A stretch of 44,869 nucleotides of DNA from Paracoccaceae bacterium (GTDB lineage: Bacteria; Pseudomonadota; Alphaproteobacteria; Rhodobacterales; Rhodobacteraceae), in the NCBI GenBank assembly GCA_026995265.1, contig JALWPC010000534.1, forward strand, positions 1-44,869, given 5' to 3'. The notes beneath the pieces were generated by a model that did no database searches, was not told the origin of the DNA, and saw only the letters and a list, made by a program, of their open reading frames with translations. Shown piece by piece: positions 1 through 44,869 of this stretch. The position numbers and the translations under genes are program-made. Every line of letters starts with the position of its first letter. Within the stretch, counting starts at the first letter, position 1.

Positions 1-1
1 A

Positions 2-73
2 GCCAAAGTCATCGTGAACTGCCTTAACCGATTCACAGCACATGGAATGCCTGTGAGCGTGAAAATCCAATGA
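2..73 (+). CDS. possible 3' end of an upstream CDS (partial, ...AKVIVNCLNRFTAHGMPVSVKIQ*)
   Basis: Open frame from the window edge to TGA at 71-73; too short to assign. Confidence 0.3.
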   Translation, partial: AKVIVNCLNRFTAHGMPVSVKIQ

Positions 74-246
74 CTGGCTTGGGAAAGGGGAAATCCGTCT
101 CAACGATCTTATATGCAACAACGCCTGATTTTATTCGCACTGCATTCGCCGGTTTTCGGGCTGAGTCATAAGGGAATACCCTTGCCAACAGGACTTGACT
201 TCCCGGCCTCTTCCCCGCAACTCTGCCTCATGCACAGGAGCCGATT

Positions 247-1530
247 ATGCCAACCACCCCCGCAATGATCCGCGCCGCCATATGTGACCTTAACGGTATT
301 TGGCGCGGCAAGCTCATGCCTGCCACCCAGCTTGAAAAAGTGATGGGCGGCAGCTTGCGGATGCCCTGTTCCGTGCCAGCCATCGACATTTTTGGCGAGG
401 ACGTGGCCGACAGCCCACTGGTGTTCAAATCCGGCGACGCTGACTGCCTCTGCCTCCCCACCCCGCGCGGCCCGCTGCCCGAGCTTTGGCAAAGCGGCGC
501 GGCGCAGTTTGTGCCGGTGGTGATGGCCGGAGAGGGCGGCACCCCGTCCGCCATCGACCCGCGCCAAATTCTGGCCGCCGTAGCAGAGAAGCTCAAGGCG
601 CAGGGGCTAACCCCTGTAATGGCCATCGAGATGGAGTTTTACCTGGTCATGCCCGGCCCCACGCCGCCGCAGGCCGGGGCGCAGATGCTGGCGCTTGACA
701 ATGTCGATGACCACGGCGCGTTTTTCGAGGCGGTCTACGGGGCATGCGCTGCCTATGGCATACCCGCCGATGCTGCTATTTCCGAGGGTGGGGCGGGGCA
801 GTTCGAGATCAACCTTCTGCATGGGCCCAACCCTCTGACGGTGGCCGATAACGCGGTGTTTTTCAAGCGCATCGTGAAGGGGGTGGCACGGGCGCAGGGG
901 CTGGAGGCCAGCTTTATGGCCAAGCCCTATCTGGGGCAGTCGGGCAGCGGCCTGCATGTGCATTTCAGCCTGCTGGACGGGGCCGGAAACAACCTGTTTG
1001 ACGATGGCACCGAGGCGGGCAGCGACACCCTGCGCCATTGTGTGAACGGGCTGTTGCGCCTGATGCCCGCCTCCACCCTGATCTTCGCGCCGCACCTGAA
1101 TTCCTATCGTCGCCTCAGGCCCAACAGCCACGCGCCTACGGGCATTGGCTGGGGATACGAGAACCGCACCAGTGCGATTCGCATTCCCGGCGGCAACCCC
1201 GAGGCGCGGCGCATCGAGCACCGCGTGGCCGGGGCGGATGCCAACCCCTACCTGCTGCTGGCTGCATTGCTGGCGGGGGTGCTGGAAGGGCTGGAGCGGC
1301 CCGCCGACCCGCCCGCCGCCACCACGGGCAACGCCTATGAGGCGGGGCTGCCGCAGCTACCTGCCGACTGGGCGGCGGCGATTTCGGCCTTTGAAAGCAG
1401 CGATGCCCTCAAGGCCCGCCTCAACCCGCAATTTGTCGAGGTGTTTGCCGCCATGAAGCGCCAGGAGTTCAACCGCTTCGCCCACCGGATGAGCGCCTTC
1501 GAGGTGGAGACCTACCTGACCACCCTCTGA
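247..1530 (+). CDS. glutamine synthetase family protein (gamma-glutamylpolyamine synthetase-like)
   Basis: 427 aa; GS motifs (MEMEFYL, GGAGQFEINLLHG, NSYRRLRPNSHAPTGIGWGYENRTSAIRIP); next to polyamine transporter genes. Confidence 0.9.
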   Translation: MPTTPAMIRAAICDLNGIWRGKLMPATQLEKVMGGSLRMPCSVPAIDIFGEDVADSPLVFKSGDADCLCLPTPRGPLPELWQSGAAQFVPVVMAGEGGTPSAIDPRQILAAVAEKLKAQGLTPVMAIEMEFYLVMPGPTPPQAGAQMLALDNVDDHGAFFEAVYGACAAYGIPADAAISEGGAGQFEINLLHGPNPLTVADNAVFFKRIVKGVARAQGLEASFMAKPYLGQSGSGLHVHFSLLDGAGNNLFDDGTEAGSDTLRHCVNGLLRLMPASTLIFAPHLNSYRRLRPNSHAPTGIGWGYENRTSAIRIPGGNPEARRIEHRVAGADANPYLLLAALLAGVLEGLERPADPPAATTGNAYEAGLPQLPADWAAAISAFESSDALKARLNPQFVEVFAAMKRQEFNRFAHRMSAFEVETYLTTL

Positions 1531-1604
1531 GGGTAAAATTTTGCTTGCTTTTGCTCCGCTTTCCCCGCCAAACTCCCCGTAGACATTCAACAGGGAGCCA
1601 TACC

Positions 1605-2693
1605 ATGAAAACTCGTATAACCACCGCGCTGATCGCACTGGCCGCCGCCGGGGCGGTTCAGGCGCAGGATAACGTGCTGCACGTTTATAACTGGTCGGAT
1701 TATATCGCCGAAGACACCTTGCAGAAGTTCACCGATGCCACCGGCATAGAGGTGACTTACGATGTTTATGACAGCAACGAGGTGCTGGAAGCCAAGATGC
1801 TGGCGGGCAATTCGGGTTATGATGTGGTGGTGCCCACCTCGGACTTCCTGCAACGCCAGATCGCGGCGGGGGTTTACATGCCACTGGACAAGAGCAAACT
1901 CCCCAACCTTGCCAATATGGACCCCGCCCTGATGGCCGGTGCCGCCGCCTATGACCCGGGCAATGAACACGCGGTGATCTATATGTGGGGCACCACGGGC
2001 ATTGGCTATAACACCAAGGCCGTGGCCGAGCGGCTGGGGGAAGATTACACCGTGGATAGCTGGGCGCTGGTGTTTGACCCGGACACCGTGTCCAAGCTCG
2101 CCGATTGCGGGGTGTCGATGCTCGATGCGCCCACCGAGATGATCCCGGCGGCGATGAACTATCTCGGGCTGGACCCGAACTCCACCAACAAGGCCGACCT
2201 GGAAGCGGGCGCGGCGCTGATCGAGAAGGTGCGGCCCTATATCCGCTATTTCCATTCCTCGCAGTATATCTCCGACCTCGCCAATGGCGACACCTGCGTG
2301 GCCGTGGGCTGGTCGGGCGATGTGTTCCAGGCGCAGGCGCGGGCGGACGAGGCCGAAAACGGCGTGGAGATCGCCTATGTGATCCCGAAAGAGGGGGCTT
2401 TGCAGTGGTTTGATATGCTGGCCATTCCGGCAGATGCACCGCACCCTGATCTGGCGCACAAGTTCATCAACTTCATCATGGACCCTCAGATCACCGCCGA
2501 TATTACCAACTATGTGTGGTATGCCAATGCCAATGCGGCCTCCATGCCGCTGGTGGATCCGGAGATCACCTCGGACCCGGGCATCTTCCCGACCGAGGCC
2601 GCCAAGGCCAACCTTTGGGCCTCGGTGCCCTATGATGCGCGCACCGACCGCCTGGTCACGCGGCTGTGGACACGGGTGAAAACCGGGCAATAA
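1605..2693 (+). CDS. potF: polyamine ABC transporter substrate-binding protein (PotF-like)
   Basis: Signal peptide MKTRITTALIALAAAGAVQAQ, then LHVYNWSDYIAEDTLQKF typical of PotD/PotF; start trimmed to internal ATG at 1605. Confidence 0.92.
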   Translation: MKTRITTALIALAAAGAVQAQDNVLHVYNWSDYIAEDTLQKFTDATGIEVTYDVYDSNEVLEAKMLAGNSGYDVVVPTSDFLQRQIAAGVYMPLDKSKLPNLANMDPALMAGAAAYDPGNEHAVIYMWGTTGIGYNTKAVAERLGEDYTVDSWALVFDPDTVSKLADCGVSMLDAPTEMIPAAMNYLGLDPNSTNKADLEAGAALIEKVRPYIRYFHSSQYISDLANGDTCVAVGWSGDVFQAQARADEAENGVEIAYVIPKEGALQWFDMLAIPADAPHPDLAHKFINFIMDPQITADITNYVWYANANAASMPLVDPEITSDPGIFPTEAAKANLWASVPYDARTDRLVTRLWTRVKTGQ

Positions 2694-2700
2694 AATCATC

Positions 2701-2722
2701 GGGGGCGCCTTTGGGCGCTCCC
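2701..2722 (+). terminator. stem-loop after potF (attenuator / mRNA-stabilising hairpin)
   Basis: GGGGGCGCC-tttg-GGCGCTCCC between potF and potG, followed by agctttt. Confidence 0.6.
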
Positions 2723-2738
2723 AGCTTTTGGGGGGCAA

Positions 2739-3866
2739 ATGAGCGAGCATATTCTGGCTGCAGAAACAAAACCTTGGGTTAAAGGCACGGATAGACCCTT
2801 TGTGCGCATCAAGGGCATCACCAAAATGTTTGGCGACCTCGCCGCGGTCAAGGATGTGTCGCTGGACATTTACCGCGGCGAGCTGTTCTGCCTGCTCGGC
2901 GGCTCGGGCTGCGGGAAATCGACCCTGCTGCGGATGCTGGCGGGGTTCGAAACCCCGACCGGTGGCGCCATTGAAATTGACGGGCAGGACATGACCGGCG
3001 TGCCCGCCAACATGCGCCCCACCAATATGATGTTCCAGAGCTACGCCCTGTTCCCCCATATGAGCGTAGAGAAAAACGTGGCCTACGGGCTGCGGCGGGA
3101 AGGGGTGCCCAAAGGGGAGGCCATGCAGCGCACCGCTGACATGCTCGGCCTTGTCAAGCTCGACGGTTTTGCCCGCCGCAAGCCGCACCAGCTTTCCGGC
3201 GGGCAGCAACAGCGGGTGGCGCTGGCGCGGGCGCTGGTCAAACAACCCAAGCTTTTGCTGCTCGATGAGCCGTTGGGGGCGCTCGACAAAAAGCTGCGGG
3301 AGGAAACACAATTCGAGCTGATCCGCATTCAGGAAGAGCTGGGCGTGACCTTTATCGTGGTGACCCATGACCAGGAAGAAGCGATGACGCTCTCCACCCG
3401 CATCGGTGTGATGGACGCGGGCCGCATCGTGCAGGTGGGCGAGCCGCGCGAGATTTACGAGACCCCCAACAGCCGCTTCGTCGCCGATTTCATCGGTTCG
3501 GTGAATATTTTTGACGGCGAGGTGGATGTGGCCGCGCCGGACCTGATGCGGGTGAACACATCCGAAGGGCCGGTGATGTGCGAACCCGTGGCGGGGCTGA
3601 CGGCGCGCCAAAAGCTGCATATTGCCGTGCGCCCCGAGCGCATCCGGCTTTCGCGCACGCCCCTTGAGGCCGCCAACACCATGCAGGGGGTGGTCACCGA
3701 GGTGGCCTATATGGGCAACCTTTCGGTTTACCGTGTGCAACTGCCAAACGGGCAATGCCTGAAGGTCACCGCCGCCAACGGGCTGCACGAGGACAACCCG
3801 ATCACCTGGGATGAAACGGTGCATATCGGCTGGTCAGCCGCCGCCTGCAGGGTGCTGGTCAAATGA
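2739..3866 (+). CDS. potG: polyamine ABC transporter ATP-binding protein (PotG/PotA-like)
   Basis: Walker [10 protein letters not shown], signature [15 protein letters not shown], Walker B LLLLDEP. Confidence 0.93.
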
Positions 3867-4738
3867 GGCTGGGGCGGCGCTTTGTGATTGCGGTCCCCAC
3901 CCTGTGGCTGCTGCTGTTTTTCATGGTGCCGTTTCTGGTGGTGCTGAAAATCTCGCTGGCCGAGCCGCGCATTGCCATTCCGCCCTATTCGCCCCTGTGG
4001 GAATGGGTGAATGGCAGCCTCAAGTTTAACATAAACCTCGAGAATTACAGCTATATGTGGGAGGATAGCCTTTATCTCAACGCTTACCTCTCCTCGATCA
4101 AAATCGCCGCCATTGCCACGCTGCTGACCCTTCTGGCGGGCTACCCGATGGCCTATTATATCGCCCGCAGCCCCGAGCCGCGCCGCTCTATCCTGCTGCT
4201 CTTGGTGGTGCTGCCGTTCTGGACGTCGTTTCTGCTCAGGGTTTATGCGTGGATTGGCATTCTGAAAACCAACGGGATTTTGAACGCGGTGCTGCTCTGG
4301 GCGGGAATTATTGATGAGCCGCTGGTTATCATGCAAACCGATGTGGCGGTGTATATCGGCATTGTTTACACCTATCTGCCGTTTCTGATCCTGCCGCTTT
4401 ACGCCAACCTTGTGAAGCTCGATGACACCCTGCTGGAGGCCAGCCGGGACCTCGGCGCCAGCCGCATGTCCAGCTTTTTCCGCATTACCCTGCCGCTCTC
4501 CATGCCCGGAATCATCGCCGGCTCGATGCTGGTGTTTATCCCCGTGCTGGGCGAATACGTGATCCCCGCGCTCCTTGGCGGGCCGGATACGCTGATGATC
4601 GGCAAGGTGCTGTGGAACGAGTATTTCAGCAACCGCGACTGGCCGGTGGCCTCGGCGGTGGCGATTGTGATGCTGGTGATCATGATGATTCCAATCATGA
4701 TCCTGCGCCGCGCCCAGGCGAGGGGGGCGGAAATATGA
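3863..4738 (+). CDS. potH: polyamine ABC transporter permease (PotH-like)
   Basis: Membrane protein with EAA loop (EASRDLGASRMSSFFRITLPLSMPGI); ATGA overlap with the preceding gene. Confidence 0.9.
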   Translation: MRLGRRFVIAVPTLWLLLFFMVPFLVVLKISLAEPRIAIPPYSPLWEWVNGSLKFNINLENYSYMWEDSLYLNAYLSSIKIAAIATLLTLLAGYPMAYYIARSPEPRRSILLLLVVLPFWTSFLLRVYAWIGILKTNGILNAVLLWAGIIDEPLVIMQTDVAVYIGIVYTYLPFLILPLYANLVKLDDTLLEASRDLGASRMSSFFRITLPLSMPGIIAGSMLVFIPVLGEYVIPALLGGPDTLMIGKVLWNEYFSNRDWPVASAVAIVMLVIMMIPIMILRRAQARGAEI

Positions 4739-5526
4739 AGCTGCGCTTTACCCCCATCATGGCCCTTTTGGGCTATCTCTTCCTTTACGGCCCGATCATC
4801 TCGCTGGTGGTTTACAGCTTTAACAAAAGCAAGCTGGTGACGGTGTGGGGCGGCTGGTCCACCAAATGGTATGCCGAGCTGTTTGCCAATCAGCAGATCA
4901 TGGACGCCGCAAAGCTGAGCCTGAAAATCGCGGTGGTCTCGGCCAGCGTGGCCACGGTGCTGGGCACGATGATGGCCATGGTGCTGGTGCGCTTTAAGCG
5001 GGTGCGGGGCAAGGGGCTGATGGGGGGGATGGTGACCGGCCCTCTGGTGATGCCCGATGTGATCATCGGCCTGTCGCTGTTGCTGCTGTTCGTGGCTATG
5101 CAAAGCCTGATCGGCTGGCCCGCGGGGCGCGGGCTGACGACGATATTAATCGCCCATATCACCTTTAACATGGCTTATGTGGCCGTGGTGGTGCAGTCCC
5201 GCCTTTCCGATATGGATGACTCCATCGAGGAAGCGGCGCTGGACCTCGGGGCCTCGCCCGCGCGGGTGTTCTTTGACATCACCTTGCCGATGATCACCCC
5301 GGCGCTGGTCTCCGGCTGGCTTCTGGCCTTTACGCTTTCACTTGATGACCTCGTGATCTCCAGCTTCGTCTCCGGCCCCGGGGCCACCACCCTGCCGATG
5401 GTGATTTTCTCCAAGGTGCGCCTTGGGGTAAGCCCCGATATTAACGCCCTGGCCAGCCTGATTGTGCTGGCGGTGAGTATCGGTATAATCGTTTCGGCGC
5501 TCTTGATGCGCCAGAAACCGAAATAG
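4735..5526 (+). CDS. potI: polyamine ABC transporter permease (PotI-like)
   Basis: EAALDLGASPARVFFDITLPMITPALVSG; ATG at 4735 overlaps the potH stop. Confidence 0.9.
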   Translation: MKLRFTPIMALLGYLFLYGPIISLVVYSFNKSKLVTVWGGWSTKWYAELFANQQIMDAAKLSLKIAVVSASVATVLGTMMAMVLVRFKRVRGKGLMGGMVTGPLVMPDVIIGLSLLLLFVAMQSLIGWPAGRGLTTILIAHITFNMAYVAVVVQSRLSDMDDSIEEAALDLGASPARVFFDITLPMITPALVSGWLLAFTLSLDDLVISSFVSGPGATTLPMVIFSKVRLGVSPDINALASLIVLAVSIGIIVSALLMRQKPK

Positions 5527-5534
5527 AGGCCCCC

Positions 5535-6905
5535 ATGTCGCTCCCCAAATCCATGCAGTATATCGCCAAAATGCCGGAATCCGTGGCGGAATGGCTGGAT
5601 GGCCGCCGTGTCGAGGAAATTGAATGCGTGATCGCCGATATGGCGGGGGTGTCGCGCGGCAAGGCGATGCCGAGCAAGAAGTTCAGCCGTGAAGAGCGGG
5701 TGTTCCTGCCCACCTCTATCTTTTTCCAAACCATTGACGGCCAATATGTGGATATGGAGATCGAGAACCAGTGGACCGAATCCGACATGCTTCTGGTGCC
5801 CGATTTCAGCACCGCCACCGCCGCCCCGTGGGCGGGGGATGTGACGCTTCAGGTGATCCATGACGTGCAGAATATGGACGGCTCGCCGGTGGAGCTGGTG
5901 CCGCGCAATGTGCTCAAACGGGTGCTGGATCTCTATAAGGCCGAGGGCTGGGAGCCGGTGGTGGCCCCCGAGCTGGAGTTTTACCTCACCAAGCCCAACC
6001 TCAACCCCAACCACCCGATCGAGCCGCCCATGGCGCGCACCGGTCGGCGGGTGGCCTCGCGGCAGGCCTATTCCATGGTGGCGGTGGATGATTACGGCAA
6101 GGTGATTGACGATATTTACGATTTCGCCGAGGCGCAGGGCTACGAAATCGACACCATCATTCAGGAAGGCGGCGCCGGGCAGATCGAGATCAACCTGATC
6201 CATGGCGACCCGATCCGGCTCGCCGACCAGGTGTTTTACTTCAAGCGGATGATCCGCGAGGCGGCGTTCAGGAATGATTGCTACGCCACCTTCATGGCCA
6301 AGCCGATGCAGGACGAGCCGGGCAGCGCCATGCACATCCACCACTCGGTGCTGGGGGCGGACGGGCAGAACATCTTCAACGGGCCCGATGACCAGCCCAC
6401 CGCGCTGTTCTACAGCTTCCTCGCGGGGCAGCAAAAATATGTGCCCAACGCCATCAGCCTGTTTGCGCCCTATGTGAATTCCTACCGCCGCTATGTGGCC
6501 TCCGGCTCGGCGCCGATCAATCTGGAGTGGGGCGAGGATAACCGCACCACGGGGATTCGGGTGCCGATTTCGAGCCCCGAAGCACGGCGGGTGGAGAATC
6601 GCGTGGTGGGGATGGATTGCAACCCCTACCTTGGCATTGCCGCCTCGCTGGCCTGTGGGTATTTGGGCATGAAGCAGGGGCTGAAGCCGCGCGGGCAGAT
6701 GACGGGGGAGGCCTACGGGGCCGACCACGGCTTGCCGCGCTCGCTTCTGGGGGCGCTGGATGCTTTCGAGCGCGCGCCGGACCTGCGGGCGGTGCTGGGC
6801 GAGGATTTCAGCGCTGTTTACAGCGCCCTGAAGCGCCACGAGGCGGAGGCGTTCCTGCAGGTGATCAGCCCGTGGGAGCGGGAGCATTTGTTGTTGAATG
6901 TGTGA
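5535..6905 (+). CDS. puuA: glutamine synthetase family protein (PuuA-like gamma-glutamylputrescine synthetase)
   Basis: 456 aa; GS motifs (PELEFYLTKPNLNPNHPIEPP, QEGGAGQIEINLIHGDP, NSYRRYVASGSAPINLEWGEDNRTTGIRVP). Confidence 0.88.
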   Translation: MSLPKSMQYIAKMPESVAEWLDGRRVEEIECVIADMAGVSRGKAMPSKKFSREERVFLPTSIFFQTIDGQYVDMEIENQWTESDMLLVPDFSTATAAPWAGDVTLQVIHDVQNMDGSPVELVPRNVLKRVLDLYKAEGWEPVVAPELEFYLTKPNLNPNHPIEPPMARTGRRVASRQAYSMVAVDDYGKVIDDIYDFAEAQGYEIDTIIQEGGAGQIEINLIHGDPIRLADQVFYFKRMIREAAFRNDCYATFMAKPMQDEPGSAMHIHHSVLGADGQNIFNGPDDQPTALFYSFLAGQQKYVPNAISLFAPYVNSYRRYVASGSAPINLEWGEDNRTTGIRVPISSPEARRVENRVVGMDCNPYLGIAASLACGYLGMKQGLKPRGQMTGEAYGADHGLPRSLLGALDAFERAPDLRAVLGEDFSAVYSALKRHEAEAFLQVISPWEREHLLLNV

Positions 6906-6907
6906 GC

Positions 6908-6927
6908 GGTGGGCGCAAGCACCCACC
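6908..6927. terminator. bidirectional hairpin between convergent genes; possible dispersed repeat
   Basis: GGTGGGCGC-AA-GCACCCACC inverted repeat filling the 22-bp gap between two stop codons. Confidence 0.55.
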
Positions 6928-7680
6928 CTACGCTTTGAGCTTTTCGGTAAAATAGCCCATCACCTCGGTTAGGGCATCACGGGTCGGGCTGCCATCTTCG
7001 CCGTTGAAATGCACCGTCAGCAGGGAATGCTTGTCCCCCTCGATTTCCCGCAGCTTTATCCGCTCGTGATCGCCGTTAAACGCCTTGTCCAGCGCCTCGA
7101 ATTTGGCGTGGGTGCAGAGCTTGTCGCCCTGAAAGCGAAAGACCAGCATCGGGCCTTTTTCATCCAGCCCCGCGCGGATTTCGGCGACATCGCCGGGCGA
7201 CATGTGCAGGGCGGAATTGGCCAAAAGCGGCAAGGAGGGCTGGGAGGCGACGCCCGCCAGCACGCTTTCATCGGCCATCATCGAAATGGCGAAATTGCCG
7301 GTGAGGCACATGCCGATGACGCCGATGCCCTGCACCTTGTGCGCATTCCGAAGCTCGGCCGCCAGGGCGCGGAGCCACCGGACCACGGGGCTGGTGCGGT
7401 GTTTGGCGAACACCGCGAATTCGCGGCGCATACAGAACACCCGCACGATGTTTCCGGCGAAAGACAGCCGCCCGATGGGGCCAAACAGGTGCGGCAGCAC
7501 CACGGTGAACCCCGCGGCGATCAGGTCTTCGGCCAGCCGGTTGGTTTCCACGCCAATGCCGGGCAATTCCTGAATGATCAGCACCACGGGGCCGCTACCT
7601 TTGGTGTAAACATCATGCGCCAGCGGTTTGCCATCCACGGCGTTGGTGGTGAAAACGGATTTTTCCCAGTCGGACAGCAT
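6928..7680 (-). CDS. dienelactone hydrolase family protein
   Basis: VVLIIQELPGIGVETNRLAEDLIAAGFTVVLPHLFG and GVIGMCLTGNFAISM (nucleophile Cys context). Confidence 0.85.
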   Translation of the reverse strand: MLSDWEKSVFTTNAVDGKPLAHDVYTKGSGPVVLIIQELPGIGVETNRLAEDLIAAGFTVVLPHLFGPIGRLSFAGNIVRVFCMRREFAVFAKHRTSPVVRWLRALAAELRNAHKVQGIGVIGMCLTGNFAISMMADESVLAGVASQPSLPLLANSALHMSPGDVAEIRAGLDEKGPMLVFRFQGDKLCTHAKFEALDKAFNGDHERIKLREIEGDKHSLLTVHFNGEDGSPTRDALTEVMGYFTEKLKA

Positions 7681-7764
7681 GTCATTCCCCTTGTGCTTTT
7701 CCGAAGGTTAGCATTGAATCCGCCGTTTGGGAACGGTTAGGGTAAGGCCAAGAAAGGGCACCCC

Positions 7765-9057
7765 ATGGACCTGCTTTACGCCAATGACAAACCGGGCCGC
7801 TACCCGAAATCCTACTGGGCCTCGGTAGCCACCCCGCTGGCCCCGTTTCCGCCGCTCAGGGGCGAGGTAACGGCGGATGTCTGCGTGGTGGGGGCGGGGT
7901 TTACGGGGCTCTCTTCGGCGCTGCATCTGGCAGAGGCGGGCTATAAGGTGGTGCTGCTGGAGGCCCAGCGGGTGGGCTTTGGCGCCTCGGGCAGGAATGG
8001 CGGGCAGGTTGGCTCGGGCCAGCGGGTGGAGCAGGATGAGCTTGAGAAGATGGTGGGAGAGGACACGGCCCGCGCGCTCTGGGAACTGGGTGAGGCCAGC
8101 AAGGCTTGCGTGCGGCGGCTGATTACCAAGCATGGGATTGAGTGCGACTGGCGCGACGGAATCATTCATGCCGAGCTGAAGCCCAAAAACCTGCACCACA
8201 GCCTCGCCTATGCCGAGATGCTGCAAACCCGCTATGGCTATGACGCGATTTCGGCGCTGGATGGGGCAGGCATTCGGGCGCATATCGGCACGGATGCCTA
8301 TTGCGGCGGCACGCTGGACATGGGCGCGGGGCATTTGAACCCGCAGAAATATGTGCTGGGGCTGGCGCGGGCGGCGCAAAAGGCGGGGGTGGCGATTTAT
8401 GAGGGCTCCAAGGCGCTCAGTTATACGGGGCCGAATGTGCGCACTGCCGAGGGGCGCGTGGCGGCGGAATTTCTGATTTTGGCGGGCAATGGCTATATGG
8501 GCGGGCTGTCCAAAAAGGTGGCCCGCCGGGTGATGCCGATCAATAACTATATCGTCGCCACCGAACCCTTGGGCGAGGCCATGGCCAAAAGCCTGATTGC
8601 CGAAGATGTGGCAGTGGCCGACAGCAAATTCGTGGTCAATTACTTTAAGCGCTCGGCGGATCACCGCATGGTTTTTGGTGGCGGCGAAAGCTATGGCTAC
8701 AAGTTCCCTGCTGACATCGCGGCCAAGGCGCAAAAGCCTATGCTGGAGATTTTCCCGCAGCTTGCGGGGGCAAAGATTGATTACGCATGGGGCGGCACCT
8801 TGGCCATCACCATGAACCGGATGCCGAATTTCGCCCGGCTTGCGCCGAATATCCTGAGCGCCTCGGGCTATTCGGGCCACGGGGTGGCAATGGCCAGCCT
8901 CGCGGGCGAGATTCTGGCGGAAACCATTCAGGGCACCAGTGAGCGGTTTGACCTGTTTGGCACCACAAAGCCCCCCCGCTTCCCCGGCGGCCCCGCCCTC
9001 AAAACCCCGCTTCTGGCGCTGGCGATGAGCTATTATGCCCTGCGGGACCGCATTTAG
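7765..9057 (+). CDS. FAD-dependent oxidoreductase (PuuB / gamma-glutamylputrescine oxidase-like)
   Basis: DVCVVGAGFTGLSSALHLAEAGYKVVLLEAQRVGFGASGRNGGQVGSGQR; DAO fold; polyamine locus context. Confidence 0.85.
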   Translation: MDLLYANDKPGRYPKSYWASVATPLAPFPPLRGEVTADVCVVGAGFTGLSSALHLAEAGYKVVLLEAQRVGFGASGRNGGQVGSGQRVEQDELEKMVGEDTARALWELGEASKACVRRLITKHGIECDWRDGIIHAELKPKNLHHSLAYAEMLQTRYGYDAISALDGAGIRAHIGTDAYCGGTLDMGAGHLNPQKYVLGLARAAQKAGVAIYEGSKALSYTGPNVRTAEGRVAAEFLILAGNGYMGGLSKKVARRVMPINNYIVATEPLGEAMAKSLIAEDVAVADSKFVVNYFKRSADHRMVFGGGESYGYKFPADIAAKAQKPMLEIFPQLAGAKIDYAWGGTLAITMNRMPNFARLAPNILSASGYSGHGVAMASLAGEILAETIQGTSERFDLFGTTKPPRFPGGPALKTPLLALAMSYYALRDRI

Positions 9058-9169
9058 CGCTCTATTTGTCATAAAATAGATAATTCTTGCGCCTGCCGTT
9101 GCGTAAAGATTGACCAGAGGATTGACGTATAAGTAAGCTGGCCCAAATAAAAATTTCTGGGAGGAAGCT

Positions 9170-10222
9170 ATGAAAAAACTGGGTTTTGCAGCGGGCGCTG
9201 CCCTTTTGGCCAGCGCCGCGATGGTGCAAGCTGGCGGGATTGAGCGCACGAGCCAATCTGTCGATATTATTTTTGAAACCGGCACGTTGGTTAAATTTGG
9301 CACGTCTTACGCCATGCCGTCAGTTTCGGGTATTGACCCGACCGCCACCGCTACCGGCATTATGTCTCCCAACTACGTTTCGTTTTCCGGCGGTTACAAA
9401 ACCGACCTGAGCGATAAAATCGGCCTCGCGATCATTTTTGACCAACCTTATGGCTCTCTCGCCAAATATACCGCAGGGTTATATACTGGCACGGCGGCAG
9501 ATCTGAAATCATCGGCAATTACGGTTGTCGGTAGCTATGATGTGAGCGACCGGTTTATGGTGTATGGCGGGGCGACCTACCAAACCATGCAGGCGACGGC
9601 CGCCGTGCCTTTGGCGGGCGGGTATACCATCACCGCCGATGCCGGGTCCGGTTTTGGCTATGTTGCCGGTGCCGCATACCAAATTCCCGATATTGCGCTG
9701 CGCGTGGCGCTGACCTATCGCTCTACGGTCAGCTCGACCCACACCACCGCGGAGGCTTTCGGCGGGCCTTCCATCCCCGGCTCGATGACCGTGACCACCC
9801 CGCAATCGGTCAACCTCGAGTTCCAGACGGGCGTAAATCCCAAAACGCTGGTTTTCGGCTCTATCCGCTGGGTGAACTGGTCTGCCTTCGATATTACACC
9901 ACCGACCTTTCCGGGTGGCGCGTTGGTCAGTTATACCTCTGATCGTGTAACCTATAACCTTGGTGTTGGCCGCAAATTGTCTGACACGCTATCGGCAGCG
10001 GTGACCATGGGGTATGAAAAAAACCTGCACGGTGCCCCGTCGCCATTGGCCCCCACAGACGGCTTTTTCAGCCTTGGCGCGGGCCTGACCTACACGATGG
10101 GCAACACCAAAATTTCCGGCGGGGCCAAGTATATCTGGCTGGGAGATACCGCCGGTGCGGCGGGCACATTTGCCAACAACTCCGCCATCGGCATTGGCAT
10201 CAACTTTTCCATCGCGATGTAA
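9170..10222 (+). CDS. outer membrane protein transport protein (OmpP1/FadL/TodX family)
   Basis: Signal peptide MKKLGFAAGAALLASAAMVQAGG; beta-barrel-like repeats (VSFSGGYKTDLSDKIGLAIIFDQPYG); shortened FadL-like. Confidence 0.75.
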   Translation: MKKLGFAAGAALLASAAMVQAGGIERTSQSVDIIFETGTLVKFGTSYAMPSVSGIDPTATATGIMSPNYVSFSGGYKTDLSDKIGLAIIFDQPYGSLAKYTAGLYTGTAADLKSSAITVVGSYDVSDRFMVYGGATYQTMQATAAVPLAGGYTITADAGSGFGYVAGAAYQIPDIALRVALTYRSTVSSTHTTAEAFGGPSIPGSMTVTTPQSVNLEFQTGVNPKTLVFGSIRWVNWSAFDITPPTFPGGALVSYTSDRVTYNLGVGRKLSDTLSAAVTMGYEKNLHGAPSPLAPTDGFFSLGAGLTYTMGNTKISGGAKYIWLGDTAGAAGTFANNSAIGIGINFSIAM

Positions 10223-10243
10223 GCCTTGCAGGTATGAACACCA

Positions 10244-10273
10244 AAAATGGCCCGAAACCCGGGCCATTTTTTT
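10244..10273 (+). terminator. Rho-independent terminator
   Basis: AAAATGGCCC-gaaaccc-GGGCCATTTT followed by TTT, just after the FadL-like stop. Confidence 0.85.
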
Positions 10274-10287
10274 GCGCGATAGCGGCG

Positions 10288-10785
10288 TTAACCCGCCTTC
10301 GTCATCCGCTTGATCAGCCCGTTTTTCAGCACAAAATGGTGATAGAGGGCAGCACCGATATGCAAGGCCACAAATGCCAGTAAAACAAATTTGAGCGCCC
10401 AGTGCGCGGTAACGGCCAGTTCATTCTGGCCAAACCATGCCAGCGCGCCGCTGAGCGGCATAAGCAGCAAAGCAAGGTAAAGAATGCCATGGGTGGCGTG
10501 GGCCACCATTTTCATCATGGCGGTTTCTTCTTTTGGCAAGGCCGGAGCCCCTTTGGTAAAGCGCATGAAAACGCGCACCAGCATCAGCACAAAGGTGAGC
10601 AGCCCCGCAAGCACATGGGCGCGCACAACAAGCGGGATGGTTTCGGCTGAAGAGGCGGTGACGCCAACCTCCTGAACCATGGCTTTGATCGTGTCTGAGC
10701 CGACAAATTGCAATAGAATCAACAGGGCAATCGCCCAATGCAGGATTTTTTGAGTGCGGGTATAACCGTCGCTGATGGGGGCCAT
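10288..10785 (-). CDS. cytochrome b/b561 family protein
   Basis: YTRTQKILHWAIALLILLQF...HVLAGLLTFVLMLVRVFMRF...ATHGILYLALLLMPLSGALAWF...FVALHIGAALYHHFV: bacterial cyt b561 pattern with conserved His. Confidence 0.88.
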   Translation of the reverse strand: MAPISDGYTRTQKILHWAIALLILLQFVGSDTIKAMVQEVGVTASSAETIPLVVRAHVLAGLLTFVLMLVRVFMRFTKGAPALPKEETAMMKMVAHATHGILYLALLLMPLSGALAWFGQNELAVTAHWALKFVLLAFVALHIGAALYHHFVLKNGLIKRMTKAG

Positions 10786-10885
10786 GTTGTGTCCTTTTTT
10801 TGCGTTGTGGTTTCGGATACTTACTTTAATACGAAAAAATTACAATATCCGAGGCCAGACCATGCAGGTCGTGGGCGGCAAAATC

Positions 10886-13147
10886 TCAAACTAGATCCAT
10901 CTCTTTCAGGCGTTTCAGGTAGCGGGCCCGCTGTGCTTTTATGCTATAGTCCCTTAACATCAGGGCCTTGCCCCGCGCGGCCCGCGCCTGAGCAGCCTCG
11001 GGGTTGTCCAATATCTGCCGCATGGCATCGGCCAGCGCGTCATGGTCTATTTCCGCCCAAAAGGCATTTTCCAGCGGGTAGATCGGCTCCCCCGGGCGCA
11101 CAAGCCGCTTGCGCCACGGCACCGGAAGCGCGGTTTCGGGCGTGCAGAAATCCTGCGTGCCGGCATAATCGGTGGCGATCACCGGCGTGCCCAGCGCCAT
11201 GGCATAGGCCGGCACATAGCCGAAACCCTCGGCACGGTGCGGCGACACCAGCGCCGTGGCCTCGCGGATAAGCCCGAGATACTCGGCAAAGGGCAGGTGC
11301 TCCTGAAACAGGATAATCCGCCGGTCGCGCGCCATCAGCTTTTTGATGATCGACATTTGCTTTTCGGGGTCGCCCCAGTGGTTTTTCGGCGGCTTGGAGG
11401 TTTTGATCACCAAGCGGGCCGCTGCATCCCCTTCAAACGCCATTTGAAACGCGTGCACCGCCGCCAGCGGGTTTTTGCGCGCCACTGAAGAGTGGAGGTC
11501 AAAGCTCAGCAGAAAAAACCGCTGCCCGGGGGCAAAGCCAAGGCGGGCGAGGTCAAACGGCGCGGGGATAGGCAGGTCAAACCCTTTCCCGACCCACGTT
11601 ACCGGAATATCATAGGCCCGTCGGTAAATGTCCTGCACAAAGCGGGTCGGGGCCCAAACCTCGTCAAGCACCTTGCCCGCCAGCGCGTGGGCCCGGGGCA
11701 GGGTTTCCAGCTCCCATAGCAGAAATCCGATATGGGTGGTGCCCGGCGTATGGGTGCGCAACATCTGCGCCGGAATGGCATCGGCATTGACATGGTGCAG
11801 GCAAAAGCGCCGCTTGGGCGTGATGCCTTTGAGCGCCGCGTCAGACATGCGCTGGTTTTGCCCGAGGCCGGTATCGGCCGCACTGTTACCCGTGGTGAGG
11901 GCCTCGGGCTTTGTGGGGGGCACCGCCAGCCCGGCAAGGGCGGCAAGCAGCGGATAGCTGGCAAAGGCCCGCGCCGCAAACCATGCCTTCAACTCGACAG
12001 CCTCCCACGGCTTTTGCAGCGCCTGCACCCCTGATAACGGCGCATGGGCAAGCACCGCCAGCACGAATTGCAGGCGGGTCAGGCCGCCGGGAAGGGGAGT
12101 GTTGAGCCATGCCGCCACAGGCGGGGCCACGCCCTTTTCCGCGTCGAAAAACCGGGCGTTATTCACGATTTTATGCAGCGCGGCAGCAAGGCCGGCGGGC
12201 GACAGATCAGCGTCAATCTGCTCGGGGGCGCCGCGGTGCAGCGCATGGGCATAAATCTGTGGGGCGCGGGACAGGAACCAGTCTCTATAGGCTTGGGCGC
12301 TGTCTGCCGTGGTCAGCGGGAAACGGTCAAACAGGCGGCGGGCCTGATGGATGTGCAGCATAAAGCCGGACATTTCAACGCCATGAACCGTTGACGGGGC
12401 ATCTCCGAAAGGCGCGGCGGTTATAAACCCGCCTGGCTGGTCGAGCACCGGCAAGCCACCCTCGCCAAAATGCGTCACCACCTCGCACAGGGTTTTGACC
12501 TCGCCATAAAGCGGGTCTTCTGCGGGCAAACGGTTGAAAGCGGCGCGCAGCCAAACGGGCGTAAGCCGCACCTCCCCCCTGGCCCCGTGCCTTACCGCCA
12601 GCTCCAGGCTGGCAAGCTCGGCCTCTTCGGGCGATACGGGCGGCGGCCTGTGCCCCAATATCGGGGCGACCACCGCCTCTGGCGGGTTTTTTTGCCGGGT
12701 CAGCCGCACCGCGCGCGGGCGCAAAAGCTTCATCGCCCCCGCCAGCGCCAAAATAGCGAGGTAGTCCGGCTTCTTCAACGCGCGCGGGCGGAACACCACC
12801 ACAGCGCGGCGCGCCCGCCGGGCAAGGTGCCAGACCAGCCCCAACCGCCGCACGCCCTCCAGCCAACGGGGCCACCACAGCTCTTGCGAGATCTGGCCGA
12901 AATCCAGCCCCTCTGGATAAAGCACCAGTGTATCAAGCCCGCCCAGCAGCCTGCCGCGATCTTCCCGATAGGCCGCCTTGGGCGCAAACCGGAGGTGGTC
13001 AAGGCTATAGGCGGGGTGGGTGGTGGTGCTCGGGCGCACATCCAGACCTGCCGAATCGAGGTGGAAAATCACCTGCCCCGCATGGCGCACGGCCACATTT
13101 CCCTTGGGGGGCAGGGGCGCAATCACGCGAATTGTTTTTGGCTCCAT
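10886..13147 (-). CDS. large glycosyltransferase family protein (GT4-like C-terminal domain)
   Basis: 753 aa; C-terminus LLSFDLHSSVARKNPLAAVHAFQMAF...LVSPHRAEGFGYVPAYAMALGTPVIATDYAGTQDF. Confidence 0.8.
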   Translation of the reverse strand: MEPKTIRVIAPLPPKGNVAVRHAGQVIFHLDSAGLDVRPSTTTHPAYSLDHLRFAPKAAYREDRGRLLGGLDTLVLYPEGLDFGQISQELWWPRWLEGVRRLGLVWHLARRARRAVVVFRPRALKKPDYLAILALAGAMKLLRPRAVRLTRQKNPPEAVVAPILGHRPPPVSPEEAELASLELAVRHGARGEVRLTPVWLRAAFNRLPAEDPLYGEVKTLCEVVTHFGEGGLPVLDQPGGFITAAPFGDAPSTVHGVEMSGFMLHIHQARRLFDRFPLTTADSAQAYRDWFLSRAPQIYAHALHRGAPEQIDADLSPAGLAAALHKIVNNARFFDAEKGVAPPVAAWLNTPLPGGLTRLQFVLAVLAHAPLSGVQALQKPWEAVELKAWFAARAFASYPLLAALAGLAVPPTKPEALTTGNSAADTGLGQNQRMSDAALKGITPKRRFCLHHVNADAIPAQMLRTHTPGTTHIGFLLWELETLPRAHALAGKVLDEVWAPTRFVQDIYRRAYDIPVTWVGKGFDLPIPAPFDLARLGFAPGQRFFLLSFDLHSSVARKNPLAAVHAFQMAFEGDAAARLVIKTSKPPKNHWGDPEKQMSIIKKLMARDRRIILFQEHLPFAEYLGLIREATALVSPHRAEGFGYVPAYAMALGTPVIATDYAGTQDFCTPETALPVPWRKRLVRPGEPIYPLENAFWAEIDHDALADAMRQILDNPEAAQARAARGKALMLRDYSIKAQRARYLKRLKEMDLV

Positions 13148-13209
13148 GGGCTTCCCGGCTGTTCACACCCCGCTCGCGGCGGATTGATCAATCTTTATGC
13201 GAAGCCCCC

Positions 13210-13238
13210 TTCAAAAACCACCCTAAAGGCGCTATATG
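13210..13238 (+). promoter_or_regulatory. candidate sigma70-type promoter for the 6S RNA
   Basis: TTCAAA-17 bp-TATATG, a few bp before the putative 6S 5' end. Confidence 0.45.
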
Positions 13239-13242
13239 TATC

Positions 13243-13410
13243 AACGGCGGGTGCTGGTCGTTGCGTGCAAAGGACCCATCCTAGTGGCCTTAATTCATCG
13301 AAAGGGAGCTGGCTCTGTGACTGGCCGTGGCCTATCTCATCTGGCGCCCACCTGGTTCTCCAGGCTCTCGAGGATCAGACCCCTTCACGAATGCTCCGGG
13401 CCCGCCACCA
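13243..13410 (+). ncRNA. ssrS: candidate 6S RNA
   Basis: Non-coding GC-rich block directly upstream of a 5-FTHF cyclo-ligase, the classical 6S location; terminal stem GGCGGG...CCCGCC and apical GAGCTGG...CCAGGCTC pairing. Boundaries approximate. Confidence 0.6.
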
Positions 13411-13426
13411 AATTCCCGGGGACACC

Positions 13427-13987
13427 ATGAATATCGCCCTTGAAAAACAGGCCGCCCGAAAAGCGGCAATGGCCCGGCGCAAGCGGGCGCACAAGGCGGG
13501 CACCGGCGCGGCGGAAGCTGCCGCGCAACATTTGCTATCATGGCTGAAAACCCGGCCAAAGCTACAGACCATTGCCGGCTATATGCCAATTCATACCGAA
13601 CTGGATATTTTACCCGCCATGCACGCCCTGCACGAAAAAGGCCATGCGCTCTGTGTGCCGGTGATTGTCGGCAAGGCGATGCCGCTGAGATTTGGCGCAT
13701 GGGCACCGGACACCAAAATGACCAAAGGTGCCTTTGGCGCATTGGTGCCAGAGAACCCCAAATGGCTAACCCCCGAACTTCTACTCTGCCCGATGCTGGG
13801 TTTTGACAGTGCCTGCCAGCGCATGGGCTATGGCGGCGGGTTTTATGACCGCACAATCGCCGCGCTTTCACCCGTTCAGGCGATGGGGTTCGCCTATGCC
13901 GGGCAACAGGTGGACCACCTGCCAACCGAACCGACAGATATGCCATTGGACGGCGTCATAACCGAAACCGGTATTTTCTGGCCCTGA
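13427..13987 (+). CDS. 5-formyltetrahydrofolate cyclo-ligase
   Basis: C-terminal part of ORF 12470..13987 from ATG 13427 (MNIALEKQAARKAAMARRKRAH...LLLCPMLGFDSACQRMGYGGGFYDRTIA). Confidence 0.92.
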   Translation: MNIALEKQAARKAAMARRKRAHKAGTGAAEAAAQHLLSWLKTRPKLQTIAGYMPIHTELDILPAMHALHEKGHALCVPVIVGKAMPLRFGAWAPDTKMTKGAFGALVPENPKWLTPELLLCPMLGFDSACQRMGYGGGFYDRTIAALSPVQAMGFAYAGQQVDHLPTEPTDMPLDGVITETGIFWP

Positions 13988-14099
13988 AGCCCCTAAACGG
14001 CCGTGCCCGATAGCACAAACCGCCCGCATTCCGGTCTTCCCCGCTCCTTTCTGCAGACCAGATCACTCTACCCAAACGCGCGGCATATACGGTTTTCCA

Positions 14100-14129
14100 T
14101 ATAACTACATTCCTAGGTATGTAGTTATA
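14100..14129. repeat. 30-bp near-perfect palindrome in an AT-rich convergent intergenic region
   Basis: TATAACTACATTCCTAGGTATGTAGTTATA; 14 of 15 arm positions pair. Confidence 0.8.
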
Positions 14130-14243
14130 AGTCGAAACATTATTATGGCGTTATAACAATGCGTTATATGAATATTTTTCGATGAATGGAAAGAAAACCG
14201 CAGAGGGATTCACTGCAGATCAGGCGGCCAATTCGTGGCGCAT

Positions 14244-14432
14244 CTAGCCCTTGATTGCGCGCGCCCGCATGGCGGCAGCCCGCAGCTCCTCAGCAATTTC
14301 CTCGGCCTCGTCAGGGTCGAAATCCAGCGGAATTTCAATGTTTTCCCCTTCGATAAACAGCCGCACCATGCCTTGGTCCGTCGGCCCGATTTGCAAATTC
14401 GCCGCAATATCACTCTGCTTATTAATGCCCAT
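14244..14432 (-). CDS. small acidic protein, DUF6324-like
   Basis: MGINKQSDIAANLQIGPTDQGMVRLFIEGENIEIPLDFDPDEAEEIAEELRAAAMRARAIKG; resembles a short Rhodobacterales family by recall. Confidence 0.7.
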   Translation of the reverse strand: MGINKQSDIAANLQIGPTDQGMVRLFIEGENIEIPLDFDPDEAEEIAEELRAAAMRARAIKG

Positions 14433-14536
14433 AGCGCGCCCTTTCCCTTTGCCCATGGCCTAGCGCCGAATTTGCCCCTTGGCAAGCATCTTTGGGCTTG
14501 CAATCCAATCATCACAGATGTAATTCACCCCACAGT

Positions 14537-14613
14537 GCCGGCGTAGCTCAGTTGGTTAGAGCGCTTGATTGTGGATCAAGAGGCCCCTCGTTCGAATCGA
14601 GGCGCTGGTACCA
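14537..14613 (+). tRNA. tRNA-His (anticodon GTG)
   Basis: GCCGGCGTAGCTCAGTTGGTTAGAGCGCTTGATTGTGGATCAAGAGGCCCCTCGTTCGAATCGAGGCGCTGGTACCA folds as a cloverleaf with encoded CCA; GTG at 14571-14573. Confidence 0.95.
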
Positions 14614-14750
14614 TTCCCACCACAATTCGGCGGGTTCATCGGAGCCACTGTTTTTCCCTGCACTAACAGTTGCAATCTACGCCGGAGAATGGGTAGAATC
14701 ATCGGCACTATGGCAGGATATTCAACCTCGGAAGCAAACCAGGCCCTGGC

Positions 14751-14767
14751 GGGCGCTTTAAGCGCCC
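14751..14767 (+). terminator. hairpin downstream of tRNA-His
   Basis: GGGCGC-TTTAA-GCGCCC followed by a C/T-rich tract. Confidence 0.5.
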
Positions 14768-14795
14768 CTTTGCCTTTGCAATATCTCTGCGGTCG

Positions 14796-15611
14796 ATGAT
14801 GCTGGATACCCCCGAAAATGCAAAGGCTATGCAGCGCGCCAAGGGGCGGGCCGAGGTGGGCTTTGCGGCGCGCGGGCTCACGCGGCTTTACCAAAGCGGA
14901 TGCTGTAAAGTGCGGCTGCCAAAGGGTGGCTATCCCACGCCCGGGGCGGTGTTTATCAACACCTCGGGCGGGGTCACCTCGGGGGATCGACTGCACTATG
15001 TGGCAGAGGTCGGGGCGGAAGCCGCGCTCGATGTAACCACCCAGGCGGCCGAGCGTATTTACCGCGCCAACGGGGGATCGGCCCATATTTCCAACAGCCT
15101 TACTCTGGGGGAAAACAGCCGTCTGGACTGGTTGCCACAGGAAACCATTTTGTTTGAGGGGGCCGCTCTGAAGCGCCAACTCGACATCGAAATGGGCGAA
15201 AGCGCCTCCTTGTTGGCGCTCGAAACCGTGGTGCTTGGCCGCAGGGCGATGGGCGAAACCCTGCAATTGGTCGCGCTCTCTGACCATTGGCGCATCCGCC
15301 GTGGCGGGCGCCTGGCCTATGCCGACGCTTTGCGCTTTAACGCGCCCACTTTGCAAACCCGAAGCGCCGCCACCCTTGGCGGCCACCGCGCGCTGGCGAC
15401 CCTGCTTTACGTTGCTCCCGATGCCGAGGCGCGCCTGAGCCAGGCCCGCAGCCTGCTCCCCTTCCCCGGGGTCGAGGCCGCTGCCTCTGCCTGGAACGGG
15501 CTGCTCACCCTGCGCTTTCTCGCCCCCGACGCCCAGCCCCTGCGCGCGGCGCTTATTTCGTTTTTAACCCGGTTTCGCGGGCGGCCCCTCCCCCGCGTCT
15601 GGCAGATGTAA
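14796..15611 (+). CDS. ureD: urease accessory protein UreD
   Basis: [18 protein letters not shown]...[34 protein letters not shown]. Confidence 0.92.
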
Positions 15612-15621
15612 AGGCACATTC

Positions 15622-15924
15622 ATGAACCTGACCCCAAGAGAAAAAGACAAACTTATGGTGAGCCTCGCCGCCATGGTCGCCCGTGGGCGGCTGGCGCGCG
15701 GCGTAAAACTCAACCACCCCGAGGCGATTGCGCTGATCACGGACTTTGTGGTGGAAGGCGCGCGCGACGGCCGCCCGGTGGCCGACCTGATGCAGGCGGG
15801 GGCCGAGGTGCTTACCCGCGAACAATGTATGGAAGGCATACCCGAGATGATAACCGACGTGCAGGTGGAAGCCACCTTTCCCGATGGCACCAAGCTGGTG
15901 ACCGTTCACCACCCGATCCGATGA
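15622..15924 (+). CDS. ureA: urease subunit gamma
   Basis: [57 protein letters not shown]. Confidence 0.97.
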
Positions 15925-16466
15925 GCACCCTGCCCCAAGCCTATGCCTTCGCCGCACGTGCCCATACGGGTCAATTCCGTAAGGGCGCGGGGCAAGTGCC
16001 CTATATCAACCACCCCTGCGCCGTGGCGGCGCTGGTGGATAAGGCGGGCGGGAGTGAGGCCGCGATTGTGGCCGCTGTGCTGCATGATGTGGTGGAGGAT
16101 ACGCCGGTGACGCTGGCCGAGATTGAGGCTACGTTCGGGGCGGAGGTTGCGGGCCTCGTGGAGGCGCTGACGGACACGCCGGAGATGGAGGCCATGCCGA
16201 ATGCGGCGCGCAAAGCCCTGCAAGCCGAGAAGATCGCCCGCGCGCCAGAGGGCGCCAAGCTGGTGAAGCTCGCAGACCAAACCAACAACCTGCAAGACCT
16301 CTGCGGGGTGTTTGGCGATAAACCCGTGGCCGTGCGCAAGACCTACCTTGCGGGGGCCAGCGCCATAGCGGCACAATGCGCGGGGCTGTCGGGCTTTCTG
16401 GACGAGGCTTTTGCCGAGGCCGCCCGCGCCCTGCAAACCATGATAGACAAAGAGGAACAGATATGA
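15921..16466 (+). CDS. HD-domain protein, SpoT/MESH1-like small alarmone hydrolase family
   Basis: ATG 15921 overlaps the ureA stop (ATGA). [41 protein letters not shown] match RelA/SpoT HD-domain motifs. Confidence 0.85.
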
Positions 16467-16768
16467 TCCCCGGAGAGATTTTCCCTGCTGAGGGTAGCAT
16501 TGCCTTGAATGCGGGCCGCGCGGCGCAGGTGCTGATGGTCGCCAATACCGGCGACCGCCCCGTGCAGGTGGGCAGCCACTACCACTTTGCCGAGACCAAC
16601 CCTGCGCTGGAATTTGACCGCGCAGCGGCCCACGGGATGCGCCTGGACATCCCCGCCGGCACCGCTGTGCGCTTTGAGCCGGGGCAGCGGCGGGAGGTGT
16701 CGCTGGTGGAGATCGGCGGCGGGCGGAAGGTGTTTGGGTTTAACGGGCAGGTGATGGGGGGATTATGA
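16463..16768 (+). CDS. ureB: urease subunit beta
   Basis: [19 protein letters not shown]...[43 protein letters not shown] 16463 overlaps the HD gene stop. Confidence 0.97.
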
Positions 16769-16807
16769 GAGTTTGTTCATTGCCCCACCACAGCGCCCCC
16801 CTCCTAA

Positions 16808-16831
16808 CCTCCCCCCGCAAGCGAGGGGAGG
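16808..16831. repeat. short inverted repeat between ureB and ureC
   Basis: CCTCCCC-ccgcaagcga-GGGGAGG. Confidence 0.55.
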
Positions 16832-16892
16832 GACGCGCCTAGCTCGAACGTTTCGCTCCTCACTCAATACATTCAATTCATAGGACCACCCC

Positions 16893-18605
16893 ATGCCCCA
16901 CCACATCCCCCGCCCTGACTATGCCGCCATGTATGGCCCCACCACCGGAGACCGTATCCGCCTTGCCGATACCGACCTGATTATCGAGGTCGAGCGGGAC
17001 CTCACCACCTACGGCGAGGAGGTGAAATTCGGCGGGGGGAAGGTGATCCGTGACGGGATGGGGCAGTCGCAGGCCACGCGGGCCGAGGGGGCGGTGGATA
17101 CGGTGATCACCAATGCGCTGATTGTCGACCATGCGGGGATTTACAAGGCGGATGTCGGCCTGAAGGACGGGCGGATTGCGCGCATAGGCAAGGCGGGGAA
17201 CCCGGATACCCAGCCGAATGTGGACATCATTATCGGGCCTGGGACCGAGATTATCGCGGGCGAGGGGCGGATTTTGACGGCGGGGGGCTTTGACAGCCAC
17301 ATCCACTTCATCTGCCCGCAGCAGATCGAGGACGCGCTGCACTCGGGCCTCACCACCATGCTGGGCGGCGGCACGGGGCCGGCCCATGGCACCCTCGCAA
17401 CTACCTGCACCCCGGGGCCGTGGCATATCGGGCGGATGCTGCAAGCGGCGGACGCCTTCCCGATGAACCTCGCCTTTGCGGGCAAGGGGAATGCCTCGCT
17501 GCCCGCCGCGCTGGAGGAGCAGGTGCAGGCGGGGGCCTGTGCGCTGAAGCTGCACGAGGATTGGGGGACGACTCCGGCGGCGATTGACAACTGCCTGAGC
17601 GTGTCCGACGCTTGGGACGTTCAGGTGATGATCCACACCGATACCATCAACGAAAGCGGCTTTTTCGAGCACACCCGCAACGCGCTCAAGGGCCGCACCA
17701 TCCATGCCTTCCATACCGAGGGCGCGGGCGGCGGCCACGCACCGGACATCATCCGCATGTGCGGCGAGGATAACGTGATTCCCGCCTCCACCAACCCCAC
17801 CATGCCCTATACGGTCAACACGCTGGAGGAGCATCTGGATATGCTGATGGTCTGCCACCACCTCGATGCCGGCATCCCGGAAGACATCGCTTTTGCCGAA
17901 AGCCGGATCCGCCGCGAGACGATTGCCGCCGAGGATATTTTGCATGATATAGGCGCGTTCAGCATCATCGCCAGTGATTCACAGGCCATGGGGCGGGTGG
18001 GCGAGGTGATCATCCGCACGTGGCAAACGGCGGATAAGATGAAAAAACAGCGCGGGCGGTTGCCCGAGGAGGTGGGCGATAACGACAACCTTCGCGTGCG
18101 GCGCTATATTGCGAAATACACGATCAATCCGGCGATTGCGCAGGGGATGTCCAGGCATATCGGCAGCATTTCTGAAGGCAAACGCGCTGATCTGGTGTTC
18201 TGGAACCCTGCGTTTTTTGGCGTGAAACCGGAGATGGTGCTGCTGGGCGGCAGCATCGTAATGGCGCAAATGGGCGACCCGAATGCCAGCATCCCCACCC
18301 CGCAGCCGGTCTATTCCCGCCCGATGTTTGGCGCCTTCGGGCGCAACGTGGAGCACAGCGCGGTGGTGTTTACCAGCGCAGCGGCACAAGCCGATGGCAT
18401 TGCTGAAAAGCTGGGGCTGGCCAAGCAAACCGTGGCGGTGGAGAACACGCGCGGGGGCATTGGCAAGGCAGCCATGGTGCTGAATGATGCCACGCCGGAA
18501 ATCGAGGTGGACCCCGAAACCTACGAAGTGCGCGCCGACGGGGAGTTGCTGACCTGTGAGCCTGCCGAGGTGCTGCCCATGGCGCAGCGGTATTTTATGT
18601 TTTAG
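16893..18605 (+). CDS. ureC: urease subunit alpha
   Basis: [58 protein letters not shown] (carbamylated Lys region); VCHHLD. Confidence 0.98.
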
Positions 18606-18614
18606 GAAGGCCCT

Positions 18615-19049
18615 ATGATCCGCGCCATCTCCGTCACACATTCCCATAGCTCCGAAAACACCGTCACCCTCAGCTATGACGACCGTTTCCTGCGCCGCAA
18701 GCTGCTGACCTCGGACCAAGGCGAGTCCTTCCTTGTGGACCTGCCCGAAACCGTGTCGCTCAACCATGGCGATGCTTTCAAGCTCGAAGATGGCCGCTTG
18801 GTTGGCGTCAGGCCCGCACAGGAGGACCTGCTGGAAATCAAAGGCGACCTCACCCGCCTTGCGTGGCATATCGGCAACCGCCACACCCCCTGCCAGATAG
18901 AGCCGCACCGGCTGCTGGTTCAGCGCGAGCATGTAATGCGTGATATGCTGGAAAAGCTCGGGGCGGAGCTGCGAGAGGTGACCGAGGCCTTCACCCCCGA
19001 GGGCGGGGCGTATGGGCATGGGCGCACCCATGGGCACAGCCATGGATAG
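18615..19049 (+). CDS. ureE: urease accessory protein UreE
   Basis: UreE-like with His-rich C-terminus [14 protein letters not shown]. Confidence 0.92.
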   Translation: MIRAISVTHSHSSENTVTLSYDDRFLRRKLLTSDQGESFLVDLPETVSLNHGDAFKLEDGRLVGVRPAQEDLLEIKGDLTRLAWHIGNRHTPCQIEPHRLLVQREHVMRDMLEKLGAELREVTEAFTPEGGAYGHGRTHGHSHG

Positions 19050-19677
19050 CGCCGCGCTGCATAAGCTCACCCAGTGGCTTTCACCCACCTATCCGGTGGG
19101 GGCGTTCAGCTATTCGCACGGGCTGGAATGGGCGATTTCAGCGGGGGACATTGCGGATGCCGCCACGCTTGAGGCATGGCTGCGAGACATCCTGACCCTT
19201 GGTAGCGGGCGCAATGACGCCATTCTGCTGGCCCATGCCTACCGCACCGATAGCCCCGCCGAAATCGCAGAGTTGGCAACGGCTTTGAACCCAAGTGCCG
19301 AGCGGCTGCTGGAAACAGAGGCCCAAGGGGCGGCGTTTGCCAAAACCACCCGCGCCATCTGGCCGGATGACCTGCCCGATATGCCCTACCCCGTGGCCGT
19401 CGGCACGGCGGCGCGCCAGCACGGGTTGCCGCTCGCAGAAACGCTCTCGCTTTACCTGCACGCCTTTGCCGCCAACCTTGTCTCTGCCGCCGTCCGCTTT
19501 TTGCCACTCGGGCAAACCGAAGGGCAGGCCGTGCTATGCGCCCTGTTTCCGACCATCGACACTATTGCAACCGAAGCCCTGACCGCCACGCTGGATGATC
19601 TCGGCGGCTGCGCCTTTCGCGCCGACATGGCCTCCATGCATCACGAGACCCTCAAAACAAGGATTTTTCGCTCATGA
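19042..19677 (+). CDS. ureF: urease accessory protein UreF
   Basis: [24 protein letters not shown]; start assigned to ATG 19042 (MDSAALHKL). Confidence 0.93.
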
Positions 19678-20285
19678 CCTCCCCGAACGGCCCCCTGCGC
19701 GTGGGCATTGGCGGCCCTGTGGGCGCCGGAAAAACCTCGCTCACCGAGGCGCTGTGCAAAGCCATGCGGGATGACTACTCGCTCGCGGTGATCACCAATG
19801 ATATTTACACAAGCGAAGATGCGGAATACCTGATGCGGGCGCAGGCCCTGCCGCTGGCGCGTATCATGGGGGTCGAAACCGGCGGTTGCCCACACACGGC
19901 CATCCGCGAAGATGCATCGATCAACCTCGCCGCCATTGACCAGCTCACCCAAAAATTCCCTGATCTGGACGTGATTTTTATCGAAAGCGGCGGCGATAAC
20001 CTCTCGGCGACCTTCTCGCCCGAGCTGGCCGACCTGACGATTTATGTGATCGACGTGGCCGCCGGCGAGGAAATTCCGCGCAAGGGTGGCCCCGCCATTA
20101 CCCGCTCCGATCTGCTGGTGATCAACAAAACCGACCTCGCCCCCCATGTGGGCGCGTCGCTTGAGGTTATGGCGCGCGACAGCGAGCGCATGCGCCGGAG
20201 CAAACCCTTTGTGTTTTGCCAGGTGAAGGCGGGCAAGGGCACCGATACGGTTGTGGATTTCATCAAAAAACACGGGGGGCTGTAA
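19674..20285 (+). CDS. ureG: urease accessory GTPase UreG
   Basis: [48 protein letters not shown]...[19 protein letters not shown]. Confidence 0.98.
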
Positions 20286-20319
20286 GCGCTCGAACCCGCT
20301 GGCGGAGCACCCGTTTTTC

Positions 20320-21507
20320 CTAACCTTCCCCCAGCCAATCCTTCAGCACTTCATCCGTATCCGCGCCACAGAGCGGTGGCGCGTGCCTGTAGGTCACCGG
20401 CGTTGCAGAGAATTTCACCGGATTGCCGATCAGCTTTACAGGGCTGTGGGGGTGGTCCATTTCCACCACCATCTCCCGCGCCGCCACTTGCGGGCTGGCA
20501 AACACTTCTGAAAGGTCGTTCACCTCGCCGCATGGCACATTATTGGCCTTCATCGCAGCGAGCATCTCCTGCTTGCCTCGCGTGGCAAACAGCGCCTCCA
20601 GCTTGGGCAACAGCAGCTCGCGGTTCTCTATCCGCTTGATATTGGTGGCAAAATCCACGTTTTCCGCCATTTCCGGCACGCCGAGAATCTCGCACAACCG
20701 CCCAAACTGGCTGTCGTTCCCCACCGCCACAATCACATGGCCATCCTTGGCGGCAAATACCTGATAGGGCACAATATTCGGGTGGCCATTGCCCCGCCGC
20801 TCGGGCACCTCGCCCGACTGCAAATAATTGGTGCCCTCATTGATCAGCCACGCGATCTGGCTATCCACCAATGCCACGTCGATATACTGCCCCTCGCCGG
20901 TCACATCCCTGTGCCGCAGCGCCGCCAGCACCGCCGTGGCCGCATACATGCCGCACATTACGTCGGCAATCCCCACCCCCACCTTCATCGGTGGACCGTC
21001 CGGCGCGCCGGTCAGGCTCATAATGCCGCCATAACCCTGCGCCATCAGGTCATAGCCCGGCAGGTGCGCATTTGGCCCCGTCTGCCCGAAGCCGGTGATC
21101 GAGCAATAAATGATCTTCGGGTTTACCGCTTTAATCGCCTCATAATCCAGCCCGTATTTCTTCAGTCCGCCGAGCTTGTAGTTTTCCACCAGCACATCGG
21201 CCTTGGCCGCCAGCGCCTTGATCAGCGCCGCCCCTTCCGCCGTGGCAATATCCACCGCCACCGAGCGCTTGTTGCGGTTGGCAGACAGGTAATAGGCGCT
21301 CTCGAATGTGTCGTTGCCGTCGGCGTCCTTCACATAGGGAGGCCCCCATTTGCGGGTATCATCCCCCGCGCCGGGCCGCTCGATCTTCACCACATCGGCC
21401 CCGTAATCGCCCAAAAGCTGGGTGCTGCTCGGCCCCGCCAGAATGCGCGACATATCCAGCACCTTCACCCCCGCCAGCGGACCGGGCCTTTCGGAACTGT
21501 TCGCCAT
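20320..21507 (-). CDS. CaiB/BaiF family (class III) CoA-transferase
   Basis: GPLAGVKVLDMSRILAGPSSTQLLGDYGADVVKIERPGAGDDTRKWGPP; start trimmed to 21507 (MANSSERPG). Confidence 0.92.
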   Translation of the reverse strand: MANSSERPGPLAGVKVLDMSRILAGPSSTQLLGDYGADVVKIERPGAGDDTRKWGPPYVKDADGNDTFESAYYLSANRNKRSVAVDIATAEGAALIKALAAKADVLVENYKLGGLKKYGLDYEAIKAVNPKIIYCSITGFGQTGPNAHLPGYDLMAQGYGGIMSLTGAPDGPPMKVGVGIADVMCGMYAATAVLAALRHRDVTGEGQYIDVALVDSQIAWLINEGTNYLQSGEVPERRGNGHPNIVPYQVFAAKDGHVIVAVGNDSQFGRLCEILGVPEMAENVDFATNIKRIENRELLLPKLEALFATRGKQEMLAAMKANNVPCGEVNDLSEVFASPQVAAREMVVEMDHPHSPVKLIGNPVKFSATPVTYRHAPPLCGADTDEVLKDWLGEG

Positions 21508-21640
21508 GCACCTTGCCTCCTGAATCTTGCTTGCCGCCACCCCGCGGCCCCTGCCCGCAGCATAGGCCCAAGCCCCGCCTGCCGCAAGCGGCCCACACCC
21601 GTTTTCACACGGATCATAAAAGGTTAACGTAGCCGCGCAC

Positions 21641-21684
21641 GCCGGATGTCCGACGGATGTCCTACAAAAGTCCGACAGATGTCC
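21641..21684 (+). repeat. array A: four 11-bp tandem units
   Basis: GCCGGATGTCC|GACGGATGTCC|TACAAAAGTCC|GACAGATGTCC; related to the inverted array at 31570-31613. Confidence 0.85.
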
Positions 21685-21771
21685 GCATGGGGGTTTTGCC
21701 CCCGTTAACCCTTGAATTCCGCCGCCGCGCATCAATATATGCAGTAACTCGAATATTTCCGGAGCCAGATC

Positions 21772-22203
21772 ATGTCTGCCAAAAACCTCACCTGCCTATC
21801 TTGCGGCACCGTAAACCGCGTGCCCGAAGAGCGCCTCTCATCCAAGCCCAAATGCGGCACCTGCGGCCAACCGCTCAACCAGCCCAAAGTCACCGAAATC
21901 GACGCCGCCACCCTCACCAAAGCCAGCAAGCGCGACCAGCTCCCGCTGGTGGTGGATTTCTGGGCCCCGTGGTGCGGCCCCTGCCGGATGATGGCACCGG
22001 AATTTTCCAAAGCCGCCACCCGGCTTGGCACGGCAGTGCGCTTTGCCAAGATCAACACAGAAGAGTTTCCTGCCGTCTCCCGGCGTCATAATATCCGCGG
22101 CATCCCAACCATGGCCCTGTTTAAAAACGGCAAAGAGGTCGCCCGCCAATCCGGTGCGCTTCGCGCCGACCAGATCAAGGCATGGGTAGAAAGCCACAGC
22201 TAA
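21772..22203 (+). CDS. trxC: thioredoxin 2 (N-terminal zinc ribbon)
   Basis: CLSCGTVNRVPEERLSSKPKCGTCG, then FWAPWCGPCRMMAPEF. Confidence 0.93.
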   Translation: MSAKNLTCLSCGTVNRVPEERLSSKPKCGTCGQPLNQPKVTEIDAATLTKASKRDQLPLVVDFWAPWCGPCRMMAPEFSKAATRLGTAVRFAKINTEEFPAVSRRHNIRGIPTMALFKNGKEVARQSGALRADQIKAWVESHS

Positions 22204-22229
22204 TTCCAAATTGGTCAAATATCCCGGGG

Positions 22230-22260
22230 GGCTGCCAGCGGCAGCGGGGGCAGCGCCCCC
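22230..22260. terminator. GC-rich hairpin between convergent trxC and smc
   Basis: GGGGGCTGCC...GGCAGCGCCCCC. Confidence 0.45.
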
Positions 22261-22262
22261 TC

Positions 22263-25200
22263 CTAGCCCTCGACCATCTCTTCGGCCTGCCGCAGATCCA
22301 CCGATACCAGTTGCGACACGCCTTTTTCCCCCATTGTCACCCCGAATAGCCGCTCCATCCGGCTCATGGTCACCGCGTGGTGGGTGATGATCAGAAAGCG
22401 GGTGCTGGTCTGGGTGGTCATTTCGTCCAGCAGGTCGCAAAAGCGGGTGACGTTGGCATCGTCCAGTGGCGCATCGACCTCGTCGAGCACGCAAATCGGG
22501 CTGGGGTTGGCCAGAAACACCGCGAAAATCAGCGACATCGCGGTCAGGGTTTGCTCGCCGCCCGAGAGCAGCGAGAGCGTCGAGAGCTTCTTGCCCGGCG
22601 GTTGGCACATAATCTCCAGCCCCGCCTCAAGCGGGTCATCAGATTCCACCAGCACCAGCTTGGCCGCGCCACCGCCAAACAGGTGTTTGAACAGCATTTC
22701 GAAATTCCTGTTCACGGTTTCAAACGCCGCCAGCAGCCGTTCGCGCCCTTCCGCGTTCAGGTTGGCGATCCCGTGCCGGAGCTTGGCCACCGCCGCCTCG
22801 AGGTCCTGCTTTTCCGCCTGTAGCGAGGCCAGTTCCTCCTGCACGGCTTTGGCGTCTTCCTCGGCGCGCAGGTTCACCGCGCCCAGCGCGTCCCGCTGCC
22901 GCCTGAGCCGCGTCACATCGGCCTCGATCACCCCGGATTCCGGCATCTTGTCAGGGTCCGCCTCCAGCGTGTCCAGCAGCACTTGCGGGGCGACGCCGGT
23001 TTCCTCGAGCACCCGCTCGGCGGCCAGCGCCACCCGCTCACCCGCCGCCTCGCTCAGGGCCTCGGCCCGGGCTCTTTCCTCGCGGGCCTCCGACGCGGCG
23101 CGCTCCGCCAGCCGCTCGCCCGCCTCGGCCTCCCGAAGCGCCGCTTCCCCCTCCGCGAGCAGGTCCGCCGCCCGTTTGCGGCGCGCCTCGGCCTTGTCGA
23201 GTGCCGTGGACATCTCCTGACGGCGGGTCACGATCTCCGCCGGCGCCGCCTTGGCCTGTTTCAGCTCCCGCTGGCTGGCCTCGATGCGCCCGGCCAGTTC
23301 CTGAAGGTGGCGCCCGGCATTCTCCAGCCGCCGCGCCCAGTTGCCCTTTTCCTTCTCGATCTCGCGCAGGCGGCGCACCCGCGCCTCGGCCTCACGGCGC
23401 AGATCGTCGGCGATCGAGCGCTTGGTCATCATGGTGAGCCGCGCCGCTTCCACCCGAAGCTTGTGGCGCTCCAGCGCCTCCCGCGCCGCCTCAAGGTCGC
23501 CCAGCCCGGCCACGCCGTCCTTGGCCTCCTTCAGGCCCGCCCGCGCCGCTGCCGCATCCTCTGCCCGCCGCTTCAGGGCCTGTGTCAGGCTTTCCAGCCG
23601 CGCCCCGAGGCTGTCCGCCTCCGCCCGCGCCCTGGACACCGCCCGCACCGCCGCCGTCGCCGCCTCGTCGGCCCGCCGCCGCGCCACCCGCGCCGCCTGC
23701 TCCTCGGCCTGCGCCGCCTCCATCAGCGCCTTGGCAGACCCATGCGCTGCCCGCGCCTTATCCGCCAGCCCCTGCGCTTCCAGAGCCGCCGCTTCCAGCT
23801 CCGCCAGCCGGTTTTTCCGCTGCAAGCGCAGGGCTGCTTCCGAGGGCGCATCCTCGGCCCCGGCGCGGAACCCGTCCCAGCGCCACAGGTCCCCCTCGAC
23901 TGAAACCAGCCGCTGCCCCGGCAAAAGCTGCCCTTGCAACCGCGCCCCCTCGGCGCGCGCCACCACGCCGACCATGTGCAGCCGCCGCGCGAGCGCGTCG
24001 GGTGCCACTACGTATGACGCCAGACGCGCGGCGCCCGCGGGCAGGGGGGGCACATCTTTCAGGGGCTCATAGGTGACCCAGCCCGACGCCGCATCCGCGC
24101 CCACCTCCGGCGCTTTCAAATCATCCGCCAGCGCCGCGCCCAGCGCCGCCTCATAGCCCTTTTCGGCCCGCACTTTGTCCAGAATCTGCGCCCCTTCGCC
24201 CTGGTCCCGTGCGATCAGCCGTTGCAGCGCCGCCAGCTCGCCCTCATGGGCCCTGGCCTCGCCATCGGCGGCGCTCAGGGCCACGCGGGCCTCGCCTTCC
24301 ACCCGTTGCGCCTCGGCGCGGCGGGTTTCGGCATCCAACAGCGCGGCCTCTGCCGCTTCCGCCTCCGCCGCCGTGGCCACCTGCGCCGCTTCTACCGTGG
24401 CCACCTGCGCCGTGGCTTCCTCAAAGGCCGCTATCGCCTCAACTTCAGCCGCCCGCGCCGATTCGATCTCGCCATCCAGCTTTTCCACCAGCCCTCGCGC
24501 GTCCTCCAGCCGCCGCTTGGCGGACTGGTGCCGCGCCGCCAGCCGCGCCGCGTCCTCGGAAAGCTGGTCCGCTTCGGCCTCGACCGCCTGCAGGCTCTGC
24601 GCCGCCTCGCTGGCGGCCAGCTTGGCTTCGGCCAGCTTGCCCTCATGCCCCGCGCCTGCCTTGTCCAGCGCCTCGGCCTCCCAATCGAGCCGCGCCACGG
24701 TCTCGCCCGCATCCTTGTTCAGCGCCGCCTCGCGCTCGGCGTCCTTTTCCAGTTGCACGATCCGCGCCTCGAGGTCGGCAATCACCTGAAGCGCCCGCGC
24801 CTCCTGCTCGGCCAGCGCCGCCTGCTCCACCTGCAGCCGCTGCAACACCGCGCCCGCAATCGCCTCCTCCTCGCGCAGGGGCGGCACCTTGCCCTCGGCC
24901 GCTTCCCGCGCCTTCATCGCCGCCAGCGCCCGCCCCTGCGCGCCCGCCGCCGCCTTGCCGGCCTCGCCCAGCGCCCCTTCGGCCGCCAGCCGCTCCACGT
25001 CTGCCTCGCGCCAACGGCGATACAAAAGCAGCCCCTCGGCGCGCCGCAGCTCATCGGCAATGGTGCGATACCGCGCCGCCTGCCGCGCCTGCCGCTCCAG
25101 TGTGCGCAACTGCGCCTCCAATTGCTCCAGCACGTCCTCGACCCGCACAAGGTTGCTCTCGGTGCCGTTCAGCTTCAGCTCGGCCTCGTGGCGGCGCTTA

Positions 25201-25748
25201 TAAAGCCCCGAGATTCCCGCCGCCTCTTCCAGCACCCGCCGCCGTGCCTTGGGCTTGGCGTTGATCAGCTCGGCGATTTGCCCCTGACGCACCAGCGCGG
25301 GCGAATGCGCCCCTGTCGAGGCATCGGCAAACAGCATCTGCACATCCCGCGCGCGGCAGTCCTTGCCATTCACCTTATAGGCCGAGCCCGCATCCCGGGT
25401 GATCCGCCGCACGATCTCCAGCGTGTCCTCGGTGTTGAACGCCGCCGGGGCCAGCCGCGCGCGGTTGTCGATCGTCAGCGTCACCTCGGCATAATTGCGG
25501 GCCGGGCGGGTGTCGGCACCTGCGAAAATCACATCTTCCATGCCGCCGCCGCGCATGGCGCTGGCGCGGTTTTCGCCCATCACCCACCGGAGGGCCTCCA
25601 GCAGGTTGGACTTCCCGCAGCCATTCGGCCCCACTACGCCCGTCAGCCCCGGCCGAATCACCAGTTCTGTCGGGTCCACAAAGCTTTTGAACCCCAGTAA
25701 TCTGAGCTTGCTGAACTGCACGGTTTCGCGAATCTCCAAAAGTCCCAT
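22263..25748 (-). CDS. smc: chromosome segregation protein SMC
   Basis: KLRLLGFKSFVDPTELVIRPGLTGVVGPNGCGKSNLLEALRWVMGENRASAMRGGGMEDVIFAG; coiled coil; LLSGGEQTLTAMSLIFAVFLANPSPICVLDEVDAPLDDANV. Start uncertain (ATG 25748 or GTG 25721). Confidence 0.95.
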   Translation of the reverse strand: MGLLEIRETVQFSKLRLLGFKSFVDPTELVIRPGLTGVVGPNGCGKSNLLEALRWVMGENRASAMRGGGMEDVIFAGADTRPARNYAEVTLTIDNRARLAPAAFNTEDTLEIVRRITRDAGSAYKVNGKDCRARDVQMLFADASTGAHSPALVRQGQIAELINAKPKARRRVLEEAAGISGLYKRRHEAELKLNGTESNLVRVEDVLEQLEAQLRTLERQARQAARYRTIADELRRAEGLLLYRRWREADVERLAAEGALGEAGKAAAGAQGRALAAMKAREAAEGKVPPLREEEAIAGAVLQRLQVEQAALAEQEARALQVIADLEARIVQLEKDAEREAALNKDAGETVARLDWEAEALDKAGAGHEGKLAEAKLAASEAAQSLQAVEAEADQLSEDAARLAARHQSAKRRLEDARGLVEKLDGEIESARAAEVEAIAAFEEATAQVATVEAAQVATAAEAEAAEAALLDAETRRAEAQRVEGEARVALSAADGEARAHEGELAALQRLIARDQGEGAQILDKVRAEKGYEAALGAALADDLKAPEVGADAASGWVTYEPLKDVPPLPAGAARLASYVVAPDALARRLHMVGVVARAEGARLQGQLLPGQRLVSVEGDLWRWDGFRAGAEDAPSEAALRLQRKNRLAELEAAALEAQGLADKARAAHGSAKALMEAAQAEEQAARVARRRADEAATAAVRAVSRARAEADSLGARLESLTQALKRRAEDAAAARAGLKEAKDGVAGLGDLEAAREALERHKLRVEAARLTMMTKRSIADDLRREAEARVRRLREIEKEKGNWARRLENAGRHLQELAGRIEASQRELKQAKAAPAEIVTRRQEMSTALDKAEARRKRAADLLAEGEAALREAEAGERLAERAASEAREERARAEALSEAAGERVALAAERVLEETGVAPQVLLDTLEADPDKMPESGVIEADVTRLRRQRDALGAVNLRAEEDAKAVQEELASLQAEKQDLEAAVAKLRHGIANLNAEGRERLLAAFETVNRNFEMLFKHLFGGGAAKLVLVESDDPLEAGLEIMCQPPGKKLSTLSLLSGGEQTLTAMSLIFAVFLANPSPICVLDEVDAPLDDANVTRFCDLLDEMTTQTSTRFLIITHHAVTMSRMERLFGVTMGEKGVSQLVSVDLRQAEEMVEG

Positions 25749-25878
25749 AAGATTCCGCGCTGGCGGCGCGGAGTCAAGCAAATCTACCGAATATTGCGGC
25801 ATAGTGGCACTTATCCACAAGATGTCGTTGCGTTATGGCGCAGTTTTGCCCATCATCGGGCCAAAAGGGGAATTGAAT

Positions 25879-26406
25879 ATGAAACTGCTTGGCATATCCG
25901 GATCGCTGCGCGCGGGCTCTTACAACACCATGCTGCTGGCCGAGGCCGCACGGGTTTTCGCGCCCCGTGAATACCGGCTGGCCAATCTCGACCTGCCACT
26001 GTTCAACGAGGACATTGCCGATAAACCCGCCAGCGTGCTCAAGCTCCACGCCGATATTCTGGCCGCCGATGCGGTGATCATCGCCACGCCGGAATACAAC
26101 AAGAACCTCTCGGGCGTGCTGAAAAACGCGCTCGACTGGGTGAGCATGGTGCGCCCCAATGCCTGGGAGGGCAAACCGGTGGCCATCATGTCGGCGGCGG
26201 CGGGGGTCACCGGCGGGGTGCGGGCGCAATACTCCCTGCGCCACTGCATGACCCCGTTCAACCCCCGCATTTTGCAGGCTCCCGAGGTGATGGTGGGCAA
26301 TGCCGCCGAGGCTTTTGACGATCACGGAAAGCTTACAGACACGCGCACCCTCGGGCTGCTGGGCGAGCAAATGGATGCCCTCAAGAACGAGGTGTCGCCC
26401 CGCTGA
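25879..26406 (+). CDS. NADPH-dependent FMN reductase
   Basis: MKLLGISGSLRAGSYNTMLLAEAAR...IIATPEYNKNLSGVLKNALDWVS. Confidence 0.92.
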   Translation: MKLLGISGSLRAGSYNTMLLAEAARVFAPREYRLANLDLPLFNEDIADKPASVLKLHADILAADAVIIATPEYNKNLSGVLKNALDWVSMVRPNAWEGKPVAIMSAAAGVTGGVRAQYSLRHCMTPFNPRILQAPEVMVGNAAEAFDDHGKLTDTRTLGLLGEQMDALKNEVSPR

Positions 26407-26466
26407 CTTGGCGAAAACCTTAAAAAATGGTAAACTCCCTGTTGTAACAAGTTTGGGAGATACCTG

Positions 26467-26781
26467 ATGCGTTCTGTTTTTACCCTTGGCGCGGCCGCAT
26501 TTCTGGCCGCCTGTTCCATGAGTTCAACCCCCGTCGGCGGGGATTGCACCACCCGTGCCAATACCGAACTCATGGCGCTGAAATCGGCGATCGAAGCCGC
26601 AGAAACCAACCTCGCCCGCGGATACGCGATTGAGCGCCGTATTGATGAAGCCACAGGCACGACGATCGAGGCGCACGCGCCCATCAACCGCGCCGAAGAA
26701 CAGGCGAAACTGGCCAGCCTGAACGCGCGCCTGCCGGATGTTCAGGCCCGTGCAGCGGCAGCGGTGGCGCAATGCGGCTAA
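26467..26781 (+). CDS. small putative lipoprotein
   Basis: MRSVFTLGAAAFLAACSMSST: signal sequence with lipobox LAAC. Confidence 0.7.
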   Translation: MRSVFTLGAAAFLAACSMSSTPVGGDCTTRANTELMALKSAIEAAETNLARGYAIERRIDEATGTTIEAHAPINRAEEQAKLASLNARLPDVQARAAAAVAQCG

Positions 26782-28289
26782 CCGGTTTCGGCGGTTAGCT
26801 CCAGCCGCGCGGGGGTCATATCAAGATCACGCACCCCGAGCGGCTCTTTAGGCCGCGCCAGCGCATAGCGGCTGACCCAGAAAAGCCGCTCCTCGGCGCG
26901 GGTTATGGCCACGTAAGCAAGGCGCTTCCACAGGGGAATCCCCGCCTCGACCCGCCCCATTTTGGCGGCGATCTGCAAATCTGGCCCGAACACCTGCACT
27001 TCAGCCCATTGCGAGCCCTGCGCCTTGTGGGTGGTCACCGCCGCCCCGTGCAGAAAGGCCGCGCCCATGCGCGCCGCGCTCACAATCATCGGCTCTTCCT
27101 GGTCCGGCAGCTCTATCTGGATAATCGAGGCGGCGTTCACCAAAGGGTCTGGCGCGCCGGTCACGTAAAGACGGCTAAAGCCCGGCTTTTTACCCGGCCC
27201 GAGGTAGATGCACTGCGCCCCTTTGATCAGCCCGCGCGCCTCAAGGTCTATGCGCTTTTTGCGGTGCTTCAAGGGGAGTTCGATGCCGTCGCAAATCAGC
27301 GGTTCGCCGGTGAGCAGGGCGGTTTCGGGCGCATCATGGGCCCCCCTGAACGCCGCGATCAGCCGGATGCGGGTGGCGTTGCGCCAGACCAGCACCGGCG
27401 AGCGCGCCATCAGGTCCGCATCCACCCGCGGAGCCATGACCACGCGGTCATCCTTGGCCGCCGCCTCGCTCAGAAGCCGCTCGAAATCATTAAAACCCAG
27501 TGCAGGGTCGCCAAGCGCGTGGGCCAGATCGAGGATCGGGTTGTCAGCGGCCTGCCGGTGCACGCGGTGCAGGGTGAGCTTGCGCTTTTCGGGCAACTTG
27601 TCAAACGACATCGCGCCGGATTGGCCCACGGGCGCAAGCTGGGCGGGGTCTCCAAACAGCACCAGCGTTGGGAAAAGCTCCTTGAGGTCCTCAAGCTGCT
27701 GGTCATCCAGCATCGAGCTTTCATCGACAAAGCCGATGTCTAGCGGGTCCGTCCGCCGCTTCCAGCCGGTGATGAAATCCGAGCCCCGCAACCCCGCCGT
27801 GGCCAGCGCCCCGGGGATGGATTTATGGAGTTTGAAAAATGCCTCGGCGCGCTCCAGCGCCGCCTCTGTGAGGCCCTCGATCTCGGGCTTGCTGGCGCGG
27901 CCCTCCAGCCATTCGGCGATCTGCTCGTATTCGGGGTCATAAACCGGCGTATAAATTATCCGGTGAATGGTGGTTGCGGGCACCCCTTGCCGCCTGAGCA
28001 CGCTCGCCGCTTTGTTGGTAGGCGCCAGCACCGCCAGAGTGCGCTTGTCAGGCCGCGGCTTGCCCTCATAGTCGCCGGAGACAACGTCGACTCCAAGGTC
28101 ACAAACCGCATCCACAAGCCTGGCCAAAAGCATGGTTTTGCCCGAGCCCGCCTTGCCCAGAACCGCCAACACACTATCATCCCGCCCCGTGGGCGGCGTG
28201 AGCTGTTCATTGTCGAGGTCCACCCCCGCCTTTTTCAACTCACCGGCAATGGTGTCATAGGCTTCGGCCTGATCGTCAGACAATATCAT
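26778..28289 (-). CDS. ATP-dependent RecD-like DNA helicase / AAA ATPase
   Basis: Walker A VLGKAGSGKTMLLARL; LAPTNKAASVLR; FVDESSMLDDQQL; GAAVTTHKAQGSQW; LAYVAITRAEERLFWVS. Confidence 0.9.
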   Translation of the reverse strand: MILSDDQAEAYDTIAGELKKAGVDLDNEQLTPPTGRDDSVLAVLGKAGSGKTMLLARLVDAVCDLGVDVVSGDYEGKPRPDKRTLAVLAPTNKAASVLRRQGVPATTIHRIIYTPVYDPEYEQIAEWLEGRASKPEIEGLTEAALERAEAFFKLHKSIPGALATAGLRGSDFITGWKRRTDPLDIGFVDESSMLDDQQLEDLKELFPTLVLFGDPAQLAPVGQSGAMSFDKLPEKRKLTLHRVHRQAADNPILDLAHALGDPALGFNDFERLLSEAAAKDDRVVMAPRVDADLMARSPVLVWRNATRIRLIAAFRGAHDAPETALLTGEPLICDGIELPLKHRKKRIDLEARGLIKGAQCIYLGPGKKPGFSRLYVTGAPDPLVNAASIIQIELPDQEEPMIVSAARMGAAFLHGAAVTTHKAQGSQWAEVQVFGPDLQIAAKMGRVEAGIPLWKRLAYVAITRAEERLFWVSRYALARPKEPLGVRDLDMTPARLELTAETG

Positions 28290-28350
28290 GGCGGCTCCGG
28301 TGCGGTTACACCGGAATTATAACGCCATTATCTACCCACCGCCAGCGCCT

Positions 28351-28995
28351 TTAAGCCACCATCGAGTCCAGAGATCCGGCAACCGGGAAGGAGGCATCAA
28401 ACCAGGCTTCCACCTCGGCCGCTGCAATGCCGGACTTGGCACAAATGCCGGCTTTTGAAGCTTCGTCCAAGGCCCAGAGGCCCGCGCTGATGGCATCCTT
28501 GCCTTCGCCAATGGTGCCCAGAATTTCCGGCTCCCAGCCGAGGCGCTTGTAAATGTGCACCATGCGGGCATCAAATACACCAACCGAGCTATCCAAGGCC
28601 CAGCGAATACCGGCCTCGCAGCCCGCCAGACACACGGACGCCCCGATGCGGTTAGCCAGCTTGCCCGCCCGTGGTGACAGGCAAAAGCGGGTGGTTTCCC
28701 AGATCAGCGGGCTCGAAAACTTAACACCATTGGTTAGATGGGAAAAGTGGTCATTGATCATGGTATTGCCGGTGGTCGGCAGGTTGCGCATAGAGCCGCC
28801 ATGGGTGCCGTCTGGCAATTCGTAGATCATATAGAGCGGGTTCATCTCGTCATACTCGTCGGTCTCGAAACCGTCTTCGCTCACGGTTACATCCCATTTC
28901 AGGCGCTCCTTGAACTGGTAGGCGCGGTCACGGAACATGCTGTCACGTAACTTGGGGAATGCGTCGAGCGCATCGGCATAGATATATTTGATCAT
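28351..28995 (-). CDS. luxI: acyl-homoserine-lactone synthase (LuxI family)
   Basis: SMFRDRAYQFKERLKWDV...DEYDEMNPLYMIYELPDGTHGGSMRNLPTTGNTMINDHFSHLTNGVKFSSPLIWETTRFCLSP. Confidence 0.93.
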   Translation of the reverse strand: MIKYIYADALDAFPKLRDSMFRDRAYQFKERLKWDVTVSEDGFETDEYDEMNPLYMIYELPDGTHGGSMRNLPTTGNTMINDHFSHLTNGVKFSSPLIWETTRFCLSPRAGKLANRIGASVCLAGCEAGIRWALDSSVGVFDARMVHIYKRLGWEPEILGTIGEGKDAISAGLWALDEASKAGICAKSGIAAAEVEAWFDASFPVAGSLDSMVA

Positions 28996-29016
28996 TGTTG
29001 TCTCCTAGGGTTGGGT

Positions 29017-29030
29017 GCATCGACTGATGC
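29017..29030. promoter_or_regulatory. inverted repeat in the luxI 5' leader
   Basis: GCATC-GACT-GATGC, a few bp upstream of AGGAG (29004-29008 region, minus strand). Confidence 0.5.
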
Positions 29031-29040
29031 GAATGAATCG

Positions 29041-29055
29041 TTAAAGAATTCTTAA
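29041..29055. promoter_or_regulatory. candidate full CtrA box upstream of luxI
   Basis: TTAA-AGAATTC-TTAA, exact match to TTAA-N7-TTAA, centred about 53 bp upstream of the luxI ATG. Confidence 0.65.
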
Positions 29056-29088
29056 CGGGCGTAAGAAACACTAAAAAAACCGTTAAGA

Positions 29089-29808
29089 TTAAAACGAAAG
29101 CAGCCCTTTGGAATAGGCTGTGATCACCGCGTGAACAGTGTTGAGGGCCCCGAGCTTATGGCGCGCCGAATCGATATAGACACGCAACGTGTGTTCCGAA
29201 ATTTTGAGCTTTTCCGAAATCTGCCCACGGTTCAGCCCCAGGGAAAGATATTTCAGCGTATCCTTCTCCCGCGGAGAAAGCTTGGCCAGCGTTTGCTCGT
29301 CTTCCGGCACGAAAATGTCGACAACCTTTTTGTGAATATAGTGGGAAATCAACATCATATCGCGCTTATATTCCTCAGAGAATTTCTCCCAGGACTCATC
29401 GTTGCAGTTGTCATTGACGGTAAAAAGCGCGAATTGCCCGTTGGGCCCGCGGATCGGTATCGAAAGCCCCTGGCTCGCCACCCCCGCAGAAATCGCTTCC
29501 CCCAGAAACTCGCGGCTGCCTTTACTTGACCAGTCAAGCTGCTTCCATTCCATCGGGTGAAACTGGCGCATCGCACCGCTGACAACAGGGTCAACGCGCA
29601 CGTATTTCCGGTCATGATAGTATTGCATCCATTCGGGGGAATAGGTGAGAGCTGCATAAGGGCGTGGTCCTACATTGACCGCATGGTAAACCGCATTGGA
29701 AATGCCGTAAGCGTCGCGAATAGCCTCGACTGACGACTGTATGTCATCGGGCGTTTGGCTCTTTTCCAGAGCATCCAGAAACGTCTCCAACTTCGTCACG
29801 GCGTTCAC
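29089..29808 (-). CDS. LuxR family transcriptional regulator (autoinducer-binding + HTH)
   Basis: EWMQYYHDRKYVRVDPVVSGAMRQFHPMEWKQLDW; HTH LSPREKDTLKYLSLGLNRGQISEKLKISEHTLRVYIDSARHKLGALNTVHAV. Confidence 0.93.
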   Translation of the reverse strand: MNAVTKLETFLDALEKSQTPDDIQSSVEAIRDAYGISNAVYHAVNVGPRPYAALTYSPEWMQYYHDRKYVRVDPVVSGAMRQFHPMEWKQLDWSSKGSREFLGEAISAGVASQGLSIPIRGPNGQFALFTVNDNCNDESWEKFSEEYKRDMMLISHYIHKKVVDIFVPEDEQTLAKLSPREKDTLKYLSLGLNRGQISEKLKISEHTLRVYIDSARHKLGALNTVHAVITAYSKGLLSF

Positions 29809-30040
29809 CTAAGCCAGCTTCAGGACCAGACACGCGCGCAAGTTCCGATGCGGCCACCAGCACGGCATCGTCAAGATGCTCAGCCAGCTTCGTCATGTTG
29901 TTATTCACAGCACAGGCCCGCAGGTCTGCCAGAACGTCGATCATCCAGTCTTTTTTCACTGTATCACTCGCTAAGGTTTTTTCAAGGTCCGCCATTTGGT
30001 TAGTGTGAGTATTGCCGCCGTGTTTGATTAAATATGTCAT
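29744..30040 (-). CDS. small protein of unknown function overlapping the luxR start
   Basis: 98 aa, ..MADLEKTLASDTVKKDWMIDVLADLRACAVNNNMTKLAEHLDDAVLVAASELARVSG..; same strand, overlaps luxR by 65 nt. Confidence 0.65.
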   Translation of the reverse strand: MTYLIKHGGNTHTNQMADLEKTLASDTVKKDWMIDVLADLRACAVNNNMTKLAEHLDDAVLVAASELARVSGPEAGLGERRDEVGDVSGCSGKEPNAR

Positions 30041-30106
30041 AAATATATGGGGCGCGCTATTCCCCCAAAATAGCGAGGGCAGGGCGCTAAGCTATTTGTA
30101 TTTATT

Positions 30107-30134
30107 GAATTTCGCGAAATGCTTCGCGAAATTC
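30107..30134. repeat. perfect 12-bp inverted repeat with two TTCGCGAA palindromes
   Basis: GAATTTCGCGAA-ATGC-TTCGCGAAATTC between ccr and the small ORF. Confidence 0.85.
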
Positions 30135-30164
30135 CGGCTGTATTTGGCGAATCATTAACCAATT

Positions 30165-31418
30165 TTAACCTGTCTGCGACTCAGAGACATCCTCAAGCGT
30201 GCGCAGCCCCGTCACCGGCGCATTCACCATTACCGCCATATTGCCCGGCTTATGCTCGTTTCGCAGCATTTTAGTGTGGGCATCGGGCAGTTCCGCCCAG
30301 GGGAAGACCTCCGACATGCACGGATCAATCCGCCGCTCCAGCATCAGTTGGTTGGCAGCAGAGGCCTGTTTGAGGTTGGCAAAATGGCTGCCCTGCACGC
30401 GCTTCTGGTGCATCCAGACATAGCGCGCATCCATGGTCAGGTTATAGCCCGTGGTGCCCGCGCAAATCACCACCATGCCGCCGCGCTTGGCCACAAAGGT
30501 TGACACCGGAAAGGTCGCCTGCCCCGGGTGTTCAAACACAATATCCACATTATTGCCCTTGCCGGTGATCTCCCAAATCGCCTTGCCAAACTTGCGCACC
30601 TCGCCAAACCAGGCCTTATAGGCCTCGGTATTGACCTCGGGCAGCGCGCCCCAGCAGTCAAATTCCTTCCGGTTGATCACGCCTTTGGCCCCCAGCCCCA
30701 GCACGAACGCGCGCTTGCTTTCATCCGAAATCACCCCGATGGCATTGGCCCCGGCGGTGTTGATAAGCTGAATGGCAAACGAGCCAAGCCCGCCAGACGC
30801 CCCCCAGACCAGCACGTTTTGCCCGGGCTTAAGCGTGTGCGGGCGATGGCCAAATAGCATCCGGTAGGCGGTGGCCAGGGTGAGCGTATAGCAGGCGCTT
30901 TCCTCCCATGTCAGGTGCTTGGGGCGCTTCATGATCTGCTGGGATTGCACGCGGGTGAACTGGCCAAAGGCCCCGTCGGGCGTCTCATAGCCCCATATAC
31001 GTTGGCTGGGCGAGAACATCGGGTCGCCGCCGTTGCACTCCTCGTCGTCGCCGTCATCCTGGTTGCAATGCACCACCACCTCGTCGCCAACCTTCCAGCG
31101 TTTCACCTTGTCGCCCACCGCCCAGATCACTCCCGCCGCGTCGGAACCGGCAATGTGGTAGGGCTGTTTGTGGATGTCAAAGGGGGAAACCGGCGTGCCC
31201 AGCCCGGCCCAGACGCCATTATAATTCACCCCCGCCGCCATCACCAGAATCAGCACTTCGTGGCTATCGAGCGTCGGCGTATCTACCACCTCCAGTTGAA
31301 AGCTCTTTGCCGGCTCCCCGTGGCGCTCCCGCCGGATCACCCATGCGTGCATCTGCCTGGGCACATGGCCAAGGGGCGGAATCTCTCCGATGTCATAGAG
31401 GTCTTTCGGGTCTGTCAT
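30165..31418 (-). CDS. ccr: crotonyl-CoA carboxylase/reductase
   Basis: YHIAGSDAAGVIWAVGDKVKRWKVGDEVVVHCNQDDGDDEECNGGDPMFSPSQRIWGYETPDGAFGQF...FEHPGQATFPVSTFVAKRGGMVVICAGTTGYN. Confidence 0.97.
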   Translation of the reverse strand: MTDPKDLYDIGEIPPLGHVPRQMHAWVIRRERHGEPAKSFQLEVVDTPTLDSHEVLILVMAAGVNYNGVWAGLGTPVSPFDIHKQPYHIAGSDAAGVIWAVGDKVKRWKVGDEVVVHCNQDDGDDEECNGGDPMFSPSQRIWGYETPDGAFGQFTRVQSQQIMKRPKHLTWEESACYTLTLATAYRMLFGHRPHTLKPGQNVLVWGASGGLGSFAIQLINTAGANAIGVISDESKRAFVLGLGAKGVINRKEFDCWGALPEVNTEAYKAWFGEVRKFGKAIWEITGKGNNVDIVFEHPGQATFPVSTFVAKRGGMVVICAGTTGYNLTMDARYVWMHQKRVQGSHFANLKQASAANQLMLERRIDPCMSEVFPWAELPDAHTKMLRNEHKPGNMAVMVNAPVTGLRTLEDVSESQTG

Positions 31419-31442
31419 GGGCCTGTCCTTCAATAAATCAGT

Positions 31443-31459
31443 GCGCAACAATGTTGCGC
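31443..31459. promoter_or_regulatory. palindromic operator candidate upstream of ccr
   Basis: GCGCAACA-A-TGTTGCGC, perfect 17-bp palindrome 24 bp upstream of the ccr ATG. Confidence 0.6.
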
Positions 31460-31569
31460 TATTACTTCTGTTTTTGTAATGACATTATCCGTCGATTCCC
31501 GCAAGTGTTTTTGTGCGGTGCAACAATTTCCGGCCTCGCCCGCGCTGAAACGGCCACTTCCATGGCATG

Positions 31570-31613
31570 TGAAATCTGTATGACATCTGTCGTCTTTTTG
31601 TCGGACATCCGTA
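31570..31613 (-). repeat. array B: four 11-bp tandem units, inverted relative to array A
   Basis: Minus strand: TACGGATGTCC|GACAAAAAGAC|GACAGATGTCA|TACAGATTTCA; units 1-3 match array A units 2-4 at 27/33 positions. Confidence 0.85.
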
Positions 31614-31751
31614 GGACGCGGGCGGTGCCGACCTTCCGCGAGAGTTCGGCCATCCGGCCACACGCGCGACGCCCGCAGCGCGGCGCGGGTGCAATCTCGC
31701 CAAGCAGTGCAACGGTGGACGCGCCGCCCGCCGAGCCGAAGGCGAGGCGCG

Positions 31752-31772
31752 GTTTCGGGGCGCAGCCCCGAA
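31752..31772. terminator. hairpin downstream of the PlsB-like gene
   Basis: TTTCGGGGC-gca-GCCCCGAAA perfect 9-bp stem; no clear T-run in the minus-strand direction. Confidence 0.5.
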
Positions 31773-31786
31773 AAGCAGTTTGGCAC

Positions 31787-33160
31787 CTATCCCTCCAGAT
31801 GCGCAATCGCGTTGGCGTAATATTCCAGCAGCGCGCGGTTCTCCTCATTCACGCTATAGACCCCGCCCTCTTGGCGCAGGATGTGCCGCATTTCCAGCAT
31901 CCTTAGGCCCACATCCACGGCATAATCCTCGTCCTCACGCGGGATGTGGCTGTAAACGCCGCGCGTGGCATAGGCCTTCAGCCGCCGGTGCGCCGCACCC
32001 TTCACGCCGATTTTGCTCAGGCTGCCTGCCTCCAACATAATCGAGGCGATCAGCGAAACGGGCAGCACCGGCACCACCTTGCCGATGTCGTCCATCAGGT
32101 CTCGCCCAAGCCCCGCGATCTGCTCTTCCAGCGGGGCCGGGTGCGCCGCCAGATACCCCTTGAGCGACACCGGAGTCCCGAAGCTCACACAGGCATAGCC
32201 GAAGCGGTGATACTTCCCCGTTATCCTGAGCCAGAGCTGATGCCGCAGGAAGCGCAGCACCGCCAGCGGGCCGGTGTTGAATTGCGGCTTGCCCTCGCCG
32301 CGCGCCGCCAGCAAAACGCGGTCTTCCAACACGCGGTCATAGTTCAGGCCCACGGGCACGAACACCACGTCGCGCGTTCCCTCGGGGTTGAAGCCCCGCA
32401 CGATATAGCTCAGCAGCCCCAGTTTGGCCTCGCCCAGCTTGCCGGAGCGCGAAAGCCCGCCCTCGGGGAACACGGCCTGCGTCACCCCGCCCTCGGTGGC
32501 CATTTGCACATAGCGCGCCAGCACGCAGCGATAAAGCGGGTTGCGGGATTTGCGGCGGATGAAATAGGCCCCCATCGAGCGGATAAACCCTTGCAGCGGC
32601 CAGACCCGCGCCCATTCGCCCACCGCATAGGAGAGCGCCGAACGCTCCGAGGCCAGATAGGTGACCAGCACGTAATCCATATTCGAGCGGTGGTTCATCA
32701 CGAACACCACGGTGGAATCGGGGTTCACCCGGGCCATGGCGGCTTCATCGAGCAGCCCGATGCGCACGCGGTAAAGCGATTGCGACAGCCAGCGCGCCGC
32801 CCGTGCGGCAAAGCCGAAATAGGCAAAGGCGGAGAAATGCGGCACGATCTCGCGGGCGTATTTATGGGCCTTTTCGGCCAGCACCTCGGGGGGCGTGCCG
32901 GTTTGTGCCGCCTCTTTGGCGATGGCCTCCATGATGCGGGGGTCATGGGCCAGCCGGTCGATCAGCACCTTGCGGCGGGTGAGCTTGAAGGGCTGGATTT
33001 TGAGTTGCAAGCGGGTGTTGAGCCGCTCCACCGCGCGGTTGAAGCGCTTGCGGAAATACCAGCGCACCGAAGGCAGCAGCAGCTTATCCAGCACCGCCAC
33101 CAGCGCAAACAGCCCCGCCAGCACCGCCAGCCATACCGGAATTTCAATCGTCCCGCCCAT
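31787..33160 (-). CDS. glycerol-3-phosphate / 1-acylglycerol-3-phosphate acyltransferase (PlsB-like)
   Basis: VFVMNHRSNMDYVLVTYLASERSALSYAVGEWARVWPLQGFIRSMGAYFIRR...AVFPEGGLSRSGKLGEAKLGLLSYI. Confidence 0.9.
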   Translation of the reverse strand: MGGTIEIPVWLAVLAGLFALVAVLDKLLLPSVRWYFRKRFNRAVERLNTRLQLKIQPFKLTRRKVLIDRLAHDPRIMEAIAKEAAQTGTPPEVLAEKAHKYAREIVPHFSAFAYFGFAARAARWLSQSLYRVRIGLLDEAAMARVNPDSTVVFVMNHRSNMDYVLVTYLASERSALSYAVGEWARVWPLQGFIRSMGAYFIRRKSRNPLYRCVLARYVQMATEGGVTQAVFPEGGLSRSGKLGEAKLGLLSYIVRGFNPEGTRDVVFVPVGLNYDRVLEDRVLLAARGEGKPQFNTGPLAVLRFLRHQLWLRITGKYHRFGYACVSFGTPVSLKGYLAAHPAPLEEQIAGLGRDLMDDIGKVVPVLPVSLIASIMLEAGSLSKIGVKGAAHRRLKAYATRGVYSHIPREDEDYAVDVGLRMLEMRHILRQEGGVYSVNEENRALLEYYANAIAHLEG

Positions 33161-33248
33161 GGGGGTAGCTTACAACAGCGGCCCGACAAGGCTAGGGGTA
33201 AGGGCGTTACTATCTTCCGAAATTCGCGATGTTTACGTAACATTATTG

Positions 33249-33274
33249 CTTGCAAGAATTTTGTTGCAGTGCAA
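33249..33274. promoter_or_regulatory. operator-like motifs upstream of ecm
   Basis: CTTGCAAG (33249-33256) and TTGCA-G-TGCAA (33264-33274), both palindromic and close to the ecm ATG. Confidence 0.5.
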
Positions 33275-33298
33275 TAAAGAACTAAACCGGAGTCCATC

Positions 33299-35245
33299 AT
33301 GCCGCAAAAAGACCGCCCCTGGCTTTTCCGCACCTATGCGGGCCACTCGACCGCCAGCGCCTCGAACGCGCTTTTTCGCGAGAACCTCGCCAAGGGGCAA
33401 ACCGGGCTTTCGGTGGCTTTTGATCTGCCCACGCAGACGGGCTATGACAGTGATCATATTCTGGCGCGGGGCGAGGTGGGCAAGGTCGGGGTGCCGATTT
33501 GCCATCTCGGCGATATGCGGCGGCTGTTTCAGGAAATTCCGCTCGATCAGATGAACACCTCCATGACCATCAACGCCACGGCGGCCTGGCAATTGGCGCT
33601 TTATATCGCCGTGGCCGAGGAGCAGGGGGCCGATGTGGCGGCGCTGAAAGGCACGGTGCAGAACGATATTATCAAGGAATATCTGAGCCGTGGCACCTAT
33701 ATCTTCCCGCCAGCCCCGAGCCTGAAGCTGATCGGGGATATTGTCGAATATTGTTACGCGGAATTGCCCAAATGGAACCCGATGAACGTGTGCTCCTACC
33801 ACCTGCAAGAAGCGGGCGCGACGCCGGAGCAGGAGCTGGCCTTTGCCCTGACCACGGCGATTGCGGTGCTGGACCAGGTGCGCGGGCAGGTGCCGGAGGC
33901 GGACTTCCCCGCCGTGGTGGCGCGGATCTCGTTTTTCGTGAATGCGGGCATTCGGTTTGTCACCGAGATGTGCAAAATGCGCGCCTTTGTGGACCTGTGG
34001 GATGAGATTTGCCGCGAGCGCTACGGGGTCACGGACCCCAAGCAGCGGCGGTTTCGCTACGGGGTGCAAGTGAACTCTCTGGGCCTGACCGAGCAGCAGC
34101 CGGAAAACAATGTTTACCGGATTTTGATCGAGATGCTGGCGGTGACGCTGAGCAAAAAAGCCCGCGCCCGCGCGGTGCAGCTTCCCGCCTGGAACGAGGC
34201 CTTGGGCCTGCCGCGCCCGTGGGACCAGCAATGGTCGCTGCGGATGCAGCAGATCATGGCCTATGAGACAGACCTTCTGGAATATGACGACCTGTTTGAC
34301 GGCAATCCGGCGGTGGAGGCCAAGGTGGAAGCGCTGAAGGCCGGGGCCCGCGCGGAGATTGCGCATATCGACAAGATGGGCGGCGCGGTGGCGGCGATTG
34401 AATATATGAAAACCAGCCTTGTGCAGGCCAATGCGGCGCGGCTCGGGCGGATTGAATCGGGCGACACCCCGGTGGTGGGGGTGAACCGGTTTGAGGCGGG
34501 GGAGCCTAGCCCGCTCACCGGTGGCGACAAAGAGATCATGGTGGTGGACCCGCAGGTGGAGCAGGAGCAGATCGAGGCGCTGCAGGCGTGGCGGGCGGGC
34601 CGCGACGGGGCAGCGGTGGAGGCCAGCCTCAAGGCCCTGCGGGCGGCGGCCAAGGCGGGCGAGAACATCATGCCGCCCTCGATTGCCTGCGCCAAGGCGG
34701 GCGTGACCACGGGGGAGTGGGGCGAAGCCATGCGGGCGGTGATCGGTGAATATCGCGCGCCCACGGGGGTGAGCATGGCCATGGCCAATGACACCACGGG
34801 GCTTGAGGATATTCAGGGGGAGGTGCGGGCAGCGGCGGCGCGCCTGAAGGAGCCGCTGCGCTTTCTGGTCGGTAAGCCGGGGCTGGATGGCCACTCCAAC
34901 GGGGCCGAGCAGATCGCCGTGCGGGCGCGGGATTGCGGCATGAAGGTGTTTTACGAGGGCATCCGGATGACGCCGGAAGCGCTGGTGGAGACCGCGCGCC
35001 GCGAGCGGGTGCATATCATGGGGCTGAGCATCCTGAGCGGCTCGCATGTGCCGCTGGTGGAAGAGACCATGGCGCGGCTCAAGGCGGCGGGGCTGGATAT
35101 GCCGGTGATTGTCGGCGGGATTATCCCGGATGCGGACGCTAAAACCCTGCGCGCGCTGGGCATTGCCCGTGTCTATACGCCCAAGGATTTCGACCTCAAT
35201 CAAATCATGCGGGATGTCATCTGGTTAACACAAAACCCCAAATAG
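33299..35245 (+). CDS. ecm: ethylmalonyl-CoA mutase
   Basis: Methylmalonyl-CoA mutase-type N-terminus ([18 protein letters not shown]) and B12-binding domain ([36 protein letters not shown]); near ccr. Confidence 0.95.
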
Positions 35246-35300
35246 TGCTGGAAGCTTGCCCACGTTTGCACCAGAATGTCGCAAAACGAGAGGGAAGAAG

Positions 35301-36011
35301 ATGACTGTCCATATTGGAGCCAAAGCTGGCGATATTGCGGAAACCGTGCTGCTGCCGGGGGACCCCTACCGCGCCCGCTGGGTGGCGGAGAATTTCCTTG
35401 AAAACGCGGTTCTGGTGAATGAAGTGCGCGGGATGCTGGGCTTTACCGGCACATATAAAGGCAACCGTGTCACCGTGCATGGCACCGGCATGGGGATGCC
35501 GTCGCTTTCAATCTACGTCAACGAGCTGATCCGCGATTTCGGGGCCAAAACCCTGATCCGCATCGGCTCTGCGGGGGCGATGCAGGAGGCGATCAAGGTG
35601 CGGGATGTGGTGTTGGCGATGAGCGCCACCACGCTGAGCACGCCATCTGAAGGCATGTTCAGGGAGCTGAACTTCGCCCCGACGGCCGATTTTGGCTTGC
35701 TGGCGGCGGCGCATAAAGCGGCGCAAGGTAAGAGCATCCCGACCCATGTGGGCAGCATATATTCCAGCAATACCTTTTATGACGAACGGCCCGATTTGAA
35801 CGAGCAAATGATGCGCCACGGCATTCTGGCGGTGGAAATGGAAGCGGCCGAGCTTTACACCCTGGCCGCCCGCTATGGCTGCCGCGCGCTGGGGATTATG
35901 ACGATCTCGGACCACCTTGTCACCCATGAGGCGCTGCCCTCGGACCAGCGCGAGCGAAGCTTCGGTGACATGGTCGAAATCGCACTGGAAGCGGCGTTTG
36001 AGCAGGGCTAG
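35301..36011 (+). CDS. deoD: purine-nucleoside phosphorylase (DeoD type)
   Basis: [33 protein letters not shown]...[17 protein letters not shown]...[13 protein letters not shown]. Confidence 0.95.
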
Positions 36012-36328
36012 GACAGCGTTTTCAACAGGGCCAGATTCTCGCGGCAATGCGCCATTTGCCCGTCGCAACAATCTTGCGGCAAAAAACTGATCAGGTCATT
36101 GATCGCGACCATATCTGCCGAATAATGGATCTCGCGCCGGTGGCGGGTGGCCCGTAACAGGCCTGCCCGTTTCAGAATTGCCAGATGCCCCGAAAGCGTG
36201 GGCGGCACACTCCTTAGCCGGTTCGAAATCTCGCCCACGCGCAGGCTGTTGGACGGCTGCCGGGCCAGCTGGCGATAGATATACATACGGGTGGCCGCAA
36301 AGGCCTCTATCGCTTTGCTCTGGTCCAT
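36008..36328 (-). CDS. ArsR family metalloregulator
   Basis: wHTH ([28 protein letters not shown]) plus C-terminal [10 protein letters not shown] cysteines. Confidence 0.9.
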
Positions 36329-36374
36329 TTTATGTCCTGCCCAACACCGGTGGTTTACTATCTTTTCATTGCTA

Positions 36375-36405
36375 TACTATGGTTATCTCGGCAATTACCG
36401 TAGTA
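36375..36405. promoter_or_regulatory. candidate ArsR operator
   Basis: TACTATGGTTATC-tcggc-AATTACCGTAGTA imperfect inverted repeat (10/13 arm matches) in the arsR/aqpS divergent region. Confidence 0.5.
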
Positions 36406-36418
36406 AGGTGGGTTCACG

Positions 36419-37090
36419 ATGGAAAACCGCATAATCATAAATATGCCGCGCAGGCTGTTTGCCGAAGGGGTCGGGACATTTTCATTGCTGGCCACAGTTG
36501 TGGGTTCCGGCATTATGGCCGAAAACCTGTCGGGCGGGAATGTGGCGATAGCATTGCTGGGCAACACCATCCCCACGGGGGCCATTCTTGTGGTGCTGAT
36601 CACGGTGTTCGGCCCGATTTCCGGCGCCCATTTCAACCCCGCCGTTACCCTGAGCTTTGCCCTGCGCAAGAACATTTCGGTGCCCGAAAGCGTGCTTTAT
36701 GTGGTGGCGCAGATTTCCGGAGGCATTGTCGGGGTTCTGGCCGCACATTTCATGTTTGACATGGAGATTCTGGAGACCTCGACCAAGCTGCGCACCGGCG
36801 CAGGCCAATGGATGGGCGAGTTTGTGGCCACCTTCGGCCTGGTTGGCACGATTATGGCCTGCATCAAAGCCCGCCCAAGCGCGGTGCCAATGGTGGTCGG
36901 GCTGTATATAACGGCTGCCTACTGGTTCACCTCCTCCACCTCATTTGCCAATCCGGCCGTGACCATCGCCCGCAGTTTCTCGGACTCCTTTGCCGGTATC
37001 GACCCTTCCAATATTGCCGCTTTTATTGTGATACAGTTCCTTGCCGCCATCATGGCAACCTACACCTTCAGGTGGCTGTTGGAGGACTAG
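36419..37090 (+). CDS. aquaporin / MIP family channel (AqpS-like)
   Basis: Two NPA motifs (HFNPAVTLSF, FANPAVTIARSFSDSFAGI); divergent from arsR. Confidence 0.88.
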   Translation: MENRIIINMPRRLFAEGVGTFSLLATVVGSGIMAENLSGGNVAIALLGNTIPTGAILVVLITVFGPISGAHFNPAVTLSFALRKNISVPESVLYVVAQISGGIVGVLAAHFMFDMEILETSTKLRTGAGQWMGEFVATFGLVGTIMACIKARPSAVPMVVGLYITAAYWFTSSTSFANPAVTIARSFSDSFAGIDPSNIAAFIVIQFLAAIMATYTFRWLLED

Positions 37091-37092
37091 CC

Positions 37093-38268
37093 TTGCCAAA
37101 CCCGTTTGATACCGAATTCAACCGCCGCGAGGTGCCCGCGCTGAAAACCCATAAAATGGTGTTGGGTGAAAATGGCGCGGACCTGTTTGCCGCCGGTGTA
37201 GCCGATATGGATTTCCAGGCCCCGCCCGTAGTGCGTGCCGCCATGAGGGCGCGGCTGGAACACGGCATTTTCGGCTATGAAGCTATGCCCGATACCCTCT
37301 TGCCAGCCCTGACCGGATGGCTCGCCGCCCGCCATGGCTGGCAGGTCGAGGCCGCCCATATTCTGCGCGCCCCCAATGTGCTGAACATCCTTGCCATGGC
37401 GGCATCTGTTTTCACCGATCCCGGGGATGGTATCATCGTGCAGCCTCCGGTATTTTTCGATTTTTACGATATTCTCCGAGAAAACGACCGGAAAATCAGG
37501 CCCAACCCGCTGACCTTGCAAAATGGGCGCTACGGCATGGATTTTGACGGGCTGGAAAAACTGGCCGCCGAACCGCGCACAAAAATGCTGTTTTTGTGCA
37601 ACCCGCATAACCCGGTTGGCCGTGTCTGGACGCGGGCCGAACTCACGCAGCTGGGGGATATTTGCGCCCGCCATGATGTGCTGGTGGTGTCCGATGAAAT
37701 TCATGCGGATATTACCCTGCGCGGGCACAGCTACACCCCCTTTGCCGCCCTCGGCCCAGCCTATGCCGACAATGCGATCACCTGCTTGTCTCCGGCCAAA
37801 AGTTTCAATATCGCCGCTTGCTGCTCGGCCTTTACCGTGGTTTCCAACCAAGCACGCCGCGCCGCCTTTCAGGCTGAAAACAGCCGCCTGACGGTGAACA
37901 AAAACAACGCCTTTGCCAGCGTGGCCATGGTCGCCGCCTATGAGGCAGGCGGGCCGTGGCTGGATGCGGCGTTGGCCTATATCGAGGGGAATGTGGCCCT
38001 TGTGCGGGCAGCACTGGCCCCTTTGAAAACGGTGCAGATGGTAGAGCCGGAAGGCACCTTCCTGCTCTGGCTTGATTTCCGCGCCCTCGGGCTTTCACCT
38101 GAAGGGCTCACGGCGTTTCTGCGGGAAAAGGCGGGCTGGGCCGTAACCCGCGGGCAGGCTTTCGGCAAAGAGGGCGAAGGTTTTGCCCGCCTCAACATCG
38201 CCTGTCCGCGGGCAAAACTGGCGGCCGCGCTGAAAACACTCACTGCCGCCCTTACCCCGATTTCGTAA
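37093..38268 (+). CDS. MalY/PatB family PLP-dependent aminotransferase / C-S lyase
   Basis: DLFAAGVADMDFQAPPVVRAAMRARLEHGIFGYE; NPHNPVGRVW; VVSDEIHADITLRGHSYTPF; SPAKSFNIAACCSAF. TTG start at 37093 preceded by GGAGG. Confidence 0.9.
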   Translation: MPNPFDTEFNRREVPALKTHKMVLGENGADLFAAGVADMDFQAPPVVRAAMRARLEHGIFGYEAMPDTLLPALTGWLAARHGWQVEAAHILRAPNVLNILAMAASVFTDPGDGIIVQPPVFFDFYDILRENDRKIRPNPLTLQNGRYGMDFDGLEKLAAEPRTKMLFLCNPHNPVGRVWTRAELTQLGDICARHDVLVVSDEIHADITLRGHSYTPFAALGPAYADNAITCLSPAKSFNIAACCSAFTVVSNQARRAAFQAENSRLTVNKNNAFASVAMVAAYEAGGPWLDAALAYIEGNVALVRAALAPLKTVQMVEPEGTFLLWLDFRALGLSPEGLTAFLREKAGWAVTRGQAFGKEGEGFARLNIACPRAKLAAALKTLTAALTPIS

Positions 38269-38346
38269 CCAAATTGCTTGGCGCTTCGGGCGCGGATACG
38301 CTAAGCTGGCCACTTAGCCCTCAGGCACATTTTTCCGGAGCCGGTC

Positions 38347-39141
38347 ATGCAGCCACTCAGCGCGTTCCCCGCCGATATTGCCCGCAATATCACCTGCGTT
38401 TTCACCGATATTGATGACACCCTCACCCATGAGGGCCGCCTGCCCGCCAATGCTTACGCAGCACTGGAAGCCCTGCAAAGCGCGGGCATTCAGGTGGCCC
38501 CGATCACCGGCCGCCCCGCAGGCTGGTGTGATATGATCGCGCGTATGTGGCCGGTTGCGGGGGTGGTGGGCGAAAACGGGGCGTTTTATTTTTCCTACGA
38601 TACCGCCGGCAAAAAAATGTTGCGGGTGTATGATCTGGATGCGGCCACGCGGGCAAAAAACCGGGAAAAACTGGCCCGTATTCAAGCCCGGGTGCTGGCC
38701 GAAGTGCCGGGCTGCGCAGTGTCGGCCGACCAGCGTTACCGCGAGGCTGATCTGGCCATTGATTTCTGCGAAGATGTGCCGCCTCTGCCCGAGGCCGCCG
38801 TGCAGCGGATTGTCGATATTTTCGAGGCCGACGGCGCCATGGCGAAGGTCTCCTCTATCCATGTAAACGGCTGGTATGGCCGCTATGACAAACTCTCCAT
38901 GAGCCGCCGCTTTGCCGCCGAGCGGCTGGGTCTGGACCTTGAAACCGGTCGCAATCGCGTGGTTTTTTGTGGTGACAGCCCCAATGACAGCCCGATGTTT
39001 GCCGCTTTCCCCTATGCCTGCGGCGTGGCCAATGTGGCCGATTTTGCGGGTAAAATGGCGGCAATCCCCGCTTATATAGCCCCGTCTCGTGGCGGTGACG
39101 GTTTTGTGGAAATCGCCGACATGTTGCTATCGGCCCGCTAA
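38347..39141 (+). CDS. HAD-IIB family hydrolase (sugar-phosphatase-like)
   Basis: VFTDIDDTLTHEGRLPANAYAALEALQSAGIQVAPITGRPAGW...VVFCGDSPNDSPMFAAFP. Confidence 0.88.
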   Translation: MQPLSAFPADIARNITCVFTDIDDTLTHEGRLPANAYAALEALQSAGIQVAPITGRPAGWCDMIARMWPVAGVVGENGAFYFSYDTAGKKMLRVYDLDAATRAKNREKLARIQARVLAEVPGCAVSADQRYREADLAIDFCEDVPPLPEAAVQRIVDIFEADGAMAKVSSIHVNGWYGRYDKLSMSRRFAAERLGLDLETGRNRVVFCGDSPNDSPMFAAFPYACGVANVADFAGKMAAIPAYIAPSRGGDGFVEIADMLLSAR

Positions 39142-39180
39142 TACGCGCCCCAGACGATTGTCCCGAAACACCGTGCGGCG

Positions 39181-40263
39181 CTAGCGGTAGAGGAGCGAGC
39201 GGCCATCCGCGAATAAATGCACCTTTTCGGCAGGGGCGGTCAGGCGGATGGTCTGGCCACGCAGACCGTGCACAATGCCCGGCAGCTTGGCAATCACCGG
39301 CTCCCCCGATGTCGCGTCGAAATAGATTTGTGTCACCTCGCCGAGCAGTTCGGTGAAGTCCACTGTGCCGGTGAAAACCGGCCTGCCCTCGGTGGCCCGC
39401 AGGTCCTCGGGGCGCACGCCCACGCTCACCTGCCGGCCCATATCGGCTTCGGTGGTCGGGATGTCTGCCAGCGCCTCGCAGCCCTCTGCCAGTTGCACGC
39501 GGGTTTGCGGGCCTGTGGCAATAATCTCGCCGGGCCAGAGGTTCATGGCGGGGGAGCCGATGAAGCGGGCGACGAATTCGTTTTCGGGGCGCTCGTAGAG
39601 GTCCAAGGGGGTGCCGACTTGCGCAATGCCCTTGTTGGCCAGCACCACAATGCGGGAGGCCAGCGTCATCGCTTCCACCTGATCATGGGTCACATAAATC
39701 ATAGTGCTGTCCGGCATACTCTCCTTGAGCTGGGCGATTTCGATACGGGTGGCGACGCGCAGGGCGGCATCCAAGTTGGAAAGCGGTTCGTCAAACAGAT
39801 AAACCTTCGGGTCCCGCACAATCGAGCGGCCAATGGCGACGCGCTGGCGCTGGCCGCCAGACAGCGCCTTGGGCAGGCGGTCGAGGTAATCTTCGAGCTG
39901 GAGGATTTTGGCGGCTTTGGCCACGGCGGCCTCGATCTCGGCTTTGGGCTTTTTGGCCAGTTTCAGGGCAAAGGACATGTTTTCGCGCACCGTCATGTGC
40001 GGATAAAGCGCGTAGGACTGGAACACCATGGCAATGCCGCGCTCGGCGGGGGGGATGTTATTGACCACCACGCCGTCAATTTCCAACTCGCCGGCGGTGA
40101 TCTTCTCCAAGCCCGCCACCATGCGCAGCAGGGTGGATTTCCCGCAGCCCGAGGGGCCGACAAACACGATCAACTCGCCGGTTTTTATATCGAGGTTAAT
40201 GTTTTCCAGCACGCTCAAATCGCCGTAAGACTTTGCAATTCCTGTCATTTTCAGCTCGGCCAT
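39181..40263 (-). CDS. aglK: alpha-glucoside ABC transporter ATP-binding protein
   Basis: MalK/UgpC-type ATPase ([57 protein letters not shown]) downstream of an alpha-glucosidase. Confidence 0.92.
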   Translation of the reverse strand: MAELKMTGIAKSYGDLSVLENINLDIKTGELIVFVGPSGCGKSTLLRMVAGLEKITAGELEIDGVVVNNIPPAERGIAMVFQSYALYPHMTVRENMSFALKLAKKPKAEIEAAVAKAAKILQLEDYLDRLPKALSGGQRQRVAIGRSIVRDPKVYLFDEPLSNLDAALRVATRIEIAQLKESMPDSTMIYVTHDQVEAMTLASRIVVLANKGIAQVGTPLDLYERPENEFVARFIGSPAMNLWPGEIIATGPQTRVQLAEGCEALADIPTTEADMGRQVSVGVRPEDLRATEGRPVFTGTVDFTELLGEVTQIYFDATSGEPVIAKLPGIVHGLRGQTIRLTAPAEKVHLFADGRSLLYR

Positions 40264-40272
40264 AATGTGCTC

Positions 40273-41901
40273 CTATGGTTTGACGGCAAGGAATACCTGC
40301 CAGGGCTCAAGGGTGAGGCGGCCTTCGGGCGAAAGCGCGGCGCTGCCAAGCGCCCGCCCTATCGGCTGCCACTGGCCCGCAGGCAGGTCGGCCTGGCGCG
40401 GGGTGTCGCCAAGGTTGAAGGCGCAGAACAGGGTCTCGGTGCCTGTGCTGCGCGTAAAAGTAAGCACGCCAGTGCTGGAAAGCACCTGCATATCGCCCAC
40501 GCGCAGGGCGGGGTGGGCCTGCCGGAAGGCAATGGCGCGGCGGTAGTGGTGCAGGAGCGAGGCGGGGTCAGCCTCCGCGCTGGCGGCGGCGTGGCTCAGG
40601 TGCGCTTGCGGCACGGGGAGCCATGTTTTGGCGGCGCTTGAGAAGCCGCCGTTCTGGTTGCTTGACTCCCAGACCATCGGGGTGCGGCAGCCATCGCGGC
40701 CTTTGAATTCGGGCCAGAATTCAAGCCCGTAGGGGTCCTGAATGGCGTCAAACGGCACGTCGGCCTCGGGCAGGCCCAGTTCCTCGCCCTGATAAATACA
40801 GGCCGAGCCGCGCAGACACATTAGCAAGGTGGCAAAGCAGCGGTTGGCGGCATCATTCAGGCCCCAGCGGGATGTGTGGCGGGCGACGTCGTGGTTGGAA
40901 AAGGCCCAGCAGGCCCAGCCGTTGGCGGCCACGCGGTCGAGCTTGGCGAAAATCCCGGCTATGTCTGCGGCTTCGGGGCGGTGGCTGGCGAGGAGTTCAA
41001 AGGCGTAGCACATCTGCATCAGGTCGTCGCCCGCCGTGTATTCGCCGAGAATCTCCAGCCCGCGCTGGCTGTCGCCAACCTCGCCGACGGCGGCGGCGTT
41101 ATAGGGGTCCATCAGGGCGCGCAGGCGGCGCAGGAAGCCCAGCGTCTCGGGGCGGTTTTTGTCGTAGAGATGCTCCTGATAATTGTAAGGATTGACCGCA
41201 GGGGCGGTGAGGTCGTTGCGCTCGCTCTCCGGCAGGGCGGGGTTATCGCGCAGGGCCTGATCGGCGAAGTAGAAGTTGATGGTGTCGAGGCGGAAGCCGT
41301 TGACGCCGCGCTCCAGCCAGAAGCGGGCGATGTCGAGGAGTTCGTCCTGCACTTGCGGGTTGTGGAAGTTCAGGTCGGGCTGGCTGGTGAGGAAATTGTG
41401 CAGGTAATACTGGCAGCGCCGCCCCTCCCAATGCCACGCCGAGCCACCGAAGATGGAAAGCCAGTTATTGGGCGGGGTGCCGTCGGGCTTGGGGTCGGCC
41501 CAGACGTAATAGTCACTGTGGGGGTTTGGCTCGGCTTTGCGGCTCTCGATGAACCACGGGTGCTGATCTGAGGTGTGGCTGAACACCAGATCAATCATCA
41601 CCTTGAGGCCGAGGGCGTGAGCGGTTTCCACCACCGCGTCAAAGTCGGCGAGCGTGCCGAAAACGGGGTCCACATCGCGGAAATCCGAGACATCATAGCC
41701 GAAATCGGCCATGGGAGAGGTGAAAAACGGCGAGATCCAGATGGCGTCTACCCCGAGTTTAGCGATGTAAGGCAGGCGTTGCACAATGCCGCGCAGGTCG
41801 CCGATGCCATTGCCGGTGCTGTCCTGAAAGCTGCGCGGGTAGATTTGGTAAATCACCGCCCCGCGCCACCAGTTTTGCGCTGTGTTCATATGGTTTTCCA
41901 T
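40273..41901 (-). CDS. aglA: alpha-glucosidase (GH13)
   Basis: WWRGAVIYQIYPRSFQDSTGNGIGDLRGIVQRLPYIAKLGVDAIWISPFFTSPMADFGYDVSDF; GVNGFRLDTINFYF. Start ATG 41901 or 41889. Confidence 0.94.
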   Translation of the reverse strand: MENHMNTAQNWWRGAVIYQIYPRSFQDSTGNGIGDLRGIVQRLPYIAKLGVDAIWISPFFTSPMADFGYDVSDFRDVDPVFGTLADFDAVVETAHALGLKVMIDLVFSHTSDQHPWFIESRKAEPNPHSDYYVWADPKPDGTPPNNWLSIFGGSAWHWEGRRCQYYLHNFLTSQPDLNFHNPQVQDELLDIARFWLERGVNGFRLDTINFYFADQALRDNPALPESERNDLTAPAVNPYNYQEHLYDKNRPETLGFLRRLRALMDPYNAAAVGEVGDSQRGLEILGEYTAGDDLMQMCYAFELLASHRPEAADIAGIFAKLDRVAANGWACWAFSNHDVARHTSRWGLNDAANRCFATLLMCLRGSACIYQGEELGLPEADVPFDAIQDPYGLEFWPEFKGRDGCRTPMVWESSNQNGGFSSAAKTWLPVPQAHLSHAAASAEADPASLLHHYRRAIAFRQAHPALRVGDMQVLSSTGVLTFTRSTGTETLFCAFNLGDTPRQADLPAGQWQPIGRALGSAALSPEGRLTLEPWQVFLAVKP

Positions 41902-43046
41902 TACTTGACCGACCCCGCCAGCAGCCCGCGCACGAGGTATTTTTGCATGGCAAAGAACACCATGAGGGGCACGGCGATTGAAACGAAGGCCGAAGTGGCG
42001 AGGATTTCCCAGTTGCCGCCGCGTGTGCCCAGAAGCTCGACGATTTGCTTGGTCATCACCGTGGTGTCGCCGGTGCTGTCGATGAGAAATACCAGCGCCA
42101 CGAGGAGGTCGTTCCATGTCCAGAGGAACTGGAAAATGGCGAAGGAGGCCAGCGCGGGGAAGCTCAGCGGCAGGATAATTTTGGTGAAAATCTGGAACTC
42201 GGTGGCCCCGTCTACGCGGGCGTTCTCGATGATGTCGCGCGGCAGGCCGACCATGTAATTGCGCAACAGGTATATGGCCAGCGGTAGGCCAAAGCCCGTA
42301 TGCGCCAGCCACGCGCCAAGGTAGCCCTTGCCGATGCCGATTTCATTATGCAGCTTCAAGAGCGGAATCAGCGCCAGTTGCAAGGGCACCACGAGCAGGC
42401 CGACGATAACGGCAATCAGCAGCGCCCGCCCCGGGAACTCCATCCATGCCAGCGCATAGGCGGCGAAGGCGGCGATGACGATCGGGATGATGGTGGCGGG
42501 GATGGTGACGGTAAGAGTGTTGATGAAGGCCTTGGCCATGCCCTCGGCATTCTCGGGGTCAAACAGCACGTTCTGGTAGTTGCGCAGGGTGAATTCCGGC
42601 GGGGTGGTGGCGGTGACAAAGATGCGCTGGCCACGGCGGCCCGAAAACGGCTCGGTGTTTTCCATCCGGTAGCGTCCATCGGCCTGCACGGTGATGGTGC
42701 CGCCCTTTTTCAGGGGCGCGGTGTCGCCAGCGGTGTAGCTGTTGATCGCGCGCGAAGAAATGCCCCAGACGGAGATTTCGGCGGGTTTTTCCGGCGGGAA
42801 AAGCCGCCCTTCAATCACATAAAGCCCGCCCTCCTGCACCTGAAGCTCCGGCGCATCGGCGCGCAGGGTCAGGTTTTGCTGGGAGGGAAACATCGCCTTC
42901 CACCAGCCGCTGGTGGAAATCTGGTCAGCAGTGCGAAAGGAGGAAACCAGCAGCCCCACGGTGGGAAACAGCCACAGCGCCACCAAGGCCAGCACCGAAA
43001 TATGCACCGCCCATGAGAGGCTGGATTTTTGCCCTGCAATATCCAC
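41901..43046 (-). CDS. aglG: alpha-glucoside ABC transporter permease (AglG-like)
   Basis: EAA loop ENARVDGATEFQIFTKIILPLSFPALASFAIFQFLWTWNDLLVALVF. Confidence 0.9.
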   Translation of the reverse strand: MDIAGQKSSLSWAVHISVLALVALWLFPTVGLLVSSFRTADQISTSGWWKAMFPSQQNLTLRADAPELQVQEGGLYVIEGRLFPPEKPAEISVWGISSRAINSYTAGDTAPLKKGGTITVQADGRYRMENTEPFSGRRGQRIFVTATTPPEFTLRNYQNVLFDPENAEGMAKAFINTLTVTIPATIIPIVIAAFAAYALAWMEFPGRALLIAVIVGLLVVPLQLALIPLLKLHNEIGIGKGYLGAWLAHTGFGLPLAIYLLRNYMVGLPRDIIENARVDGATEFQIFTKIILPLSFPALASFAIFQFLWTWNDLLVALVFLIDSTGDTTVMTKQIVELLGTRGGNWEILATSAFVSIAVPLMVFFAMQKYLVRGLLAGSVK

Positions 43047-43055
43047 ACCGGCCCC

Positions 43056-44075
43056 CTATTTCATTTCTTTGCGCGCATTGCGCACGTTCCACACCAGAAT
43101 TGGTGTAACCAGCAGCATAATGACCATGGCGCTGGCCGAGCCGACGCCCCAATCATTGGCGCGAAACAGTTTGTCATACATGTAATTCGCCAGCACCTGC
43201 GTGCCCCACTGGCCGTTGGTCATGGCGAAAACGATGTCGAAAACCTTGAGCACCACGATGGTGATGGTGGTCCAGACCACCATAATCGTGCCCTTGATCT
43301 GCGGCACTTTGATTTTGAAAAACACCTGAAACGGGTTGGCCCCGTCGACGATCGCCGCTTCTATGGTTTCCTCGGGAATGCCGCGCAGGGCCGCGGACAG
43401 GATCACCATGGCAAAGCCGGTTTGAATCCAGACCAGCACCGCCATCAGGAAGAAATTGTTCCAGAACGGCACGGTAAGCCACGCAATGGGGGCCTCGCCG
43501 CCAAAGTAAAGGTAAAGCGCGTTGAGGATGCCGATTTGCTCCTGCTCAATCGGGCGCATGTCATAAACCAGCTTGAAGATCACCGCCGCGCCCACAAAAG
43601 AGATCGCCATGGGCATGAAGATCAGCGATTTGGCGATGTTGCCCCATTTCAGGCGGTCGGTGAGCTGCGCGGCCAGCAGGCCAAAGCCGGTGGCAAGGGC
43701 GGGGACCACAGCCAGCCACATGGCGTTGTTTTTCAGCGCTTCCCAGAATTTTGGCTGGTTGAGCATCTGGCGATAATTATCCAGGCCTACCCAAGCGTAA
43801 GCCGTGGTGCCATCGGGCAATGTGCTGCGCTCGGTCAGGGAAAGCCGCAGGGTTTCCACCACCGGATAAGCCAGATAGGTGCCAAGTGCCAAGAGCGCGG
43901 GGAGCAGGAAAAGCCAAGGGCGCACGATGTTGGCGCGGTTTATATTCCGGCCCGCGTTTTCCCCGCGCGCGGGGAAAAGCACCTTGTCGAGAAACTGGTT
44001 GGAGAGATAAAAATACCCGACACAGCCGCCCACACCGACGAGAATCGTGAGTATGCCTTGCAGTGCCGGATGCAT
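43056..44075 (-). CDS. aglF: alpha-glucoside ABC transporter permease (AglF-like)
   Basis: MalF-type permease; EEAT loop EETIEAAIVDGANPFQVFFKIKVPQIKGTIMVVW. Confidence 0.9.
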   Translation of the reverse strand: MHPALQGILTILVGVGGCVGYFYLSNQFLDKVLFPARGENAGRNINRANIVRPWLFLLPALLALGTYLAYPVVETLRLSLTERSTLPDGTTAYAWVGLDNYRQMLNQPKFWEALKNNAMWLAVVPALATGFGLLAAQLTDRLKWGNIAKSLIFMPMAISFVGAAVIFKLVYDMRPIEQEQIGILNALYLYFGGEAPIAWLTVPFWNNFFLMAVLVWIQTGFAMVILSAALRGIPEETIEAAIVDGANPFQVFFKIKVPQIKGTIMVVWTTITIVVLKVFDIVFAMTNGQWGTQVLANYMYDKLFRANDWGVGSASAMVIMLLVTPILVWNVRNARKEMK

Positions 44076-44123
44076 GTTTTCCCCTCCAATAGGTGGCCCG
44101 GCGCAGTGCCGGGCCAGCCTGGT

Positions 44124-44869
44124 TTACTTAATGGCATCCCAAGAGGCCTGAATGGCATCGGCCACATCCTGGGCCGCTTTGCCGCCGGCATAGTCAACCA
44201 TGCCTGTCCAGAAAGAGCCAGCACCAACGGCACCGGGCATCAGGTCTGACCCGTCAAAGCGGAAGGTGGTGGCATTCAGCAGAATGTCATTCATCTTCGC
44301 CAGAGTCGGATCGCCGAACACCGAGGTATCCACGCCCTTATGAGGTGTCAGGAAGCCGCCGCGGGCCATCCAGATCTCGTTGGCCTCGGGGGTTTCGAGG
44401 AAGGCGATCAGGTCTTGCGCGGCGGGGCTGTCATTGGTGATGGTCCAGACCGTACCCGCGCCAAGCACCGGCTTGCCGAGGTCTTTGTTTGCATAGGCAG
44501 GGAAGTAGAAGAAATCAGCGTCTTCGCCCACCGCGGTGCCCTCGGGGAAGAAGGCCGGAATGAAGCTGGCCTGGCGGTGCATGTAGCACTGCGGCGGCGA
44601 GCTGAACAGGCCTTTGGGGCTGTCGCGGAAATCGGTCGAGGCCACAGCCCCGGCCCCGCCGGCGACAAAGGCATCATTGCGGGCAAACCAGCCGAATTCC
44701 TCGATGGCGGCGACAACGCGCGGGTCGTTGAACGGCATGGCGTTGCTGACCCAATCGTCATAAACCGCAGGGGGCTGGGTGCGCAGCATCAGGTCTTCCA
44801 CCCAGTCGGTGGCAGGCCAGCCGGTGGCCCCGCCGGAGCCAAGGCCGATGCACCACGGGGTGCCGCCAT
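44124..44869 (-). CDS. aglE: alpha-glucoside ABC transporter substrate-binding protein (partial, 5' end outside window)
   Basis: Frame stays open to the window edge; position in aglEFGAK order; solute-binding features (WTITNDSPAAQDLIAFLETPEANEIWMARGGFLTPHKGV). Confidence 0.88.
   Translation of the reverse strand, partial: GGTPWCIGLGSGGATGWPATDWVEDLMLRTQPPAVYDDWVSNAMPFNDPRVVAAIEEFGWFARNDAFVAGGAGAVASTDFRDSPKGLFSSPPQCYMHRQASFIPAFFPEGTAVGEDADFFYFPAYANKDLGKPVLGAGTVWTITNDSPAAQDLIAFLETPEANEIWMARGGFLTPHKGVDTSVFGDPTLAKMNDILLNATTFRFDGSDLMPGAVGAGSFWTGMVDYAGGKAAQDVADAIQASWDAIK

Follow-up and report, generated by a model that had tools for sequence, protein, structure and literature searches.

A dispersed family of 11-bp repeat arrays near gene ends in Rhodobacteraceae, with a lineage-specific copy upstream of ccr

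The window, i.e., the whole stretch of DNA that was analysed, comprises 44,869 nucleotides of contig JALWPC010000534.1 from a Paracoccaceae bacterium (assembly GCA_026995265.1). It contains the crotonyl-CoA carboxylase/reductase gene ccr, preceded on the same strand by a glycerol-3-phosphate acyltransferase-like gene; between the two lie a GC-rich dispersed repeat and an array of short direct repeats, here named array B (Table 1). A similar array, array A, is located between a trxC-like gene and a divergent CoA-transferase family III gene. The surroundings of ccr also include adjacent genes for a luxI-type autoinducer synthase and a luxR-type regulator (28351-29808, minus strand), near ethylmalonyl-CoA pathway genes (Pfam assignments), and a methylmalonyl-CoA mutase-family gene, possibly encoding ethylmalonyl-CoA mutase (33299-35245, plus strand), that is divergent from the acyltransferase gene.

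Table 1. Features of the two array loci in the window.
Feature	Position	Strand	Evidence or details
CoA-transferase family III gene, divergent from trxC	20320..21507	-	PF02515
Array A	21634..21688	+	Five units: CGCGCACGCCG GATGTCCGACG GATGTCCTACA AAAGTCCGACA GATGTCCGCAT
trxC-like thioredoxin 2 gene, downstream of array A	21772..22203	+	PF00085, PF21352
ccr, crotonyl-CoA carboxylase/reductase	30165..31418	-	NCBIfam TIGR01751, 617 bits
Conserved ccr promoter/leader common to congeners, downstream of array B	31419..31528	-	Congener alignment
Palindrome GCGCAACAATGTTGCGC in the ccr leader	31443..31459		Kept in most congeners
About 258 bp extra relative to congeners (GC-rich repeat plus array B), between acyltransferase stop codon and ccr promoter	31529..31786	-	Aligned against the closest congener (G010) and compared with further readable ccr upstream regions in the genus; boundaries set by eye
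Array B	31566..31620	-	Five 11-bp units, read from 31620 down to 31566: CGCGTCCTACG GATGTCCGACA AAAAGACGACA GATGTCATACA GATTTCACATG
GC-rich dispersed repeat, about 120 bp	31654..31770	-	82% identity with a copy adjacent to another array; sole copy found in the window
Glycerol-3-phosphate acyltransferase-like gene, upstream of array B	31787..33160	-	Pfam PF01553, PF19277

The minus strand of positions 31570-31613 reads TACGGATGTCC GACAAAAAGAC GACAGATGTCA TACAGATTTCA, as reported in a sequence-only reading of the window, and the first three of these units are identical to array A (21652-21684, plus strand) at exactly the 27 of 33 positions claimed there. The runner-up match in the window outside array A reaches 19 of 33. 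That reading had described four units lying 152 bp upstream of ccr. The array is real and lies upstream of ccr on the same strand, but its near edge is 151 bp from the ATG at 31418, and alignment to the other genomic copies gives five units. A sequence-only profile search of the whole genome recovered positions 31568-31620 with 53 bits (E=8.7e-14), array B being one of the 16 training sequences of that profile. It was also recovered by a plain pattern search, for which the reversed-pattern control gave 0 hits. The A-rich unit of arrays A and B, at first taken as odd, is a form that middle units often take across the array family.

Comparison with the genus places array B outside the conserved part of the ccr upstream region. 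The closest congeners have about 110 bp between the end of the acyltransferase gene and ccr, and the gene directly adjoins a conserved block, GCACAAAAA..TTGCG..AATGTCATTACAAAA..GCGCAACATTGTTGCGC, which is intact in the window, downstream of array B. Array B therefore lies within DNA that is extra to this genome. The sequence-only reading had named the ccr upstream regions of relatives as the place to check its proposal and absence of the array from them as evidence against it; no array was found near ccr at any of the nine congener loci whose upstream DNA could be read. Judged from these alignments, array B is not the conserved ccr operator. The palindrome GCGCAACAATGTTGCGC in the leader is a better candidate for this function, and a ScfR/RamB-type protein might, as a guess, be its regulator (for RamB, see PMC10370305). 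Array A was likewise not found upstream of trxC in the eight congeners that hold trxC, within the part of their upstream DNA that was readable (L234 having been read in the wrong register). Both arrays sit upstream of conserved promoters. Array B is most cautiously described as a lineage-specific copy of a dispersed cis-element, any effect of which on ccr would be hypothetical, and it should not be annotated as a ccr regulatory element.

The profile search for further arrays, also suggested in the sequence-only reading, showed that arrays A and B, both real, are not a pair. Using simple patterns followed by the sequence-only profile built from 16 copies, we found 21 arrays in the 3.11-Mb, 666-contig assembly, with E values from 8e-18 to 4e-5. 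Their consensus is GCRCACGMCG GATGTCCGACA RATGTCCGACA AAAGTCATACA GAAATCACAG, and the genes that adjoin them are mutually unrelated. Congener genomes hold 0 to 5 weak arrays each, versus 21 here. Roughly half of the 21 arrays have a copy of the GC-rich repeat within a few hundred base pairs, usually on the upstream side and in the same orientation; this ~120-bp repeat is a family separate from the 11-bp arrays. Further copies of it were seen at L020, L033, L035-L037, L045, L047, L050, and L051.

Outside the genus, a scan of one genome per species yielded exact two-unit matches in three Celeribacter species; the other two-unit matches, one Streptomyces and one Acidobacteria record, were chance-like. 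Profile searches gave 44, 17, and 41 matches in three Celeribacter genomes, and a second model found 14 to 54 arrays in four rescanned genomes; for Celeribacter the range is 14 to 44 arrays per genome. Nearly every one of the 69 distinct Celeribacter arrays consists of four units (U1 NNKGYCCGACR, U2 NAWGTCCGACR, U3 NAWRTCCGACR, U4 CWWWKCCGACM) with an almost invariant CCGAC and spacers that vary mostly as A/T. Successive CCGAY motifs are spaced by 11 bp in 187 cases, by 12 bp in two, and by 13 bp in one, a count that is partly ascertainment since the profile prefers fixed spacing. A model-free scan of the Celeribacter array loci gave 70 hits at period 11 versus 0 to 2 at each other period; this was a loosened version, used after a stricter one had given nothing even in the Celeribacter background. 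The array family is real and apparently undescribed. No description of the element was found in the open-access literature, and there was no Rfam match at E<=1. A search for a plasmid or phage origin, insensitive for a 44-bp query, gave no match.

The arrays are not distributed at random with respect to genes. In Celeribacter, array-bearing gaps comprise 23 convergent, 32 to 33 co-directional (19 sense, 13 antisense), and 1 divergent, compared with 27 convergent, 85 co-directional, and 41 divergent among background gaps of at least 60 bp in 360 kb of C. halophilus. Divergent gaps thus make up 1 of 57 with arrays versus 41 of 153 in the background (p=4e-7). The arrays lie a median of 22 to 30 bp from a stop codon and 91 to 147 bp from the next start; single distances are somewhat error-prone because genes were called with a simple in-house codon model. 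Where both flanks could be called in the present genome, the gaps are mostly convergent or co-directional, the divergent exceptions being array A and the gltX-side array. Two Celeribacter species also have arrays in the gap separating rpoA from rplQ. With the array masked, intrinsic terminators were found in 12 of 14 array-bearing convergent gaps versus 7 of 13 others and in 7 of 22 versus 25 of 56 co-directional gaps, neither difference being significant. Terminators are as frequent in array-bearing gaps as elsewhere, so the data do not support the array as a terminator substitute.

Some arrays lie within genes. One in the present genome (L046, 495-544, reverse strand, G000:C597) falls in a thiamin pyrophosphokinase-like loop; a simple insertion into this gene was considered and rejected, congeners having a loop of similar length. 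An orthologous set in three Celeribacter species (L078, L106, and L128) occupies the same place in a gene that was assigned by eye as periplasmic binding protein-like.

Array positions are retained between species and, at some junctions, between genera. In 16 orthologous Celeribacter pairs, the CCGAC core is 99% identical, compared with 66% at other array positions and 44 to 61% in the 40-bp flanks, the core value being biased upward because the arrays were found by a core-based profile. Junctions common to different genera include a livG neighbour (L139 and L155), bchZ (L159 and L164, in opposite orientation), and, most prominently, the MAPEG-lpdA junction, with livG and bchZ named by eye. 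At MAPEG-lpdA, a model-free score detected period-11 arrays in 13 of 29 genomes and 11 of 24 genera, and no control period reached the period-11 array score in any genome. Related genomes sometimes carry the array in opposite orientation at the same junction (L121 versus L090/L109; L159 versus L164). These cases may reflect inversion or independent re-insertion.

A survey based on CCGAC, in which few candidates were scored per genome, found arrays in 11 of 298 genera of the family and almost none elsewhere in the class. A patchy Rhodobacteraceae trait, as this would suggest, was rejected: the figure is an underestimate because other genera use other cores. At lpdA, genera with few or no CCGAC arrays show CCGAT (G180), CCATAC/CCAGAC (G015, where 400 kb was sampled and the lpdA array is the sole known one), or AGTTAYG (G013). 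One array in G022 reads CCTAC, and most of those shown from G183 have CCGAT in U2 and CCGAA in U4. In the LpdA tree, which is rough (the G180 row is badly translated), array bearers do not form one clade.

In G013 the AGTTAYG form is used genome-wide. A model-free scan of 400 kb gave six period-11 hits, among them the lpdA array and two more of the same dialect. An AGTTAYG matrix then found 10 arrays in 1.2 Mb, the reversed matrix 0, and a similar matrix found no arrays in 760 kb of two other genera. The G013 arrays consist of four in-phase units (U1 TTTGAGTTATG, U2 AAAGAGTTAYG, U3 GAAGAGTTAYG, U4 AAAGAACTCTT), and wherever genes could be called on both sides, the gap is not divergent. One adjoins an ABC-transporter gene that also has a flanking array in G183 (L140; matched by eye). 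The evidence for dialects comes from one well-sampled non-CCGAC genus, G013, together with single sites elsewhere.

Two known kinds of element resemble the arrays in part. Mycobacterium tuberculosis PhoP requires direct repeats of 7-bp motifs separated by exactly 4 bp, and its affinity is higher for runs of three and four such motifs (PMC4832192). The arrays share with such OmpR/PhoB operators (pho box, PhoP sites) the 7-bp word, the 4-bp spacer, and the head-to-tail order at a strict 11-bp period, but their core words differ and they have no known cognate regulator. Those operators regulate promoters, whereas the arrays avoid divergent promoter regions, sit at gene ends 22 to 30 bp from stop codons, and are missing at congener ccr and trxC. 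Hence, of the OmpR-type site proposed in the sequence-only reading, the multi-unit, helix-phased architecture held up and the promoter location did not; an OmpR-type protein is a possible binder. REP/BIME elements (GTAG- and CGTC-tagged) are, like the arrays, dispersed and intergenic, with a preference for 3' ends and for gaps that are convergent or unidirectional (PMC3733652). REPs are imperfect palindromes with a GTAG or CGTC tag, whereas the arrays are phase-locked direct repeats with no constant terminal tag when aligned, and only their antisense strand folds clearly better than shuffles. The arrays number tens, not hundreds (10 to 54 per array-rich genome), and keep their positions across genera; REP/BIME copy number is given in PMC2817692 as usually more than 100 per genome. 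By architecture the arrays resemble a tandem winged-helix site and by placement a REP, and they are filed in neither family because neither the promoter location nor the tagged palindrome was found. Sites of chromosome-organising proteins (such as matS, SlmA, and Noc sites) are conserved, non-promoter, and present in tens per genome. In these respects the arrays are alike, but they are multi-unit 44-bp sites with lineage-specific dialects, show no ori/ter bias by eye in two near-complete genomes, over which their positions are spread, and are present on the second large contig too. A role as ori/ter marker was rejected on this inspection.

Our preferred reading, to which we give slightly better than even chances, is that the arrays are docking sites of a putative, cooperatively binding DNA-binding protein at transcription-unit ends that co-evolves with them. 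An array is a head-to-tail run of four units of exactly 11 bp (five in array B), each made up of a 7-bp recognition word and a 4-bp spacer that mostly contains A/T, and the protein's subunits would bind side by side on one helix face, cooperatively and in the manner of PhoP/PhoB-type winged-helix proteins. Several features together point to such cooperative binding: strict phasing by one helical turn, 7-bp words that do not vary beside A/T-containing spacers that do, occurrence in both orientations, and the genus-wide, concerted change of the word. The presence of some 20 scattered copies, with the relatives' arrays mostly just after gene ends, argues for a docking site rather than a ccr switch. 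The sites lie at transcription-unit ends and in the spaces between operon genes, not at promoters. This placement is easier to reconcile with a structural, insulating, or roadblock role than with control of promoters; the protein may act there as a roadblock, as an insulator, or in nucleoid organisation. Protein and sites would change together, giving rise to genus-specific dialects at the same junctions. Against the docking-site reading, same-junction arrays are sometimes inverted, which is also compatible with re-insertion; about half of the arrays in this genome lie beside a second dispersed repeat, as mobile DNA would; and one array here and one Celeribacter orthologous set are within coding sequence.

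A rival reading is a REP/BIME-like dispersed repeat, a short element that spreads by copying and accumulates where it is least harmful, at 3' ends and in convergent gaps, with no dedicated host function and with shared junctions as insertion hotspots. Such an origin, which we regard as doubtful but deserving serious attention, would account for the REP-like placement (PMC3733652), the very uneven copy number among congeners, the arrival of array B together with the GC-rich repeat, and the inverted copies at shared junctions. It accords poorly with the lack of a tagged palindrome, the strict 11-bp phasing, copy numbers far below those of typical REP families, positions kept from species to species and, at lpdA, in 11 genera, and orthologous arrays that keep their cores while spacers and flanks diverge, the last comparison being ascertainment-biased. 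The regulon originally envisaged, linking trxC and the CoA-transferase gene with ethylmalonyl-CoA pathway genes including ccr through an OmpR/PhoB-family response regulator at their promoters, now seems improbable. The 7+4-bp architecture fits that family (PMC4832192), and A and B do lie upstream of conserved promoters, but the 21 arrays adjoin unrelated genes, divergent promoter regions are avoided in favour of convergent gaps, and the regulon lacks conservation support because arrays B and A are missing at congener ccr and trxC.

Still less probable, and by a wide measure unlikely, is an RNA-level element in 3' UTRs, be it a terminator, a Rho-loading site, or a processing signal. Proximity to stop codons and the folding of the antisense strand (mean z -2.35 relative to shuffles) would suit it; both orientations are used, however, with 19 sense and 13 antisense in co-directional gaps, covariation within arrays is weak (p=0.10 antisense, 0.04 sense), array-bearing gaps are not poorer in intrinsic terminators once the array is masked, and Rfam holds no match. 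Chance or simple tandem slippage, which short tandem units might invite, is refuted by E values down to 8e-18, by the shared unit order of the 21 copies, by orthologous retention, and by reversed-pattern and reversed-matrix controls near zero.

Extended to the family, the docking-site reading leads to a more tentative proposal, one we think could well be wrong: a Rhodobacteraceae-wide system of promoter-avoiding, phase-locked 4 x 11-bp putative protein-binding arrays that mark transcription-unit ends. Each genus would have changed the word at all of its sites together and yet retained junctions such as MAPEG-lpdA, so that a site-protein pair switches specificity wholesale. If the arrays are binding sites, an unassigned DNA-binding system operates where core operons end (lpdA, rpoA-rplQ) in an abundant family that includes model marine bacteria, and the genus dialects would allow a direct test of how a regulator with tens of sites changes its specificity wholesale.

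Variation of the word was also seen within one species. A subfamily of arrays in Celeribacter ethanolicus has GGGTCCGACA as U1 instead of TGCCCGACA (e.g., L085, L102, L104, L107, L110, L122, and L132). Some of these sites have an orthologue in a different species that shows the TGCC form (e.g., L109/L090), and the subfamily is a partial concerted change within C. ethanolicus.
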